51,113 nucleotides of DNA, from contig JAFDYI010000010.1 in assembly GCA_018267475.1 (NCBI GenBank), forward strand, positions 1 through 51,113, given 5' to 3'. Below the pieces are notes generated by a model, which worked only from the letters and a program-made list of their open reading frames with translations, was not told the DNA's origin and ran no database searches. Below are positions 1 to 51,113 of this stretch, piece after piece (the stretch's first letter is position 1; every line of letters begins with the position of its first letter). Origin of the DNA: Bacteroidota bacterium. GTDB taxonomy: Bacteria; Bacteroidota; Bacteroidia; B-17B0; Aurantibacillaceae. The translations under genes were made by a program, and so were the position numbers.

Positions 1-27
1 ATACTTTTTTCTGCCGCAAAAAAGTAT
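1..27. repeat. Hairpin-forming inverted repeat at the left edge
   Basis: Perfect 10-bp arms (1-10 and 18-27) flank a 7-base loop. The A/T-rich arms could act as a weak bidirectional terminator or be part of a dispersed intergenic repeat. The window edge hides what lies to the left. Confidence 0.5.
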
Positions 28-38
28 GCAAAAAGCCA

Positions 39-123
39 CCACGAAAACCAACCAGAAGCTTTTGTTTTTCGCACAGGGCTGCACCACCACAGCCACAAAA
101 CTTCTGGTTCGCACTTTTCGTGG
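39..123. repeat. Long imperfect inverted repeat
   Basis: Positions 39-47 (CCACGAAAA) pair with 115-123 (TTTTCGTGG). Positions 50-64 pair with 96-109 with one base missing. The repeat lies in a non-coding stretch downstream of the minus-strand thioesterase gene. A 72-codon reading frame crosses it but has no recognisable protein, so I treat 1-216 as intergenic repeat DNA. Confidence 0.6.
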
Positions 124-216
124 ACGCCTGCCGCACTATTTTTTGAAAACTATCAAAAAAAAACAGCGTGTAATACTTGCAATAGCAGTGATAGAAAAAA
201 TAAAAACAAGTAAAAA

Positions 217-627
217 TTACAAGATGTTTTTACCGGTTCGGTAAGAGGTGCCTTTAAACATACAAACCAATTCTCCGTTTTGGTTTTTGGTACTAATATC
301 ATATAGGCCGGTCTTATTTCCTTTATGAATTTCTTGGGCTTCTACCGTCAGCACATCGCCTGTTTGGGCAGGGCGCGTATAAGAAATGTGTACATCTAAG
401 GCTACAGATAAAACACCATCAGAGTTGCAAGCAAAAGCAAAAGCCGAATCGGCGGCCGAAAATAAAACACCACCGTGTATGCTGCCAAACCCGTTTAGCA
501 TGTCTTCTTTTACGGTGTAATGCAGTTTGCAATATCCGTCGCTTACGCTATCTATTTCTAAGCCCAGCCAAGCGCTAAACTTATCAAGACTCAACATTTT
601 TTTTAGAACTTGTTGTGGGGTATTCAT
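217..627 (-). CDS. paaI: PaaI-type hotdog-fold acyl-CoA thioesterase
   Basis: The 136-residue length is normal for the PaaI/YdiI hotdog thioesterases. The signature NGFGSIHGGVLFSAADSA covers residues 45-62. His51-Gly52-Gly53 begins the hotdog helix, and Asp60 matches the usual catalytic carboxylate. PaaI hydrolyses hydroxylated phenylacetyl-CoA dead-end products and so protects the CoA pool during phenylacetate breakdown. A paaC homologue lies 1.8 kb away on the other strand, which supports that assignment, but other acyl-CoA substrates are possible. The start is the only sensible ATG. No SD sequence or clear promoter box is visible upstream. The protein is cytoplasmic. Confidence 0.85.
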   Translation of the reverse strand: MNTPQQVLKKMLSLDKFSAWLGLEIDSVSDGYCKLHYTVKEDMLNGFGSIHGGVLFSAADSAFAFACNSDGVLSVALDVHISYTRPAQTGDVLTVEAQEIHKGNKTGLYDISTKNQNGELVCMFKGTSYRTGKNIL

Positions 628-743
628 TTATAAGGGTAGATTAAAATTAAAGAAACTCCACTTTTGTGAAGCGCTCAAAAATAGCTAAATTATTATTTGA
701 AACAGCAAACTCTTAGTGGGTATTTTTTTAATAAACAAAATGC

Positions 744-758
744 TATGTTTGTACAAAC
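744..758 (+). promoter_or_regulatory. Promoter -7 box with overlapping 12-bp palindrome
   Basis: TATGTTTG (744-751) matches the Bacteroidota -7 consensus TAnnTTTG and lies 16 bases before the ATG of the FAD oxidoreductase. A perfect palindrome GTTTGTACAAAC (747-758) covers the end of the box and the likely transcription start, where a repressor operator would sit. Confidence 0.6.
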
Positions 759-767
759 AAAAAAACA

Positions 768-1898
768 ATGCAGCTAAGCTATTGGGAATATCAAACGTAC
801 TTTAGTAAGGTAGATTTGTTGGTAGTGGGTAGCGGTATAGTAGGGCTAAACGCAGCCTTGGCGTATAAAAAAAAACACCCCAAAAGCACTGTCTTAGTAG
901 TAGAGCGCGGTTTTTTACCCAATGGCGCCAGCACCAAAAACGCCGGTTTTTGCTGCTTTGGCAGCGTATCTGAGTTGGCAGACGACTTACGCCACAGTGC
1001 AGAAAACGCAGTGTGGGATACAGTGCGCATGCGCTACCAAGGTTTAAAAACACTACGAAAAAGAATACCCGACCTACAAATGAACTACGAACACAGTGGG
1101 GGCTACGAAGTATTTGATACTAAAAAAGATTTTGAAGCCTCTGCGGATTTAATTTCTTCGTTTAATAAAAAAATGAAAGAAATACTGGGGTTAAACCGGG
1201 TTTATGTTGTTGATGCAAAAAAAACACAAAATAGTTTTTTTTCGGGGTTTAAGTATTGCATAAAAAACCAATATGAAGGGCAATTAAATACCGGAATGAT
1301 GATGCAAACCCTCCTTAATAAAGCGAGGAAAAAAGGCATTATTATTTTAAATGGTTTGTTGGTAGAAAAAATACAGGACAATGGCCGTGCAGTAGAAATT
1401 TGTTTGCAAAACAAGCTCATCGTATCCAGTAAAAAAGCATTGATTGCTACCAATGGCTTTGCCCAGCAATTGATACCCGGAATAGAGTTAAAGCCTGCAC
1501 GAGCACAGGTGTTGGTAACGGCTCCTATAAAAAAACTAAAAATAAAAGGTTCTTTTCATTACCAACAGGGTTATTATTATTTTAGAAATATAGACAACCG
1601 TATTTTGTTGGGGGGCGGCAGAAACCTTGATTTTGCAGGAGAAACAAGCACCGACATGCACACTACCCGACTTATTCAACAAAAATTAGAACAGCTTCTG
1701 CAAAACAACATCGTACCTAAACAATCCTATACGATTGAGCAACGTTGGAGCGGTATTATGGGGGTAGGAAATGAAAAAAAACCGATTGTAACAAAAATCA
1801 GTCCCAATGTGGTGTGCGCCGTACGCATGGGCGGCATGGGCGTGGCCATTGGCAGTTTGGTAGGCGATATGGCTGCCGAGATGCTAGATGAAATATAG
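768..1898 (+). CDS. FAD-dependent oxidoreductase (DadA/glycine oxidase superfamily)
   Basis: This 376-residue flavoprotein belongs to the D-amino-acid dehydrogenase/PuuB-like superfamily. The N-terminal Rossmann motif VVGSGIVGLNAA has its GxGxxG at residues 21-26. An acidic residue (Glu46) ends the second strand, as expected for FAD ribose binding. GASTKNAG at 53-60 is the next conserved loop. The C-terminal part (RWSGIMGVGNEKKPIV, then GGMGVAIGS) is the second FAD-contact region. Such enzymes oxidise amines or amino acids and pass electrons to oxygen or the quinone pool; the substrate cannot be told from sequence. It has no signal peptide. It is a single-gene unit with its own promoter and an overlapping palindrome, which suggests dedicated regulation. 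Confidence 0.85.
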   Translation: MQLSYWEYQTYFSKVDLLVVGSGIVGLNAALAYKKKHPKSTVLVVERGFLPNGASTKNAGFCCFGSVSELADDLRHSAENAVWDTVRMRYQGLKTLRKRIPDLQMNYEHSGGYEVFDTKKDFEASADLISSFNKKMKEILGLNRVYVVDAKKTQNSFFSGFKYCIKNQYEGQLNTGMMMQTLLNKARKKGIIILNGLLVEKIQDNGRAVEICLQNKLIVSSKKALIATNGFAQQLIPGIELKPARAQVLVTAPIKKLKIKGSFHYQQGYYYFRNIDNRILLGGGRNLDFAGETSTDMHTTRLIQQKLEQLLQNNIVPKQSYTIEQRWSGIMGVGNEKKPIVTKISPNVVCAVRMGGMGVAIGSLVGDMAAEMLDEI

Positions 1899-2108
1899 AA
1901 ATTATGAATACGGCCTGCTATATTTTATTGTTGGATAATTTAGGAGGGCGAACCACTAAAAAAAACCTTTGGTGCTGTAAAATCTTTGGAGAAATTAGTT
2001 TTGTGTAAAAAACATTATGAGGAATATGGGCTGGACTAATGAAGGGATAAAAAGTACGAACGTATTTAGAGCATTTGTTTCTGATAGAGAAAAAATAAGT
2101 ACTCAAGT

Positions 2109-2138
2109 TTTGTGTAAATATAATAATTGCTATATTTG
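2109..2138 (+). promoter_or_regulatory. Promoter of tRNA-Ser
   Basis: TTTG (2109-2112), an 18-base spacer and TATATTTG (2131-2138) match the Bacteroidota -33/-7 consensus very well. The mature tRNA begins 13 bases after the -7 box. This is one of the two best complete promoters in the window. Confidence 0.8.
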
Positions 2139-2150
2139 CGCCTCTTTTTA

Positions 2151-2239
2151 GGTGAGGTGGGTGAGTGGCTGAAACCAACAGTTTGCTAAACTGTCGTACG
2201 GGTTAAACTGTACCGGGGGTTCGAATCCCCCCCTCACCG
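2151..2239 (+). tRNA. tRNA-Ser(GCT)
   Basis: The 7-bp acceptor stem pairs GGTGAGG (2151-2157) with CCTCACC (2232-2238), and G2239 is the discriminator. The anticodon stem ACAGT/ACTGT encloses loop TTGCTAA with anticodon GCT at 2185-2187. A long variable arm, typical of tRNA-Ser, precedes the T-arm GGGGG-TTCGAAT-CCCCC. The 3' CCA is not encoded. A terminator follows, so the gene is monocistronic. Confidence 0.95.
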
Positions 2240-2250
2240 CAGAAGAAAGT

Positions 2251-2280
2251 AAAGCTGTTTTTTAAAAAACAGCTTTTTTT
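2251..2280 (+). terminator. Intrinsic terminator after tRNA-Ser
   Basis: A perfect 13-bp inverted repeat from AAAGCTG (2251) to CAGCTTT (2276) runs into a T-tract. It begins 12 bases after the tRNA. Confidence 0.85.
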
Positions 2281-2422
2281 GTGCTTTTATCTAAAAAAAC
2301 AAGTTAATACGGAGCCATTTGCTGGTTTTACATAAAAAAAGGCATTTTTAAATAGCGCCTCTCTGCCCCGACATAAAAACAGAATACCCTAAAATGGCGA
2401 TGCCTCGTTTCTTTTATTATAG

Positions 2423-2430
2423 TATCTTTG
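2423..2430 (+). promoter_or_regulatory. Promoter -7 box for paaC
   Basis: TATCTTTG is an exact TAnnTTTG match lying 21 bases before the ATG at 2452. It contains an in-frame TTG at 2428, which is therefore not the start codon. Confidence 0.65.
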
Positions 2431-2451
2431 TGCGTATCAAATTACAACATC

Positions 2452-3210
2452 ATGACTACAAAAGAAGCCTTATATCAATATACCCTTCGCTTAGGAGATG
2501 CGGGTTTAATTTTATCACAACGCTTATCGGAGTGGACTTCTAAAGGTCCTTTTTTAGAAGAAGATTTAGCCCTTACCAACATCACGTTAGATATACTGGG
2601 GCAAGCTAATTTGCTGATGGAGTACGCCGCCCAACTTGAAGGAAGTGGAAAAACAGCCGACGATTTGGCTTTTCGCCGTAGCGAGCGCCATTTTTTCAAC
2701 CCCTTGTTGGTAGAGCAACCCAACGGCGATTACGCTCAAACCATACTACGCCAATACCTAATAGATGTGTTTGACTTCCTTTTTTACACCGAACTTACCC
2801 AAAGCGCCGACGCTACTTTAGCAGCTCTTGCAGCTAAATCGGTAAAAGAAATTACGTATCATGTAAGGCATACCGCGGCGTGGGTAGATAGGTTTGGAAA
2901 CGGCACCGAAGAAAGCCATGCGCGCCTGCAAAAAGCTTTGAACGAACTGTGGCGTTTTACCGACGAACTTTTTGAAATGAATGAGGTGGACGAAGTGTTA
3001 TTGAAAGAAAAAATAGCGGTTGATTTGAATAAAATAAAACCAATTTGGAAACAACAAGTGTATGCCACTTTGCAGCAGGCGCAGCTAAGCATACCCGAAA
3101 ACGTGTTTATGCAAACAGGAGGGCGCAAAGGAAAACACAGCGAGCATTTGGGGTATATCCTTACTGAAATGCAGTACTTGCAACGAACCTATCCCGATGC
3201 TAAATGGTAG
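2452..3210 (+). CDS. paaC: Phenylacetyl-CoA epoxidase subunit PaaC homologue
   Basis: This 252-residue helical, ferritin-like protein shows the PaaC pattern: LRLGDAGLILSQRLSEW near the N-terminus, then EEDLALTNITLDILGQA, and a central RRSERHFFNPLLVEQPNGDY segment. PaaC is the structural, non-catalytic partner of the diiron oxygenase PaaA in the PaaABCE complex, which epoxidises phenylacetyl-CoA. Length is normal (about 250). I chose ATG 2452 because an upstream in-frame TTG lies inside the promoter box. No paaA, paaB, paaD, paaE or ring-opening gene is in the window, so this copy is separated from the usual cluster. The next gene overlaps its 3' end by 14 bases. Identity is well supported; whether it works with partners elsewhere is inference. 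Confidence 0.88.
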   Translation: MTTKEALYQYTLRLGDAGLILSQRLSEWTSKGPFLEEDLALTNITLDILGQANLLMEYAAQLEGSGKTADDLAFRRSERHFFNPLLVEQPNGDYAQTILRQYLIDVFDFLFYTELTQSADATLAALAAKSVKEITYHVRHTAAWVDRFGNGTEESHARLQKALNELWRFTDELFEMNEVDEVLLKEKIAVDLNKIKPIWKQQVYATLQQAQLSIPENVFMQTGGRKGKHSEHLGYILTEMQYLQRTYPDAKW

Positions 3211-3901
3211 TTTAAAACTGTTTTTTTTGAAAAAAAAAGCTGTATATTTTTTTGCCATACTGTGTTACGCGCTTAGCCCCTTAGCGCAAAACTATTCCTA
3301 CCAAATAGCGTTGCTAAAATATAACGGCGGGGGCGATTGGTACGCTAATTTTGAAACTTCTTTACCCAATCTTATTGCGTTTTGTAACGAAAAATTAAAA
3401 ACCAACATCAACCCCGAGCAAGCCGTTGTAGAAGTAGGAAGCAACGAAATTTTTAATTACCCCTTTACTCACATAACCGGTCACGGAAACATTATTTTTA
3501 GTGATGCCGAAGCACAAAACCTGCGGAAATACCTTTTGGGAGGAGGCTTTTTAGAAATATCAGACAACTATGGTTTGGATAAATTTATCCGCCCGCAAAT
3601 GAAAAAAGTATTCCCTGAATTGGATTTTGTAGAATTGCCGTTTGACCACCCCATATACCATCAAAAATATCCGTTTGATAAGGGCTTACCCAAAATTCAT
3701 GAGCATGATAACAAAGCCCCGAAAGGGTTTGGCTTGCTGTATCAGGGGCGCCTCGTTTGCTTTTATGATTATGAGTGCGATTTGGGCGATGGTTGGGAAA
3801 GCTACGAAGTACACAAAGATAGTCCCGATACACATGAAAAAGCGCTGAAAATGGGCGCCAATATTATTTCTTATGCTTTTTTGGGAGCTAACTATAAATA
3901 A
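3197..3901 (+). CDS. Secreted DUF4159-family protein
   Basis: A 234-residue protein with a hydrophobic export signal (about residues 13-30, ending near LAQ) and a DUF4159-like domain in the mature part. Features I recognise are the start KYNGGGDWYANFETSLPNL, then HITGHGNIIFSDAE, LRKYLLGGGFLEISDN, and a late WESYEVHKDSPDTHEKAL segment. DUF4159 proteins are predicted to have a ThuA/glutamine-amidotransferase-like fold, and no reaction is established. ATG 3197 overlaps paaC by 14 bases; TTG at 3227 (just before KKKAVYFF) is an alternative that gives a more typical signal peptide. The overlap suggests co-transcription with paaC, though no functional link is evident. It probably acts in the periplasm. 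Confidence 0.75.
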   Translation: MLNGSLKLFFLKKKAVYFFAILCYALSPLAQNYSYQIALLKYNGGGDWYANFETSLPNLIAFCNEKLKTNINPEQAVVEVGSNEIFNYPFTHITGHGNIIFSDAEAQNLRKYLLGGGFLEISDNYGLDKFIRPQMKKVFPELDFVELPFDHPIYHQKYPFDKGLPKIHEHDNKAPKGFGLLYQGRLVCFYDYECDLGDGWESYEVHKDSPDTHEKALKMGANIISYAFLGANYK

Positions 3902-3926
3902 CTAAAAAAATTATTTCAAGTAAAAA

Positions 3927-3949
3927 ATTCTTACAATCTTTGTAAGAAT
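3927..3949 (+). promoter_or_regulatory. Perfect palindrome spanning promoter box and start codon
   Basis: Two 10-bp arms (3927-3936 ATTCTTACAA and 3940-3949 TTGTAAGAAT) surround a 3-base centre. The second arm includes the first two bases of the ATG at 3948. AATCTTTG (3935-3942) inside it differs from the -7 consensus only at its first base. It may be an operator or an RNA hairpin that hides the start codon. Confidence 0.6.
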
Positions 3950-4646
3950 GAAAAAGTGTCTTTTTGTTTATTTGTTTTTTATTCTTTTAGGCGGAAAAGT
4001 AATTTCGCAAGAAGATAGCTTGGTACCCCCAACGGTAATTACTTTAAAAGATGGAGTATATCTTTCGTATAAAGATTTGCAAACCAACAATCCTTTGCCT
4101 AAAGAAAATATTTTGATAGAAGCAGATAAAAGCCAACCTGATTTTATTTTAAAAACATTGAGCAACGAAAAAGAAATTGTTTTTACGTATAAGGGCGCAA
4201 AGTACCGCGCCGAAACGGCCCGCACTTGGGGTTTTTGTCAAAATGGAATTTTGTATATTAACTTTAAAGGGCAATTTTCCAGGGTTACTTTGTTTGGCTC
4301 AATATCTCATTTTATGGCAACCATTATGGTTACCCGCTATGTAAGCAATTACTATAATTACGGCTGGGGCGGCGGTTTTTATGGCAACGGCATGTACGGC
4401 ATGGGCTCGCCTTCGGTGCCGGTAAAGCAGGCAGAAACACACGAGTTTTTATTGGATTTTGCTACCGGAAACATTGATGAAAGCACTCCCTCTTATTTAG
4501 AAACATTGCTAAGCAGAGATATGAAAATATACACTCAATATGCCAACTTACGCCGCAAACAACGCCGCGATTTGATGATATTTTATATACGCCGCTATAA
4601 CGAAGAACATCCTATTGTGTTTCAAGAACCCGACGGGGCTAAGTAG
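3948..4646 (+). CDS. Conserved secreted protein of unknown function
   Basis: A 232-residue protein with a clear signal peptide (MKKCLFVYLFFILLGGKVIS, cleavage near residue 20). The mature part begins with a beta-rich region containing TVITLKDGVYLSYKDLQ and FTYKGAKYRAETARTWGFCQ. A Gly/Tyr/Met-rich stretch follows (YNYGWGGGFYGNGMYGMG, about residues 136-153), and the protein ends in a basic helical tail (RRKQRRDLMIFYIRRYNEEH). I do not recognise a named domain. The start ATG overlaps a perfect palindrome, so expression may be controlled at initiation. It ends 5 bases before the convergent T9SS gene, with no terminator between them. Confidence 0.8.
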   Translation: MKKCLFVYLFFILLGGKVISQEDSLVPPTVITLKDGVYLSYKDLQTNNPLPKENILIEADKSQPDFILKTLSNEKEIVFTYKGAKYRAETARTWGFCQNGILYINFKGQFSRVTLFGSISHFMATIMVTRYVSNYYNYGWGGGFYGNGMYGMGSPSVPVKQAETHEFLLDFATGNIDESTPSYLETLLSRDMKIYTQYANLRRKQRRDLMIFYIRRYNEEHPIVFQEPDGAK

Positions 4647-4651
4647 CCACC

Positions 4652-7453
4652 TTACTCTTTAATAAATTTTTGCACGCTGTATCCGTTTTGGCTTCGTACT
4701 TTTAATACGTATAGTCCGCTTGCTAAGGCTGATGTGGGTATGATAAAGGTGCTGCTTTCTTCGTTGTATTGAAAACCGTTGATGATATTTCCGAGCATAT
4801 CATACACTTCTATCGTGGTGTTTTTTTGAGGGTTGGCAAAAGCTAAGTATAGGTTGCCGTTGGTTGGGTTTGGGTACAGTTTACATTCCAGCATGGGGTT
4901 TTGATACTGTTTAATACCAACTGAATTTAGATTTAGGCAAGAAGGAAAATTATTGTTGTTAAACCAGTTTCGTACACGGTTATTATCTTGCACCATACGA
5001 GGTAAGATGCACAGGTTGTTGCCCACACAATTTATAGTATCTTGCGAAAACACAAAAGCCCAATCCACTTCATATACACTGTGAGGTTGCATGCTAAAGG
5101 GGCCTATTCCGGGTAAGAAGCGCCTATCGCCAAAGGCATCACCGGGCGTGGTGTACTCGCTCCAGTTTACGCTTGGGGTGGGTACGGGGCTTGCTATAGA
5201 GCCGCCCAAAGCAATGCCGTAGGGATCTGAAGTGCCGGGAAACATAAATTTAGTTTTTGGGTGCGTGGTAGAGATGCTGTCAAGGCCTAAATCACCAAAG
5301 GTCATGGGATAACCGGTTTCCCATACCCCTTTAGTAAGGTTGTAATAGGTTTTAGCACTGCTAGGGTTCCCGTTCATGGGGGAACCTGTATTGTTATAGT
5401 AAAGCATAGATCCCATAAGGCATTTTTCATTTGGTTCATCAATCACACCGTTGTTGTTGTTGTCTATACCATCGTGTGGGTTGGCATAAGGGCCGTTTAA
5501 TATATTACACGAAAAAGCGGGCAGTTGCTTATGATAGCCGGGCGCGTTCGCATAATCCGGGTCGTAATTTTCTGCGTTATAGGTATATCCAAAATTGCCC
5601 ATTACGTTGCAGCCGACATAATCATCTAAATAGTAACCCAAGTCGCTATCCACCCAAGCCATTACATGGCAGCTATCATAGAGGTTGGCCGAGCGGTTAA
5701 ATATCTGGTAGTTGTAAAAAACGGTATTGTTTAGCACGGCATTGCTATCGGTAATACCCGGGCAGGTAAAGGCGTAGGCAGAGGCATGTACTTCTATACC
5801 CATAGGCAAACCTCCTGTCTCGGTATGGTTGGTAAAATTATCATTAAACACCCACCAAACCATTTGGTCTCCTTTTATGAGAGGGTAATCGCCTCCTGCT
5901 AAGGGGTCGTATAGGTTGTTGTGGTTTACATCAACGTAAGGAGCCATATTGTGAGCGTAATTACCCGAGCCGTTGCCGGGCCAATGCAGTATAGAAGGGG
6001 CAGGTGTAAACAAGCCGCTTTGCACATTGCCGGCAGCCCAGTTGTACATAAAATTAGCAATGTCAAAACGATTTACTTTCCACAGTTGATTGTATGCTAC
6101 GGCGGTAATGGTATCGGCGGTGGCGTTGGTGGTATCAAGAGGCCCCGGCCAAAAGTCGTATCCGTTTTGTCTATAGGTCATAGCCCCCATGTGCAGGTTG
6201 TTGTTGCTGTAGCCTCCTATCCAAAAAGAAGAAGCAAACAAGGGGCTCGTCCCATTTTGTTTGGGTACGTTATAGCCGGGTACAGCTGAGCCATAGAGCC
6301 AATTGCCGTCGGAATTATCCAACACAACAGCTATTACGTTGTTTATATCCAAAAGTGTTGCTGCCACAGAAAAATCTGACCATGTTCCAACAGAGTCGCA
6401 AGGACTTCTTGAAGCTCCTCCGTATAAGGTAGTATCTATGTGATTAAGAACAACAGAGTAAACTCCATCGTTTATTCCATACATTTTATGAGAAGTATAA
6501 TCGTATTGAAGAAAAGCACTAGCATCGTTCCAAAAAACGAAGCGGTTATTATCAAAAAACTCAACAGATTTGAAGGGTGCAAAAGATGGTAAACATTGTA
6601 CATTTTCAATATATACTCCGCCCTTAGGCCCTTTACAGATGAATGCCTTTTTGTTGCAGAAGGAGGAGCAAGGAATATAACTGTAATCTCCACAAAAAAG
6701 TTCTTTTAAATGGGCGTAGCCCCCTAATAAATCAAAAATAAAGGTAAAAGTGGTATCGTTATATCGCCAAGCGTTTCCGGTAGCGTAGGTGCCTACCCAT
6801 TTGCGGTGTAGGTCATCTACGTAAATGCAATTTACCCTATCGTGTATGGTTTTAAAGGAAAAAGAGCTACCGCTAAACTTGTCCATTCCATATTGATTAC
6901 CCAACCATATAGTGGTTGCATTTTCTACGGTAATGCAGTAAACGCTATCACAAGCCATACCGTTGCTTCGGTTGTAATTGGTAAAAGAAGTTCCGTTAAA
7001 AACACTTAAACCACGGTAGGTTCCGATATATACGTTTCCATTACCATAAGCTAAAGAGATAATGGTGTCGCTAATAATGCTTGAGGTGCCGGTATTATAG
7101 GTTGTGTAGCTGGTGCCATCAAATTTGGTAAGCCCTTGGTTGCCGCCTATCCATATATTGTTAGCCGCATCAACCGCTAATACGTTTATCTTTTTTCCCG
7201 GTATGTGCGGAAAGGTATCCCACTGGGTACCGTTATAGCGTAGTAACTGGGGGTTAGGAGGAACGACCGATGCCGGAGAGTCAAATCCTACCCATTTATT
7301 ACCACTGTTATCAATGATAAACGAAGATGCGTTATTGTAATGCAATCCCGGTATCGTACAAGTGGCATCGGTTACAATACCTGTGGGCTGAGCCCAGGTG
7401 CGGGTGCTGAGTATAATAGCTGCCAACAAGGTAAGGAGTATTGCTTTTTTCAT
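4652..7453 (-). CDS. T9SS cargo protein with two-component-regulator-type propeller repeats
   Basis: This 933-residue secreted protein has a signal peptide at residues 1-21 (ending STRTWAQ). About residues 50-230 carry propeller blades of the Reg_prop type, such as NNIWIGGNQGLTKFDGTSY and TTIWLGNQYGMDKFSGSSF. The middle is a long Bacteroidota-specific region with HNNLYDPLAGGDYPLIKGDQ and an EF-hand-like DGIDNNNNGVIDE. The last 80 residues are a type A sorting domain: LYPNPTNGNLYLAF, then IEVYDMLGNII, LASGLYVLKV and a terminal KFIKE. It should cross the outer membrane by T9SS and be anchored to or released from the surface. The ligand is unknown. It is transcribed alone from a promoter box at 7475-7482, divergently from the BioF-like gene. 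Confidence 0.88.
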   Translation of the reverse strand: MKKAILLTLLAAIILSTRTWAQPTGIVTDATCTIPGLHYNNASSFIIDNSGNKWVGFDSPASVVPPNPQLLRYNGTQWDTFPHIPGKKINVLAVDAANNIWIGGNQGLTKFDGTSYTTYNTGTSSIISDTIISLAYGNGNVYIGTYRGLSVFNGTSFTNYNRSNGMACDSVYCITVENATTIWLGNQYGMDKFSGSSFSFKTIHDRVNCIYVDDLHRKWVGTYATGNAWRYNDTTFTFIFDLLGGYAHLKELFCGDYSYIPCSSFCNKKAFICKGPKGGVYIENVQCLPSFAPFKSVEFFDNNRFVFWNDASAFLQYDYTSHKMYGINDGVYSVVLNHIDTTLYGGASRSPCDSVGTWSDFSVAATLLDINNVIAVVLDNSDGNWLYGSAVPGYNVPKQNGTSPLFASSFWIGGYSNNNLHMGAMTYRQNGYDFWPGPLDTTNATADTITAVAYNQLWKVNRFDIANFMYNWAAGNVQSGLFTPAPSILHWPGNGSGNYAHNMAPYVDVNHNNLYDPLAGGDYPLIKGDQMVWWVFNDNFTNHTETGGLPMGIEVHASAYAFTCPGITDSNAVLNNTVFYNYQIFNRSANLYDSCHVMAWVDSDLGYYLDDYVGCNVMGNFGYTYNAENYDPDYANAPGYHKQLPAFSCNILNGPYANPHDGIDNNNNGVIDEPNEKCLMGSMLYYNNTGSPMNGNPSSAKTYYNLTKGVWETGYPMTFGDLGLDSISTTHPKTKFMFPGTSDPYGIALGGSIASPVPTPSVNWSEYTTPGDAFGDRRFLPGIGPFSMQPHSVYEVDWAFVFSQDTINCVGNNLCILPRMVQDNNRVRNWFNNNNFPSCLNLNSVGIKQYQNPMLECKLYPNPTNGNLYLAFANPQKNTTIEVYDMLGNIINGFQYNEESSTFIIPTSALASGLYVLKVRSQNGYSVQKFIKE

Positions 7454-7474
7454 GGTTTTTGGTTTTGCTTATTA

Positions 7475-7482
7475 CAAAGGTA
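7475..7482 (-). promoter_or_regulatory. Promoter -7 box of the propeller T9SS gene
   Basis: CAAAGGTA on the plus strand is TACCTTTG on the coding strand, an exact TAnnTTTG match 21 bases before the start codon. Confidence 0.6.
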
Positions 7483-7508
7483 AGGCATAAAAAAGCCAAA
7501 AAGTAATA

Positions 7509-7543
7509 TTTTTTATATCTGGCGGGATTTTTTTTATATCTGG
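7509..7543. promoter_or_regulatory. Tandem direct repeat with 21-bp period
   Basis: TTTTTTATATCTGG occurs at 7509-7522 and again at 7530-7543, exactly 21 bp (two helical turns) apart. It lies between divergent promoters and upstream of both. This layout is typical of a regulator binding two half-sites on one DNA face; the regulator is unknown. Confidence 0.45.
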
Positions 7544-7608
7544 TCGGTTTGGGCAAAAATTCGGTAAGATAGTCGGCTGATAGCTGCCTTTAAAAAAGAT
7601 AAAAAGCG

Positions 7609-7616
7609 TATTTTTG
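7609..7616 (+). promoter_or_regulatory. Promoter -7 box of the BioF-like gene
   Basis: TATTTTTG matches TAnnTTTG and ends only 6 bases before the ATG at 7623, so the transcript is probably leaderless or nearly so. An in-frame TTG at 7614 lies inside the box. Confidence 0.65.
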
Positions 7617-7622
7617 CCTATT

Positions 7623-8738
7623 ATGTTTTTGCCCGAAAAGTTAAAAAAATTGTTAAAAAAAAGAAGCTCTAAGGGCAACTTGCGTGCTTTGCCCTTGCCT
7701 GCTGCTCATTTAATAGATTTTAGCAGTAACGATTACTTAAATTTTTCAGAGAGCGAAGTGTTCCGTGCTTTTAAACAAGATGTTTTAAAAAAATATGCTG
7801 TTCAAAAAAACGGCTCTACCGGCTCGCGACTTTTAACCGGAAATTCGATTATACATACTGCCTGCGAAAATAAAATAGCTTCTTTTCATCAAGCCGAAAA
7901 AGCCTTATTATACAACTCCGGGTATGATGCTAACGTAGGCGTTTTATCTTCGCTGCCGCAGCGCGGCGATGTGATATTGTATGATGAGTTGTGCCACGCT
8001 TCTATTATTGATGGTATTCGTTTAAGTTTTGCTACGGCTTATAAATTCAAGCACAACAACTTACAACACCTGCAAGAATTGTTGCAAAAAAACCATGAGG
8101 CCGACACCTTGTATGTAGTAAGCGAGTCGGTTTTTTCAATGGACGGAGATTGTGCTTTATTAAAAGAGTTGGTGGCTGTCTGCAAAAAAAATAAAGCATA
8201 CTTAATAGTTGATGAGGCACATGCTATAGGAGTATATGGAGCGCAAGGCCGTGGCTTATGCAACAGCTTAAATGTAGAGCAAGACTGTTTGGTGCGCATT
8301 TACACCTATGGCAAAGCCATGGGCGCGCATGGAGCTGCTGTATTGGGCGGCGCCGATTTATATGAATACTTAATTAATTTTTCGCGCTCTTTTATTTACA
8401 CCACCGCTTTGTCTCCGCAGAGCGTGGCGGCTGTTATGGCTTCTTATGAGTGTTTGCAGCAAAGCCAATCCATACAAAAATTGCAAGAAAATATTTTGTT
8501 TTTTAATAAAATAACAGCATCTAAAAAAAATAAGATACCCAGCACCAGCGCCATACATTGTTTTTTGATAGCGGGTAATGAAGCCGTGTTGCAAGCTTCG
8601 CAAAAAATAAAAGAACAAGGGCTCGATGTGCGTGCTATAAAAAGCCCAACGGTAAAAGAAGGCATGGAGCGCCTGCGTATTTGCCTGCATGCCAACAATA
8701 CGCAAGAAGATATGCAAAGGTTAGTTTCTTTTATTTGA
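7623..8738 (+). CDS. bioF: 8-amino-7-oxononanoate synthase-like PLP enzyme
   Basis: A 371-residue member of the alpha-oxoamine synthases (BioF/KBL/SPT, PLP fold type I). Family features visible are FSSNDYLNFS near the N-terminus, GSTGSRLLTGN, the VDEAHAIGVYG motif with Asp197 and His200, and the PLP lysine Lys231 in TYGKAMGAHGA. BioF condenses pimeloyl-thioester with alanine in biotin synthesis. Relatives make 2-amino-3-ketobutyrate or 3-ketosphinganine. The short N-terminus and FSSNDYL motif favour BioF, but no other biotin gene is nearby, so the substrate is not proven. ATG 7623 is preferred to TTG 7614, which falls in the promoter. The protein is cytoplasmic. Confidence 0.8.
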   Translation: MFLPEKLKKLLKKRSSKGNLRALPLPAAHLIDFSSNDYLNFSESEVFRAFKQDVLKKYAVQKNGSTGSRLLTGNSIIHTACENKIASFHQAEKALLYNSGYDANVGVLSSLPQRGDVILYDELCHASIIDGIRLSFATAYKFKHNNLQHLQELLQKNHEADTLYVVSESVFSMDGDCALLKELVAVCKKNKAYLIVDEAHAIGVYGAQGRGLCNSLNVEQDCLVRIYTYGKAMGAHGAAVLGGADLYEYLINFSRSFIYTTALSPQSVAAVMASYECLQQSQSIQKLQENILFFNKITASKKNKIPSTSAIHCFLIAGNEAVLQASQKIKEQGLDVRAIKSPTVKEGMERLRICLHANNTQEDMQRLVSFI

Positions 8739-8823
8739 AAAAATAAATAGAACAAAACAACCTCGTTCTCTTTGCTTTTTTAAGTACTTTTATCGGAAAA
8801 TTACAAACAGTAAAAACAAAAAG

Positions 8824-9234
8824 ATGAAAAACATATTTTCTTTTATAGCGGGCTTGTTGGGGGCTACCGGAGTAGCCTTTGGAGCTTTAGGCGCCCATGC
8901 GCTAAAACAAAAAATGCAAGAAGGCATTATCACAGCCGAACAGCTTTCCGCTTTTGATACAGCCACCAAATATCAGTTGGTGCATGCCTTGGTTTTACTG
9001 CTAGTAGCTTATATCAATAGAGATAGAAAAAACAAATTATATAATAGAGCTTCTTATTTTTTAGTGTCGGGTGTACTGTGTTTTAGCGGCTCTATCTATT
9101 TGTTATCCACACAAAACATAAGCGGCATACATGCGGGCATGATATTAGGCCCCCTTACACCTATAGGCGGTTTGCTGCTTATTTCGGCGTGGGTATGTAT
9201 TACCATCGAGGCGGCTAAAAAACATGAATCGTAA
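8824..9234 (+). CDS. DUF423 family small membrane protein
   Basis: A 136-residue integral membrane protein with about four hydrophobic helices. It has the DUF423 hallmarks: a glycine-rich first helix containing FGALGAHALK (about residues 20-29), FDTATKYQLVHALVLL (about 43-58), a central FSGSIYLLS, and LGPLTPIGGLLLISAW (about 110-125). Homologues such as E. coli YgdD are inner-membrane proteins without an assigned biochemical role. Its 3' end overlaps the priA start by 11 bases, so the two are co-transcribed and probably translationally coupled. A weak box TACTTTTA at 8785-8792 with TTTG at 8771 may be the promoter. Confidence 0.88.
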   Translation: MKNIFSFIAGLLGATGVAFGALGAHALKQKMQEGIITAEQLSAFDTATKYQLVHALVLLLVAYINRDRKNKLYNRASYFLVSGVLCFSGSIYLLSTQNISGIHAGMILGPLTPIGGLLLISAWVCITIEAAKKHES

Positions 9235-11722
9235 AACTATTTTTGTTGATGTGCTCTTGCCTTTGGCTTTACCTAATGCGTACACATACCGCGTACCGTT
9301 AGAGTTAAACGATTGGGCGCAAGAGGGAGTTCGGGCTTTAGTTCCTTTCGGGAAAAATAAATTTTATACAGCCCTTATTAAGCGCGTGCACGAAAATCCA
9401 CCTCAAGCGTATGAAGCTAAGTACGTAGAAGAAATTTTAGACTCTAAACCCATTGTAAACCCCATTCAGTTTTCTTTTTGGGATTGGATAAGCGCTTACT
9501 ACCTATGCACCGTAGGCGAGGTGATGAGTGCGGCCCTTCCTTCGGGTTTGAAGCTAAGCAGCGAAACCAAATTGATGCTTAACGACGCGATTGATTTTGA
9601 AAAAGAAAACATAAAAGAACTTTCAGATAAAGAGTACCTTTTGTTAGAAGCCATACAAATACGAAAGGTGCTGTCGTACAGCGAGGCAAGTGAAATTGTA
9701 AATTTAAAAAACCCGCAAAGCATTATCCGGCAACTGCTGATAAAAAGCTACCTATCGCTAAACGAAGAAATAAAAGAACGCTATAAACCTAAAATTATTT
9801 CTTATGTAAAACTGCACGACGCTTATCAAAACAACGACCAAGCGCTACAACAAGTATTTGAGCAATTGGAACGCAAAGCCTTTAAGCAGTTAGAACTTTT
9901 ACTCTTTTACTTGAAAAACGCAGATGATGAAAAAACACAGCATGCTACCCGGTGGGTAAAGAGAAGCACCCTTTTAGCCCATTTTGACAGTACGGTAATA
10001 AATGCCCTAATAAAAAAAGAAATTTTTGTACAGCAAGATTTTGAAATAGGAAGGTTAGAAGAAAGCAGCGCTACACAACTTCCGAAAAAATTATCTTCGG
10101 CACAGCAAAAAGCATTAGACGAGATACAAGATGCCTTTACTTCTAAAGAAATAGTTCTTTTGCATGGACTTACCGGCAGCGGAAAAACCGAAGTGTATTG
10201 CAGTTTGATAGAACAAGCCTTGGCGCAGGGAAAACAGGTGCTATACCTCTTACCCGAAATAGCACTTACTACGCAGTTGGTAGGGCGCATTAAAAGATAC
10301 TTTGGTGATAGGGCAGGGGTGTACCATTCGCGCTTTTCAGAAAACGAACGAGTAGAAGTGTGGAACGCGGTATTGCCTCCTGATAAAAAAGATAATTCGT
10401 TTAACCAACAGCAACATCATATTGTTATCGGTGCGCGAAGTGCTTTGTTTCTTCCTTTTAATAATTTAGGACTTATTATTGTGGACGAAGAACACGATAC
10501 TTCGTATAAACAATACGATCCCGCTCCCCGATACCACGCCCGAGATGCCGCTCTTTATTTAGCCTCGTTGCATGGCGCAAAAGTATTGCTGGGCACAGCT
10601 ACCCCAAGCATTGAAAGCTATTATCTGGCGCAACAAAAAAAGTATGGGTTGGTAGAGCTGAAAGAGCGTTACGGCGCAGTAGCTTTGCCTGCCATAGAAC
10701 TGATAGATATTCGTGCGGAAGAAAAAGGAAAAGAAGAGGTAATAAGCAATACTTTGTACGAAAAAATAAAAAAATCCTTAGATAAAAAAGAACAGGTTAT
10801 CTTGTTCCAAAACCGCAGAGGCTTTGCACCTTATACCGAGTGCTTTGCCTGCAAGCATATTCCGCATTGTGTGCAGTGCGATGTTTCGCTTATTTATCAT
10901 AAAGCTACACAAAAACTAACTTGCCATTATTGCGGCTACACCACCATACCGCCCAAAACCTGCGCCGCTTGCGGCAGTCCCGATTTGCGTTACCGAGGTT
11001 TTGGTACGCAAAAAATTGAAGAAGAAATAGAACTGCTTTTTCCCCAGGCTAAAGTAAAAAGAATGGATGTAGATGCTACGCGAAGTAAGCACGCTCACAA
11101 GCAAATTATAGATGCTTTTGATAACCAAGAAATTGATATTTTGGTAGGAACCCAAATGTTGAGCAAAGGATTGGATTTTGATAATGTAGCTTTGGTAGGC
11201 ATCTTGCAGGCAGATCACCTGCTTGGCTACCCCGATTTTAGAGCACATGAAAAAGCGTTTCAGCTTATGATGCAGGTAAGCGGGCGCGCCGGACGAAAAA
11301 AACAAGGCACCGTACTCATACAAACCACACAACCCCAAAACCCTGTATTAAGCTGGGTATTAAACAACGACTACCAAAAAATGTATCAGCATTTGTTGGC
11401 CGAGCGGCAAGAGCATCTTTACCCGCCTTTTGCCCGTTTATTTAGCTTTGTGTTTATTCATAAAGATATTGATTTATTAACTCATGCCTGCGATTGGTTT
11501 GCTACGCAAATGCGTGCTGTTTTTTCTCAACGTGTATTAGGCCCTCAATCTCCCCTAGTAAGTAAGGTAAAAAACGAGTACTATAAGCAGGTATTGCTAA
11601 AAGTAGAGCGCAGCTATTCTGCAAACACCACCCGGCAACTCGTACAAAAAATTCTTTTTGATTTTAGAACAGATAAGCTACTTAGTAAAGTACGTGTAAA
11701 AATAGATGTAGATTTTTATTAA
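9224..11722 (+). CDS. priA: Primosomal protein N' (replication restart helicase PriA)
   Basis: An 832-residue superfamily-2 helicase that recognises stalled forks and reloads the replisome. Residues 1-100 form the 3'-DNA-end-binding domain (VDVLLPLALPNAYTYRVP). Walker A is GLTGSGKT (315-322) and Walker B is DEEH (421-424). Eight cysteines at 540, 543, 549, 552, 567, 570, 580 and 583 form the two zinc sites of the C4 insertion. Motif V/VI features (VGTQMLSKGLDFDNVALVG and QVSGRAGR) are intact, so it should be an active ATPase. Length is slightly above E. coli PriA (732), as in other Bacteroidota. Its start overlaps the DUF423 gene by 11 bases. Confidence 0.97.
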   Translation: MNRKTIFVDVLLPLALPNAYTYRVPLELNDWAQEGVRALVPFGKNKFYTALIKRVHENPPQAYEAKYVEEILDSKPIVNPIQFSFWDWISAYYLCTVGEVMSAALPSGLKLSSETKLMLNDAIDFEKENIKELSDKEYLLLEAIQIRKVLSYSEASEIVNLKNPQSIIRQLLIKSYLSLNEEIKERYKPKIISYVKLHDAYQNNDQALQQVFEQLERKAFKQLELLLFYLKNADDEKTQHATRWVKRSTLLAHFDSTVINALIKKEIFVQQDFEIGRLEESSATQLPKKLSSAQQKALDEIQDAFTSKEIVLLHGLTGSGKTEVYCSLIEQALAQGKQVLYLLPEIALTTQLVGRIKRYFGDRAGVYHSRFSENERVEVWNAVLPPDKKDNSFNQQQHHIVIGARSALFLPFNNLGLIIVDEEHDTSYKQYDPAPRYHARDAALYLASLHGAKVLLGTATPSIESYYLAQQKKYGLVELKERYGAVALPAIELIDIRAEEKGKEEVISNTLYEKIKKSLDKKEQVILFQNRRGFAPYTECFACKHIPHCVQCDVSLIYHKATQKLTCHYCGYTTIPPKTCAACGSPDLRYRGFGTQKIEEEIELLFPQAKVKRMDVDATRSKHAHKQIIDAFDNQEIDILVGTQMLSKGLDFDNVALVGILQADHLLGYPDFRAHEKAFQLMMQVSGRAGRKKQGTVLIQTTQPQNPVLSWVLNNDYQKMYQHLLAERQEHLYPPFARLFSFVFIHKDIDLLTHACDWFATQMRAVFSQRVLGPQSPLVSKVKNEYYKQVLLKVERSYSANTTRQLVQKILFDFRTDKLLSKVRVKIDVDFY

Positions 11723-11863
11723 ATGACACCTGGATTGTTGTCCGTTTTTTTTTGATATAGTACAAGCCATTTAGTTGTCCGGAGTTTTGTTAAAAATCAG
11801 TTAATTATTTTGTTTTTTTGGTTAATGATTGTTAATACTATTGTATTTAAAAAAGGACTGCGT

Positions 11864-11871
11864 TATATTTG
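11864..11871 (+). promoter_or_regulatory. Possible promoter -7 box upstream of the sorting-domain remnant
   Basis: TATATTTG matches TAnnTTTG exactly. It could drive the remnant and the two barrel genes downstream. The surrounding DNA is very AT-rich, so a chance match is possible. Confidence 0.45.
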
Positions 11872-11872
11872 A

Positions 11873-12052
11873 GACAGTCTTAAATCGTTGCAATTTTATA
11901 TTAAAGTGTTCGATACGATGGGGAATGAAATTTATGGGATTAATACGGGGAATAATAAAGTAGATTTATCAGAACTATCAAACGGAGTATATTATTTGAA
12001 GCTGTGTAATGAATTAAGCGTAATTAAAACAGAAAAAAGCCATTCTCCTTAA
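11873..12052 (+). pseudogene. Orphan T9SS type A sorting-domain fragment
   Basis: In the 339-base gap between priA and the next intact gene, this frame is open for 59 codons after a stop at 11870. It reads FYIKVFDTMGNEIYG, then KVDLSELSNGVYYLKL and ELSVIKTEK. That is the core of a type A sorting domain (compare IEVYDMLGNII and LASGLYVLKV in the propeller protein here). There is no signal peptide or cargo domain, no good start codon except an internal ATG, and the usual KFIKE-like end is replaced by KTEKSHSP. It most likely remains from a deleted T9SS cargo gene. The rest of 11723-12061 is AT-rich, with a repeated GTTGTCCG near 11740 and 11775 and nothing else recognisable. Confidence 0.7.
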
Positions 12053-12061
12053 ATAAATTTA

Positions 12062-12805
12062 ATGAAAGACATTGTTGTTTTTTTATTGTGTATTCCTTTT
12101 ATTGCTTTTGGTGTTCATAAAGAACCAAGTAAAAAGCAGTTTTTCTTTGTTAATAGCCCTGATTCTGCATTAAAACAAAAAATAAATTTTAGTTTAAATA
12201 TTGATTTTTTTACACCTCAAATCAGAGAAAAGCAAACATTTTTTAACATAAACGCACCGAATGTAGGACATCAAATACTACTAAGTGCTAAAGATTATTT
12301 AAACATATATAGTTTTCGGTTCAATCCATTTACCATATCTATAATATCAGGTTTTAAACTATATAATAAATTTTATTTTAATGTTGGAATTATGTTTAAC
12401 TCCATTTCCGAAAAATATATTACTTCAGGGGACTCTATAAAAATATACAGCGGACAAATTCTTAATACTATTTATGCGAAATATCAATATAAGAATCTCA
12501 CTATCCCAACTGGTATTGAATTTAGAGCAAATAAACACTTTATTATATCGTTTAATGTATATTCGAGTGTGTGTTCATGGGATAAAATTTATTATTTAAC
12601 CCCTGAGCTGTTCAATAAATCTTCTTTAATAAAAAGAAAAGAGGTGTCGATTTTTTTTATGCAAAGTATTGGAGTTTCAACTCACTTGTGTCACTTTTTA
12701 TACTTAAATTTAGGTATAGTTCATGGAGCATTAGACGATAAATCTATTTATTCAGGGTTTATCGAAAACTTATACTATTCTGCTGGGTTAAAAATTTTAT
12801 TTTAA
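12062..12805 (+). CDS. Predicted outer-membrane barrel-like protein, first of a tandem pair
   Basis: A 247-residue protein with a signal peptide (about residues 1-18, FLLCIPFIAFG). The mature part has alternating hydrophobic and polar beta segments rich in Tyr, Phe and Asn. It ends in YYSAGLKILF, with the C-terminal aromatic residue expected of an outer-membrane barrel. No named domain is recognised. The next gene is a diverged paralogue: NLTIPTGIEFRANKHFIISF here aligns with NFSVPLGLQYRLKKRIMLSA there, and both end in LYYSAG(L/I)K. It begins 10 bases after the orphan sorting-domain fragment. Base composition is clearly more AT-rich than priA, which suggests a young or transferred insertion. 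Confidence 0.75.
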   Translation: MKDIVVFLLCIPFIAFGVHKEPSKKQFFFVNSPDSALKQKINFSLNIDFFTPQIREKQTFFNINAPNVGHQILLSAKDYLNIYSFRFNPFTISIISGFKLYNKFYFNVGIMFNSISEKYITSGDSIKIYSGQILNTIYAKYQYKNLTIPTGIEFRANKHFIISFNVYSSVCSWDKIYYLTPELFNKSSLIKRKEVSIFFMQSIGVSTHLCHFLYLNLGIVHGALDDKSIYSGFIENLYYSAGLKILF

Positions 12806-12809
12806 AATA

Positions 12810-13547
12810 ATGAAAAAAATAATCGTCTTTTTTTGTGCACTACATTCTCTATATATGTTTAGTCAAAAAGATACCGTTTTATACACAAAAAAGTTTAATA
12901 TAACGGGTGGCTTTTATGTATCTGTTCCTCAAGACAGGAATCTTTATTACTGGGAGGAACGACCAGGGTATGTGCCTAATACTTCTTCCAGTAGCCCGTA
13001 TGCGGTGCATCATGTAACTAAATCTATTTATCAGTCTTCCTCACTTGGCAATGGGCTTATGTTTTATGTTCATGCTAATTTTAAAATAACAAAGAGATTT
13101 TATTTTGAAACGGGAGTTGATGCTACTTTAAGTTTTCAAAAAAATATTGCTTTAAGTGATTCCTTATACTTAATAAATGGGTTATGGGGTTTAGAAGCCA
13201 GTTCAATCCTTACCGTCGGTAATTTTTCTGTTCCATTAGGTTTGCAGTACCGATTAAAAAAAAGAATAATGCTATCGGCAGGTTTTGCAGCTAATTTTTA
13301 TACCTTTACAAGGGCGAACATCACTTACTATCAAGAATATGCTATGTATCAATCACATCAAACATCTTCTAAAGGAGAATTTTTTCCTATGTTTTACGTA
13401 TCCTCTGATATTCGTGTTTTTCCAAGAACTTTTTTGAGCTTAAAAATATCTAACACACAACTTTTTGATGATTATAACGGTGTTAATATCATTACTTTTC
13501 CACATACATTATACTATTCCGCTGGGATTAAATTTTTTGTGTATTAG
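12810..13547 (+). CDS. Predicted outer-membrane barrel-like protein, second of a tandem pair
   Basis: A 245-residue protein with a signal peptide (MKKIIVFFCALHSLYMFSQ, cleavage near residue 19). The beta-rich mature domain ends in LYYSAGIKFFVY, an aromatic-rich C-terminus typical of barrel strands. It lies 4 bases after its paralogue and is surely co-transcribed with it. Strand patterns such as KRFYFETGVDATLSF parallel NKFYFNVGIMFNSIS in the upstream gene, so the pair probably arose by tandem duplication followed by strong divergence. No enzymatic motif is visible. It could be a pore, an assembly partner of a former T9SS protein, or a surface structure; none of these is shown by the sequence. 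Confidence 0.75.
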   Translation: MKKIIVFFCALHSLYMFSQKDTVLYTKKFNITGGFYVSVPQDRNLYYWEERPGYVPNTSSSSPYAVHHVTKSIYQSSSLGNGLMFYVHANFKITKRFYFETGVDATLSFQKNIALSDSLYLINGLWGLEASSILTVGNFSVPLGLQYRLKKRIMLSAGFAANFYTFTRANITYYQEYAMYQSHQTSSKGEFFPMFYVSSDIRVFPRTFLSLKISNTQLFDDYNGVNIITFPHTLYYSAGIKFFVY

Positions 13548-13607
13548 CAGCTAAATAAATTGCTCCAAGCGGGAGCTAATAAATTTCAAGTACTCATTTT
13601 TAATAAC

Positions 13608-14540
13608 TTATGGTTGTTGCAGCCATTTTTCTACTTGTGCCTGATCCAACTCTATATACACCAAAGTATGTTCAATAAAACTGTTGTTTATTAAATAAAT
13701 GGTGGGTAGCGAAAAACCCGCCAAATAGGTAAAAGGCGAACCTTTTAACATGCAGTGGGCTATGTTTTGTGTATGTGTGTCGGCATAAAAATCAGGCAGG
13801 TCGGCGTACTTGCCATTCAAAACCATATAAAACGGTATGTTGGGGTTGGCTTCGTGCATAATGTGTGCTTTTTTTGCAGCAATACGACAATGCTTGCAGG
13901 TAAGGCTAAAAAACAACATAACTTGCTTCCCTTTGCTTAGTGTTTTAGGTGGAATGCCGTTGTAAGCATATAGATACAAACTGTCTAAATCGGCTTTTAT
14001 TTGTGTTTTTTGAGTGTAGGAGGCCGAGTGGTCAAACTCCATGCGGTTTAAAATAAAAGGAAGTGCAAAAGAAATTATTACCAATGTAATGAGAACGACT
14101 TTAGTTGCTTTTTTAAAATTAAAACCGGTGTGATTAAAATATAAAAGAGCGAGTACGGCCAGCATGATGAGGTTTTTTATTAAAGCCGCCAGCGGCGACA
14201 TATAGTATTCGGTGCCAAAACAACCGCAGTTTCCGGTATTTCCGTTTAGTATGATCTGAAAGATAAGATAGATGCAAAAAAGCAACAGGGTGGTAGCGCT
14301 TAGTTTATACGTTATTTTTTTTAAGGCCATGTTGGCTATCAGTAACGCGCCTATCAAAAACTCTAAGCCTATAAGCAAGCGGGCTATAATTTGCGAACTT
14401 ACCCAGTTGGCTATATGCAAATCTACAAAAGTGTATTCAAAAGGCTCTATGGGGTATATTTTGGTATAGGCCGAAAAAATAAAAATGCCTCCTAAGGCAG
14501 CGCAAACAAGAGTTAAAAGTATTTTTTTTGTTTTTTCCAT
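13608..14540 (-). CDS. MauE/DoxX-like membrane redox protein fused to a thioredoxin-like domain
   Basis: A 310-residue protein in two parts. Residues 1-165 hold about five membrane helices with the MauE/DoxX-type GNCGCFG motif (Cys105, Cys107). Residues 175-310 form a thioredoxin-like domain with active site Cys215-Lys-His-Cys218 and the cis-proline region AGFSLPTIYLIN. The family moves electrons or makes disulfides across the inner membrane; here the thioredoxin part should face the periplasm. I chose ATG 14540: an in-frame TTG at 14558 lies in the promoter box and would add residues inside a terminator. Upstream on the same strand sit three Cys-rich lipoproteins, plausible substrates. The start codon follows directly on the terminator U-tract. 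Confidence 0.82.
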   Translation of the reverse strand: MEKTKKILLTLVCAALGGIFIFSAYTKIYPIEPFEYTFVDLHIANWVSSQIIARLLIGLEFLIGALLIANMALKKITYKLSATTLLLFCIYLIFQIILNGNTGNCGCFGTEYYMSPLAALIKNLIMLAVLALLYFNHTGFNFKKATKVVLITLVIISFALPFILNRMEFDHSASYTQKTQIKADLDSLYLYAYNGIPPKTLSKGKQVMLFFSLTCKHCRIAAKKAHIMHEANPNIPFYMVLNGKYADLPDFYADTHTQNIAHCMLKGSPFTYLAGFSLPTIYLINNSFIEHTLVYIELDQAQVEKWLQQP

Positions 14541-14576
14541 AAAATAAAAAGCCGCCAAAGTTAATCAGCGGCTTTT
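14541..14576 (-). terminator. Terminator of the lipoprotein array with a promoter box in its loop
   Basis: On the minus strand a perfect 9-bp stem (AAAAGCCGC/GCGGCTTTT, plus-strand arms 14547-14555 and 14568-14576) is followed by TTTTTATTTT. The 12-base loop contains TAACTTTG (plus-strand 14556-14563), an exact -7 box for the next gene, whose ATG at 14540 directly abuts the U-tract. Confidence 0.8.
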
Positions 14577-14622
14577 GTTTTTCAATAAAATACGTGTTTT
14601 ATTGTTGCAATCAAACACACTA

Positions 14623-14838
14623 TTAACGTAACTGGCAACTAACAGCAGAAGCTGGTGCAGTACCAGGGGCTGTTGATTGGTTAGAACAAGTGTAGCTAGC
14701 TTCAGTAGCATTAGATGCTTTAACAGTTGAAGTTGTGTATCCACTTGCATTTTGACAATCACAAGTGTACGATTTGTTACATGAAGTGGCGGCAAAACCT
14801 AAAGCCACTACTGCTGCGGATAAAATTACTTTTTTCAT
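14623..14838 (-). CDS. Small Cys-rich lipoprotein, third of a tandem array
   Basis: A 71-residue lipoprotein. The signal MKKVILSAAVVALGFAATSC has a lipobox ending at Cys20. The mature part reads NKSYTCDC, a variable linker, STVKASNATEASYTC, a second linker and SCQLR. Besides the lipidated Cys it has four cysteines, as in its two neighbours, so two disulfides are likely in the mature protein. Its family is common in Bacteroidota but has no known function. Compared with the other two copies it is the most diverged, including its leader. It is last in the array and is followed by an intrinsic terminator. It should be anchored in the periplasm or at the surface. Confidence 0.85.
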   Translation of the reverse strand: MKKVILSAAVVALGFAATSCNKSYTCDCQNASGYTTSTVKASNATEASYTCSNQSTAPGTAPASAVSCQLR

Positions 14839-14859
14839 ATTTATTTTTTATTTTTTTGT

Positions 14860-14893
14860 GCCTACTCACTTTTTGGCTTTTGGGCTCACTCCA
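14860..14893 (-). repeat. Conserved 34-bp leader element, copy A
   Basis: This copy lies 22 bases upstream of the third lipoprotein gene. It differs at two positions from copies B and C. On the coding strand it contains two similar blocks, GGAGTGAGCCC and TGAGTAGGC, around a CAAAAGCCA core. Confidence 0.75.
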
Positions 14894-14903
14894 TTTTTTT
14901 AAT

Positions 14904-15125
14904 TTAGCGTAGGTGACAATTTGTTTGATTGGTTGCGCCAGGAGCAGTTCCATTGGTTTCACAAGTGTATTCTGCTTCCGTAGCATTTTTCCCCTTTACA
15001 GTTGATGTACTGTAAGTTGGAACACCTGTATTCCAAGTGGTGCAGTCGCAATTATAGCTTTTTTGACAAGAAGTAGCTGCAAACCCTAAAGCCGCTACCG
15101 CTACAGATAAAAGTACTTTTTTCAT
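14904..15125 (-). CDS. Small Cys-rich lipoprotein, second of a tandem array
   Basis: A 73-residue lipoprotein with signal MKKVLLSVAVAALGFAATSC (lipidated Cys20). The mature part shows QKSYNCDC, a Thr/Ser-rich linker, STVKGKNATEAEYTCE, a Gly/Ala/Pro linker and NCHLR. The four mature cysteines keep the spacing seen in the first copy. Length variation is confined to the two linkers, a pattern of conserved core and drifting loops that suggests selection on the Cys framework. The 66-base gap to the next gene carries leader copy A. No promoter box is seen in front of this gene, so it probably shares the promoter at 15514-15521. Confidence 0.87.
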   Translation of the reverse strand: MKKVLLSVAVAALGFAATSCQKSYNCDCTTWNTGVPTYSTSTVKGKNATEAEYTCETNGTAPGATNQTNCHLR

Positions 15126-15146
15126 GTTTTTCTTTTTTTTTAAATT

Positions 15147-15180
15147 GCCTACTCACTTTATGGCTTTTGGGCTTACTCCA
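15147..15180 (-). repeat. Conserved 34-bp leader element, copy B
   Basis: Identical over 34 bases to copy C and 32/34 to copy A. It ends 22 bases before the second lipoprotein start; the bases between are an A-rich translation leader. No -7 box lies upstream of it. Confidence 0.8.
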
Positions 15181-15210
15181 GTTTATGTTAAAAAGGTTGT
15201 AATTTTTTAT

Positions 15211-15447
15211 TTATCTTAAATGGCAAGTTACTGTTTGGTTAGCTCCAGGTCCTGTTCCGTTGGCTTCACACGTGTATTCTGCTTCTGTGGCATTTTTAGC
15301 TTTAACGGTAGTAGTACTCCATGTGCCGTTAGCATTGCCTTGTCCGTTGCCACTGTATGTAGTGCAGTCGCAATTATAACTTTTTTGACAAGAAGTAGCT
15401 GCAAAACCTAAGGCTACTACCGCTACAGATAAAAGTACTTTTTTCAT
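15211..15447 (-). CDS. Small Cys-rich lipoprotein, first of a tandem array
   Basis: A 78-residue lipoprotein with signal MKKVLLSVAVVALGFAATSC (lipidated Cys20). The mature core is QKSYNCDC, a Gly/Asn-rich linker longer than in the other copies, STTTVKAKNATEAEYTCE, a short linker and TCHLR. It is nearest the only promoter box of the array and is probably translated from the same transcript as the other two. Signal peptide, NATEAEYTCE core and leader are almost identical to copy two, which points to recent duplication. No enzymatic motif is present. Structural, binding or redox-buffer roles are all possible. Confidence 0.87.
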   Translation of the reverse strand: MKKVLLSVAVVALGFAATSCQKSYNCDCTTYSGNGQGNANGTWSTTTVKAKNATEAEYTCEANGTGPGANQTVTCHLR

Positions 15448-15465
15448 ATTTTTCTTTTTTTTGTT

Positions 15466-15499
15466 GCCTACTCACTTTATGGCTTTTGGGCTTACTCCA
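15466..15499 (-). repeat. Conserved 34-bp leader element, copy C
   Basis: Identical over 34 bases to copy B. It lies between the -7 box at 15514-15521 and the first lipoprotein ATG, so it is transcribed as 5' untranslated RNA. Confidence 0.8.
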
Positions 15500-15513
15500 T
15501 TTTTTTGCGAGAA

Positions 15514-15521
15514 CAAATGTA
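15514..15521 (-). promoter_or_regulatory. Promoter -7 box of the lipoprotein array
   Basis: CAAATGTA on the plus strand reads TACATTTG on the coding strand, an exact TAnnTTTG match. Transcription from here would give about 60 bases of 5' leader containing element C. Confidence 0.6.
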
Positions 15522-15614
15522 TATTTTTTTCGTAGTTAAAAAAAATTTTTTCGTAAAAATACTACTTTTGGAGTAGTGTTTTTTTTGCAAAAAAAACAGA
15601 GATTAGTGGAAAAA

Positions 15615-16301
15615 TTAGGGCAAGGTTAGCTTTCCGCCCCAAAAGTGCATTTGCTGTAATATCCACTGTTTGCGCCCCTGTATGTAACGTCCTTTTATGT
15701 TTTTCCCGTAGCTGCGTGGGTTTGGCAGCAAAGAGGCTAGTACGGCCGCTTCTTCTTTGCTTAATTTTTCGGCTGTTTTGCCAAAATAATGTTGTGCCGC
15801 GGCCTCGGCTCCATATATGCCGTTGCCAAATTCAATTACGTTTAAATATACTTCCATAATGCGCTCTTTGCCCCAAATGGTTTCTATCAGCAGGGTAAAG
15901 TATGCCTCTAAGGCTTTGCGTATGTAATTTCTGCCTCCCCATAAAAAAACATTTTTGGCCGTTTGCTGCGATATGGTGCTGCCCCCGCGTATCCTTTTGT
16001 ATTTTTGGTTGTTTATCATGGCTTCTTTTAGGGCTTTAAAATCAAAACCGTAGTGCAGTAAAAAATTTTGGTCTTCGCTGCACACTACAGCCAGTTGCAG
16101 GTTGGGCGATATATCTTCTAATGCTTTCCATGTTTTTTTTAGTTTCATCGGGCTTCCCTCTGTTTTTTGCTCTACGCAGCGCATCAGCATAAGAGGGGTA
16201 AAGGGTATCGGCGCCCACCGATAAATAACGGTTGCCAATAATGAAGAAAGAATAAAAAAGATAAAAAACCGAAGAAGTATTTTTGCTATTTTTTTTATCA
16301 T
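15615..16301 (-). CDS. mtgA: Monofunctional peptidoglycan glycosyltransferase
   Basis: A 228-residue GT51 enzyme with one N-terminal membrane anchor (about residues 8-28). It polymerises lipid II into glycan strands on the outer face of the inner membrane. The five family motifs are present: AVVCSEDQNF with catalytic Glu76, RGGSTISQQTAKNVFLW, the RKALEAYFTLLIE region, KERIMEVYLNVIEFGNGIYG with the second Glu, and AAAQHYFGK. No transpeptidase domain follows, so this is MtgA and not a class A PBP. Its ATG lies 4 bases after a TATCTTAG box, so it may have its own leaderless promoter, although it also follows the upp cluster in the same direction. Confidence 0.93.
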   Translation of the reverse strand: MIKKIAKILLRFFIFFILSSLLATVIYRWAPIPFTPLMLMRCVEQKTEGSPMKLKKTWKALEDISPNLQLAVVCSEDQNFLLHYGFDFKALKEAMINNQKYKRIRGGSTISQQTAKNVFLWGGRNYIRKALEAYFTLLIETIWGKERIMEVYLNVIEFGNGIYGAEAAAQHYFGKTAEKLSKEEAAVLASLLPNPRSYGKNIKGRYIQGRKQWILQQMHFWGGKLTLP

Positions 16302-16305
16302 GCGG

Positions 16306-16313
16306 CTAAGATA
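16306..16313 (-). promoter_or_regulatory. Possible promoter -7 box of mtgA
   Basis: Coding-strand TATCTTAG has one mismatch to TAnnTTTG and sits 4 bases before the ATG, the same spacing as in front of wecB and ruvX. Confidence 0.45.
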
Positions 16314-16369
16314 GGGGCTGTTTTTGTATGCTTGGGTGTAGGCGTTTTTCTTTTTTTAACAACTTATGG

Positions 16370-16837
16370 CTAAAATTGGATATTAAAAAAACGATAGGCG
16401 GCATATACGGCTGCCGTCCACAAGGCAGTAGCAAAACTTATGTAGAGTACAATTTTTTTTCGGTTTTCGTAGCCAAAAAAGCGCACACACAAAAAAGTGC
16501 CAAAGGGTATGGATAATAAAAAAGGCGAAAAAGCAGCAAGGCCTCCTATGCCTATGTACTTTTTTGAATAAATGTACAAGCGGTTTATTTTAGTAAAGGT
16601 TCTTTTTTTTCGATTAGGCATTATTTTTCTTATCAGGTATTGGTACAACATCATAAGTTCCTTGGATAAAAAGGCAGAGATAAAGGAACTAAAAGAAGCG
16701 GCTGACACGCTTATTAAAAGTATCTTTATAAATGAAAAATGAAAGGCAAAAATGCCGGCAGGCAAGCCTAATAATACGGGGCGGTATGCGCAAGCAATAA
16801 AGGCCGTTATGAGGTCGCCCCAAGGGTGTGGTTCCAT
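16370..16837 (-). CDS. Small multi-pass membrane protein (possible small multidrug-export family)
   Basis: A 155-residue protein with about four hydrophobic helices. The segment YIGIGGLAAFSPFLLSIPFG (about residues 94-113) resembles the conserved loop of the Sm_multidrug_ex family (PF06695), but I am not certain of that assignment. A basic central loop (RKIMPNRKKRTFTK, about residues 69-82) probably faces the cytoplasm. It begins 3 bases after the upp stop, so the two are co-transcribed. Transport of a small molecule is a guess; the sequence shows only a membrane protein with a conserved Gly/Pro-rich segment. Confidence 0.65.
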   Translation of the reverse strand: MEPHPWGDLITAFIACAYRPVLLGLPAGIFAFHFSFIKILLISVSAASFSSFISAFLSKELMMLYQYLIRKIMPNRKKRTFTKINRLYIYSKKYIGIGGLAAFSPFLLSIPFGTFLCVRFFGYENRKKIVLYISFATALWTAAVYAAYRFFNIQF

Positions 16838-16840
16838 TTT

Positions 16841-17491
16841 TTATAGTTTTTCGCCAAAGGCAAGGTCGCCCGCATCGCCCAACCCGGGCACTATGTACGA
16901 GTGGGCTGTTAGTTCTTCATCTACAGCGGCTATCCATAAGGTATAGTTATTGTCGGGCATTTGTTTGCGCACATAATCTACCCCTTCTTTGCTGGCAATA
17001 ACCGATACGATGTGGGTGTGTGCAGGCTTTCCTTTAGATAACAAGGCTTGGTAGGCTAATATCATAGAGGAGCCTGTGGCCAGCATGGGATCGGTAAGTA
17101 TAAGGGTTTTGTTTTCTAAAGAGGGACTGGACAGGTACTCCATCTGAATTTCAAAAGAGTTGTCTTTATGATGTTTGCGGTAGGCCGACACAAAGGCGTT
17201 TTGTGCCCCATCAAACACGTTTAAAAAACCGGCGTGCAAAGGAAGCCCCGCGCGTAAAATAGTGGCTATTACCGGTTGCGCAGCTAATGTTTTGCTTTGT
17301 GCTTCGCCCAAAACGGTTTGTGTAAGGCTGTTTTGGTAGTGCAGTGTTTTTGAAATTTCGTAAGCAAAAAATTCGCCTATGCGCTCCATATTTCTACGAA
17401 AGCGAATACGGTCTTGCTGTATGTGTTTGTCGCGTATCTCGGCTATGTATTGGTTTAAGATGGAGTGCCCCTCTGATAAAATGTGTACCAT
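16841..17491 (-). CDS. upp: Uracil phosphoribosyltransferase
   Basis: A 216-residue pyrimidine-salvage enzyme that makes UMP from uracil and PRPP in the cytoplasm. The PRPP-binding loop LILTDPMLATGSSMILA is clear, with the Asp-Pro-Met-Leu-Ala-Thr-Gly core of UPRTases. The ATILRAGLPLHAGF segment and the uracil-binding C-terminus IVPGLGDAGDLAFGEKL are also intact. Length is normal (about 208-216). It lies 28 bases after the deacetylase gene and 3 bases before the small membrane protein, within a minus-strand run. No promoter box is seen directly upstream, so read-through from wecB is likely. Confidence 0.95.
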   Translation of the reverse strand: MVHILSEGHSILNQYIAEIRDKHIQQDRIRFRRNMERIGEFFAYEISKTLHYQNSLTQTVLGEAQSKTLAAQPVIATILRAGLPLHAGFLNVFDGAQNAFVSAYRKHHKDNSFEIQMEYLSSPSLENKTLILTDPMLATGSSMILAYQALLSKGKPAHTHIVSVIASKEGVDYVRKQMPDNNYTLWIAAVDEELTAHSYIVPGLGDAGDLAFGEKL

Positions 17492-17519
17492 ATTGTGCTT
17501 TTAAAACGATATGAAGGTA

Positions 17520-18821
17520 CTACTTAGTTGCCAATTTTGCAACTTCTTCGTAAACGGCGCGCCAGCCCTGCCATTGGCGCCAGTCGCTTAGGGTTTCATT
17601 ATGCCACAAAGTGATGAAAGTACCTTGTACTTTTTTTACTTCTTCTATTAGTTGGGCGCAGGTTTTAATAGCTTGTTCCGGGCTAAGCTGCATATAGCTT
17701 TTTAAGGTTCCGTCCATCACGCAAAAAGGATAAACGACTAAAGGTGTTTCTTCTTCTGCCTCTATATCGTACCAGTTAAAAGCGCTGCACACGCCGGCTC
17801 TAAAGCCTACCTGAGAGGCAAAGCCCATTGTATAATCTTCTTTTATGCCGCAGTTTATCAGGTTTTTGTAGGTGCCGGGTATATGTAGTTTTAAAAAATG
17901 CTGCCTGCTTTTGGTTACATTTTTATGTGTAATGGAGGCCAATCGGTTTATTTCTATGCGTACTTGTTGTGCGTTTTCGTTACTTCCATACGAGGGGTGA
18001 ATGCCGGTTTCGGCATAATCGGCTATGTGTTTTATAAGGCTTTGTAAGGATAGGTTGTTAGCCGATACATTTTTATCGTTGGCCCCATAATTACCCAGCA
18101 GAAAAAAATAGATCATCTGCAATTGGTATTTTTTTTGTGTTTCTAAAAGGTATGTGTAGGTATCGTAGGGGTCGGGGCGCAGGCACAGTAAGGTTTGGGC
18201 GCGCTCTTTTATATCGATCCATTTTTTTTGAAACAGCGATTTAGCAAAGGCTCCTGCGGTGCGCATCAATCCTTTGTTTTTAAAAGCCCAAGCGTTATCT
18301 ACGTCAATAGTGGAAAGGTATTGATAGCTTTGTTCTTGATGCTTTTCTTCCGGAAATTGTTGTAAAATTATTTTTTTTAATTCAAGTGCCCATAAATTTA
18401 TAAGAGGTATATGCAAAAAATTATTTTGAAAAGCCAAGCTGCTATCGGCCTCAAAGCGCCCGTGCTGGTCGCTTATATGGGGTAGGTACTCCTCATATCG
18501 GCTTAGTAAAAAAAAAGCAGCTGCAAAAATATCAAAGGGAATGGGCTGACTGGTATTTTTGAAAAGGGTGGGCGTGCCTTGCCAAGTTCCCATAGCAATA
18601 TTTTGTGTTTTTATTCCTTTTTCAAACAGCAGGGTATGGGGTATTATATTTAAAGGAGCCTGTTCAAAAAAATCGCTGTAGGATATTTTCCCTTGAGTAT
18701 GCTGTGCAAAATCTTCTTTTTTTTCGGTAAATAAAACCTCAAAACCACAAAGCTTATTTAATAAAAAGGTGGCGGCATATACCAGGCGCGAGGTATTTTT
18801 ATGCGAATAGACTAAAAGCAT
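17520..18821 (-). CDS. Polysaccharide deacetylase family protein
   Basis: A 433-residue protein of the Bacteroidota-type deacetylase family. The N-terminal third (to about 150) is a family-specific region with PIPFDIFAAAFFLLSRYEEY. The catalytic-like domain contains YLSTIDVDNAWAFKNKG, with the Asp-x-Asp pair of NodB homology domains, then TGIHPSYGSNE, whose His belongs to the metal site. Late features are GFRAGVCSAFNWYDIE and ITLWHNETLSDW. It probably removes acetyl groups from a surface or O-antigen-type glycan. Its start directly abuts the end of the epimerase gene, which implies one transcript and a shared glycan pathway. No signal peptide is visible, so cytoplasmic action is likely. Confidence 0.82.
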   Translation of the reverse strand: MLLVYSHKNTSRLVYAATFLLNKLCGFEVLFTEKKEDFAQHTQGKISYSDFFEQAPLNIIPHTLLFEKGIKTQNIAMGTWQGTPTLFKNTSQPIPFDIFAAAFFLLSRYEEYLPHISDQHGRFEADSSLAFQNNFLHIPLINLWALELKKIILQQFPEEKHQEQSYQYLSTIDVDNAWAFKNKGLMRTAGAFAKSLFQKKWIDIKERAQTLLCLRPDPYDTYTYLLETQKKYQLQMIYFFLLGNYGANDKNVSANNLSLQSLIKHIADYAETGIHPSYGSNENAQQVRIEINRLASITHKNVTKSRQHFLKLHIPGTYKNLINCGIKEDYTMGFASQVGFRAGVCSAFNWYDIEAEEETPLVVYPFCVMDGTLKSYMQLSPEQAIKTCAQLIEEVKKVQGTFITLWHNETLSDWRQWQGWRAVYEEVAKLATK

Positions 18822-19964
18822 TTAAGACAGATGTTGAAGCATTTCGCTACAGATAAATTCGGATGCTTTGCCATCGCCAAACAGGCTGGGAAAGGAGTTG
18901 TTTTTTGATGAAAGAAGTTGATAAGCCGAATGTATTTTTTCTTTGTCGGCATCGGCTAAAATGGCGGCTCCACAGGCTACTATTTCTACCCACTCGGTTT
19001 CGGGACGCAAAATAATGCACGGTTTTTTAAAATAAAACGCTTCTTTTTGTACGCCGCCGCTATCGGTTATTACCATTTGGCAGTTTTTTTCAAGCATTAC
19101 GGTATCTAAAAAAGAAAGAGGCTCGCAAAAAATAAAGTGGGTGTTGCTTTGTATTTGGTGTAGCAAGGTTTTATCAAGCCATTGCTCCATACATTTTTTG
19201 GTGCGTGGGTGCAGCGGAAAAATAAGGCTCATGCCGCTGCTTTGTTGTATCTCTAATAAAGAGGCAAATAAGCTGTTTAGGCGCTCGGGTACATCGGTAT
19301 TGTTATCGCGGTGAATGGTAGTTAATATAAAACGGTCTTTTTGTAAATGGTATTTTTTTAGTACCTCCGATTTTTTTTCGGCTACATCGGCAAAGTACAT
19401 GCTGTTATCATACATCACATCGCCGCAATGGTATATCTTGGGGTTGTTTATAGAGTAGGGGGCTGGGTTGTGGGTTTTAAAACCTTCTTTTACTAGGTTG
19501 TTATACCCCGATTGGGTAGGCGAAAAAAGCAGGGTAGAGCAGTGGTCGCAGGCAATGCGGTTTAGCTCTTCGGGCATGGTTTTGTTAAATGAACGCAGGC
19601 CGGCTTCTATATGTACTACGGGTATGTGTATTTTGGCGGCGGCTATAGCGCCCGCTAGGGTAGAGTTGGTATCGCCGTACAGCACAATAGCTTGTGGTTT
19701 TTCTTTTTGCAGTATCTCTTCTATGCCGGCAATCATAGCGGCGCTTTGTTTCCCGTGGCTGGCGCTGCCAATGTTTAGATTGTATTGGGGTGCAGGTATT
19801 TGCAATTCGTCAAAAAAAACGGCACTCATATTGGTGTCGTAATGCTGCCCGGTGTGCACCAGCACTTCGTTTATGCTGTTTTTAAAAGAGGTTTTTATGG
19901 CTCGGCTAAGGGCAGAGGCTTTAATAATTTGCGGACGTGCTCCAATAATAGTAACGATATTCAT
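18822..19964 (-). CDS. wecB: Non-hydrolysing UDP-N-acetylglucosamine 2-epimerase (WecB/WbpI type)
   Basis: A 380-residue GT-B-fold epimerase. Family motifs are IIGARPQIIKA at the N-terminus, VHTGQHYDTNMS, VLYGDTNSTLAGA, VHIEAGLRSFN followed by TMPEELNR, and the C-terminal TDSGGVQKEAFYFKKPCIIL. WecB converts UDP-GlcNAc to UDP-ManNAc; the AGLRSFN-x3-MPEELNR variant is closer to WbpI-like epimerases acting on UDP-diacetamido-uronic acid, so the exact substrate is uncertain. It is first in a minus-strand cluster with a deacetylase and starts 4 bases after TATCTTTA, so the mRNA may be leaderless. The divergent TPR gene starts 43 bases away. Confidence 0.9.
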   Translation of the reverse strand: MNIVTIIGARPQIIKASALSRAIKTSFKNSINEVLVHTGQHYDTNMSAVFFDELQIPAPQYNLNIGSASHGKQSAAMIAGIEEILQKEKPQAIVLYGDTNSTLAGAIAAAKIHIPVVHIEAGLRSFNKTMPEELNRIACDHCSTLLFSPTQSGYNNLVKEGFKTHNPAPYSINNPKIYHCGDVMYDNSMYFADVAEKKSEVLKKYHLQKDRFILTTIHRDNNTDVPERLNSLFASLLEIQQSSGMSLIFPLHPRTKKCMEQWLDKTLLHQIQSNTHFIFCEPLSFLDTVMLEKNCQMVITDSGGVQKEAFYFKKPCIILRPETEWVEIVACGAAILADADKEKIHSAYQLLSSKNNSFPSLFGDGKASEFICSEMLQHLS

Positions 19965-19968
19965 GGGC

Positions 19969-19999
19969 TAAAGATAGTGTTTTATTTTTTTTACTTTTG
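19969..19999. promoter_or_regulatory. Back-to-back promoters of wecB and the TPR gene
   Basis: Minus strand: TATCTTTA (plus-strand 19969-19976), one mismatch to TAnnTTTG, 4 bases before the wecB ATG. Plus strand: TACTTTTG (19992-19999), an exact match, 7 bases before the TPR gene ATG. The two -7 boxes are only 15 bases apart, so polymerase binding at one should interfere with the other. Confidence 0.55.
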
Positions 20000-20006
20000 C
20001 TGCCCC

Positions 20007-20555
20007 ATGAAGTATGTTTGGCTTTTGTTCGTTTTTTTGGAAGCAGGTTTGATGCAGGCGCAAACGCAGGCGCCTTTATCGGACAGCCTGGCCCTGCAAG
20101 AAAAGCTACAGGCGGTAGAGCAGTATCAGCAAGCAGGTAATAAAAAAGCGCTGAGCGAAACGTATTATGAGATAGCCGATGGGCAAGTGCAACAAAAAGA
20201 GTATCAACATGCGTTGGAGTATTATATGCTGGCGCTTATTACCTATAGAGAGCTGAACGACCTTTCGGGTAGGGCTATGTGCTTTCAAAGTATGGCCGAT
20301 GCACATAGGGAGTTAAAACATCACGCCGAAGCCATTCGCTATTATAATGATGCGCTTGATATATATGAAGAGTTAGGCTCTCGCGACCACGCCGGGGAGT
20401 GTTCTTTAGGAATTTCTTTTGTATATGAAATGAAAAAAAATAACAAAGAGGCCATTGCCTATACCCGCAAGGCGCAAAACTATTTTTTCTTTACTCAAAA
20501 CAGTGAAAAAATTCGCCAATGCAAAGAGCGAATTAAAATGCTGAAAGGAAGCTAA
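20007..20555 (+). CDS. Secreted tetratricopeptide-repeat protein
   Basis: A 182-residue protein with a short signal peptide (MKYVWLLFVFLEAGLMQAQ, cleavage near residue 19). It carries about three and a half TPR motifs: SETYYEIADGQVQQKEYQHA then LEYYMLALITYREL, AMCFQSMADAHRELKHHAEA then IRYYNDALDIYEEL, and CSLGISFVYEMKKNNKEA then IAYTRKAQNYFF. TPRs form a helical scaffold for protein contacts; partners are unknown. The frame stays open upstream to 19785, but that DNA is wecB coding sequence on the other strand. The -7 box at 19992-19999 fixes the start at ATG 20007. It probably acts in the periplasm. Confidence 0.82.
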   Translation: MKYVWLLFVFLEAGLMQAQTQAPLSDSLALQEKLQAVEQYQQAGNKKALSETYYEIADGQVQQKEYQHALEYYMLALITYRELNDLSGRAMCFQSMADAHRELKHHAEAIRYYNDALDIYEELGSRDHAGECSLGISFVYEMKKNNKEAIAYTRKAQNYFFFTQNSEKIRQCKERIKMLKGS

Positions 20556-20591
20556 CCCTTAGGCAAAACGTAGAATGGGGTATCTTTGATG

Positions 20592-21029
20592 CTACTTTTT
20601 GCTTTCTTTAAAGCCGATAAGCAGCACGGCACAACCCGAGCCCCCGTTTACTGGGTTTAGTTTGGCTTCAATGGTTACATCTACGGTAGATTTTACTTTG
20701 AAATCCCAATAAGGTGCGTTTTTAAAATCTTTGTTAGAGAACAGCAAGTTGCGCTCTTGGTCGTAGATATTGAAAATAAGATTGCCGTCGGTAAGCCCGC
20801 TGCAAGCGGCTAAGCGATACACGGTTTCGCCAAAAAAAGTAGTTTTAAACTCGGCTGTTTCGTCCGGATTTAAAAGCAGGGCGCGGTATTGTTGCCCGTC
20901 TGATATAAAGGTGGATATAATGTGTTTGGCACACACACTGGCAATGGTGTCGCACTGAGCCTGGGTTTTAGATGGGGTGGCAGCTACTAATAAAAGGGTT
21001 ACTAAGGCGGCTGATAGAATCTTTTTCAT
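20592..21029 (-). CDS. Conserved secreted protein of unknown function
   Basis: A 145-residue protein with a signal peptide (MKKILSAALVTLLLVAATPS, ending near TQAQ). The mature domain has four cysteines (in CDTIASVCAKH, LAACSGLTDG and GSGCAVLL) and a beta-rich pattern (LIFNIYDQERNLLFSN, YWDFKVKSTVDVTIEAKL) that suggests a jelly-roll or beta-sandwich fold. The ending SGCAVLLIGFKESK is shared by a group of Bacteroidota hypothetical proteins as far as I recall. It lies 33 bases after the lipoprotein gene on the same strand and is probably co-transcribed with it. No function can be assigned. Confidence 0.8.
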   Translation of the reverse strand: MKKILSAALVTLLLVAATPSKTQAQCDTIASVCAKHIISTFISDGQQYRALLLNPDETAEFKTTFFGETVYRLAACSGLTDGNLIFNIYDQERNLLFSNKDFKNAPYWDFKVKSTVDVTIEAKLNPVNGGSGCAVLLIGFKESKK

Positions 21030-21062
21030 GTGTTTATATTTAATGCTTTTTTTACGTAATTT

Positions 21063-21983
21063 TTATGCTTTTGAAGGGGTAATAATTTTTTTGCGAATAG
21101 CTTCTACCTTGTTGGTTATTTGCTCTATTTGCTCTTTTGAAATGGTTACGTCGGTATGGCTGTTTATGGTTGTTGTTTTGGTAGCCTCGTTGGTTTCGGG
21201 TTGTTCAAAGGTGTATTTGTATGTTACGCCATCATATACTTTGCTAAGGTCTTTTAGTTGGTCTATCAGCTCGGCATATTCCACTTTGCTTTCGTATTGC
21301 GAAAGTAGTTTTACGATGCTGCCAAGGGTTTGTTTTTGGTCGGCTATGCGGCGTTTAAGAGCTTCAGATGGCTTTACTTTATTTACACACAAGGCAAAGT
21401 TTAAACTTTCTATCCAGCCGCCTACCAATATCAGGCTGCTCATATCGGTGCGTTTGTTTTGCTGTAAAAAGGCGTTGCCTTCTCGGTACGAAAGGCCTAC
21501 TAACACAGTCATAGAATCTTTGTTCGACATATTGTCTTGAAAGCGTTTCATCGTACTTTCGTTAAAAGCACTGGAAACCCCTAACTCGTCCGATATTTTT
21601 TTTACGGCAGTTAGGTATATCAGCACATCTTGTGTTTTGTTGTACATGCTTACATAGCCCAAATCGGCACCGTATATACCCAGGTTTAGGGCTTTTGAAT
21701 AATCGGTGGTATATTGACTAAGGTTTTCTTTACCGTTTAAGATGGCTTTGTCGTACTGGGCTCCGGAGCTTTGTATCAGCATAGCCGTTTGTATAGGAGA
21801 GGGAATGCTAAAAAGTTCTCCGCCCATGTTCACCACCCCGGCCGATACCGCTTTTGTGGTGTCCTCTTGAATATCTTCTGTGTTTTCGGCTTTTTTATCT
21901 TCGTTGCCGCCCCCGCACGAAGATAGGGCAAGCGCACCCGCCGATAACAGCAAATAGGTGCTTAGTTTTAAAACTTTATTCAT
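21063..21983 (-). CDS. Conserved lipoprotein of unknown function
   Basis: A 306-residue lipoprotein: the signal LLLSAGALALSSC ends at a lipobox Cys near residue 23, followed by Gly/Glu/Asp-rich GGGNEDKKAENTEDIQEDT, a flexible anchor. The mature domain is helical, with MGGELFSIPSPIQTAMLIQ, LNLGIYGADLGYVSMYNKTQ and LILVGGWIESLNFAL, a pattern I recognise from Bacteroidota hypothetical lipoproteins. The C-terminus (TISKEQIEQITNKVEAIRKK) is predicted coiled coil. It leads a two-gene unit with the secreted protein downstream. The segment CAAAGAAA at 22007 is a weak promoter candidate. Its role is unknown. Confidence 0.82.
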   Translation of the reverse strand: MNKVLKLSTYLLLSAGALALSSCGGGNEDKKAENTEDIQEDTTKAVSAGVVNMGGELFSIPSPIQTAMLIQSSGAQYDKAILNGKENLSQYTTDYSKALNLGIYGADLGYVSMYNKTQDVLIYLTAVKKISDELGVSSAFNESTMKRFQDNMSNKDSMTVLVGLSYREGNAFLQQNKRTDMSSLILVGGWIESLNFALCVNKVKPSEALKRRIADQKQTLGSIVKLLSQYESKVEYAELIDQLKDLSKVYDGVTYKYTFEQPETNEATKTTTINSHTDVTISKEQIEQITNKVEAIRKKIITPSKA

Positions 21984-22125
21984 AATTCTTCTTAATTCTA
22001 AAAAGGCAAAGAAACAAAAAAAAATTAAAACTCAAAAATAAAGATGTTTTAAACAGATTAACGTAAAATGGTCCTTTTGTTCACAATAAAGGACTGTTAA
22101 GGCGCCTATATGCTCATTTAAAAGC

Positions 22126-22158
22126 ATAAAAAGCCCCTAAAAAATAGAGGCTTTTATT
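22126..22158 (-). terminator. Intrinsic terminator after the unknown secreted protein gene
   Basis: TAAAAAGCCCCTA (22128-22140) pairs with TAGAGGCTTTTA with one mismatch. On the minus strand the stem is followed by TTTTTA. It begins about 6 bases after the stop codon of the upstream gene on that strand. Confidence 0.7.
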
Positions 22159-22163
22159 TTGTG

Positions 22164-22967
22164 TTACTCAAACGATTTTAGATTACCAAAACCGCCATAG
22201 GTACAACTGTATTTTTTTATGAGCGCTTTGGGTATTTTAAAGTAGGCGATATGGTCTGCGTAAACGATAGCCATCTCGTTGCCGTTGTTTTTAAAAGATA
22301 TGGTTATCTCACAATCTTTTTTATACTTCACATCTGTACATTTAAAAGTCCATTCGCTTTTAGAAGCAGTATCTGCGCTTAACACAGTATAGGTATTACC
22401 CTGAATGCTGCTTTTTACATTGTGTAATACAAGTTCTTTATGAAAGTCATCAATGATAAAGTTCCACCGTTGGGGTAAGTCATCATAGAAGGTTTTAGTG
22501 GTATTGCTGTACATAACACAAGAGGTAAAAGGTAAAGAACGCTCGGTTATTTCCTCATAGTTCATAGAGCGTATAACACCTATGTAGTCTCTCATATCCG
22601 TAACCCCATCGTACAAATGGAAGCAGTAGTCGCAAGTGTAACCCGGATACATATCTTGCTTGGTAATAGGGCTTGTGTATGTACACCCTATAAACACAAC
22701 ACTATCTCTATATACGATAACCTGTTTAGCAATAACAACACCGTCTCTGCACATCGCCCCGTTTTTTCGATAAGCTAAAAATTTTTTTTCGCTTGGGTAT
22801 ATTACCGTATTGTGCTCAACCCTATTTTGATTAGAGTACCTGTCTGTCTTATAGTCGTAGTAGGCATACATTGTGGTGTGAAATTTTTTGCCGTCTAAGT
22901 CATGCGCCTGGGCGTTAATAGCTATACATATAATAATTGCGGCAGCTATTGTTTTAATGGTTTTCAT
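22164..22967 (-). CDS. Secreted protein of unknown function
   Basis: A 267-residue protein with a signal peptide (IKTIAAAIIICIAINAQA, cleavage near residue 21). The mature part is Tyr- and Lys-rich with seven cysteines, including a C-D-Y-C pair in YTCDYCFHLYDG (about residues 110-121), and likely beta structure throughout. I do not recognise a domain. It is transcribed alone: a terminator follows directly, and ruvX diverges 130 bases upstream. No clear -7 box is visible. Base composition resembles the neighbouring genes. The C-D-Y-C pair could bind metal or form a disulfide; neither is shown. Confidence 0.75.
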   Translation of the reverse strand: MKTIKTIAAAIIICIAINAQAHDLDGKKFHTTMYAYYDYKTDRYSNQNRVEHNTVIYPSEKKFLAYRKNGAMCRDGVVIAKQVIVYRDSVVFIGCTYTSPITKQDMYPGYTCDYCFHLYDGVTDMRDYIGVIRSMNYEEITERSLPFTSCVMYSNTTKTFYDDLPQRWNFIIDDFHKELVLHNVKSSIQGNTYTVLSADTASKSEWTFKCTDVKYKKDCEITISFKNNGNEMAIVYADHIAYFKIPKALIKKYSCTYGGFGNLKSFE

Positions 22968-23065
22968 ACGTTTTGTTTTTTAAAGGTTTATACTTGGTTT
23001 CATCAATTTATAATTAAAGTATTAAAAGGTAACCGCCCTTTTTATGATGGCTGTTTTTGTACTCG

Positions 23066-23093
23066 TTTGTACCATAAAAAAAGACTATCTTTG
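23066..23093 (+). promoter_or_regulatory. Promoter of ruvX
   Basis: TTTG (23066-23069), a 16-base spacer and TATCTTTG (23086-23093). The GTG start at 23098 follows after only four C bases, so the mRNA should be leaderless or nearly so. Confidence 0.7.
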
Positions 23094-23097
23094 CCCC

Positions 23098-23523
23098 GTG
23101 GCACGCATTATGTCTATAGATTATGGAACCAAGCGTACAGGTATTGCTGTTAGTGATGTGTTGCAAATTATAGCTACGGGGCTTACTACAGTGCCCACTC
23201 AAGATATTTTTGAGTTCATAGAAGATTACCTGCAAAAAGAGCCTGTGAGCTGCATTGTGGTAGGAAATCCTAAAAAATTAGACAATACCCCCTCTCAAAA
23301 TGCCCAGCACGTGGTTGGTTTTGTTCGTAAATTGCAAAAAAAGTACCCTAGCTTAAGCATTGAAACCCTTGACGAGCGCTTTACCTCCGTTATGTCGCAA
23401 CAAGCCATGATAGCCGCCGGCAGCACCAAAAAGCAAAGGCAAAACAAAGAAACGGTGGATATGATAAGCGCCGTTTTGCTGCTTCAAAACTTTATGGATA
23501 AAAAAAAGATGAAAATTTCTTAA
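23098..23523 (+). CDS. ruvX: Putative pre-16S rRNA nuclease / Holliday-junction resolvase RuvX (YqgF)
   Basis: A 141-residue RNase H-fold nuclease. Key motifs are RIMSIDYGTKRTGIAVSD at the N-terminus, with the first catalytic Asp, VVGNPKKLD in the centre, the LDERFTSVMSQ loop with Asp-Glu, and VDMISAVLLLQNF with the last Asp. Homologues process 16S rRNA 5' ends in E. coli and have been described as Holliday-junction resolvases. I place the start at GTG 23098: it gives the family-typical (M)ARIMSIDYGT, and the upstream promoter box excludes the ATG at 23044. Length matches the family (about 138). The gene stands alone before the tRNA-tuf operon. Confidence 0.92.
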   Translation: MARIMSIDYGTKRTGIAVSDVLQIIATGLTTVPTQDIFEFIEDYLQKEPVSCIVVGNPKKLDNTPSQNAQHVVGFVRKLQKKYPSLSIETLDERFTSVMSQQAMIAAGSTKKQRQNKETVDMISAVLLLQNFMDKKKMKIS

Positions 23524-23540
23524 AAAAATGTTTGTTTTTT

Positions 23541-23571
23541 TTCGCTCAATCAAAAATTATACCTAAATTTG
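23541..23571 (+). promoter_or_regulatory. Promoter of the tRNA-tuf operon
   Basis: TTCG (23541-23544, one mismatch to TTTG), a 19-base spacer and TAAATTTG (23564-23571), an exact -7 box. It precedes the first tRNA by 55 bases and probably drives the whole tRNA-tuf unit. Confidence 0.65.
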
Positions 23572-23626
23572 CGCTCCCTTTTTGAAAAGAAGAGGTGCGT
23601 TCTTTGTAAAAAAAGCACAGCAAAAT

Positions 23627-23699
<73 letters not shown>

Positions 23700-23706
23700 C
23701 TTGTGC

Positions 23707-23788
23707 GGGGTAATACCAGAGTGGCCAAATGGGGCAGACTGTAAATCTGCTGTTTTTAACTTCGGTGGTTCGAATCCATCTTACCCCA
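23707..23788 (+). tRNA. tRNA-Tyr(GTA)
   Basis: The acceptor stem GGGGTAA pairs with TTACCCC (23781-23787), with discriminator A23788 and an encoded CCA at 23789-23791. Anticodon GTA is at 23741-23743 in loop CTGTAAA. The long variable arm is typical of bacterial tRNA-Tyr. Confidence 0.96.
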
Positions 23789-23843
23789 CCAAGGCCATAA
23801 CAAAAGCAAGTTTTCTTGCTTCAGTAGTGTGGTAACGGCACAA

Positions 23844-23916
23844 GCGGAAGTAGCTCAATTGGTAGAGCTCCAGCCTTCCAAGCTGGAGGTTGCGGGTTCG
23901 AGACCCGTCTTCCGCT
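23844..23916 (+). tRNA. tRNA-Gly(TCC)
   Basis: The acceptor stem GCGGAAG pairs with CTTCCGC (23909-23915), with discriminator T23916 and an encoded CCA at 23917-23919. Anticodon TCC is at 23877-23879 in loop CTTCCAA, closed by CCAGC/GCTGG. Confidence 0.96.
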
Positions 23917-23944
23917 CCAAAAACCACAAGGCTGCAAAATGTTA

Positions 23945-24016
<72 letters not shown>

Positions 24017-24083
24017 CTGAAAGTAAAAAAAAGAAAAAAAGACAACTAAAAAATAAACGTTAAACTAAAAACAAAAAAGAAAA

Positions 24084-25271
24084 ATGGCAAAAGAAAAATT
24101 CGAACGTTCCAAACCACACGTAAACGTTGGAACTATTGGTCACGTTGACCACGGTAAAACTACTTTAACTGCCGCAATTACCACCGTTTTGGCTGATAAA
24201 GGTTGGGCACAAGTAAGAGATTTCTCGTCTATTGACAATGCGCCCGAAGAAAAAGAGCGTGGTATCACCATCAACACTTCGCACGTAGAGTACGAAACAG
24301 CAAACCGCCACTACGCACACGTAGATTGCCCCGGCCACGCTGACTATGTAAAAAACATGGTTACCGGTGCGGCGCAAATGGACGGCGCTATTCTAGTAGT
24401 AGCTGCTACTGATGGACCCATGCCTCAAACACGCGAGCACATTCTTTTGGCACGCCAAGTAGGAGTACCCAAAATCGTTGTTTTTATGAACAAAGTGGAC
24501 ATGGTTGAAGACCCTGAGTTGCTAGACCTTGTAGAAATGGAAATTCGCGAATTACTATCATTCTATAAGTTTGATGGCGATAACACTCCTATTATACGTG
24601 GTTCGGCCTTAGGCGGATTAAACAAAGACGCTAACTGGGTTCCAAAAATCATGGAATTGATGGATGCCGTAGATTCTTATATCCCAACTCCCGTTCGCGA
24701 TAGAGAAAAACCATTCCTAATGCCCGTTGAGGACGTATTTACCATTACCGGCCGTGGTACTGTTGCCACCGGTAAAATTGAGTCGGGTGTTGTAAACACC
24801 GGCGAAGAGGTAGAAATTATTGGTATGCAAGAAACGAAACTAAAATCTACTTGCACCGGGGTAGAAATGTTCCGTAAAATTTTGGATACCGGCGAAGCTG
24901 GAGACAACGTAGGTATCTTATTACGCGGTATCGAGAAAAAAGATATTCGCCGCGGTATGGTTATTGCCAAACCGGGTTCTATCACTCCTCATACCGAGTT
25001 TAAAGCCGAAGTGTATATCCTTAAAAAAGAAGAAGGTGGCCGTCACACTCCATTCCACAATAAATACCGCCCTCAATTTTACATGCGTACAACCGATGTA
25101 ACCGGAGAAATTGAGTTAGAAGCAGGTCGTGAAATGGTAATGCCCGGCGATAACGTAACTATTACCGTTAAGTTAATTGTACCCGTAGCTATGGATAAAG
25201 GTTTGCGTTTCGCTATTCGCGAAGGCGGCCGTACTGTAGGTGCCGGTCAGGTAACTGAAATTATAAAATAA
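24084..25271 (+). CDS. tuf: Elongation factor Tu
   Basis: A 395-residue GTPase that delivers aminoacyl-tRNA to the ribosome. Motifs present are G1 GHVDHGKT (19-26), G3 DCPGH (81-85, with catalytic His85), G4 NKVD (about 136-139) and the SAL-type G5 region (GSALGGLN). Domains 2 and 3 follow with [13 protein letters not shown] and [19 protein letters not shown]. It sits directly after four tRNA genes, an arrangement that couples supply of tRNA and factor, and before tRNA-Trp and secE. The A-rich leader has no SD sequence. No second tuf copy is in the window. Confidence 0.98.
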
Positions 25272-25285
25272 AAACCCCTTACAAG

Positions 25286-25325
25286 CAGCAAAATGGCTTC
25301 CGAAAAACGGTATGCCATTTTGCTG
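25286..25325 (+). promoter_or_regulatory. Strong hairpin between tuf and tRNA-Trp
   Basis: A perfect 12-bp stem CAGCAAAATGGC/GCCATTTTGCTG (25286-25297 and 25314-25325) caps a small CCG-CGG inner stem. The T-run after it is short, so it may be a partial terminator, an RNA-processing signal or a 3'-end stabiliser of the tuf mRNA. Confidence 0.7.
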
Positions 25326-25347
25326 TTTAAAATAGGTTGGAGGCCAT

Positions 25348-25418
25348 ACGGGCATAGTTCAATGGTAGAATAGCGGTCTCCAAAACCGTTGATGGGAGTT
25401 CGAATCTCTCTGCCCGTG
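25348..25418 (+). tRNA. tRNA-Trp(CCA)
   Basis: The acceptor stem ACGGGCA pairs with TGCCCGT (25411-25417), and G25418 is the discriminator. Anticodon CCA is at 25380-25382 in loop CTCCAAA, closed by GCGGT/ACCGT with one wobble pair. Placement between tuf and secE is common in Bacteroidota and many other bacteria. The 3' CCA is not encoded. Confidence 0.96.
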
Positions 25419-25444
25419 CTTTGAAAAATTAAAATAGTGAACAA

Positions 25445-25642
25445 ATGAGCGTACGATCATACATAGAAGAAACAACAAGCGAGCTGGTACAAAAAACCTC
25501 GTGGCCTACTTGGAAAGAATTGCAAGAAAGCGCCGTGGTGGTTTTGGTAGCATCAGCCATGATAGCCTTAGTGATTTTTTTGATGGATACAGGCTTTAAA
25601 AAATTAATGGAACTGGCTTACCAACTGCTAAACAACCTATAA
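25445..25642 (+). CDS. secE: Preprotein translocase subunit SecE
   Basis: A 65-residue, single-span form of SecE. An amphipathic N-terminal helix (SYIEETTSELVQKTSWPTWK, with the conserved TSWPTW) is followed by one membrane helix (SAVVVLVASAMIALVIFLMD, about residues 29-48). SecE clamps SecY in the inner-membrane translocon. It begins 27 bases after tRNA-Trp, and nusG begins 4 bases after its stop. This is the standard secE-nusG pair ahead of the ribosomal protein genes. Confidence 0.95.
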   Translation: MSVRSYIEETTSELVQKTSWPTWKELQESAVVVLVASAMIALVIFLMDTGFKKLMELAYQLLNNL

Positions 25643-25646
25643 AGCA

Positions 25647-26237
25647 ATGAGCGCACAAACAAAAACAAAAGTAAAGGAAAAAAAGGAAAGCAAACCACCT
25701 GTGCTCAGTTGGTATGTGCTTCGTGCTATTAGCGGTCAAGAAAAAAAGGTAAAGCAATATATAGAGATAGAAATTAACCGACTAAAGCTAAACGACCACG
25801 TATTGCAAGTATTGATACCTACTGAAAAAGTAATACAAGTGCGCAACGGTAAAAAAACAACCAAAGAGCGTTCTTTTTACCCCGGCTATGTATTGGTAGA
25901 AGCTATTTTAGCAGGCGAAGTGGCGCACACCTTGAAAAACATTACCGGCGTAATTGGCTTTTTGGGCGAAACCAAAGGCGGTGAACCCGTGCCGATGCGT
26001 ATATCCGAGGTAAATCGTATTTTAGGTAAAGTAGATGAGCTTACAGAAGCTGAAGGCACAATAGCCAACACTTACACCGTAGGCGAATCTATTAAAGTAA
26101 TTAACGGTCCGTTTAACGGATTTAATGGCGTGATAGAAGAAATTAACGAAGAGAAAAAGAAAATAAAAGTAACTGTGAAGATATTTGGTCGTAAAACCCC
26201 TGTAGAGCTTGGCTTTGGAGAGGTAGAGCGCGAGTAA
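25647..26237 (+). CDS. nusG: Transcription termination/antitermination protein NusG
   Basis: A 196-residue RNA-polymerase factor. The NGN domain (SWYVLRAISGQEKKVKQYIE, then TKERSFYPGYVLVEA and NITGVIGFLG) is followed by a KOW domain (about residues 140-196) with VGESIKVINGPFNGFNGVIE. It binds the RNAP clamp and links transcription to translation or Rho. The N-terminus carries a short Lys/Glu-rich extension (KTKVKEKKESK). It follows secE by 4 bases and precedes the rplK leader. Confidence 0.97.
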   Translation: MSAQTKTKVKEKKESKPPVLSWYVLRAISGQEKKVKQYIEIEINRLKLNDHVLQVLIPTEKVIQVRNGKKTTKERSFYPGYVLVEAILAGEVAHTLKNITGVIGFLGETKGGEPVPMRISEVNRILGKVDELTEAEGTIANTYTVGESIKVINGPFNGFNGVIEEINEEKKKIKVTVKIFGRKTPVELGFGEVERE

Positions 26238-26250
26238 AAAAGAGAAAGTA

Positions 26251-26379
26251 AAAAACCAAAAGCTAAAGGAATATGAGGCTTTTATCTGGTTGGTTTTTCT
26301 TTATAAAAAGTTCTTTAAAATAACCTTGTTTTGATTGAGCGCTTTGCTGCTTCCAACTCAAAGATGAAACCAAAACAAG
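26251..26379 (+). promoter_or_regulatory. Structured leader between nusG and rplK
   Basis: Two hairpins are visible. The first pairs 26251-26259 (AAAAACCAA) with 26290-26298, plus AAGC/GCTT inside. The second pairs 26325-26333 (CTTGTTTTG) with 26371-26379, plus TTGAG/CTCAA inside. The position fits a leader for feedback by L1 on rplK-rplA, as known in E. coli. The L1-binding loop itself is not recognised here, so this is inference. A weak box TAACCTTG at 26321 may be a promoter. Confidence 0.5.
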
Positions 26380-26417
26380 CAAATAAACAAGAACAAAACA
26401 AATAAATAAAAGTAAAA

Positions 26418-26864
26418 ATGGCAAAAGAGTTATCAGCTATTGTAAAGCTACAAATCAAAGGAGGGGCGGCAAACCCTTCGCCGCCAATAGGCCCTGCATT
26501 AGGTGCCAAAGGTGTGAACATTATGGAGTTTTGCAAACAGTTCAATGCTCGCACGCAAGAATCGCCAGGCAAACTATTGCCGGTTATTATTAACGTATAT
26601 AATGATAAATCGTTTGATTTCATCATAAAACGTACCCCCGTTGCGGCGCAGATATTAGAATTGGGCAAAATAAAGCAAGGTTCGGGCGAAAGCAACCGCA
26701 AAAAAGTAGGTAACATTTCTTGGGAACAAGTACGCAAAATTGCTGAAGATAAAATTGTGGACATGAACTGTTTCACCATCGAATCGGCCATGAAAATGGT
26801 TGCCGGAACGGCACGCAGCATGGGCGTAAATGTTACAGGCGAAGCCCCTTTTAAAAACAATTAA
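26418..26864 (+). CDS. rplK: 50S ribosomal protein L11
   Basis: A 148-residue protein of the GTPase-associated centre. The N-terminal domain has [19 protein letters not shown], with the Pro-rich loop bound by thiostrepton-class antibiotics, then [16 protein letters not shown]. The C-terminal rRNA-binding domain ends with [19 protein letters not shown]. Length is normal for the family (about 141-148). It is first in the rplK-rplA pair and has a 180-base structured leader. rplA starts 23 bases after its stop. Confidence 0.97.
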
Positions 26865-26887
26865 AAACAAAGTAAAAAACAAAAAAC

Positions 26888-27580
26888 ATGGCAACGTTGA
26901 CTAAAAAAAGAAAAGCTGTGGAAGGCAAATTTGATGCCACCAAAGCCTACTCGGTTGCAGAAGCTTCTAAAATAGTGAAAGAAATCACTACCACGAAGTT
27001 TGACGCATCGGTGGACTTAGCAGTCCGTTTAGGAGTTGACCCACGTAAAGCAAACCAAATGGTGCGCGGCATCGTTACCCTTCCGCACGGAACAGGTAAA
27101 ACCATGCGCGTACTGGCTCTTGTACCGGCCGATAAAGAGGCGGAAGCAAAAGCAGCAGGTGCCGACTACGTTGGGTTAGATGAGTATATCGAAAAAATTA
27201 AAGGCGGCTGGACTGATATTGACGTAATCGTTACCGTACCCCAAGTAATGGGTAAGTTAGGAGCATTAGGTCGTGTGTTGGGCCCCCGCGGTTTAATGCC
27301 AAACCCCAAAACCGGTACCGTTACCATGGAAATTGGTAAAGCCGTATCCGATGCTAAGGGAGGTAAAATCGATTTTAAAGTAGATAAAGCCGGAATTATT
27401 CATGCTGCCATAGGCAAAGTATCGTTTGATGCTGCTAAACTGGCAGAAAACGCTAATGAGTTACTAAGCGCTATCGTAAAACTAAAGCCCTCATCGGCCA
27501 AAGGAGCTTACGTGAAAAGCGCTTACATCAGCAGCACCATGAGCAAAGGAATCGCTTTAGATACTAAATCTTTTAACTAA
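26888..27580 (+). CDS. rplA: 50S ribosomal protein L1
   Basis: A 230-residue protein of the L1 stalk, which helps tRNA leave the E site. Signatures are [40 protein letters not shown] and the RNA-binding block [19 protein letters not shown]. In E. coli L1 represses its own operon by binding the rplK leader; the hairpins at 26251-26379 are candidates here. rplJ starts 8 bases after the stop. Confidence 0.97.
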
Positions 27581-27588
27581 TTAAAATC

Positions 27589-28092
27589 ATGAACAAAGAA
27601 GAAAAAACACAGGCAATCAATCAGTTAGTAGAAAAGTTGAACGTAAACAACAAAATCTATTTGGCTGACTGTTCTTCTTTAACAGTAGAAAAAGTAAATC
27701 TGCTAAGAAAGGAATGTTTTGACAAAAAAATTTCTATTCAGGTGGTAAAAAACAGCTTGCTAAAAAAAGCTTTAGAGCGCGCTAACGATAGCCGCTTAGC
27801 CGAGATGATACCCGCCCTGAAAGGAAATACCGCCTTAATGATGGCCGAAACCTCTAATGCACCTGCTAAGGTTATTAAAGAGTTTCGCGGCAAAGGCAAT
27901 AAAAAACCCCTTTTAAAAGCCGCTTTTGTAGAAGAAATGATATACCTAGGCGATAATCAATTAGATGCCTTGGCTTCATTGAAATCTAAAAACGAGCTTA
28001 TCGGCGATATTATTGGCTTACTAAAATCACCTATACAACGCGTAATAGGCGGTTTGGAAAACAAAAAATCTACCGAAGGAGAGGCCGCTTAA
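27589..28092 (+). CDS. rplJ: 50S ribosomal protein L10
   Basis: A 167-residue protein that anchors L7/L12 dimers on the ribosomal stalk. The N-terminal globular domain has VNLLRKECFDKKISIQVVKN and the GNTALMMAE segment. The C-terminal helix (LKSPIQRVIGGLENKK) carries the L7/L12-binding region. The 8-base gap from rplA leaves no room for a separate L10 leader, so autoregulation, if present, must act elsewhere. rplL follows after 71 A-rich bases. Confidence 0.95.
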   Translation: MNKEEKTQAINQLVEKLNVNNKIYLADCSSLTVEKVNLLRKECFDKKISIQVVKNSLLKKALERANDSRLAEMIPALKGNTALMMAETSNAPAKVIKEFRGKGNKKPLLKAAFVEEMIYLGDNQLDALASLKSKNELIGDIIGLLKSPIQRVIGGLENKKSTEGEAA

Positions 28093-28163
28093 ACCCTGTT
28101 AGAAAAGAAAAACAAAAAATAAAAAAAAGTAAAACTAAGTAGAACAATTAAACAAAAAATAAA

Positions 28164-28535
28164 ATGGCAGACGTAAAATCAATCGCTGAAACACTTGTAA
28201 ACCTTACAGTAAAAGAAGTACAAGAACTGGCAACTGTTTTAAAAGACGAGTACGGAATTGAACCAGCAGCCGCTGCGGTAGTAGTAGCAGGTGGTGCAGC
28301 AGGCGGCGACGCAGCAGCAGCAAAAACCACCTTTGATGTAATCTTAACCGAAGCTGGTGCAGCAAAATTAGGTGTTGTTAAAGTAGTAAAAGACTTAACA
28401 GGCCTAGGCTTAAAAGAAGCTAAAGATTTAGTAGATGGCGCTCCAAAACCTGTAAAAGAAGGTATTGCTAAAGAAGAAGCCGAATCTATTAAAAAAGCGC
28501 TTGAAGAAGCCGGTGCAAAAGTTGAAATTAAGTAA
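28164..28535 (+). CDS. rplL: 50S ribosomal protein L7/L12
   Basis: A 123-residue stalk protein. The N-terminal dimerisation helices (residues 1-32, [20 protein letters not shown]) are followed by an Ala/Gly-rich hinge (about 36-52) and the factor-binding C-terminal domain with [20 protein letters not shown] and [18 protein letters not shown]. It recruits EF-Tu, EF-G and other GTPases. Two hairpins separate it from rpoB, where stalk protein and polymerase expression usually diverge. Confidence 0.97.
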
Positions 28536-28556
28536 TTTCGCATAAATAACGAGGCT

Positions 28557-28617
28557 AGGGTGTGCTTACTAAAGCAACACCCTTTCCTTGTTTGTTGCCA
28601 CCGAAAAAAGCAACAAA
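28557..28617 (+). promoter_or_regulatory. Two hairpins in the rplL-rpoB gap
   Basis: Hairpin 1 pairs GGGTGT-GCTT (28558-28567) with AAGC-ACACCC (28572-28582, one bulged A). Hairpin 2 is a perfect 8-bp stem, TTTGTTGC (28591-28598) with GCAACAAA (28610-28617). E. coli has an attenuator and an RNase III site in the same gap, so a similar role is plausible. Confidence 0.6.
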
Positions 28618-28665
28618 AAATCGTTCTTTCGTAAAAGCATTGTATAACCTAAAAATTTAAACACG

Positions 28666-31600
28666 TTGGCTGCACCAAAAAAAACACCGAGAATCAATTT
28701 TTCTCAAGTAAAATTTCCGGTAGATTATCCGGATTTGTTGGATATACAAATTCAATCCTTTAGAGATTTTTTTCAATTAGAAACCACCGCCGATAGCCGC
28801 AATGAAGAGGGGTTATTCCGCGTGTTTTCTGAAAATTTTCCAATAACCGACTCGCGAAATCAATTCGTGTTAGAGTTTTTGGATTATTTTATCGACCCCC
28901 CTCGCTATTCAATAGAAGAATGCTTGGAGCGCGGTCTTACATACAGCGTGCCTTTAAAGGCTAAACTACGCCTTTATTGCACCGACCCCGAACACGAAGA
29001 TTTTGAAACCATAGTGCAAGATGTATATCTAGGCACCATACCCTATATGACCGGGCGCGGCTCGTTTTTAATAAACGGAGCCGAACGCGTAATTGTATCG
29101 CAATTACACCGCTCGCCAGGCGTGTTTTTTGGACAAAGCCGCCACGCCAACGGTACCAAACTATACTCAGCCCGCGTAATACCTTTTAAAGGTTCGTGGA
29201 TTGAGTTTGCCACCGACATTAACAACGTAATGTACGCCTACATAGACCGCAAGAAAAAATTGCCCGTAACTACTTTGTTGCGCGCCATAGGTTTTGAAAG
29301 CGATAAACAAATTTTAGAAATTTTTGGACTAGCCGAAGAAGTAAAAGTAAGCAAAGCCGGTCTGAAACGTGAAATAGGCCGTAAATTAGCCGGACGCATC
29401 GTAAAAGTATCGGTAGAAGATAACGTAGATGAAGATACCGGCGAAATTTTATCGACAGAGCGTAGCGAGATATTGATTGAGCGCGAGGTAATTTTAGAAG
29501 AAGCACATATTGATATCATTGTTGATTCGGGTGTGAAAGAAGTACTTTTACACAAACAAGATGCCAGCTCTTCCGACTACGCAATTATATTCAATACCCT
29601 GCAAAAAGATGGTACCAACTCTGAAAAAGGAGCTATTGAAGAAATTTACCGCTTACTGCGCAACGCCGATCCTCCAGATGAAGAAACAGCGCGTGGGGTA
29701 GTAGAAAAACTATTCTTTTCCGACAAACGCTACGACCTGGGAGAGGTAGGCCGCTTCCGTATCAATAAAAAATTAGGTATAGAAACACCCATCAACGTGC
29801 GTGTACTTACCAAAGAAGATATGATACTAATTATCAAATATCTAATTGAGCTTATCAACTCAAAAACCGATGTAGATGATATAGATCACCTTTCAAACCG
29901 CCGTGTACGTACTGTAGGCGAGCAACTTTTTGCTCAGTTTGGCGTGGGCTTGGCACGTATGGCACGCACCATTCGCGAACGTATGAACGTACGCGATAAC
30001 GAAGTGTTTACCCCTATTGACTTAATCAACGCTAAAACACTTTCCTCGGTTATCAACTCGTTTTTTGGTACCAACCAGCTTTCTCAGTTTATGGATCAAA
30101 CCAATCCATTATCAGAGATTACGCACAAACGACGCCTATCTGCCCTTGGGCCAGGAGGCTTATCGCGCGAGCGCGCCGGCTTTGAGGTACGCGACGTGCA
30201 CTACACGCACTACGGCCGCTTATGTACTATTGAAACACCGGAGGGGCCAAACATCGGGCTTATATCAGCCCTTTGCGTATATGCCAAAGTAAATCGCTTA
30301 GGCTTTATAGAAACCCCCTACCGCACCGTAAACGACGGAAAAGTAGAGGTAAACAAAGGCATTACCTACCTAACAGCGGAAGAAGAAGACTTAAAAACCA
30401 TTGCTCAAGCCGGACAAGCCTTAGACGATAAAGGAAATTTCTCTTTAGACGTAGTAAAATGCCGTAATGAAAGCGATTTCCCCATTGTAATGCCCGAAAA
30501 AGTGCAGCTGATGGATGTAGCTCCTAATCAAATTGCTTCGGTAGCGGCTAACCTTATTCCGTTCTTAGAGCATGATGATGCCAACCGCGCTTTGATGGGA
30601 TCAAACATGCAACGTCAAGCAGTACCACTTATGCGTGCACAAGCACCCATTGTAGGCACCGGTATTGAAGGGCGTGTGGCTAAAGACTCGCGCGTACTTA
30701 TTTCTGCCGAAGGAGAAGGGGTAGTTGAATTTGCCGATGCTAACGAAATTGTAGTAAAATACAACCGCTCAGAAGCCGAACGTTTAATAAGCTTTGAAGG
30801 CGATGTGAAATCATATAAGCTTACCAAATTCAAAAAAACAAACCAAAGCACCTGCGTAAACTTAAAACCTATTGTTAAAAAAGGAGATAAAGTACACAAA
30901 GGGCAAATTCTTACCGAAGGTTATGCTACCGAAGGTGGCGAGCTGGCTTTGGGTATTAACCTGAAAGTGGCCTTTATGCCATGGAAAGGATATAATTTTG
31001 AAGATGCCATCGTTATCAGCGAACGAATTGTGCGCGACGATATTTTTACCTCTTTACACGTAGATGAATACTCTATTGATGTGCGCGATACCAAACGCGG
31101 CATGGAAGAGCTTACGGCCGATATACCGAACGTAAGCGAAGATGCCACTAAAGATTTGGACGAACACGGTATGATACGCATTGGGGCCGAAGTAAAAGAA
31201 GGAGATATTTTGATAGGAAAAATCACTCCAAAAGGAGAATCTGACCCATCACCCGAAGAAAAATTATTACGTGCTATCTTTGGCGATAAAGCCGGAGACG
31301 TAAAAGATGCTTCTTTGCGAGTACCCCCTTCTACCCGCGGCGTAGTTATTGATAAAAAATTGTATTCGCGCGCTATAAAAGATAAAAAAGCCAAATTAGA
31401 AGAAAAAGGCTTGGTAGATAAATTAGATGCAGACTACAATAAAAATGTAAGCGTTTTAAAAGAACAAGTAGTAGAAAAATTATTTGCCTTAGTTAATGGC
31501 AAAACTTCTCAAGGGGTATTAAACCACTTAAAAGAAGAGGTTATTACTAAAGGAACTAAGTTTACTCAAAAACTTTTAGAAAAATTAGACTACACCGAGA

Positions 31601-32475
31601 TAAACGCCGATAACTGGACTACCGATAAAGATGTGAACAATCAAATAAAACGTTTGATGCACAACTACATCATTCGTCATAACGATTTGATGGGTAAACA
31701 CAAACGCGAAAAATTCCAAATTACGGTAGGCGATGAGTTACCAGCAGGTATTGTGCAGATGGCAAAAGTGTATATTGCCTCAAAACGCAAACTGCGTGTA
31801 GGTGATAAAATGGCCGGGCGCCATGGTAACAAAGGAGTTGTAGCTCGTATTGTTAAAGAAGAGGATATGCCTTTCCTTGAAGACGGAACACCGGTAGATA
31901 TCGTATTAAACCCACTGGGCGTACCTTCTCGTATGAACATTGGACAGATATACGAAACGGTATTGGCTTGGGCGGGTAAAAAATTAGGGTTAAAATTCTC
32001 TACCCCTATATTTGATGGTGCTTCTTTAGAAGACCTTAATAAATACTGTGCCGATGCGAACATACCTCAGTACGGAAAAACATATCTGTACGATGGCGGC
32101 ACCGGAGAGCGTTTTGACCAACCCGCTACAGTAGGTATTATCTATATGATAAAACTACACCACATGGTAGATGATAAGATGCACGCACGCTCTATCGGAC
32201 CATACTCGCTTATTACGCAACAACCTTTGGGTGGTAAAGCCCAGTTTGGTGGTCAGCGCTTTGGAGAGATGGAGGTATGGGCACTTGAAGCTTATGGAGC
32301 AGCCAACATCTTACAAGAGCTATTAACCATTAAATCAGATGATGTGATGGGACGTGCTAAAGCCTACGAAACCATTGTAAAAGGCGATAACCCACACACA
32401 CCGGGCATACCCGAGTCGTTTAATGTGTTGTTGCACGAGTTACGCGGCTTAGGACTAGAAATCACCTTGGATTAA
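28666..32475 (+). CDS. rpoB: DNA-directed RNA polymerase subunit beta
   Basis: A 1269-residue catalytic subunit. The rifampicin region [18 protein letters not shown] (473-490) keeps Gln474, Asp477, His487, Arg490, Ser492 and Leu494, which match E. coli Q513, D516, H526, R529, S531 and L533, so wild-type sensitivity is expected. The switch and active-centre segments [15 protein letters not shown] and RHGNKGVV are intact, and the C-terminus has [18 protein letters not shown]. The start is TTG 28666, before [20 protein letters not shown]; no in-frame ATG occurs before residue about 128. Codon use resembles neighbouring ribosomal genes. rpoC follows after 78 bases with a strong hairpin between. 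Confidence 0.98.
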
Positions 32476-32480
32476 AAAAT

Positions 32481-32511
32481 ATTCCCTCGCTTTGTTAAAA
32501 AGCGAGGGAAT
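32481..32511 (+). promoter_or_regulatory. Perfect hairpin between rpoB and rpoC
   Basis: A 13-bp perfect stem (ATTCCCTCGCTTT, 32481-32493, with 32499-32511) has a 5-base loop. The following bases are A-rich without a T-run, so it is more likely an RNA-processing or stability element than a terminator. Confidence 0.7.
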
Positions 32512-32553
32512 AAAAATAAAGAGCTAAACAGTTAAAAAAAACAAAAAGAAAAA

Positions 32554-35500
32554 ATGGCTTTTAGAAAAGAAACAAAAATAAAATCAAATTTTACAAAGGT
32601 TACCATCAGTTTGGCATCGCCCGAAACCGTTTTAAACCGTTCGAGCGGAGAAGTACTGAAACCCGAAACAATAAACTACCGTACCTATAAACCCGAGCGC
32701 GACGGCTTGTTCTGCGAGCGTATTTTTGGGCCGGTAAAAGATTATGAGTGCCATTGCGGAAAATACAAACGCATTCGTTACAAAGGCATTATTTGCGATC
32801 GCTGCGGAGTAGAAGTTACAGAAAAAAAGGTGCGTCGCGAGCGCATGGGGCATATCAACTTAGTGGTGCCCGTAGCCCACATTTGGTACTTCCGTTCATT
32901 ACCCAGCAAAATAGGCTATTTATTAGGATTGCCTACTAAAAAATTAGAAATGATTGTTTACTACGAACGTTATGTAGTAGTCAATGCAGGATTGGCCTCT
33001 CAAGTAAATATGTTAGACTTTTTAACGGAAGAAGAGTACTTAGGCATTTTAGAAACGCTGCCTAAAGAAAATGCATTCTTAGACGACAAAGATCCTAACA
33101 AATTTGTTGCCAAAATGGGAGGTGAAGCGCTTTATGATTTATTGCAACGTATTGATTTAGATTCTATTTCGTACGAATTGCGCCATAAAGCGAATAATGA
33201 AACTTCGCAACAAAGAAAAAACGAGGCCTTAAAACGCCTTCAGGTAATAGAATCATTCCGCCAGGCAAATCAAAATATAGTGAACCGTCCAGAGTGGATG
33301 ATTATCAAAACCGTTCCGGTTATTCCACCAGAGTTGCGCCCTTTGGTACCTCTAGATGGGGGACGTTTCGCTACCTCTGATTTGAACGATTTGTACCGCC
33401 GTGTGATTATCCGCAACAACCGCTTAAAACGCCTGATAGAAATTAAAGCCCCCGATGTTATTTTACGTAACGAAAAACGGATGTTACAAGAGTCGGTAGA
33501 TTCCTTATTTGACAATTCGCGTAAAGCCAATGCCGTAAAAACCGAAAGCAACCGCGCCTTAAAATCCTTATCCGATTCATTAAAAGGAAAACAAGGCCGT
33601 TTCCGTCAAAACTTATTAGGTAAACGCGTGGACTATTCAGCCCGCTCGGTAATTGTGGTAGGGCCTGAATTAAAACTACACGAGTGCGGTTTACCAAAAG
33701 AAATGGCAGCCGAGCTGTTTAAACCCTTTATTATCCGTAAAATGTTAGAGCGCGGAGTAGTAAAAACAGTTAAATCAGCCAAAAAATTAGTAGAGAAAAA
33801 AGAAGCGATTGTTTGGGATATTTTAGAAAACGTACTAAAAGGACATCCGGTGTTACTAAACCGTGCACCAACGCTTCACCGACTGGGTATTCAGGCTTTC
33901 CAGCCTAAACTAGTAGAAGGTAAGGCCATACAACTGCACCCTTTAGTTTGTACTGCCTTTAACGCCGATTTTGACGGTGACCAAATGGCCGTGCACGTAC
34001 CTCTAGGCAACGCAGCGGTATTAGAAGCGCAATTATTGATGTTGGCTTCGCACAACATCTTAAATCCCTCAAACGGGGCACCCATTGCCGTACCCTCGCA
34101 AGACATGGTGTTGGGTTTATACTACCTCACCAAGTCAAAAAAGAATATGAAAGGCGATGCCGTAAAAGGCGAAGGCATGACTTTTTACTCGCCCGAAGAG
34201 GTGATTATTGCTTACAACGAAAAACGCGTGGATTTACACGCACAAATAAAAGTACGCATTACCAACGCATTAGATAACGATGTATTAGTTACTAAAGTAA
34301 TTGAAACCACCGTTGGGCGCGTTATGTTTAACTTGGTAGTGCCACACGAAGCCGGTTATATCAACGAACTTTTAACCAAAAAATCGTTGAGAGACATCAT
34401 TGGTGCGGTATTGAAAAAAACCGGAATGGCCAAAACAGCCAAATTTTTGGACGATATCAAAGAATTAGGATTTAAAACCGCGTTCCGCGGAGGTTTATCC
34501 TTTAACTTAGGCGATATTCAAACTCCGGACGAAAAACACAAACTAGTAGCCGAAGCACATAAAGAGGTTGGCGAAGTGATGGAAAACTACAACAGTGGTT
34601 TTATTACCAATAACGAGCGCTACAACCAAATTATTGATATTTGGACACACACCAACTCAAAAATAACCAAAAAAGTGTTGGATACCCTAAGCAGCGATAA
34701 ACAAGGTTTTAACTCGGTTTATATGATGCTGGATTCGGGAGCACGCGGTAGCAAAGAGCAGATTAAACAGCTTAGCGGTATGCGTGGTTTGATGGCTAAG
34801 CCGCAAAAAGCAGGCAGCGCCGGTGCCGAAATTATTGAGAACCCGGTATTGAGTAACTTCCGTGAAGGTTTATCCATTTTAGAATACTTTATTTCTACCC
34901 ACGGTGCCCGTAAAGGTTTGGCCGATACGGCACTAAAAACAGCCGATGCCGGTTACTTAACTCGTCGTTTGGTAGATGTAGCTCAAGATGTTATCATTAC
35001 TGAAGCCGATTGCGGTACTTTGCGTGGGCTAACAGCCATTGCGCTAAAAAACAACGATGAGATTGTAGAATCTTTGTACGACCGCATTTTAGGCCGTGTA
35101 GCATTAGCCGATATATACCACCCAACAACAGGTGCATTAATAGCAACCGGAGGCGAACTGATTGATGAAAAAGTAGCCGATGCCGTTGCCAAATCACCTT
35201 TAGAAAGTGTTGAAATTCGTTCGGTACTTACTTGCGAAAGCCGCCAAGGTGTATGCGCCAAATGTTATGGTCGCAACCTGGGTAATGGTAAGTTTGTACA
35301 GTTGGGCGAGGCAGTAGGTGTTATAGCAGCCCAATCTATCGGAGAGCCCGGTACGCAGCTTACCCTTCGTACCTTCCACGTAGGGGGTACTGCCAGCAAC
35401 ACGGCAGCTACTTCTAAAATAGAAGCTAAATACGATGGTATTGCCGAAATAGAAGAGTTGCGCACCGTAAGCCGCGCTACCCCAGAAGGACAAAAAGTAA

Positions 35501-36843
35501 ACGTGGTGATTGGACGCTCTACCGAAATACGTATTGTAGATGCAAACACAGGCATCGTTCTTACCACAGCCAACATCCCTTATGGAGCGCAACTGTATAT
35601 AAAATCGGGCGATAAAGTGAAAAAAGGCCAACTAGTTTGTGATTGGGACGCTTATAACGCGGTTATCGTTTCTGAATTTGCCGGTAGCGTAGAATATGAA
35701 CATATTGAAGAAGGAGCTACCTATCGCGAAGAAGCCGATGAGCAAACCGGATTTAAAGAAAAAGTAATCATTGAAAGCCGCGACAAAACGAAGAGTCCAA
35801 TGATGAAAATTGTAGATAAAAAAGGCGAAGTACTAAAATCGTACAACATACCCGTAGGAGCTCATATTGTGGTGGACGAAGGAGAGAAAATAGAACTGGG
35901 TAAAGTATTAGTAAAAATACCTCGTGTAACAGGAAAAGTAGGGGATATTACCGGTGGTTTACCTCGTGTAACCGAATTGTTTGAAGCACGTAACCCAAGC
36001 AGTCCTGCTGTAGTAGCCGAAATTGATGGTATTGTATCGTTTGGAAAAATAAAACGCGGTAACCGCGAAGTATCGGTAGAGGCTAAAACGGGCGAAAAAC
36101 GCACCTATCTGGTATCCTTATCCAAACATATATTGGTTCAAGAAAACGACTTTGTGCGCGCCGGCGATTCCTTGTCAGATGGCTCTATAAGCCCCAGCGA
36201 TATATTATCTATCAAAGGCCCAACAGCAGTACAAGAATATATTGTAAATGAAATTCAAGAGGTATATCGTTTGCAAGGACAAAAACTAAACGATAAACAC
36301 TTTGAAACGATAGTACGCCAAATGATGCGTAAAGTAGAAATTGAAGATCCGGGAGATACTATTTTCCTAGAAAAACAAATGGTAAACAAAACCGACTTTA
36401 TGAACGAAAACGACCGTTTGTACGGTATGCAAGTAGTAGTAGATGCCGGTGACAGTACCGATGTAAAACCCGGTCAAATTATTTCTTCGCGCAAACTGAG
36501 AGACTTGAACTCTTCTCTAAAAAGGAAAGATGCTAAGCGTATTGAAGCCCGTGATGCCATGACGGCAACCGCCAACTCGGTGTTGCAAGGTATCACACGC
36601 GCCTCTTTACAAACCAGCAGTTGGCTATCGGCTGCCTCGTTCCAAGAAACAACTAAAGTGTTGAACGAAGCGGCTATAAGCGGAAAAATAGATTGGTTGA
36701 AAGGATTGAAAGAAAACGTGATAGTAGGACATTTAATTCCTGCCGGAACGGGTATTCGTCAATACGAAAAACTAGTTGTGGGAAGCAAAGAAGAATACGA
36801 GCAGTTGATGGCTTCTAAAGAAGAAGTAGGTGAAGAAGCATAG
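32554..36843 (+). CDS. rpoC: DNA-directed RNA polymerase subunit beta'
   Basis: A 1429-residue catalytic subunit. The N-terminal zinc site uses Cys66, Cys68, Cys81 and Cys84. The Mg-binding triad is in [12 protein letters not shown], with Asp472, Asp474 and Asp476. The second zinc site uses Cys820, Cys894, Cys901 and Cys904. The bridge/trigger-helix region includes [13 protein letters not shown]. The C-terminus is [20 protein letters not shown] followed by [18 protein letters not shown]. Length is normal for Bacteroidota. It is the last gene of the locus and is followed directly by an intrinsic terminator. Confidence 0.98.
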
Positions 36844-36867
36844 GTTTCTCTTCCTAAAATAAAAACC

Positions 36868-36904
36868 CAAAAAGGCTTTCATTTATGGAAGCCTTTTTGT
36901 TTTT
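36868..36904 (+). terminator. Intrinsic terminator after rpoC
   Basis: CAAAAAGGCTTTC (36868-36880) pairs with GGAAGCCTTTTTG (36887-36899) with one mismatch near the loop, followed by TTTTT. It lies 25 bases after the rpoC stop and closes the operon. Confidence 0.85.
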
Positions 36905-37023
36905 AAGGTGCCTTGAAGAGATATTGCAAAAACAAAACGTTAATTTTTGCTAAAAACAAAAAAGGTTTTAGTGGTTTTAAGAAAAAGGATTTATCTTCGT
37001 ATAAGCCTTAATAAACTAAAGTC

Positions 37024-38349
37024 ATGAAAAAAATATTTTTAGCATTTTTTGTAATGCTGCTCGCAGGCGCTCAAATCCAAGCACAAACCCTGTGTTTTAA
37101 CCCAGCGGCGCTGTATGGAGATAGTGCTACTTCAAAAACTTGGTACCCAACTGATTTTAATGGAGACGGCTATCCTGATATAGCTACTTTTAGAAACAGT
37201 AAAGTGGCTATTTTATTTAGCTCTGCCATGGGTATATTTTCGGGGCCAACATATTATGGGACTCTTTCAAATTGGATTAATTCCATGTGTACGGCCGATT
37301 TTAATAGCGACGGACATCCTGATGTAGCAGTGTGTGGGGCAAATAATATATCTATTTCCTTAGGTTCGGCAACAGGTTCCTTAACTCCTTTTGCTGCTTA
37401 TACGGTAACGTCAGCTTACGAGGCTGTATGCTCTGCCGATTTTAATAATGATGGGCACGCAGATGTGGCAGCAACAAGATGGTCTGATAGTACGTTGTCT
37501 ATTTTTTTCGGATCAGCTACGGGGGCTTTATCACCGGCGGTAAACTACAATACAGGATGGGTACCAATGGATATAAAGGCCGCCGATTTTAATAGCGATG
37601 GCCATCAGGATTTAGCAATTACTAGTTATTCTACCGTGTCTGTTTTTTTGGGATCTGCAACGGGTGCTATCATCTCTAGAACAACATATTCTCTTGGAGG
37701 TATGGTTGGTTTTAGCTGCATATCGGATTTTAATAATGACGGGCATCCCGATGTGGCATTACTTAAAAACGCGTATGATTTATCTATTTTAATAGGATCT
37801 TCTACGGGTGCTTTAGCTGCTCCTTTAACCTACACACTGGGTACAACAACGAGAATGAGTTTGAGCGCAGCTGATTTTAATAATGATGGGTATATGGATT
37901 TGGTAACAGCTACTTTATATAATAATGTCGTGTCGGTTATGCTCGGTTCGGCTACAGGATCTTTTGTTACTCCCCCTATTCAGTTTGGAGCAGGAATATG
38001 TCCATACCCAGTATGCTCTGCCGATTTCAATAACGATGGGCGCCCGGATATAGCCGCAGAAGATACCACTTACAAAGTAGCTGTATTGTTAAACTGTACT
38101 ACTACGGGTATCGAGCAATTTAATGCTAATAAAAACAAAGTATCCATACACCCCAATCCGGCGAGCAGCCAAATAAATATACAAGCTGAGGCGGAGTTAG
38201 GCACTATTACTGTTTACAATGCTCTTGGGCAAGTGGTAGAGGTATTGCAAGTAAAAAACACTCAAACCCAATTAAACATAAGCGCTTATGCTTCGGGCAT
38301 TTATACGGTGTTAGCCCAAGGTGCTTACACTAAGTTTATTAAAGAGTAG
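37024..38349 (+). CDS. T9SS cargo protein with FG-GAP/VCBS repeats
   Basis: A 441-residue secreted protein with a signal peptide (MKKIFLAFFVMLLAGAQIQA). At least seven FG-GAP/VCBS repeats follow, each with a Ca-binding-like loop: DFNGDGYPDIA, DFNSDGHPDVA, DFNNDGHADVA, DFNSDGHQDLA, DFNNDGHPDVA, DFNNDGYMDLV and DFNNDGRPDIA. They should form a beta propeller. Residues about 365-441 are a type A sorting domain (VSIHPNPASSQINIQ, TVYNALGQVVEV, YASGIYTVLA, KFIKE). It should be exported by T9SS and displayed or released. The ligand is unknown. A possible promoter box TATCTTCG (one mismatch) is at 36992-36999. It ends 6 bases from the convergent kinase gene. Confidence 0.9.
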   Translation: MKKIFLAFFVMLLAGAQIQAQTLCFNPAALYGDSATSKTWYPTDFNGDGYPDIATFRNSKVAILFSSAMGIFSGPTYYGTLSNWINSMCTADFNSDGHPDVAVCGANNISISLGSATGSLTPFAAYTVTSAYEAVCSADFNNDGHADVAATRWSDSTLSIFFGSATGALSPAVNYNTGWVPMDIKAADFNSDGHQDLAITSYSTVSVFLGSATGAIISRTTYSLGGMVGFSCISDFNNDGHPDVALLKNAYDLSILIGSSTGALAAPLTYTLGTTTRMSLSAADFNNDGYMDLVTATLYNNVVSVMLGSATGSFVTPPIQFGAGICPYPVCSADFNNDGRPDIAAEDTTYKVAVLLNCTTTGIEQFNANKNKVSIHPNPASSQINIQAEAELGTITVYNALGQVVEVLQVKNTQTQLNISAYASGIYTVLAQGAYTKFIKE

Positions 38350-38355
38350 TTTTTT

Positions 38356-39384
38356 TTATGAATGTATAGTCCAGGTGGTAAGGCCTTGCTGGGTAAATTT
38401 AAAAGGCTGTACCTTTCCGCCTAATATCTCAATAGCATGTGCTACTTTTATCTTACTGGTATTGGGGCAAAAGAAAAACATAAAACCACCGCCGCCTGCG
38501 CCCGATATTTTTCCTCCGGTGGCTCCATTTTGCAAAGCTGTTTGGTAAATCGTATCAATTAAGGTGTTGGATATAGAGAGTGCCATTTGTTTTTTGTTTT
38601 GCCAACCAAAGTGTAAGATGGTACCAATTTGTTTTAGTTCGCCACGCAGCAGGCAGTCTTTCATTTGATGTGCTTGCTCTTTTAAATTGTGCATGGCTTC
38701 TATTGATTTTTCGTTTTTTTGCTTTACATTTTGTACTTGTTCGTTGATAATAGCTGCCGAAAGACGCTGGGTAGCAGTAAAGTACAAAAGCAGATTAAAC
38801 TCCAATTCGTGCAGCACTTCGGGCTTTAATTGTAGCGGGTTTACAATTACTCTATCGTTGGCAAAAAACTCTATGTAGTTAATGCCGCCAAAGGTAGCTG
38901 CGTATTGGTCTTGCTTGCCGCCGCTCATGTTCAGGTCTATGCGCTCTATTTCGTAGGCTAAGTGTGCTATATCGTATTTTCCTAAAGGGAGTTTGAGCCA
39001 TTCTACAAAAGCGCCCAGCAGCGATACTACCAAGGTAGATGAGGTGCCTAAGCCGGAACCTTGAGGGGCTTCTATATAAGAACTTAAACGAAACGATTGT
39101 GCGGGTAAATTAAATTGTTTGATAACTCGATTATACACGCCTGCAAAAAGTTCAAAACCTTCTACCAACGGCAATTCTTTTTGTGCTTCAAATTTTATAC
39201 AGCGGTCGGTGCCGTCTATGCAAAATTCTATACTTTGGTTGTGCAGGGGTTCTAAAGAGGCGTAGGCATACAAATCAATAGTGGCATTTAAAATAGCACC
39301 TCCGTAAATATCGGAGTAGGGCGACACATCGGTTCCGCCTCCTGCCAAACCAATACGTAGGGGGGCTTTGCTTCGTATAATCAT
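38356..39384 (-). CDS. GHMP-family sugar kinase, HddA-like
   Basis: A 342-residue kinase. The three GHMP motifs are present: the N-terminal KAPLRIGLAGGGTDVSPY, the ATP loop QGSGLGTSSTLVVSLL and the C-terminal KISGAGGGGFMFFF. The GGGTDVSPYSD signature is typical of D-glycero-alpha-D-manno-heptose-7-phosphate kinase (HddA) and related L-fucose/heptose kinases. It probably activates a sugar 1-phosphate for GDP-sugar synthesis for a surface glycan; the exact sugar is not proven. Its ATG overlaps the stop of the glycosyltransferase gene by 4 bases (ATGA), which implies translational coupling. It is the last gene of the long minus-strand run. Confidence 0.87.
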   Translation of the reverse strand: MIIRSKAPLRIGLAGGGTDVSPYSDIYGGAILNATIDLYAYASLEPLHNQSIEFCIDGTDRCIKFEAQKELPLVEGFELFAGVYNRVIKQFNLPAQSFRLSSYIEAPQGSGLGTSSTLVVSLLGAFVEWLKLPLGKYDIAHLAYEIERIDLNMSGGKQDQYAATFGGINYIEFFANDRVIVNPLQLKPEVLHELEFNLLLYFTATQRLSAAIINEQVQNVKQKNEKSIEAMHNLKEQAHQMKDCLLRGELKQIGTILHFGWQNKKQMALSISNTLIDTIYQTALQNGATGGKISGAGGGGFMFFFCPNTSKIKVAHAIEILGGKVQPFKFTQQGLTTWTIHS

Positions 39385-40523
39385 GTTTTTATTTCTTCGT
39401 AAAGTTGTACTACGTTTTTAGAGAAAATGCTCCATTCGTATTTTTTCTTTTCTTCCTGCATAGCTTTACTCATAGCGTTTTCTCGGTTGTTTTCAAAATA
39501 ATCAACTATCGCATCGGCAATGGCAGCAGCTTGGGGGGGCACGGCGTATCCGCAAATTTTATCCGGAATAATTTCGGCCAACCCTCCCACATTAGTTACT
39601 AAGGTTGGTATTTCAAAATGAAAAGCCACCTGTGTTACCCCGCTTTGAGTGGCGTGTTTGTATGGAAGCGCCAGTAGGTTTGCTGCTGAAAAATATAATT
39701 TTACCTCTTCGTTTGGAATAAAGGTATCAAATAATACAAGGTTGGTTAATTTGTTTTTTTCGATGAGGTCTAAATATGGTTTTTTGTCTTCGTAAAACTC
39801 GCCGGCTATCAGTAGTTTAATTCCTGCTTTTTTGATGCGATCTTCGTTCATTGCCTCAAGCAATAAATCCAATCCTTTGTAGGCGCGTATCAATCCAAAA
39901 AACAAAATTACTTTGTCGGAGGGTAGTAACTGCAATTGTTTTCTCGCCTCTTCTTTGTTTAATTTTTCTCCAAAAGAGGTGTACAGGGGGTGTAGTAAAA
40001 ATTTTTTATGTTTATTGGTTGTAAAAGTATTCAAGTCGTTCATTACCGCTTGGCTCATGGTAACAAAGCCATCGCAGACCGAAATAAAATAAGAAGTAAA
40101 AAGGGCATCACCTATTCTTTTCTCGTGGGGAATAACGTTGTCGGTTATGGCCAGTACTTTGGTTTTTTTCTTGTTGATGAGCCTTATTATGGTGCCTAAG
40201 GCCGGTGCCATAAAGGGGAGCCAAAAGCGTATGATTAAAAAATCGGGTTTTTGTTTACGAATAAAAAGAGCTGTTTTTACCCAATTTAAGGGATTGATGG
40301 AGTTGATGAGGGTGTGAATAATAATGTTTCGAGGTGCTTTGCCCGTGGTGTCGTACTGGGTAGAGCCCGGAAATAAAAAAGAAGGATATTGCAAGGCATA
40401 GGAAATAATTTGAGCATCGTGCCCTTCGGCTACTAAGGATTGACAAAACAATTCATCAAAAGTAGCCAAGCCTCCCCGCAGCGGGAAGGCAGGTCCTATA
40501 AGTAGTATTTTGTGTTTTTTCAC
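39381..40523 (-). CDS. Family 4 (GT-B) glycosyltransferase
   Basis: A 380-residue enzyme. The acceptor-side N-terminal domain begins HKILLIGPAFPLRGGLATF. The donor-binding C-terminal domain has VILFFGLIRAYKGLDLLLEA, then LVLFDTFIPNEEVKLYFSAA, and the EX7E-like end GVTQVAFHFEIPTLVTNVGG. It should transfer a sugar from a nucleotide donor to a glycan at the cytoplasmic face. GTG 40523 is preferred: the upstream in-frame codons lie in porT and in a promoter box. It is coupled to the HddA-like kinase downstream, so both probably serve one surface polysaccharide or LPS. Confidence 0.87.
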   Translation of the reverse strand: MKKHKILLIGPAFPLRGGLATFDELFCQSLVAEGHDAQIISYALQYPSFLFPGSTQYDTTGKAPRNIIIHTLINSINPLNWVKTALFIRKQKPDFLIIRFWLPFMAPALGTIIRLINKKKTKVLAITDNVIPHEKRIGDALFTSYFISVCDGFVTMSQAVMNDLNTFTTNKHKKFLLHPLYTSFGEKLNKEEARKQLQLLPSDKVILFFGLIRAYKGLDLLLEAMNEDRIKKAGIKLLIAGEFYEDKKPYLDLIEKNKLTNLVLFDTFIPNEEVKLYFSAANLLALPYKHATQSGVTQVAFHFEIPTLVTNVGGLAEIIPDKICGYAVPPQAAAIADAIVDYFENNRENAMSKAMQEEKKKYEWSIFSKNVVQLYEEIKT

Positions 40524-40542
40524 GCCCTGCGAAGATAGTATA

Positions 40543-41301
40543 TTAGCCTTCAAAGGTAATGCCAAAAGTAAAAATATGCGTGTTTAATTTTTGAATAGGG
40601 GTAGTAAATTCGGTACCGTCTTGTATAATCATGTTGTTGATGCCGGTGCTGAGTTTAAACTCAATAGCAAATTTAAAATAGGGAAAATAAAAATCCATAC
40701 CTCCGCCCACATCTATCAACACATCGGTTCTTTTTAGTCGTACTACATCGCTGTTGGCTTTGTCGTTTTTTCCGGAAGATAAGTCAATGCTATAAGAAGC
40801 GCCTCCTATTGCATAAACGCCGTAGTTTTTAATACGTTTTGATTGTAGCTTTAGCAGTAGTGGCAGCAGTACAAAAGCCGATTCGGTTTTTCTGATAGCC
40901 GTAAAGGTGCGTGTGCCGGTAAAGTCGTATAGCAAGTTTCTGGAGGCAAAGCATACGCCCGGCAAAAAACGAAGGCGCAGATATTGGTGCAGCCTCACAT
41001 CTACAATAATGCCTAAGTTAAAACCCGGTTGCGCCTGACTTCTAATGGCTTTTAGGTTTAAGGTATCGTTGGGATAGCGAATGGTATCGCGCAGGTTGTG
41101 GTACAGTTGCGAGTTGGGTACGGTGTGCACTCTAAAGTCGGTAGAGTTAAAAGCAATGCTAAACCCAAAATGTATGCGGCGCATGTAAAACTTAGGCAAG
41201 TTTAGTCCGTTTTGGGTAATGGGTTGCGCAAAAGCACTAGCGCCGGCTAATAGTACGCATACCCCAATAAGTATTTTTTTTATGCTGCTTTTTTTATTCA
41301 A
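40543..41301 (-). CDS. porT: Type IX secretion system protein PorT (SprT)
   Basis: A 252-residue outer-membrane beta-barrel protein with signal peptide (KKILIGVCVLLAGASAFAQ). Features I recognise from PorT are KFYMRRIHFGFSIAFNSTDF, GFNLGIIVDVRLHQYLRLRF, LLPLLLKLQSKRIKNYGVYA, IGGASYSIDLSS and the ending SVVRLKRTD-type segment with DVGGGMDFYFPYFKFAIEFK, then GINNMIIQDG. PorT is needed for T9SS assembly or function. The start appears to be TTG 41301 (LNKKSSIKK), since the upstream TTG at 41322 is part of a -7 box and no ATG is available. It lies between an ABC exporter and a glycosyltransferase. Confidence 0.85.
   Translation of the reverse strand: MNKKSSIKKILIGVCVLLAGASAFAQPITQNGLNLPKFYMRRIHFGFSIAFNSTDFRVHTVPNSQLYHNLRDTIRYPNDTLNLKAIRSQAQPGFNLGIIVDVRLHQYLRLRFLPGVCFASRNLLYDFTGTRTFTAIRKTESAFVLLPLLLKLQSKRIKNYGVYAIGGASYSIDLSSGKNDKANSDVVRLKRTDVLIDVGGGMDFYFPYFKFAIEFKLSTGINNMIIQDGTEFTTPIQKLNTHIFTFGITFEG
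40551..40558 (-). promoter_or_regulatory. Possible internal promoter box before the glycosyltransferase
   Basis: TACCTTTG on the coding strand is an exact TAnnTTTG match, 27 bases before the GTG start and inside the last codons of porT. It could give the glycosyltransferase-kinase pair separate expression. Confidence 0.4.
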
Positions 41302-41319
41302 AACGGTGGTATAAGAACG

Positions 41320-41327
41320 CAAAAATA
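41320..41327 (-). promoter_or_regulatory. Possible promoter box of porT
   Basis: CAAAAATA on the plus strand is TATTTTTG on the coding strand, an exact TAnnTTTG match in the 32-base gap after the ABC exporter. It lies 18 bases before the proposed TTG start. Confidence 0.5.
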
Positions 41328-41333
41328 AGGCTT

Positions 41334-43088
41334 TTATTTTGTAGAAAGAGGGGTTTCTCTTTCTGTTAGTTTTTGTTTTTGATATAGTTTGTAATACTCG
41401 CCTTGCTGCTGTATCAGTTGGCTGTGCGAACCTTTTTCTATTATTTCGCCTTGGTTTAGCACCAGTATTTCATCTGCATTTTGTATAGATGATATGCGGT
41501 GCGAAATAATAATTCCTGTTTTTTTATGGGTTACTTTTTGTAAATTGTTTAAAATGCGTTGTTCGGTATCGCTGTCCACGGCACTTAGGCAATCATCAAA
41601 AATAAAAAAAGAAGGGTTTTTAATGATGGCTCTTGCGATGGAAATACGTTGCTTTTGCCCCCCCGAAAGGGTAACGCCGCGCTCGCCCACCACGGTATCA
41701 AAGGCTTGGGTAAGTTCCATAATGTTATCGTACACTACGGCATCTTTAGCGGCTTGTTCAACGGCTTCCCGAGCGTAGGCGCCTGAAAAAGAAATGTTGT
41801 TTTTTACGGTATCCGAAAATAAAAAAACATCTTGTTGCACGTATCCTGTTTGTTGGCGAAGTTGTTCTAGGTTGATGCTTTTTATGTTTTGTTGGTTTAT
41901 TAAAATGCTACCGGAGTTTACATCCATAAAGCGCATGAGCAACTGGGCAATGGTGGTTTTTCCGCTTCCGCTTTTTCCTATAATGCCTATTGTTTTTCCT
42001 TGCTCAAGGCTAAAAGAAACGTTTTTTAAAGCCGTGATACCGGTGTCGGGGTAGGTAAAAGATACTTCTTTAAAGGCAATATGTAGGTTTGATGGGTTAA
42101 AATGGTTTTGTTCTTTTAATCCAATTTCGGGTTTCGTTTCTAAAAACTGATTGATTCGTTTTTGCGATGCGGCCGCGCGTTGTACAAGCGATAATACCCA
42201 GCCTAAGGAGGCAAAGGGCCAGGTCAGTTTACCAACATAAAAAATAAATTGAGGGAAATTTCCTACCGAGGTGATGAGCCCTGAGGCGTACATCTTACCG
42301 CCAAAATAGATGATAGAGAGCATGCTAAGCCCCACCATAAAGCCTAAAAAGGGGTGAAAAGCGGCTTCGGTGCGCGCCAACGCTAAGTTTTTTTGTTTGT
42401 ATTGTTCGGCATCGCCTACAAAGGTTTCGTAAAAATGCCGAATGCGGTTGTAGGCTTTTACTACCCTAATGCCCGAAAAGGTTTCTTGTGCTACCGTAGT
42501 AATTTTTGATTGCGCTTCTTGCACTTTTACGCTTCTTTTCCCAATGGCATTGCTTACTTTAAAAATTAAAAAAGATAAGATAGGCAGGGGTACCAGCACA
42601 ATAAGGGTGAGCATGGGGCTTTCGTTCCACATAAAAAAAACAACGGTGGTGATGGTAACAACGGTATCTACAATATACATTACAGCAGGGCCCACGTACA
42701 TACGCACGCGACTTACGTCTTCGCTTATTCTGTTCATCAAATCGCCGGTGCTGTTGCGTTTGTAAAAATGTATATCCAGCAGTTGGTAGTGGTTGTAGAT
42801 GTCGTTTTTTAAGTCAAACTCGATGTAGCGTGAAACTACAATAACCATTTGTCTTTTTAAAAACATAAACAGGCCGCTAAAAACAGTAAGTGCTAAAAGC
42901 TCTATAGCGTAAATTACATAGGCAGAGGCCATGGTATTATTATGATAAGCAAAGGAGTCGGTAGCATTTTTTATAATAACGCCTTGTGCTACTAACAATA
43001 CGTTGGATATTAAAATAAAGACAACTCCCAAAGCCAGGCGCCATCGGTATTTGTAAAAATACTTGTTTAGGTAAAAAAGCGATTTCAT
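41334..43088 (-). CDS. ABC exporter (fused membrane and ATPase domains)
   Basis: A 584-residue half-transporter of the MsbA/multidrug type. Residues 1-310 carry six membrane helices. The nucleotide-binding domain has Walker A GKSGSGKTT (Lys377), Q-loop GYVQQDVFLF, signature LSGGQKQRISIARAI, Walker B FFIFDD and H-loop GIIISHRISS. At the catalytic-base position after Walker B there is Asp499 in place of the usual Glu, as in the degenerate half of heterodimeric exporters such as BmrC. It may therefore need a partner or work slowly. It begins 2 bases after pyk in the same direction. Lipid or drug export is possible; the substrate is unknown. Confidence 0.9.
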   Translation of the reverse strand: MKSLFYLNKYFYKYRWRLALGVVFILISNVLLVAQGVIIKNATDSFAYHNNTMASAYVIYAIELLALTVFSGLFMFLKRQMVIVVSRYIEFDLKNDIYNHYQLLDIHFYKRNSTGDLMNRISEDVSRVRMYVGPAVMYIVDTVVTITTVVFFMWNESPMLTLIVLVPLPILSFLIFKVSNAIGKRSVKVQEAQSKITTVAQETFSGIRVVKAYNRIRHFYETFVGDAEQYKQKNLALARTEAAFHPFLGFMVGLSMLSIIYFGGKMYASGLITSVGNFPQFIFYVGKLTWPFASLGWVLSLVQRAAASQKRINQFLETKPEIGLKEQNHFNPSNLHIAFKEVSFTYPDTGITALKNVSFSLEQGKTIGIIGKSGSGKTTIAQLLMRFMDVNSGSILINQQNIKSINLEQLRQQTGYVQQDVFLFSDTVKNNISFSGAYAREAVEQAAKDAVVYDNIMELTQAFDTVVGERGVTLSGGQKQRISIARAIIKNPSFFIFDDCLSAVDSDTEQRILNNLQKVTHKKTGIIISHRISSIQNADEILVLNQGEIIEKGSHSQLIQQQGEYYKLYQKQKLTERETPLSTK

Positions 43089-43090
43089 TT

Positions 43091-44518
43091 TTATATATAC
43101 GACAGTTTCATCATATTGGTTCTGCCTTTTTCTTTCATGGGCATGCTGGCGATATTGATTACGAGTTCATCTTGTTTTACCAATCCTTTATCTTTTATAA
43201 ATTTTTTTAAATCGGATATGGTTTGGTCTGTGCTTTCGTATTTGTTGTAATAAAAGCCACGCACCCCCCACACCAGGCTTAGCGCGGTAAGTAGCGAGGG
43301 GTTGTCGGTAAAAATATAGATAGAGGCTTTAGGTCTGTGACTGGCTAAGCGGTATGCTGTGTAGCCGCTGTGCGTCATGGATATGATGGCTTTTACTCCC
43401 GCTTGTTTGGCTAAGTTGCAAGCGTTGTAGCAGATGCTATCGGTAATAAAAGTATTGGTTTTTAGTTGAGGGGTGTGGTCGCGGTAGTATATAGCGGCTC
43501 CATTTTCTACCTGGTAAATAATACGGCGCATAAACTCAATCACTTTTGCGGGGTATTTTCCTACCGATGTTTCGGCGCTTAGCATTACGGCGTCGGCTCC
43601 GTCAAGCACGGCATTGGCTACGTCGTTTACTTCGGCTCGGGTGGGGGTGTAGTTGGTTATCATGCTTTCCATCATTTGGGTAGCAATAATTACGGGTTTT
43701 CCGGCTTGTACGCATTTGCTTACAATCATTTTTTGCAGAAGCGGAACTTCCTCCATAGGCATCTCTACTCCCAAATCGCCTCGTGCTACCATAATGCCGT
43801 CGGTAACTTCCATTATTTTGTCAATTTCTTTTATGGCTTCGGGTTTTTCAATTTTAGCAATTACTCGGGCTCTGCTGCCTTTGTTGCGAATAATTTCTTT
43901 TAGTTCTACAATGTCGGTAACGCTGCGTACAAAAGAAAGGCCTATCCAGTCAAAATCGTTTTCAATGGCAAAATCCAAATCGCGCAAATCTTTTACGGTA
44001 AGGCAGGGCAGCGAAATTTTAGTGTTGGGCAGGTTCACTCCTTTTTTTGAAGATAAAACGCCGCCTGAAATAATTTTACAACGCACCTCATCTTTTTTAT
44101 TGGTAGTCAGTACGCGTAGGTGTATTTTTCCATCGTCAATCAATACCAGTTCGTCTGTTTTTACATCTTCCGGAAACTGGGGGTAGGTAATATATATTTT
44201 TTGAGCGGTGCCTATGCTTTCTTTTGTGGTAATGATAATTTCGTTTCCGTTTATCAGTTCAATAGCATTGTTTTCTACTTCACCAATGCGCAGTTTGGGG
44301 CCTTGCAAATCGGCTAAAATGCCTACATGCGAGTGTCTTTTTTGATTTAGTGTTCTAATGTTTTCCACGGTTTGTTTTACAGCGTCGTAATTTCCGTGAG
44401 AAAAGTTAATGCGGCAAATATCCAAGCCTTCGGCAAACATGTTTTCTAAAACTTCTATGCTTGCTGTGGCGGGCCCCATGGTGGCTACTATCTTGGTGCG
44501 ATGCGTTAATTCTTTCAT
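43091..44518 (-). CDS. pyk: Pyruvate kinase
   Basis: A 475-residue glycolytic enzyme making pyruvate and ATP from phosphoenolpyruvate. Key features are KIVATMGPA at the N-terminus, ICRINFSHG, the catalytic RVIAKIEKPEAIKEI with its Lys, the Mg site GIMVARGDLGVEMP, and ATQMMESM then DAVMLSAETSVGKYPAKVI. The C-terminal allosteric domain is present. Length matches the family. The gene before it encodes an IPExxxVDY protein, a frequent neighbour of pyk in Bacteroidota. The ABC exporter follows after 2 bases. Confidence 0.97.
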   Translation of the reverse strand: MKELTHRTKIVATMGPATASIEVLENMFAEGLDICRINFSHGNYDAVKQTVENIRTLNQKRHSHVGILADLQGPKLRIGEVENNAIELINGNEIIITTKESIGTAQKIYITYPQFPEDVKTDELVLIDDGKIHLRVLTTNKKDEVRCKIISGGVLSSKKGVNLPNTKISLPCLTVKDLRDLDFAIENDFDWIGLSFVRSVTDIVELKEIIRNKGSRARVIAKIEKPEAIKEIDKIMEVTDGIMVARGDLGVEMPMEEVPLLQKMIVSKCVQAGKPVIIATQMMESMITNYTPTRAEVNDVANAVLDGADAVMLSAETSVGKYPAKVIEFMRRIIYQVENGAAIYYRDHTPQLKTNTFITDSICYNACNLAKQAGVKAIISMTHSGYTAYRLASHRPKASIYIFTDNPSLLTALSLVWGVRGFYYNKYESTDQTISDLKKFIKDKGLVKQDELVINIASMPMKEKGRTNMMKLSYI

Positions 44519-44526
44519 ATTTTTTG

Positions 44527-45018
44527 TTATAGTATTAAATTTTTTTTTGAAGATAAGGTCTCTACTTCTATGGTTTGTACGGCGCCCACAAAGGTAAGCG
44601 TCTTTATCTTGTTTTGTATGATATATATGTTTTTTGTGTGATTTTCTGCGCGTAATAAAAATAAAAAGTTTCCTTGAGGAAGCTCCGGAACCAGCAGGCG
44701 TTTTACATGTTCTTGTTCTGTTTCATCAAATAAAGACAGAGTGCTTCCCTCTTTTTTTTTCATAGAAACGGAGTTGTTGCTGGTGTTGGATAATAAAAAA
44801 TAATCACTTTGGTCGTATTCATCATGAAATGAAAAGCAAGAAAAAAACAGTGGAGCGCTCATTCCTTTTTCTTGAAAGTCAAGGGGGGCATCGCACTCCA
44901 GGTCTATATCTAGCAAGCGGTTCAACTCAATGCACATCGTATAATCGGGCACTTGGGTTGAGATAGACAGTAAAGAAAAATCAAACGACGGGGTTAAATC
45001 TAAGCTGTATTTTTGCAT
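44527..45018 (-). CDS. IPExxxVDY family protein
   Basis: A 163-residue cytoplasmic protein of a Bacteroidota-specific family usually found before pyk. The N-terminal VPDYTMCIELNRLLDIDLE matches the family's DYRLxWxxNxxLGLxL pattern. The name-giving motif appears near the C-terminus as VPELPQGNFLFLLRAEN, a degenerate form of IPExxxVDYFL. Its function is unknown. Start and the upstream stop overlap in TGATG, so it is translationally coupled to the lipoprotein gene. It lies 8 bases before pyk. Confidence 0.75.
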   Translation of the reverse strand: MQKYSLDLTPSFDFSLLSISTQVPDYTMCIELNRLLDIDLECDAPLDFQEKGMSAPLFFSCFSFHDEYDQSDYFLLSNTSNNSVSMKKKEGSTLSLFDETEQEHVKRLLVPELPQGNFLFLLRAENHTKNIYIIQNKIKTLTFVGAVQTIEVETLSSKKNLIL

Positions 45019-45578
45019 CAGTATGGTGTGTGAAAAGACGGCGTAGTAACTACATTGCTTTTTAGGCGAGCCCTATCGTATATCCAAAAGGTGTATCTAA
45101 AATTGTCTAAGCTATCCAAATTTCCGGGTTTATATCCCGATAGGGTTACTATAATTTGCCCATTGAGTGCGCGTGTGGTTATGGTATTGGTTATGTAAGG
45201 CAGGTGGTATGGGTATATGGTGCTATCGCGTAAGGGGTCGGGCGGCAGTTGGGGGTTGTGTGCGTAGTAAGGCACGTAGTTGCCGTTGTGGTTTTTGTAG
45301 TAGTAGCGCATAAAAAAATCGTAGTTGCTGGTATCTTGGTCGGTTACTTGATTGCCAATATCGCCATCGGGGTCAGAAAAGCTAAAGGTAAGCTGGGCGT
45401 TGTAGCTATCGCTGGTGGTAAAGCTTACAAAAGAGATGGCCGGAGGCCCCGGTGCGGGGGGGATAGGTTTTTGGCAGGAAACAAAAAAAATAAAAAGAAA
45501 CAAAAAACAACTTCCTTTTTTTATTATGTGTAAATTTGTTTTTTTGTTTGTTGTAAAGTATGGTTTCTGTTGTATCAT
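45018..45578 (-). CDS. Predicted lipoprotein of unknown function
   Basis: A 186-residue protein. From ATG 45578 it has a basic N-terminus and a hydrophobic segment (GSCFLFLFIFFVSC) ending in a lipobox Cys, then Pro-rich QKPIPPAPGPP and a beta-rich domain with SFSDPDGDIGNQVTDQDTSN, whose Asp-rich loop may bind calcium, and a late FRYTFWIYDRARLKSN. The frame is open to 45662, but that would overlap the divergent gene and its promoter. The start remains uncertain, since a TTG nearer the signal would give a more normal lipoprotein. It is coupled to the next gene by TGATG. Confidence 0.7.
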   Translation of the reverse strand: MIQQKPYFTTNKKTNLHIIKKGSCFLFLFIFFVSCQKPIPPAPGPPAISFVSFTTSDSYNAQLTFSFSDPDGDIGNQVTDQDTSNYDFFMRYYYKNHNGNYVPYYAHNPQLPPDPLRDSTIYPYHLPYITNTITTRALNGQIIVTLSGYKPGNLDSLDNFRYTFWIYDRARLKSNVVTTPSFHTPY

Positions 45579-45608
45579 TTGTGTTTCAATTGTTTGCAGC
45601 GCCGCTAT

Positions 45609-45638
45609 TTTGCCTGCATAAAAGTACGCATAATTTTG
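45609..45638 (+). promoter_or_regulatory. Promoter of the acyl-protein synthetase-like gene
   Basis: TTTG (45609-45612), an 18-base spacer and TAATTTTG (45631-45638) form a complete consensus promoter. The GTG start at 45643 follows after 4 bases. Confidence 0.75.
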
Positions 45639-45642
45639 CTTT

Positions 45643-46659
45643 GTGAAAAAAAACAACTTCAATATTTACGATAATTTAACAGCGCGTATTTTTTCGTTGA
45701 GCGATTCACAACAAGAATTTGAGGCGCTTGCCATAGAGGTTTTTCGTATTCAGTATCAATACAATGAAGTGTATCAGCGGTTTGTAGATGCTTTAGGAGT
45801 TGTACCTAAAAAGGTTTGCTCTCTGCAAGAAATCCCCTTTTTGCCCATCGAGTTTTTTAAAACCCAAAAAGTAGTTACCCCCTTTGCAAAAAACAAAGTC
45901 GATTTTGTGTTTACCAGCAGCGGTACCACGCATACGGGCACTTCATCGCATCACGTGTTGGATATTGCCTTGTACGAAAAAAGTTTTTTTCAAGGTTTTA
46001 CGCATTTTTTTGGTGCGCTTTCTCAGTATTGCATCTTGGCTTTGTTGCCTTCTTATATAGAAAGGGGCGGCTCTTCTTTGGTGTATATGGCCGATAAGTT
46101 AATAGCCAGCAGCCGGCACCCCAGCAGCCGTTTTTACTTGCATAACTACGAAGAACTGGTAGAAACCATAAAACAACTTATAGCTCAAAAGCAACCCACT
46201 ATTTTGCTGGGGGTAAGCTACGCCTTGCTTGATTTAGCCGAAATAAGCATACCGCTGCCTCCTTTTTTTAAGGTAATGGAAACGGGTGGTATGAAAGGCA
46301 AAAGACCTGAAATGCTAAAAGAAGAGTTGCACCAAGTGCTGAAAGAAAAATTTGAAACAACCGAAATGGTTTCGGAATATGGAATGACGGAGTTGCTAAG
46401 CCAGGCCTATTCGCTAAAAGAGGGCTTGTTTCGCTTTCCGCACTGGGCGCGTGTTTTGGTGCGCGATACCACCGACTCGCTCTCGTACGTGCCCTACAAA
46501 AAAACAGGGGGTATTAACGTGGTAGATTTAGCCAATTTGAACTCATGCTCTTTTATTGCTACGCAAGATTTAGGAAAAGCGCATAACCCTGCTTTTTTTG
46601 AGTTGGCCGGGCGGTTTGATAACAGCGATATTAGAGGTTGCAACCTTTTAGTGCAGTAG
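45643..46659 (+). CDS. LuxE-like acyl-protein synthetase / acyl-activating protein
   Basis: A 338-residue member of the LuxE acyl-protein synthetase family (PF04443), which is related to adenylate-forming enzymes. Signatures are VVPKKVCSLQEIPFLPIEFF near the N-terminus, VDFVFTSSGTTHTGTSSHHV (the Ser/Thr/Gly-rich nucleotide loop), FKVMETGGMKGKRPEM, VSEYGMTELLSQAYS and a final FELAGRFDNSDIRGCNLLVQ. LuxE activates fatty acid for transfer within the luciferase reductase complex; in Bacteroidota the family occurs without lux genes, and its acyl acceptor is unknown. The GTG start lies 4 bases after a consensus promoter, so the mRNA should be leaderless. Confidence 0.83.
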   Translation: MKKNNFNIYDNLTARIFSLSDSQQEFEALAIEVFRIQYQYNEVYQRFVDALGVVPKKVCSLQEIPFLPIEFFKTQKVVTPFAKNKVDFVFTSSGTTHTGTSSHHVLDIALYEKSFFQGFTHFFGALSQYCILALLPSYIERGGSSLVYMADKLIASSRHPSSRFYLHNYEELVETIKQLIAQKQPTILLGVSYALLDLAEISIPLPPFFKVMETGGMKGKRPEMLKEELHQVLKEKFETTEMVSEYGMTELLSQAYSLKEGLFRFPHWARVLVRDTTDSLSYVPYKKTGGINVVDLANLNSCSFIATQDLGKAHNPAFFELAGRFDNSDIRGCNLLVQ

Positions 46660-46760
46660 CTTTGTTACCCTTTTACTTGTTTAAAAAAAACTTCTTCGTA
46701 AGGCGGTATATAAATGTAGCCCCTTTGTAAATACGGTTTTTTATATGCCGCGCAAGCCCT

Positions 46761-48956
46761 TTACTTTACTAAAATAATTTTAAAGCGCTCGTTATCTATT
46801 TGTAGCGTATAGGCTCCGCTATCTAAGCTGCTTATATCTATTTTGTAGCTATTGCTGCCCGGGTTGATGCTGTAATTTTGTTGCAATAAAACCCTGCTGG
46901 TTCCATCTGAAATGGTAACTTGCATGGCAAACGATTTTGAAGAACTAAAACTGATAGACAACTCACCTGAACTGGGGTTTGGAAATATTTTTATACCTGC
47001 TGAAGTTACATTTGACTTTACTGGAAATGAAGCAGTGCTTAAAGAGTCGTGGCTAAGCCTACTATTTGTTTGAGATGAGTCACTGGGAGTTAATACAGCC
47101 CACCCCGCAGGGTTTATATTTGAGGAATCGGCTACTCTGCAACCGCTTGTTACCGTTACAAAATTATCGAAGGTTTGTTGATACCCACAAGTGTTTTGTA
47201 ACGTAAGAATAAAGGAGTAAGTACCATCTGTAACGCCGTAATTACTGCACCCTTGATTACACTGCCCATCATAAACAGGAAACGGATTAGCGCCACCTGG
47301 GTTTCCACTCCCATAATATACCTTTGTACCATATCTGTCATACACGGTAATATCGTAATAGTCAATAAAATTGGCATAAATTTTCATAGGGACTCCCCAT
47401 TTGCAAACATAAAGATCTCCTCTTACAATACCTATACCTGCACTTGGAGGATAAGACCAAGTAACTTGAGCTGGAGTACTTGACAGGTTATTGGAGCAAA
47501 TGTTTTTTGACATAATGTTAAATGTATAGTTTTTACAAGGATCGAATGAGGGGTAAGCTCCATTAAATGCATATTGGTAATTCAAATTGCATAGGGTTTG
47601 AAAATCATCTATATCCCATGTAGCTACTATATTATTAGAATTGTCATTTAAGGTAATATATACATTTTCTGTATGGCTATTGCCTTGAATAGAAAGCATA
47701 AAATTTGTGCTATTTGAGTTAATAGAAGAAGGACTTACACTTATTGCAGGGTTGCTTACCGGTGCATCATCATAATAAATAATAGCTTGGTCGGTAGCGT
47801 CGGTATTACTGCATGTGTTATGAACAGTTTCGGTTACCTGTATAAAGCCAGAACCAGTAGGAATGGTAAGTGTTGAATTTGGTCCGTTAGTGTTGCTAAG
47901 ATAACTGCTCATATCAATACCTCCCAAACCTGTGGCTGTCCACTGACAAGTTTCATCGCTATTTCCCCCATTTCCTCCTAATGGCACTTGTTGTCCTGCT
48001 TGTACACAGTATTCATTTTCTGCACCTATATAAGCGGAGGCTATCGGGCAGGCGTAATCATTGCAAGGTGCTATAAAGGCGCTAAACGTACTACCCGCAT
48101 CGGCACTAAATCCTGGCATTAAAGCTACTTGCTGCTCGGATATGAAGGTAACATCAGAAGTGTTTTCTACATGTACCTCTCCTGTTGGTTGGCTTGGATC
48201 AAAAGAACTGCCTGCCGCTGTTAAAACAGATGATTTGTACAAAATGCCATCAACATCATCAAAATTCACATTTTGTATGAAATTATATTGCGGACAGGTG
48301 CTGCTGCCCACATCATATATTCTAAAATCATCCCAATTAACACCAAAATTATCACCGCCCGTTTGGTGTATGTACCCTAATGTTAAGCTCTTAAAATTAT
48401 CTTTTGCTACCCAATATGCCGAAATTTTATGCCATTGACTATCATACATGCTTGCAGGTATAGCAACATTAGGCGCAGTAAAACCATATCCTTTTATATA
48501 ATTATTCGTGCACTGTTTAGGGTGTTTCATATTAAAGTGTATGCCTCCATTTGCAGAGCTTCCTGCGTTAGGACGAGCACGAAACTGAATAAAATACTCG
48601 TGATCGGCTTGCATAGGATTGGTAAAATCTTGTACAATATATTCATTCTCTAAAGTAGTACTATAATAATTCCAAGTGTTGGTTAAAGGTACAAATTCTT
48701 TTCCCAAATCAGGAGACTCTACGCAAGAATGACAAGGAGTAAGTCCTGCCCCACATGCTAAACAAATATTAGTAACCCATGGAACACCCCATGGAGCTAC
48801 TGGAAGCCACTGTTGTACTAAAGCGCTATAGCAACCATTATTCCCATTAATCAATCCTGAATTTGTTTCAAAGCCAGGATTACCTACTATGTTTTGCGCT
48901 TTAGAGCTAAAGCTAAGCGATATCAATAAGCAGAGTGTTGTAATATTTTTTTTCAT
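46761..48956 (-). CDS. T9SS surface protein with a 3-coathanger stack domain
   Basis: A 731-residue secreted protein with signal peptide (ITTLCLLISLSFSSKAQ). Residues about 21-215 form a carbohydrate-binding-like beta-sandwich (NIVGNPGFETNSGLI, then YFIQFRARPNAGSSA). Residues about 225-300 fit the 3-coathanger stack domain (TAAGSSFDPSQPTGEVHVEN, VALMPGFSADAGSTFSAFIA). A central part contains ITVYDRYGTKVYYG. The last 80 residues are a type A sorting domain (IKIFPNPSSGELSISF, SSLDSGAYTLQI). It overlaps the upstream gene by 4 bases (ATGA) and is the last gene of a three-gene surface operon. Adhesion or glycan binding is plausible but not shown. Confidence 0.85.
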   Translation of the reverse strand: MKKNITTLCLLISLSFSSKAQNIVGNPGFETNSGLINGNNGCYSALVQQWLPVAPWGVPWVTNICLACGAGLTPCHSCVESPDLGKEFVPLTNTWNYYSTTLENEYIVQDFTNPMQADHEYFIQFRARPNAGSSANGGIHFNMKHPKQCTNNYIKGYGFTAPNVAIPASMYDSQWHKISAYWVAKDNFKSLTLGYIHQTGGDNFGVNWDDFRIYDVGSSTCPQYNFIQNVNFDDVDGILYKSSVLTAAGSSFDPSQPTGEVHVENTSDVTFISEQQVALMPGFSADAGSTFSAFIAPCNDYACPIASAYIGAENEYCVQAGQQVPLGGNGGNSDETCQWTATGLGGIDMSSYLSNTNGPNSTLTIPTGSGFIQVTETVHNTCSNTDATDQAIIYYDDAPVSNPAISVSPSSINSNSTNFMLSIQGNSHTENVYITLNDNSNNIVATWDIDDFQTLCNLNYQYAFNGAYPSFDPCKNYTFNIMSKNICSNNLSSTPAQVTWSYPPSAGIGIVRGDLYVCKWGVPMKIYANFIDYYDITVYDRYGTKVYYGSGNPGGANPFPVYDGQCNQGCSNYGVTDGTYSFILTLQNTCGYQQTFDNFVTVTSGCRVADSSNINPAGWAVLTPSDSSQTNSRLSHDSLSTASFPVKSNVTSAGIKIFPNPSSGELSISFSSSKSFAMQVTISDGTSRVLLQQNYSINPGSNSYKIDISSLDSGAYTLQIDNERFKIILVK

Positions 48957-49564
48957 TTCATTTTATTCAATTTAAAACCAAAAGTAACTCCAGCCCAGCC
49001 AGAAAGTATATACTGTTGCCTTATTGGCCTCATATCAATTAAAAGAGTAGTTATTTCCACTTTTAAGTACAGCCTTTTTTTAGAAGTGTATTGATAGCCC
49101 ATATACACTGGATGAAACATTAGATCAAATAAAGGAACATAAACATCTGTGAATGGTTGCCCCCAACTCGTTTTTGCTGTATCGGCATATTGGCGTGCAT
49201 AGGACCTTCCTGCTGCGCTTGTGGGGTAGGGGTTTGTGGCTATCATTAAGGTGGCTCCAGTACCCAAAAAAAATTTATTTCGTTTTTTTCCTAAATTAAA
49301 GGAATAACCGAGTGGAATATAAACCCCCATTCCTTTATTAGGTAAGATACAATAACTAAGCCCTGCTCTAAAGTTGTGAAATATATTTTCTTTTATGCAA
49401 AAGTTTCTTTCATAGTTCAAAGAGTAAAGATAAGCAAAACCAAAAACTTCGGCTGTAACATTATTTTTAGCTACATACTTTTTATTAAAACAAAGGCTGT
49501 CTTGGGCTTTTATTTGTGCAAAACTAAGATAAACACACCATAACAGAAATAATGTACTTTTCAT
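48953..49564 (-). CDS. Predicted outer-membrane protein of unknown function
   Basis: A 203-residue protein with a signal peptide (MKSTLFLLWCVYLSFAQIKA). The mature part is beta-rich: VTAEVFGFAYLYSLNYERNF and NFRAGLSYCILPNKGMGVYI, then PLGYSFNLGKKRNKFFLGTG, match a common Bacteroidota hypothetical outer-membrane protein. It ends in a lysine-rich tail (FGFKLNKMK). It lies between the repeat-rich surface protein (7-base gap) and the coathanger T9SS protein (4-base overlap), so the three are co-translated. It may help assemble or anchor its neighbours; that is inference. Confidence 0.8.
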   Translation of the reverse strand: MKSTLFLLWCVYLSFAQIKAQDSLCFNKKYVAKNNVTAEVFGFAYLYSLNYERNFCIKENIFHNFRAGLSYCILPNKGMGVYIPLGYSFNLGKKRNKFFLGTGATLMIATNPYPTSAAGRSYARQYADTAKTSWGQPFTDVYVPLFDLMFHPVYMGYQYTSKKRLYLKVEITTLLIDMRPIRQQYILSGWAGVTFGFKLNKMK

Positions 49565-49571
49565 TTGCGTA

Positions 49572-51113
49572 TTATTTTTTTATTAATCGTTTTAACTCTT
49601 TATTGTCTTCTTGTAGTTTTTCTATAATGTTTTTTTGTTCTACTAAATACAAAGTCAATTCTTCAATTTTTCGCAGCAAAATAGCATCTGTTTCGCCTAA
49701 GTTGTTGCCTTTTTCCTGTATTTCTTTTGTGGTAGGCACATTGGGTAAGTGGTGTTCTTTTTTATAAAAACGTTCCACTTCTTGCAAAGGCATTAAAGAA
49801 TAATTTTTATCAAATACAAAATCAGACCAGTTTTGCATCGTTACATAAGCTGATTGAAATACGGCTTTGCCCGCAACGGTAAGGGCAGCATTCCCATGTG
49901 GCCCTGATACTAATTGGGTTGAGCCCCCTATGTGTGTTTTTCCGTTACTTTCTACGCTAAATACAGGATTATTATTGGCATCTTGTATTTTTATGGCATT
50001 GTTTATACCAGTTTGAGATTTAAGAACAAGAGCCGCGCTGTAGTCGCTCGGAAAAGGGTTGCCTATAGTTACATTCTGCCCCATACTTACCACACCCCCT
50101 CTGCCATTAGAGCCTCCTCCATTTAATAAATTGTTGCAGATAAATACATCTTTTCCGCAATAATAATCTATTAACAAGGAGCCGTTTGTGTTATTAGTGT
50201 TGTCTGCCTGCCCTGCTAAATCAATACTTGCCCCCGAGTAATCGGTACCTATTGATAAAACCCTTTTGCCCGGTGTGCTTGCCCCCCAGTAATTATATAT
50301 TTGTATAACATCTCCAAAAAAATTGTGTAAGCCGCTATTGTTGTTTGGTGTTGAATTATTGCAACTAATATTTTGTACGTTGGGTGGAGTTTGGTTACCA
50401 AACAAAAGTACAGGGCCTGAGCCGCCCGAAGCCGGTATATAACCTAAGCCCATGCCGCTTCCATTAAGATTAAGCGTATTGATGTTTAAAGTATTGGTGC
50501 TTAAAACCCCTTGTATGGTACTATTGCCTGCTATGTTAAAGTTACCCACTACGCTGGCGCTGCCCTGTACGGTAAGGCTGTTTTTGGCGGTAAGGTTGCC
50601 CGCAAAGCTGGCATCTCCCAACACATCTCTGCCGGCGGCTAATTGCAGGGTTTGCGGAAAAAGGCTGTCGGCTCTTAAAGCATTGGTTTTTATCTCTATG
50701 GGAGCGTGTATTTTGTTGCTTATGAGGATGCCGCCGCCTACATACACGTTGTTGCTTACCGTCAGGTCGCCGTTTATATCTAAAGCCGTTTGAGGGTTGT
50801 TGGTGCCTATGCCCACCTTGCCTGTATTGTAGTAGATGTTGCTGCCGCTGCTGCTCCATAAAGGGGCTGGTATGGTAGGTAGGTTTACCCAAGCGCCCGT
50901 ACCGGATAGATATTGGTTGCTTGTACCCATAGGAAACAAAAGCACATTACCATTGGCATCGCTTTGCAAAAGGGAGTTGCTGCTGCCGCTTAGGCTGTTG
51001 AGTTTTAAACCGCTGTTGCTAAGCTGCATTTGGGTATTGTTATTTACTTTAAAGATAAGAGGCATGTTGTTGGTGCTTCCTAAAAAATCGCTGTTAGATA
51101 AGCTGTTGCCTCC
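49572..51113 (-). CDS. Repeat-rich tail-fibre-like surface protein, 5' end outside the window
   Basis: At least 513 residues are visible; the frame is open through the window's right edge, so the start lies beyond it. The visible N-terminal part repeats motifs seen in Bacteroidota tail-fibre-like proteins, such as SGSSNSLLQSDANGNVLLFP and GTSNQYLSGTGAWVNLP. A beta-helix-like stretch rich in Asn, Thr, Leu and Ser follows. The C-terminus has DFVFDKNYSLMPLQEVERFY and HLPNVPTTKEIQEKGNNLGE, a conserved chaperone-like module, then a coiled coil (IEELTLYLVEQKNIIEKLQE). It lacks a clear type A sorting domain. It leads the operon with an outer-membrane protein and a T9SS protein. Confidence 0.85.
   Translation of the reverse strand, partial: GGNSLSNSDFLGSTNNMPLIFKVNNNTQMQLSNSGLKLNSLSGSSNSLLQSDANGNVLLFPMGTSNQYLSGTGAWVNLPTIPAPLWSSSGSNIYYNTGKVGIGTNNPQTALDINGDLTVSNNVYVGGGILISNKIHAPIEIKTNALRADSLFPQTLQLAAGRDVLGDASFAGNLTAKNSLTVQGSASVVGNFNIAGNSTIQGVLSTNTLNINTLNLNGSGMGLGYIPASGGSGPVLLFGNQTPPNVQNISCNNSTPNNNSGLHNFFGDVIQIYNYWGASTPGKRVLSIGTDYSGASIDLAGQADNTNNTNGSLLIDYYCGKDVFICNNLLNGGGSNGRGGVVSMGQNVTIGNPFPSDYSAALVLKSQTGINNAIKIQDANNNPVFSVESNGKTHIGGSTQLVSGPHGNAALTVAGKAVFQSAYVTMQNWSDFVFDKNYSLMPLQEVERFYKKEHHLPNVPTTKEIQEKGNNLGETDAILLRKIEELTLYLVEQKNIIEKLQEDNKELKRLIKK

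Follow-up and report, generated by a model that had tools for sequence, protein, structure and literature searches.

Riboswitches of the GEMM (c-di-GMP) type are found many times in one genome, in front of surface and secreted genes of diverse kinds. The RNA element that we describe here is likewise multi-copy, but it is unrelated to GEMM in sequence and structure, and GEMM serves only as an analogue for the regulon. The element itself is already catalogued: Rfam holds it as the orphan RNA family DUF805b (RF02914, clan CL00115) and lists it as cis-regulatory. A search of the open literature found no paper that names DUF805b, and the accessible part of a study of 5' untranslated regions (5'UTRs) in Flavobacterium psychrophilum (PMC9723704) does not mention it. 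What we add is the gene context of the element, its fixed spacing, the broad set of genes that it precedes, and a sub-type (A-G/U30, described below) that includes the copies in our sequence.

The preQ1 class I riboswitches are also small H-type pseudoknots with an A-rich loop, and several of them lie near a start codon (PMC11625349). We would limit this analogy to size and topology. The conserved letters of our element are different, and burial of a Shine-Dalgarno sequence would not apply, as ribosomes of the type considered here use none. Furthermore, no preQ1 model from Rfam was among the cmscan matches up to E 5, and we recognised no queuosine genes behind the element: the downstream genes encode secreted proteins, lipoproteins, bacteriocin-like peptides, TM2 proteins, rhodopsin and others.

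Three lipoprotein genes on a putative single transcript

We analysed a stretch of 51,113 nucleotides (the window) from a member of the Bacteroidota (Aurantibacillaceae; contig JAFDYI010000010.1 of assembly GCA_018267475.1). A preliminary description, made from the sequence alone, reported three paralogous Cys-rich lipoproteins of 71, 73 and 78 residues. We found their open reading frames in place, all on the minus strand: gene A (71 residues, 14623..14838), gene B (73 residues, 14904..15125) and gene C (78 residues, 15211..15447). The motifs that were said to be common to the three paralogues could indeed be aligned (the lipobox ..SC, KSYxCDC, NATEA-x-YTC, and C-x-L-R at the C terminus).

The protein from gene C has no Pfam or NCBIfam family above cut-off. 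Nevertheless, these lipoproteins are members of a widespread, undescribed family, with homologues in 73 of 87 genomes of the window's family (mostly without the element). An alignment with the homologues shows that the invariant residues are the lipobox Cys and four other Cys. The consensus of this family of small lipoproteins, which has no Pfam or NCBIfam entry, is MKK..SCKK[DS]YxCxC ... C ... CxIK (homologues at loci L056-L084 and L175-L194). No named homologue was confirmed in a search of genome contigs. An AlphaFold model has a beta-beta-alpha-beta arrangement at modest confidence (pLDDT 69), and this modelled fold had no match in the PDB at E <= 0.001.

The three genes are likely to be carried on one transcript, in the order C-B-A, because the gaps from each stop codon to the next leader are short (29 nt from the stop of gene C to leader B, and 9 nt from the stop of gene B to leader A), because there is no terminator-like site between the genes on the minus strand, and because there is one past gene A. 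This last site, at 14547..14576 on the minus strand, is a hairpin of 12 pairs with a T-rich tail and would end the transcript; two terminator-like sites were found, against 1.2 expected by chance from shuffles. At the other end, the preliminary description saw a promoter for the first gene. The sequence TACATTTG at 15514..15521 (minus strand) does fit the Bacteroidetes -7 promoter box and would place the transcript start just before leader C, but this is a weak match, as the window has 76 matches to the TANNTTTG pattern where chance predicts 75. We also considered a promoter at a fixed distance upstream of the elements and rejected it, since matches to TANNTTTG lie at scattered distances.

Conservation of the leaders

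Each gene is preceded on the same strand by a leader: leader C (15465..15500) ends 17 nt before the ATG of gene C, and leaders B (15146..15181) and A (14859..14894) each end 20 nt before the ATG of their gene. The 34-bp sequence that drew attention to them is found with no mismatch at 15465-15498 and 15146-15179 and with two mismatches at 14859-14892. It matches no other place in the 2.76-Mb genome at up to 3 mismatches, and a reversed control matches nowhere.

The preliminary description had proposed that the leader is conserved as strongly as coding DNA, which would reflect either a functional RNA or protein-binding leader or very recent duplication. In fact, conservation of the leader exceeds that of the coding sequence. 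Identity between leaders is 34/34 for B and C, 32/34 for A and B, and 32/34 for A and C (100, 94 and 94%), while identity at four-fold degenerate sites for the same pairs is 13/27, 9/23 and 8/24 (48%, 39% and 33%; Fisher p = 9e-7, 8e-6 and 9e-7). Just 13-17 positions match between copies in the 34 nt directly upstream of the leaders. Because the four-fold sites have diverged while the leader was kept, we conclude from these alignments that the duplications are old and that the leader is strongly constrained.

The tandem arrangement of the paralogues might still suggest that the leader is a passive by-product of recent duplication. We give this reading practically no weight: it is refuted by the heavy divergence of the synonymous sites beside an almost unchanged leader, and by the fact that, in other genera and families, the element precedes genes unrelated to these. 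The proposal of a functional leader held up on both comparisons, as the leader does not diverge like synonymous sites and its relatives precede homologous lipoprotein genes in other genomes (two copies, before two tandem genes, in G032 and one copy, before one gene, in G026). It also gains from the covarying helices and from the presence of relatives before many unrelated genes.

Relationship to DUF805b RNA

When we ran cmscan, RF02914 matched all three leaders at model positions 1-35, with 30.3 bits for leader C (genome-wide E 1.4e-6), 27.0 bits for leader B (1.9e-5) and 26.4 bits for leader A (3.0e-5). All three scores are under the curated gathering cut-off of the family, 35.6 bits. A copy from the same genus with the same A.G variant (G023:C53:31368) passes the cut-off with 40.7 bits. 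On this similarity, we consider the window leaders to be homologous, sub-threshold relatives of DUF805b and not curated members. They share the conserved GCC.AAAA and GAGUAGGCA and, like other copies, lie 5' of genes on the same strand; RF02914 is widespread in the window's phylum. They differ in scoring 26-30 bits, in having A.G for the fourth pair of the hairpin stem (P1) and C for the G before AAAA, and in preceding Cys-rich lipoproteins, whereas one copy elsewhere (L230) precedes a DUF805 gene. The genome contains a fourth copy (C24:39947-39978, E 2.0e-6), which lies before a TM2-domain gene.

A predicted H-type pseudoknot

The RF02914 model, as printed, has P1 only; the pseudoknot was added in this analysis. 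In this second helix, the letters NCY of the loop (before GAAAA) pair with a 3' RGN (after GAGUA). We examined both helices in two MAFFT alignments that were not fitted to a structure: A3, with 53 elements of the window's family, and A5, whose 50 elements come from other families in the phylum, together with named genomes and two viral contigs. In A3, the three inner P1 pairs and the second helix are 93.4% paired. The covariation score, which is not tree-corrected, was 0.626 in A3, against 0.200 for shuffled alignments (0/500) and at most 0.122 with the partners slid; the corresponding values for A5 were 0.470, 0.146 (0/500) and at most 0.103. Two-sided changes in P1 were seen at all three counted pairs in A3 and at four of five in A5. 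In the pseudoknot helix, 96% of cells are paired, with GC, AU, UA and CG pairs (all four types at one position), and permutation tests also back this pairing. Because the two helices interleave, we predict that the element is an H-type pseudoknot. In leader C, P1 would be formed by 15497-15500 with 15479-15482, the A.G by 15496/15483, and the pseudoknot by 15489-15491 with 15466-15468. Nested folding of the window copies was unremarkable (z about 0; pseudoknots are outside the folding model), so thermodynamic stability was dropped as a line of evidence.

The non-standard A.G at the top of P1 in the window copies marks a sub-type. Among 158 distinct elements, A.G atop P1 goes with a U directly before GAGUA (U30, at alignment column 30 of A3) in 23/24 cases, versus 7/126 for a standard pair (p = 6e-20, not corrected for relatedness). 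This sub-type was found in the window's family and in Bacteroidales metagenome-assembled genomes (MAGs), and all three window copies belong to it. A tertiary contact, for example of the A with U30, is plausible.

Spacing to the start codon

Across 149 copies of the element, 90.6% have an ATG frame that begins 13-26 nt past the element (median 20 nt), compared with 2.0% in the antisense direction and 7.0% at random positions; the ATGs of the window genes, 17-20 nt downstream, are within this range. By a crude rule, 25 of 98 elements lie within 60 nt of an upstream open frame on the same strand, and some lie directly past its stop codon. In Flavobacterium johnsoniae, the stretch from -20 to +20 has less structure, and initiation is helped by A residues further upstream (PMC6847099). 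The median 5'UTR of F. psychrophilum is 24 nt (PMC9723704), and Bacteroidia ribosomes do not use Shine-Dalgarno pairing (PMC9976891). Given the less structured -20 to +20 region and so short a median leader, a 36-nt structured element at this position is unusual and specific. With a spacing of about 20 nt, the knot would sit just outside the ribosome-loading region, which tends to be unpaired in F. johnsoniae.

Distribution and downstream genes

At E <= 1e-3, RF02914 matched in 48 of 61 genomes of the window's family (30 of them above the cut-off, with at most 11 copies each) and in 0 of 14 control genomes. At E <= 1e-4, it matched in 106 of the 395 genomes from the phylum, and the highest copy number was 15. 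A scan with an RNA pattern identified Flavobacterium salmonis, Paludibacteraceae and a Saprospiraceae MAG among the named hosts. Copies were also seen in a contig labelled as a Lysobacterales MAG (L088:1004-1038) and in two IMG/VR viral contigs (L195:5391-5425 and L196:12387-12421), each about 20 nt before an open reading frame. These may reflect transfer, misbinning or use of the element by phage.

No single function unites the downstream genes, which are varied, with a tendency towards secreted proteins, lipoproteins and bacteriocin-like peptides. In the window's family, about two thirds of the downstream proteins have a signal peptide, a lipobox or a hydrophobic N-terminus, by a crude N-terminal rule with no genome-wide control. 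Pfam searches of the downstream proteins in this family found type IX secretion tails in 9 of 89, as well as PKD, S74, rhodopsin, PixA and lectin domains. In other families, the downstream genes encode bacteriocin-like leader peptides (NF047798), caspase, tail-collar, TM2 and DUF805 proteins. Many bacteriocin-like GG-leader peptides (NF047798, leader_Chryseo) lie behind the element at L197-L226 (genomes G296, G351, G363 and G398), and some genomes with such peptides reach 15 copies of the element. The linkage to TM2-domain genes is conserved and recurs in the window's genome (L005:1501-1532), a Bacteroidales MAG (L105:3362-3396) and a genome from another family (L220:1638-1671).

We rejected the idea that the element is tied to the lipoprotein family. 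Around 47 loci with lipoprotein homologues, clear RF02914 matches were found only at G032:C12 (seen twice), along with one partial match elsewhere. Two homologues (L068 and L075) have a different hairpin-like leader (AGCGGATAAGCCGGCTT in L068), which the RF02914 model does not match and which is maybe a degenerate relative of the element. At another locus (L127, G026:C3:70800-73313), tandem lipoprotein genes that are unrelated to each other, collagen-like and Cys-rich, have a near-identical leader block, so the leader can accompany different coding sequences. The block extends further upstream and includes an ACTTG..CAAGT inverted repeat. It thus looks as if the leader has passed from one gene to another.

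Candidate mechanisms

We think it probable, from the sequence comparisons above, that the leader is a known orphan cis-regulatory RNA that acts on each cistron at translation initiation, although its regulatory role is inferred. The 34-36-nt leader would fold into P1, a loop that ends in NCY-GAAAA, a short A-rich linker, and GAGUA-RGN, which would pair back to NCY. Leader C would be transcribed as part of the 5' leader, and leaders B and A would lie between cistrons. The 3' end of each would come 17-20 nt before the AUG, just outside the unstructured, A-rich region where the ribosome loads. How often a given cistron is translated would be set by whether its knot is folded or unfolded, or by a protein, a small molecule or the 30S subunit that recognises the knot. 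Control of translation (or of local mRNA stability) fits better than control of transcription because every cistron of the presumed operon has a copy.

Other mechanisms would account for some of these features. Binding of the DNA by a regulator or sigma factor would also explain a short conserved block upstream of genes, but it would not need compensatory changes in two interleaved helices, and the element lies past the presumed start site, inside the presumed operon and, in one case, 9 nt past a stop codon; we consider this extremely improbable. A riboswitch or attenuator that acts on transcription has a precedent in the preQ1 class I type II riboswitch of Bacillus subtilis, a small H-type pseudoknot that acts by transcription termination (PMC11625349). 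Here, only about 20 nt of A-rich sequence, with no terminator, separate the element from the ATG. Because this leaves no room for a terminator, and because the internal cistrons have their own copies, such an attenuator is very unlikely.

Two further readings are harder to separate from translational regulation. The observations on the element comprise its sequence family, covariation, strand, spacing and one copy per cistron, and these same traces in the sequence would be expected from a stability element or a constitutive enhancer. If the element set mRNA processing or stability for each cistron, as a site of RNase entry or protection, one copy per cistron would be expected, and the position of some copies directly behind upstream stops would make sense, but tight spacing to the start codon would not be needed; we see this as unlikely. 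The pseudoknot might instead enhance translation constitutively, or dock the 30S subunit, with no sensed signal. Its fixed spacing, which puts it close to where the 30S footprint should have its 5' edge, its very mixed gene set (as for a general expression element), and the lack of Shine-Dalgarno pairing by Bacteroidia ribosomes (PMC9976891) all agree with this. On the other hand, few genes per genome carry the element (at most 15 found), and the strongly conserved loop letters GAAAA and GAGUA resemble a specific recognition surface, which leaves constitutive enhancement unlikely.

Within the preferred reading, of regulated translation initiation at each cistron, the secreted, surface and bacteriocin-like character of the gene set points to a physiological or a community signal more than to a single metabolic pathway. 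More tentatively, DUF805b might be the sensor of a post-transcriptional regulon that spans the Bacteroidota, an idea that we regard as possible but well short of probable. The 35-nt pseudoknot would bind one signal, diffusible or intracellular, or one RNA-binding protein dedicated to it. From its fixed position 20 nt before the AUG, it would gate the translation of secreted, surface and antibacterial-peptide genes cistron by cistron, by a route other than Shine-Dalgarno access. On this view, copies of the A.G/U30 sub-type would share the fold but have an alternative junction.

The element can now be tested: it is a small pseudoknot that occurs many times per genome, before surface and bacteriocin-like genes, with a near-constant spacing to the start codon. 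The operon with three copies is a handy natural construct for asking if each cistron is gated separately. Identifying the signal or partner would show how the Bacteroidota, whose ribosomes ignore Shine-Dalgarno sequences, control the translation of whole sets of genes.
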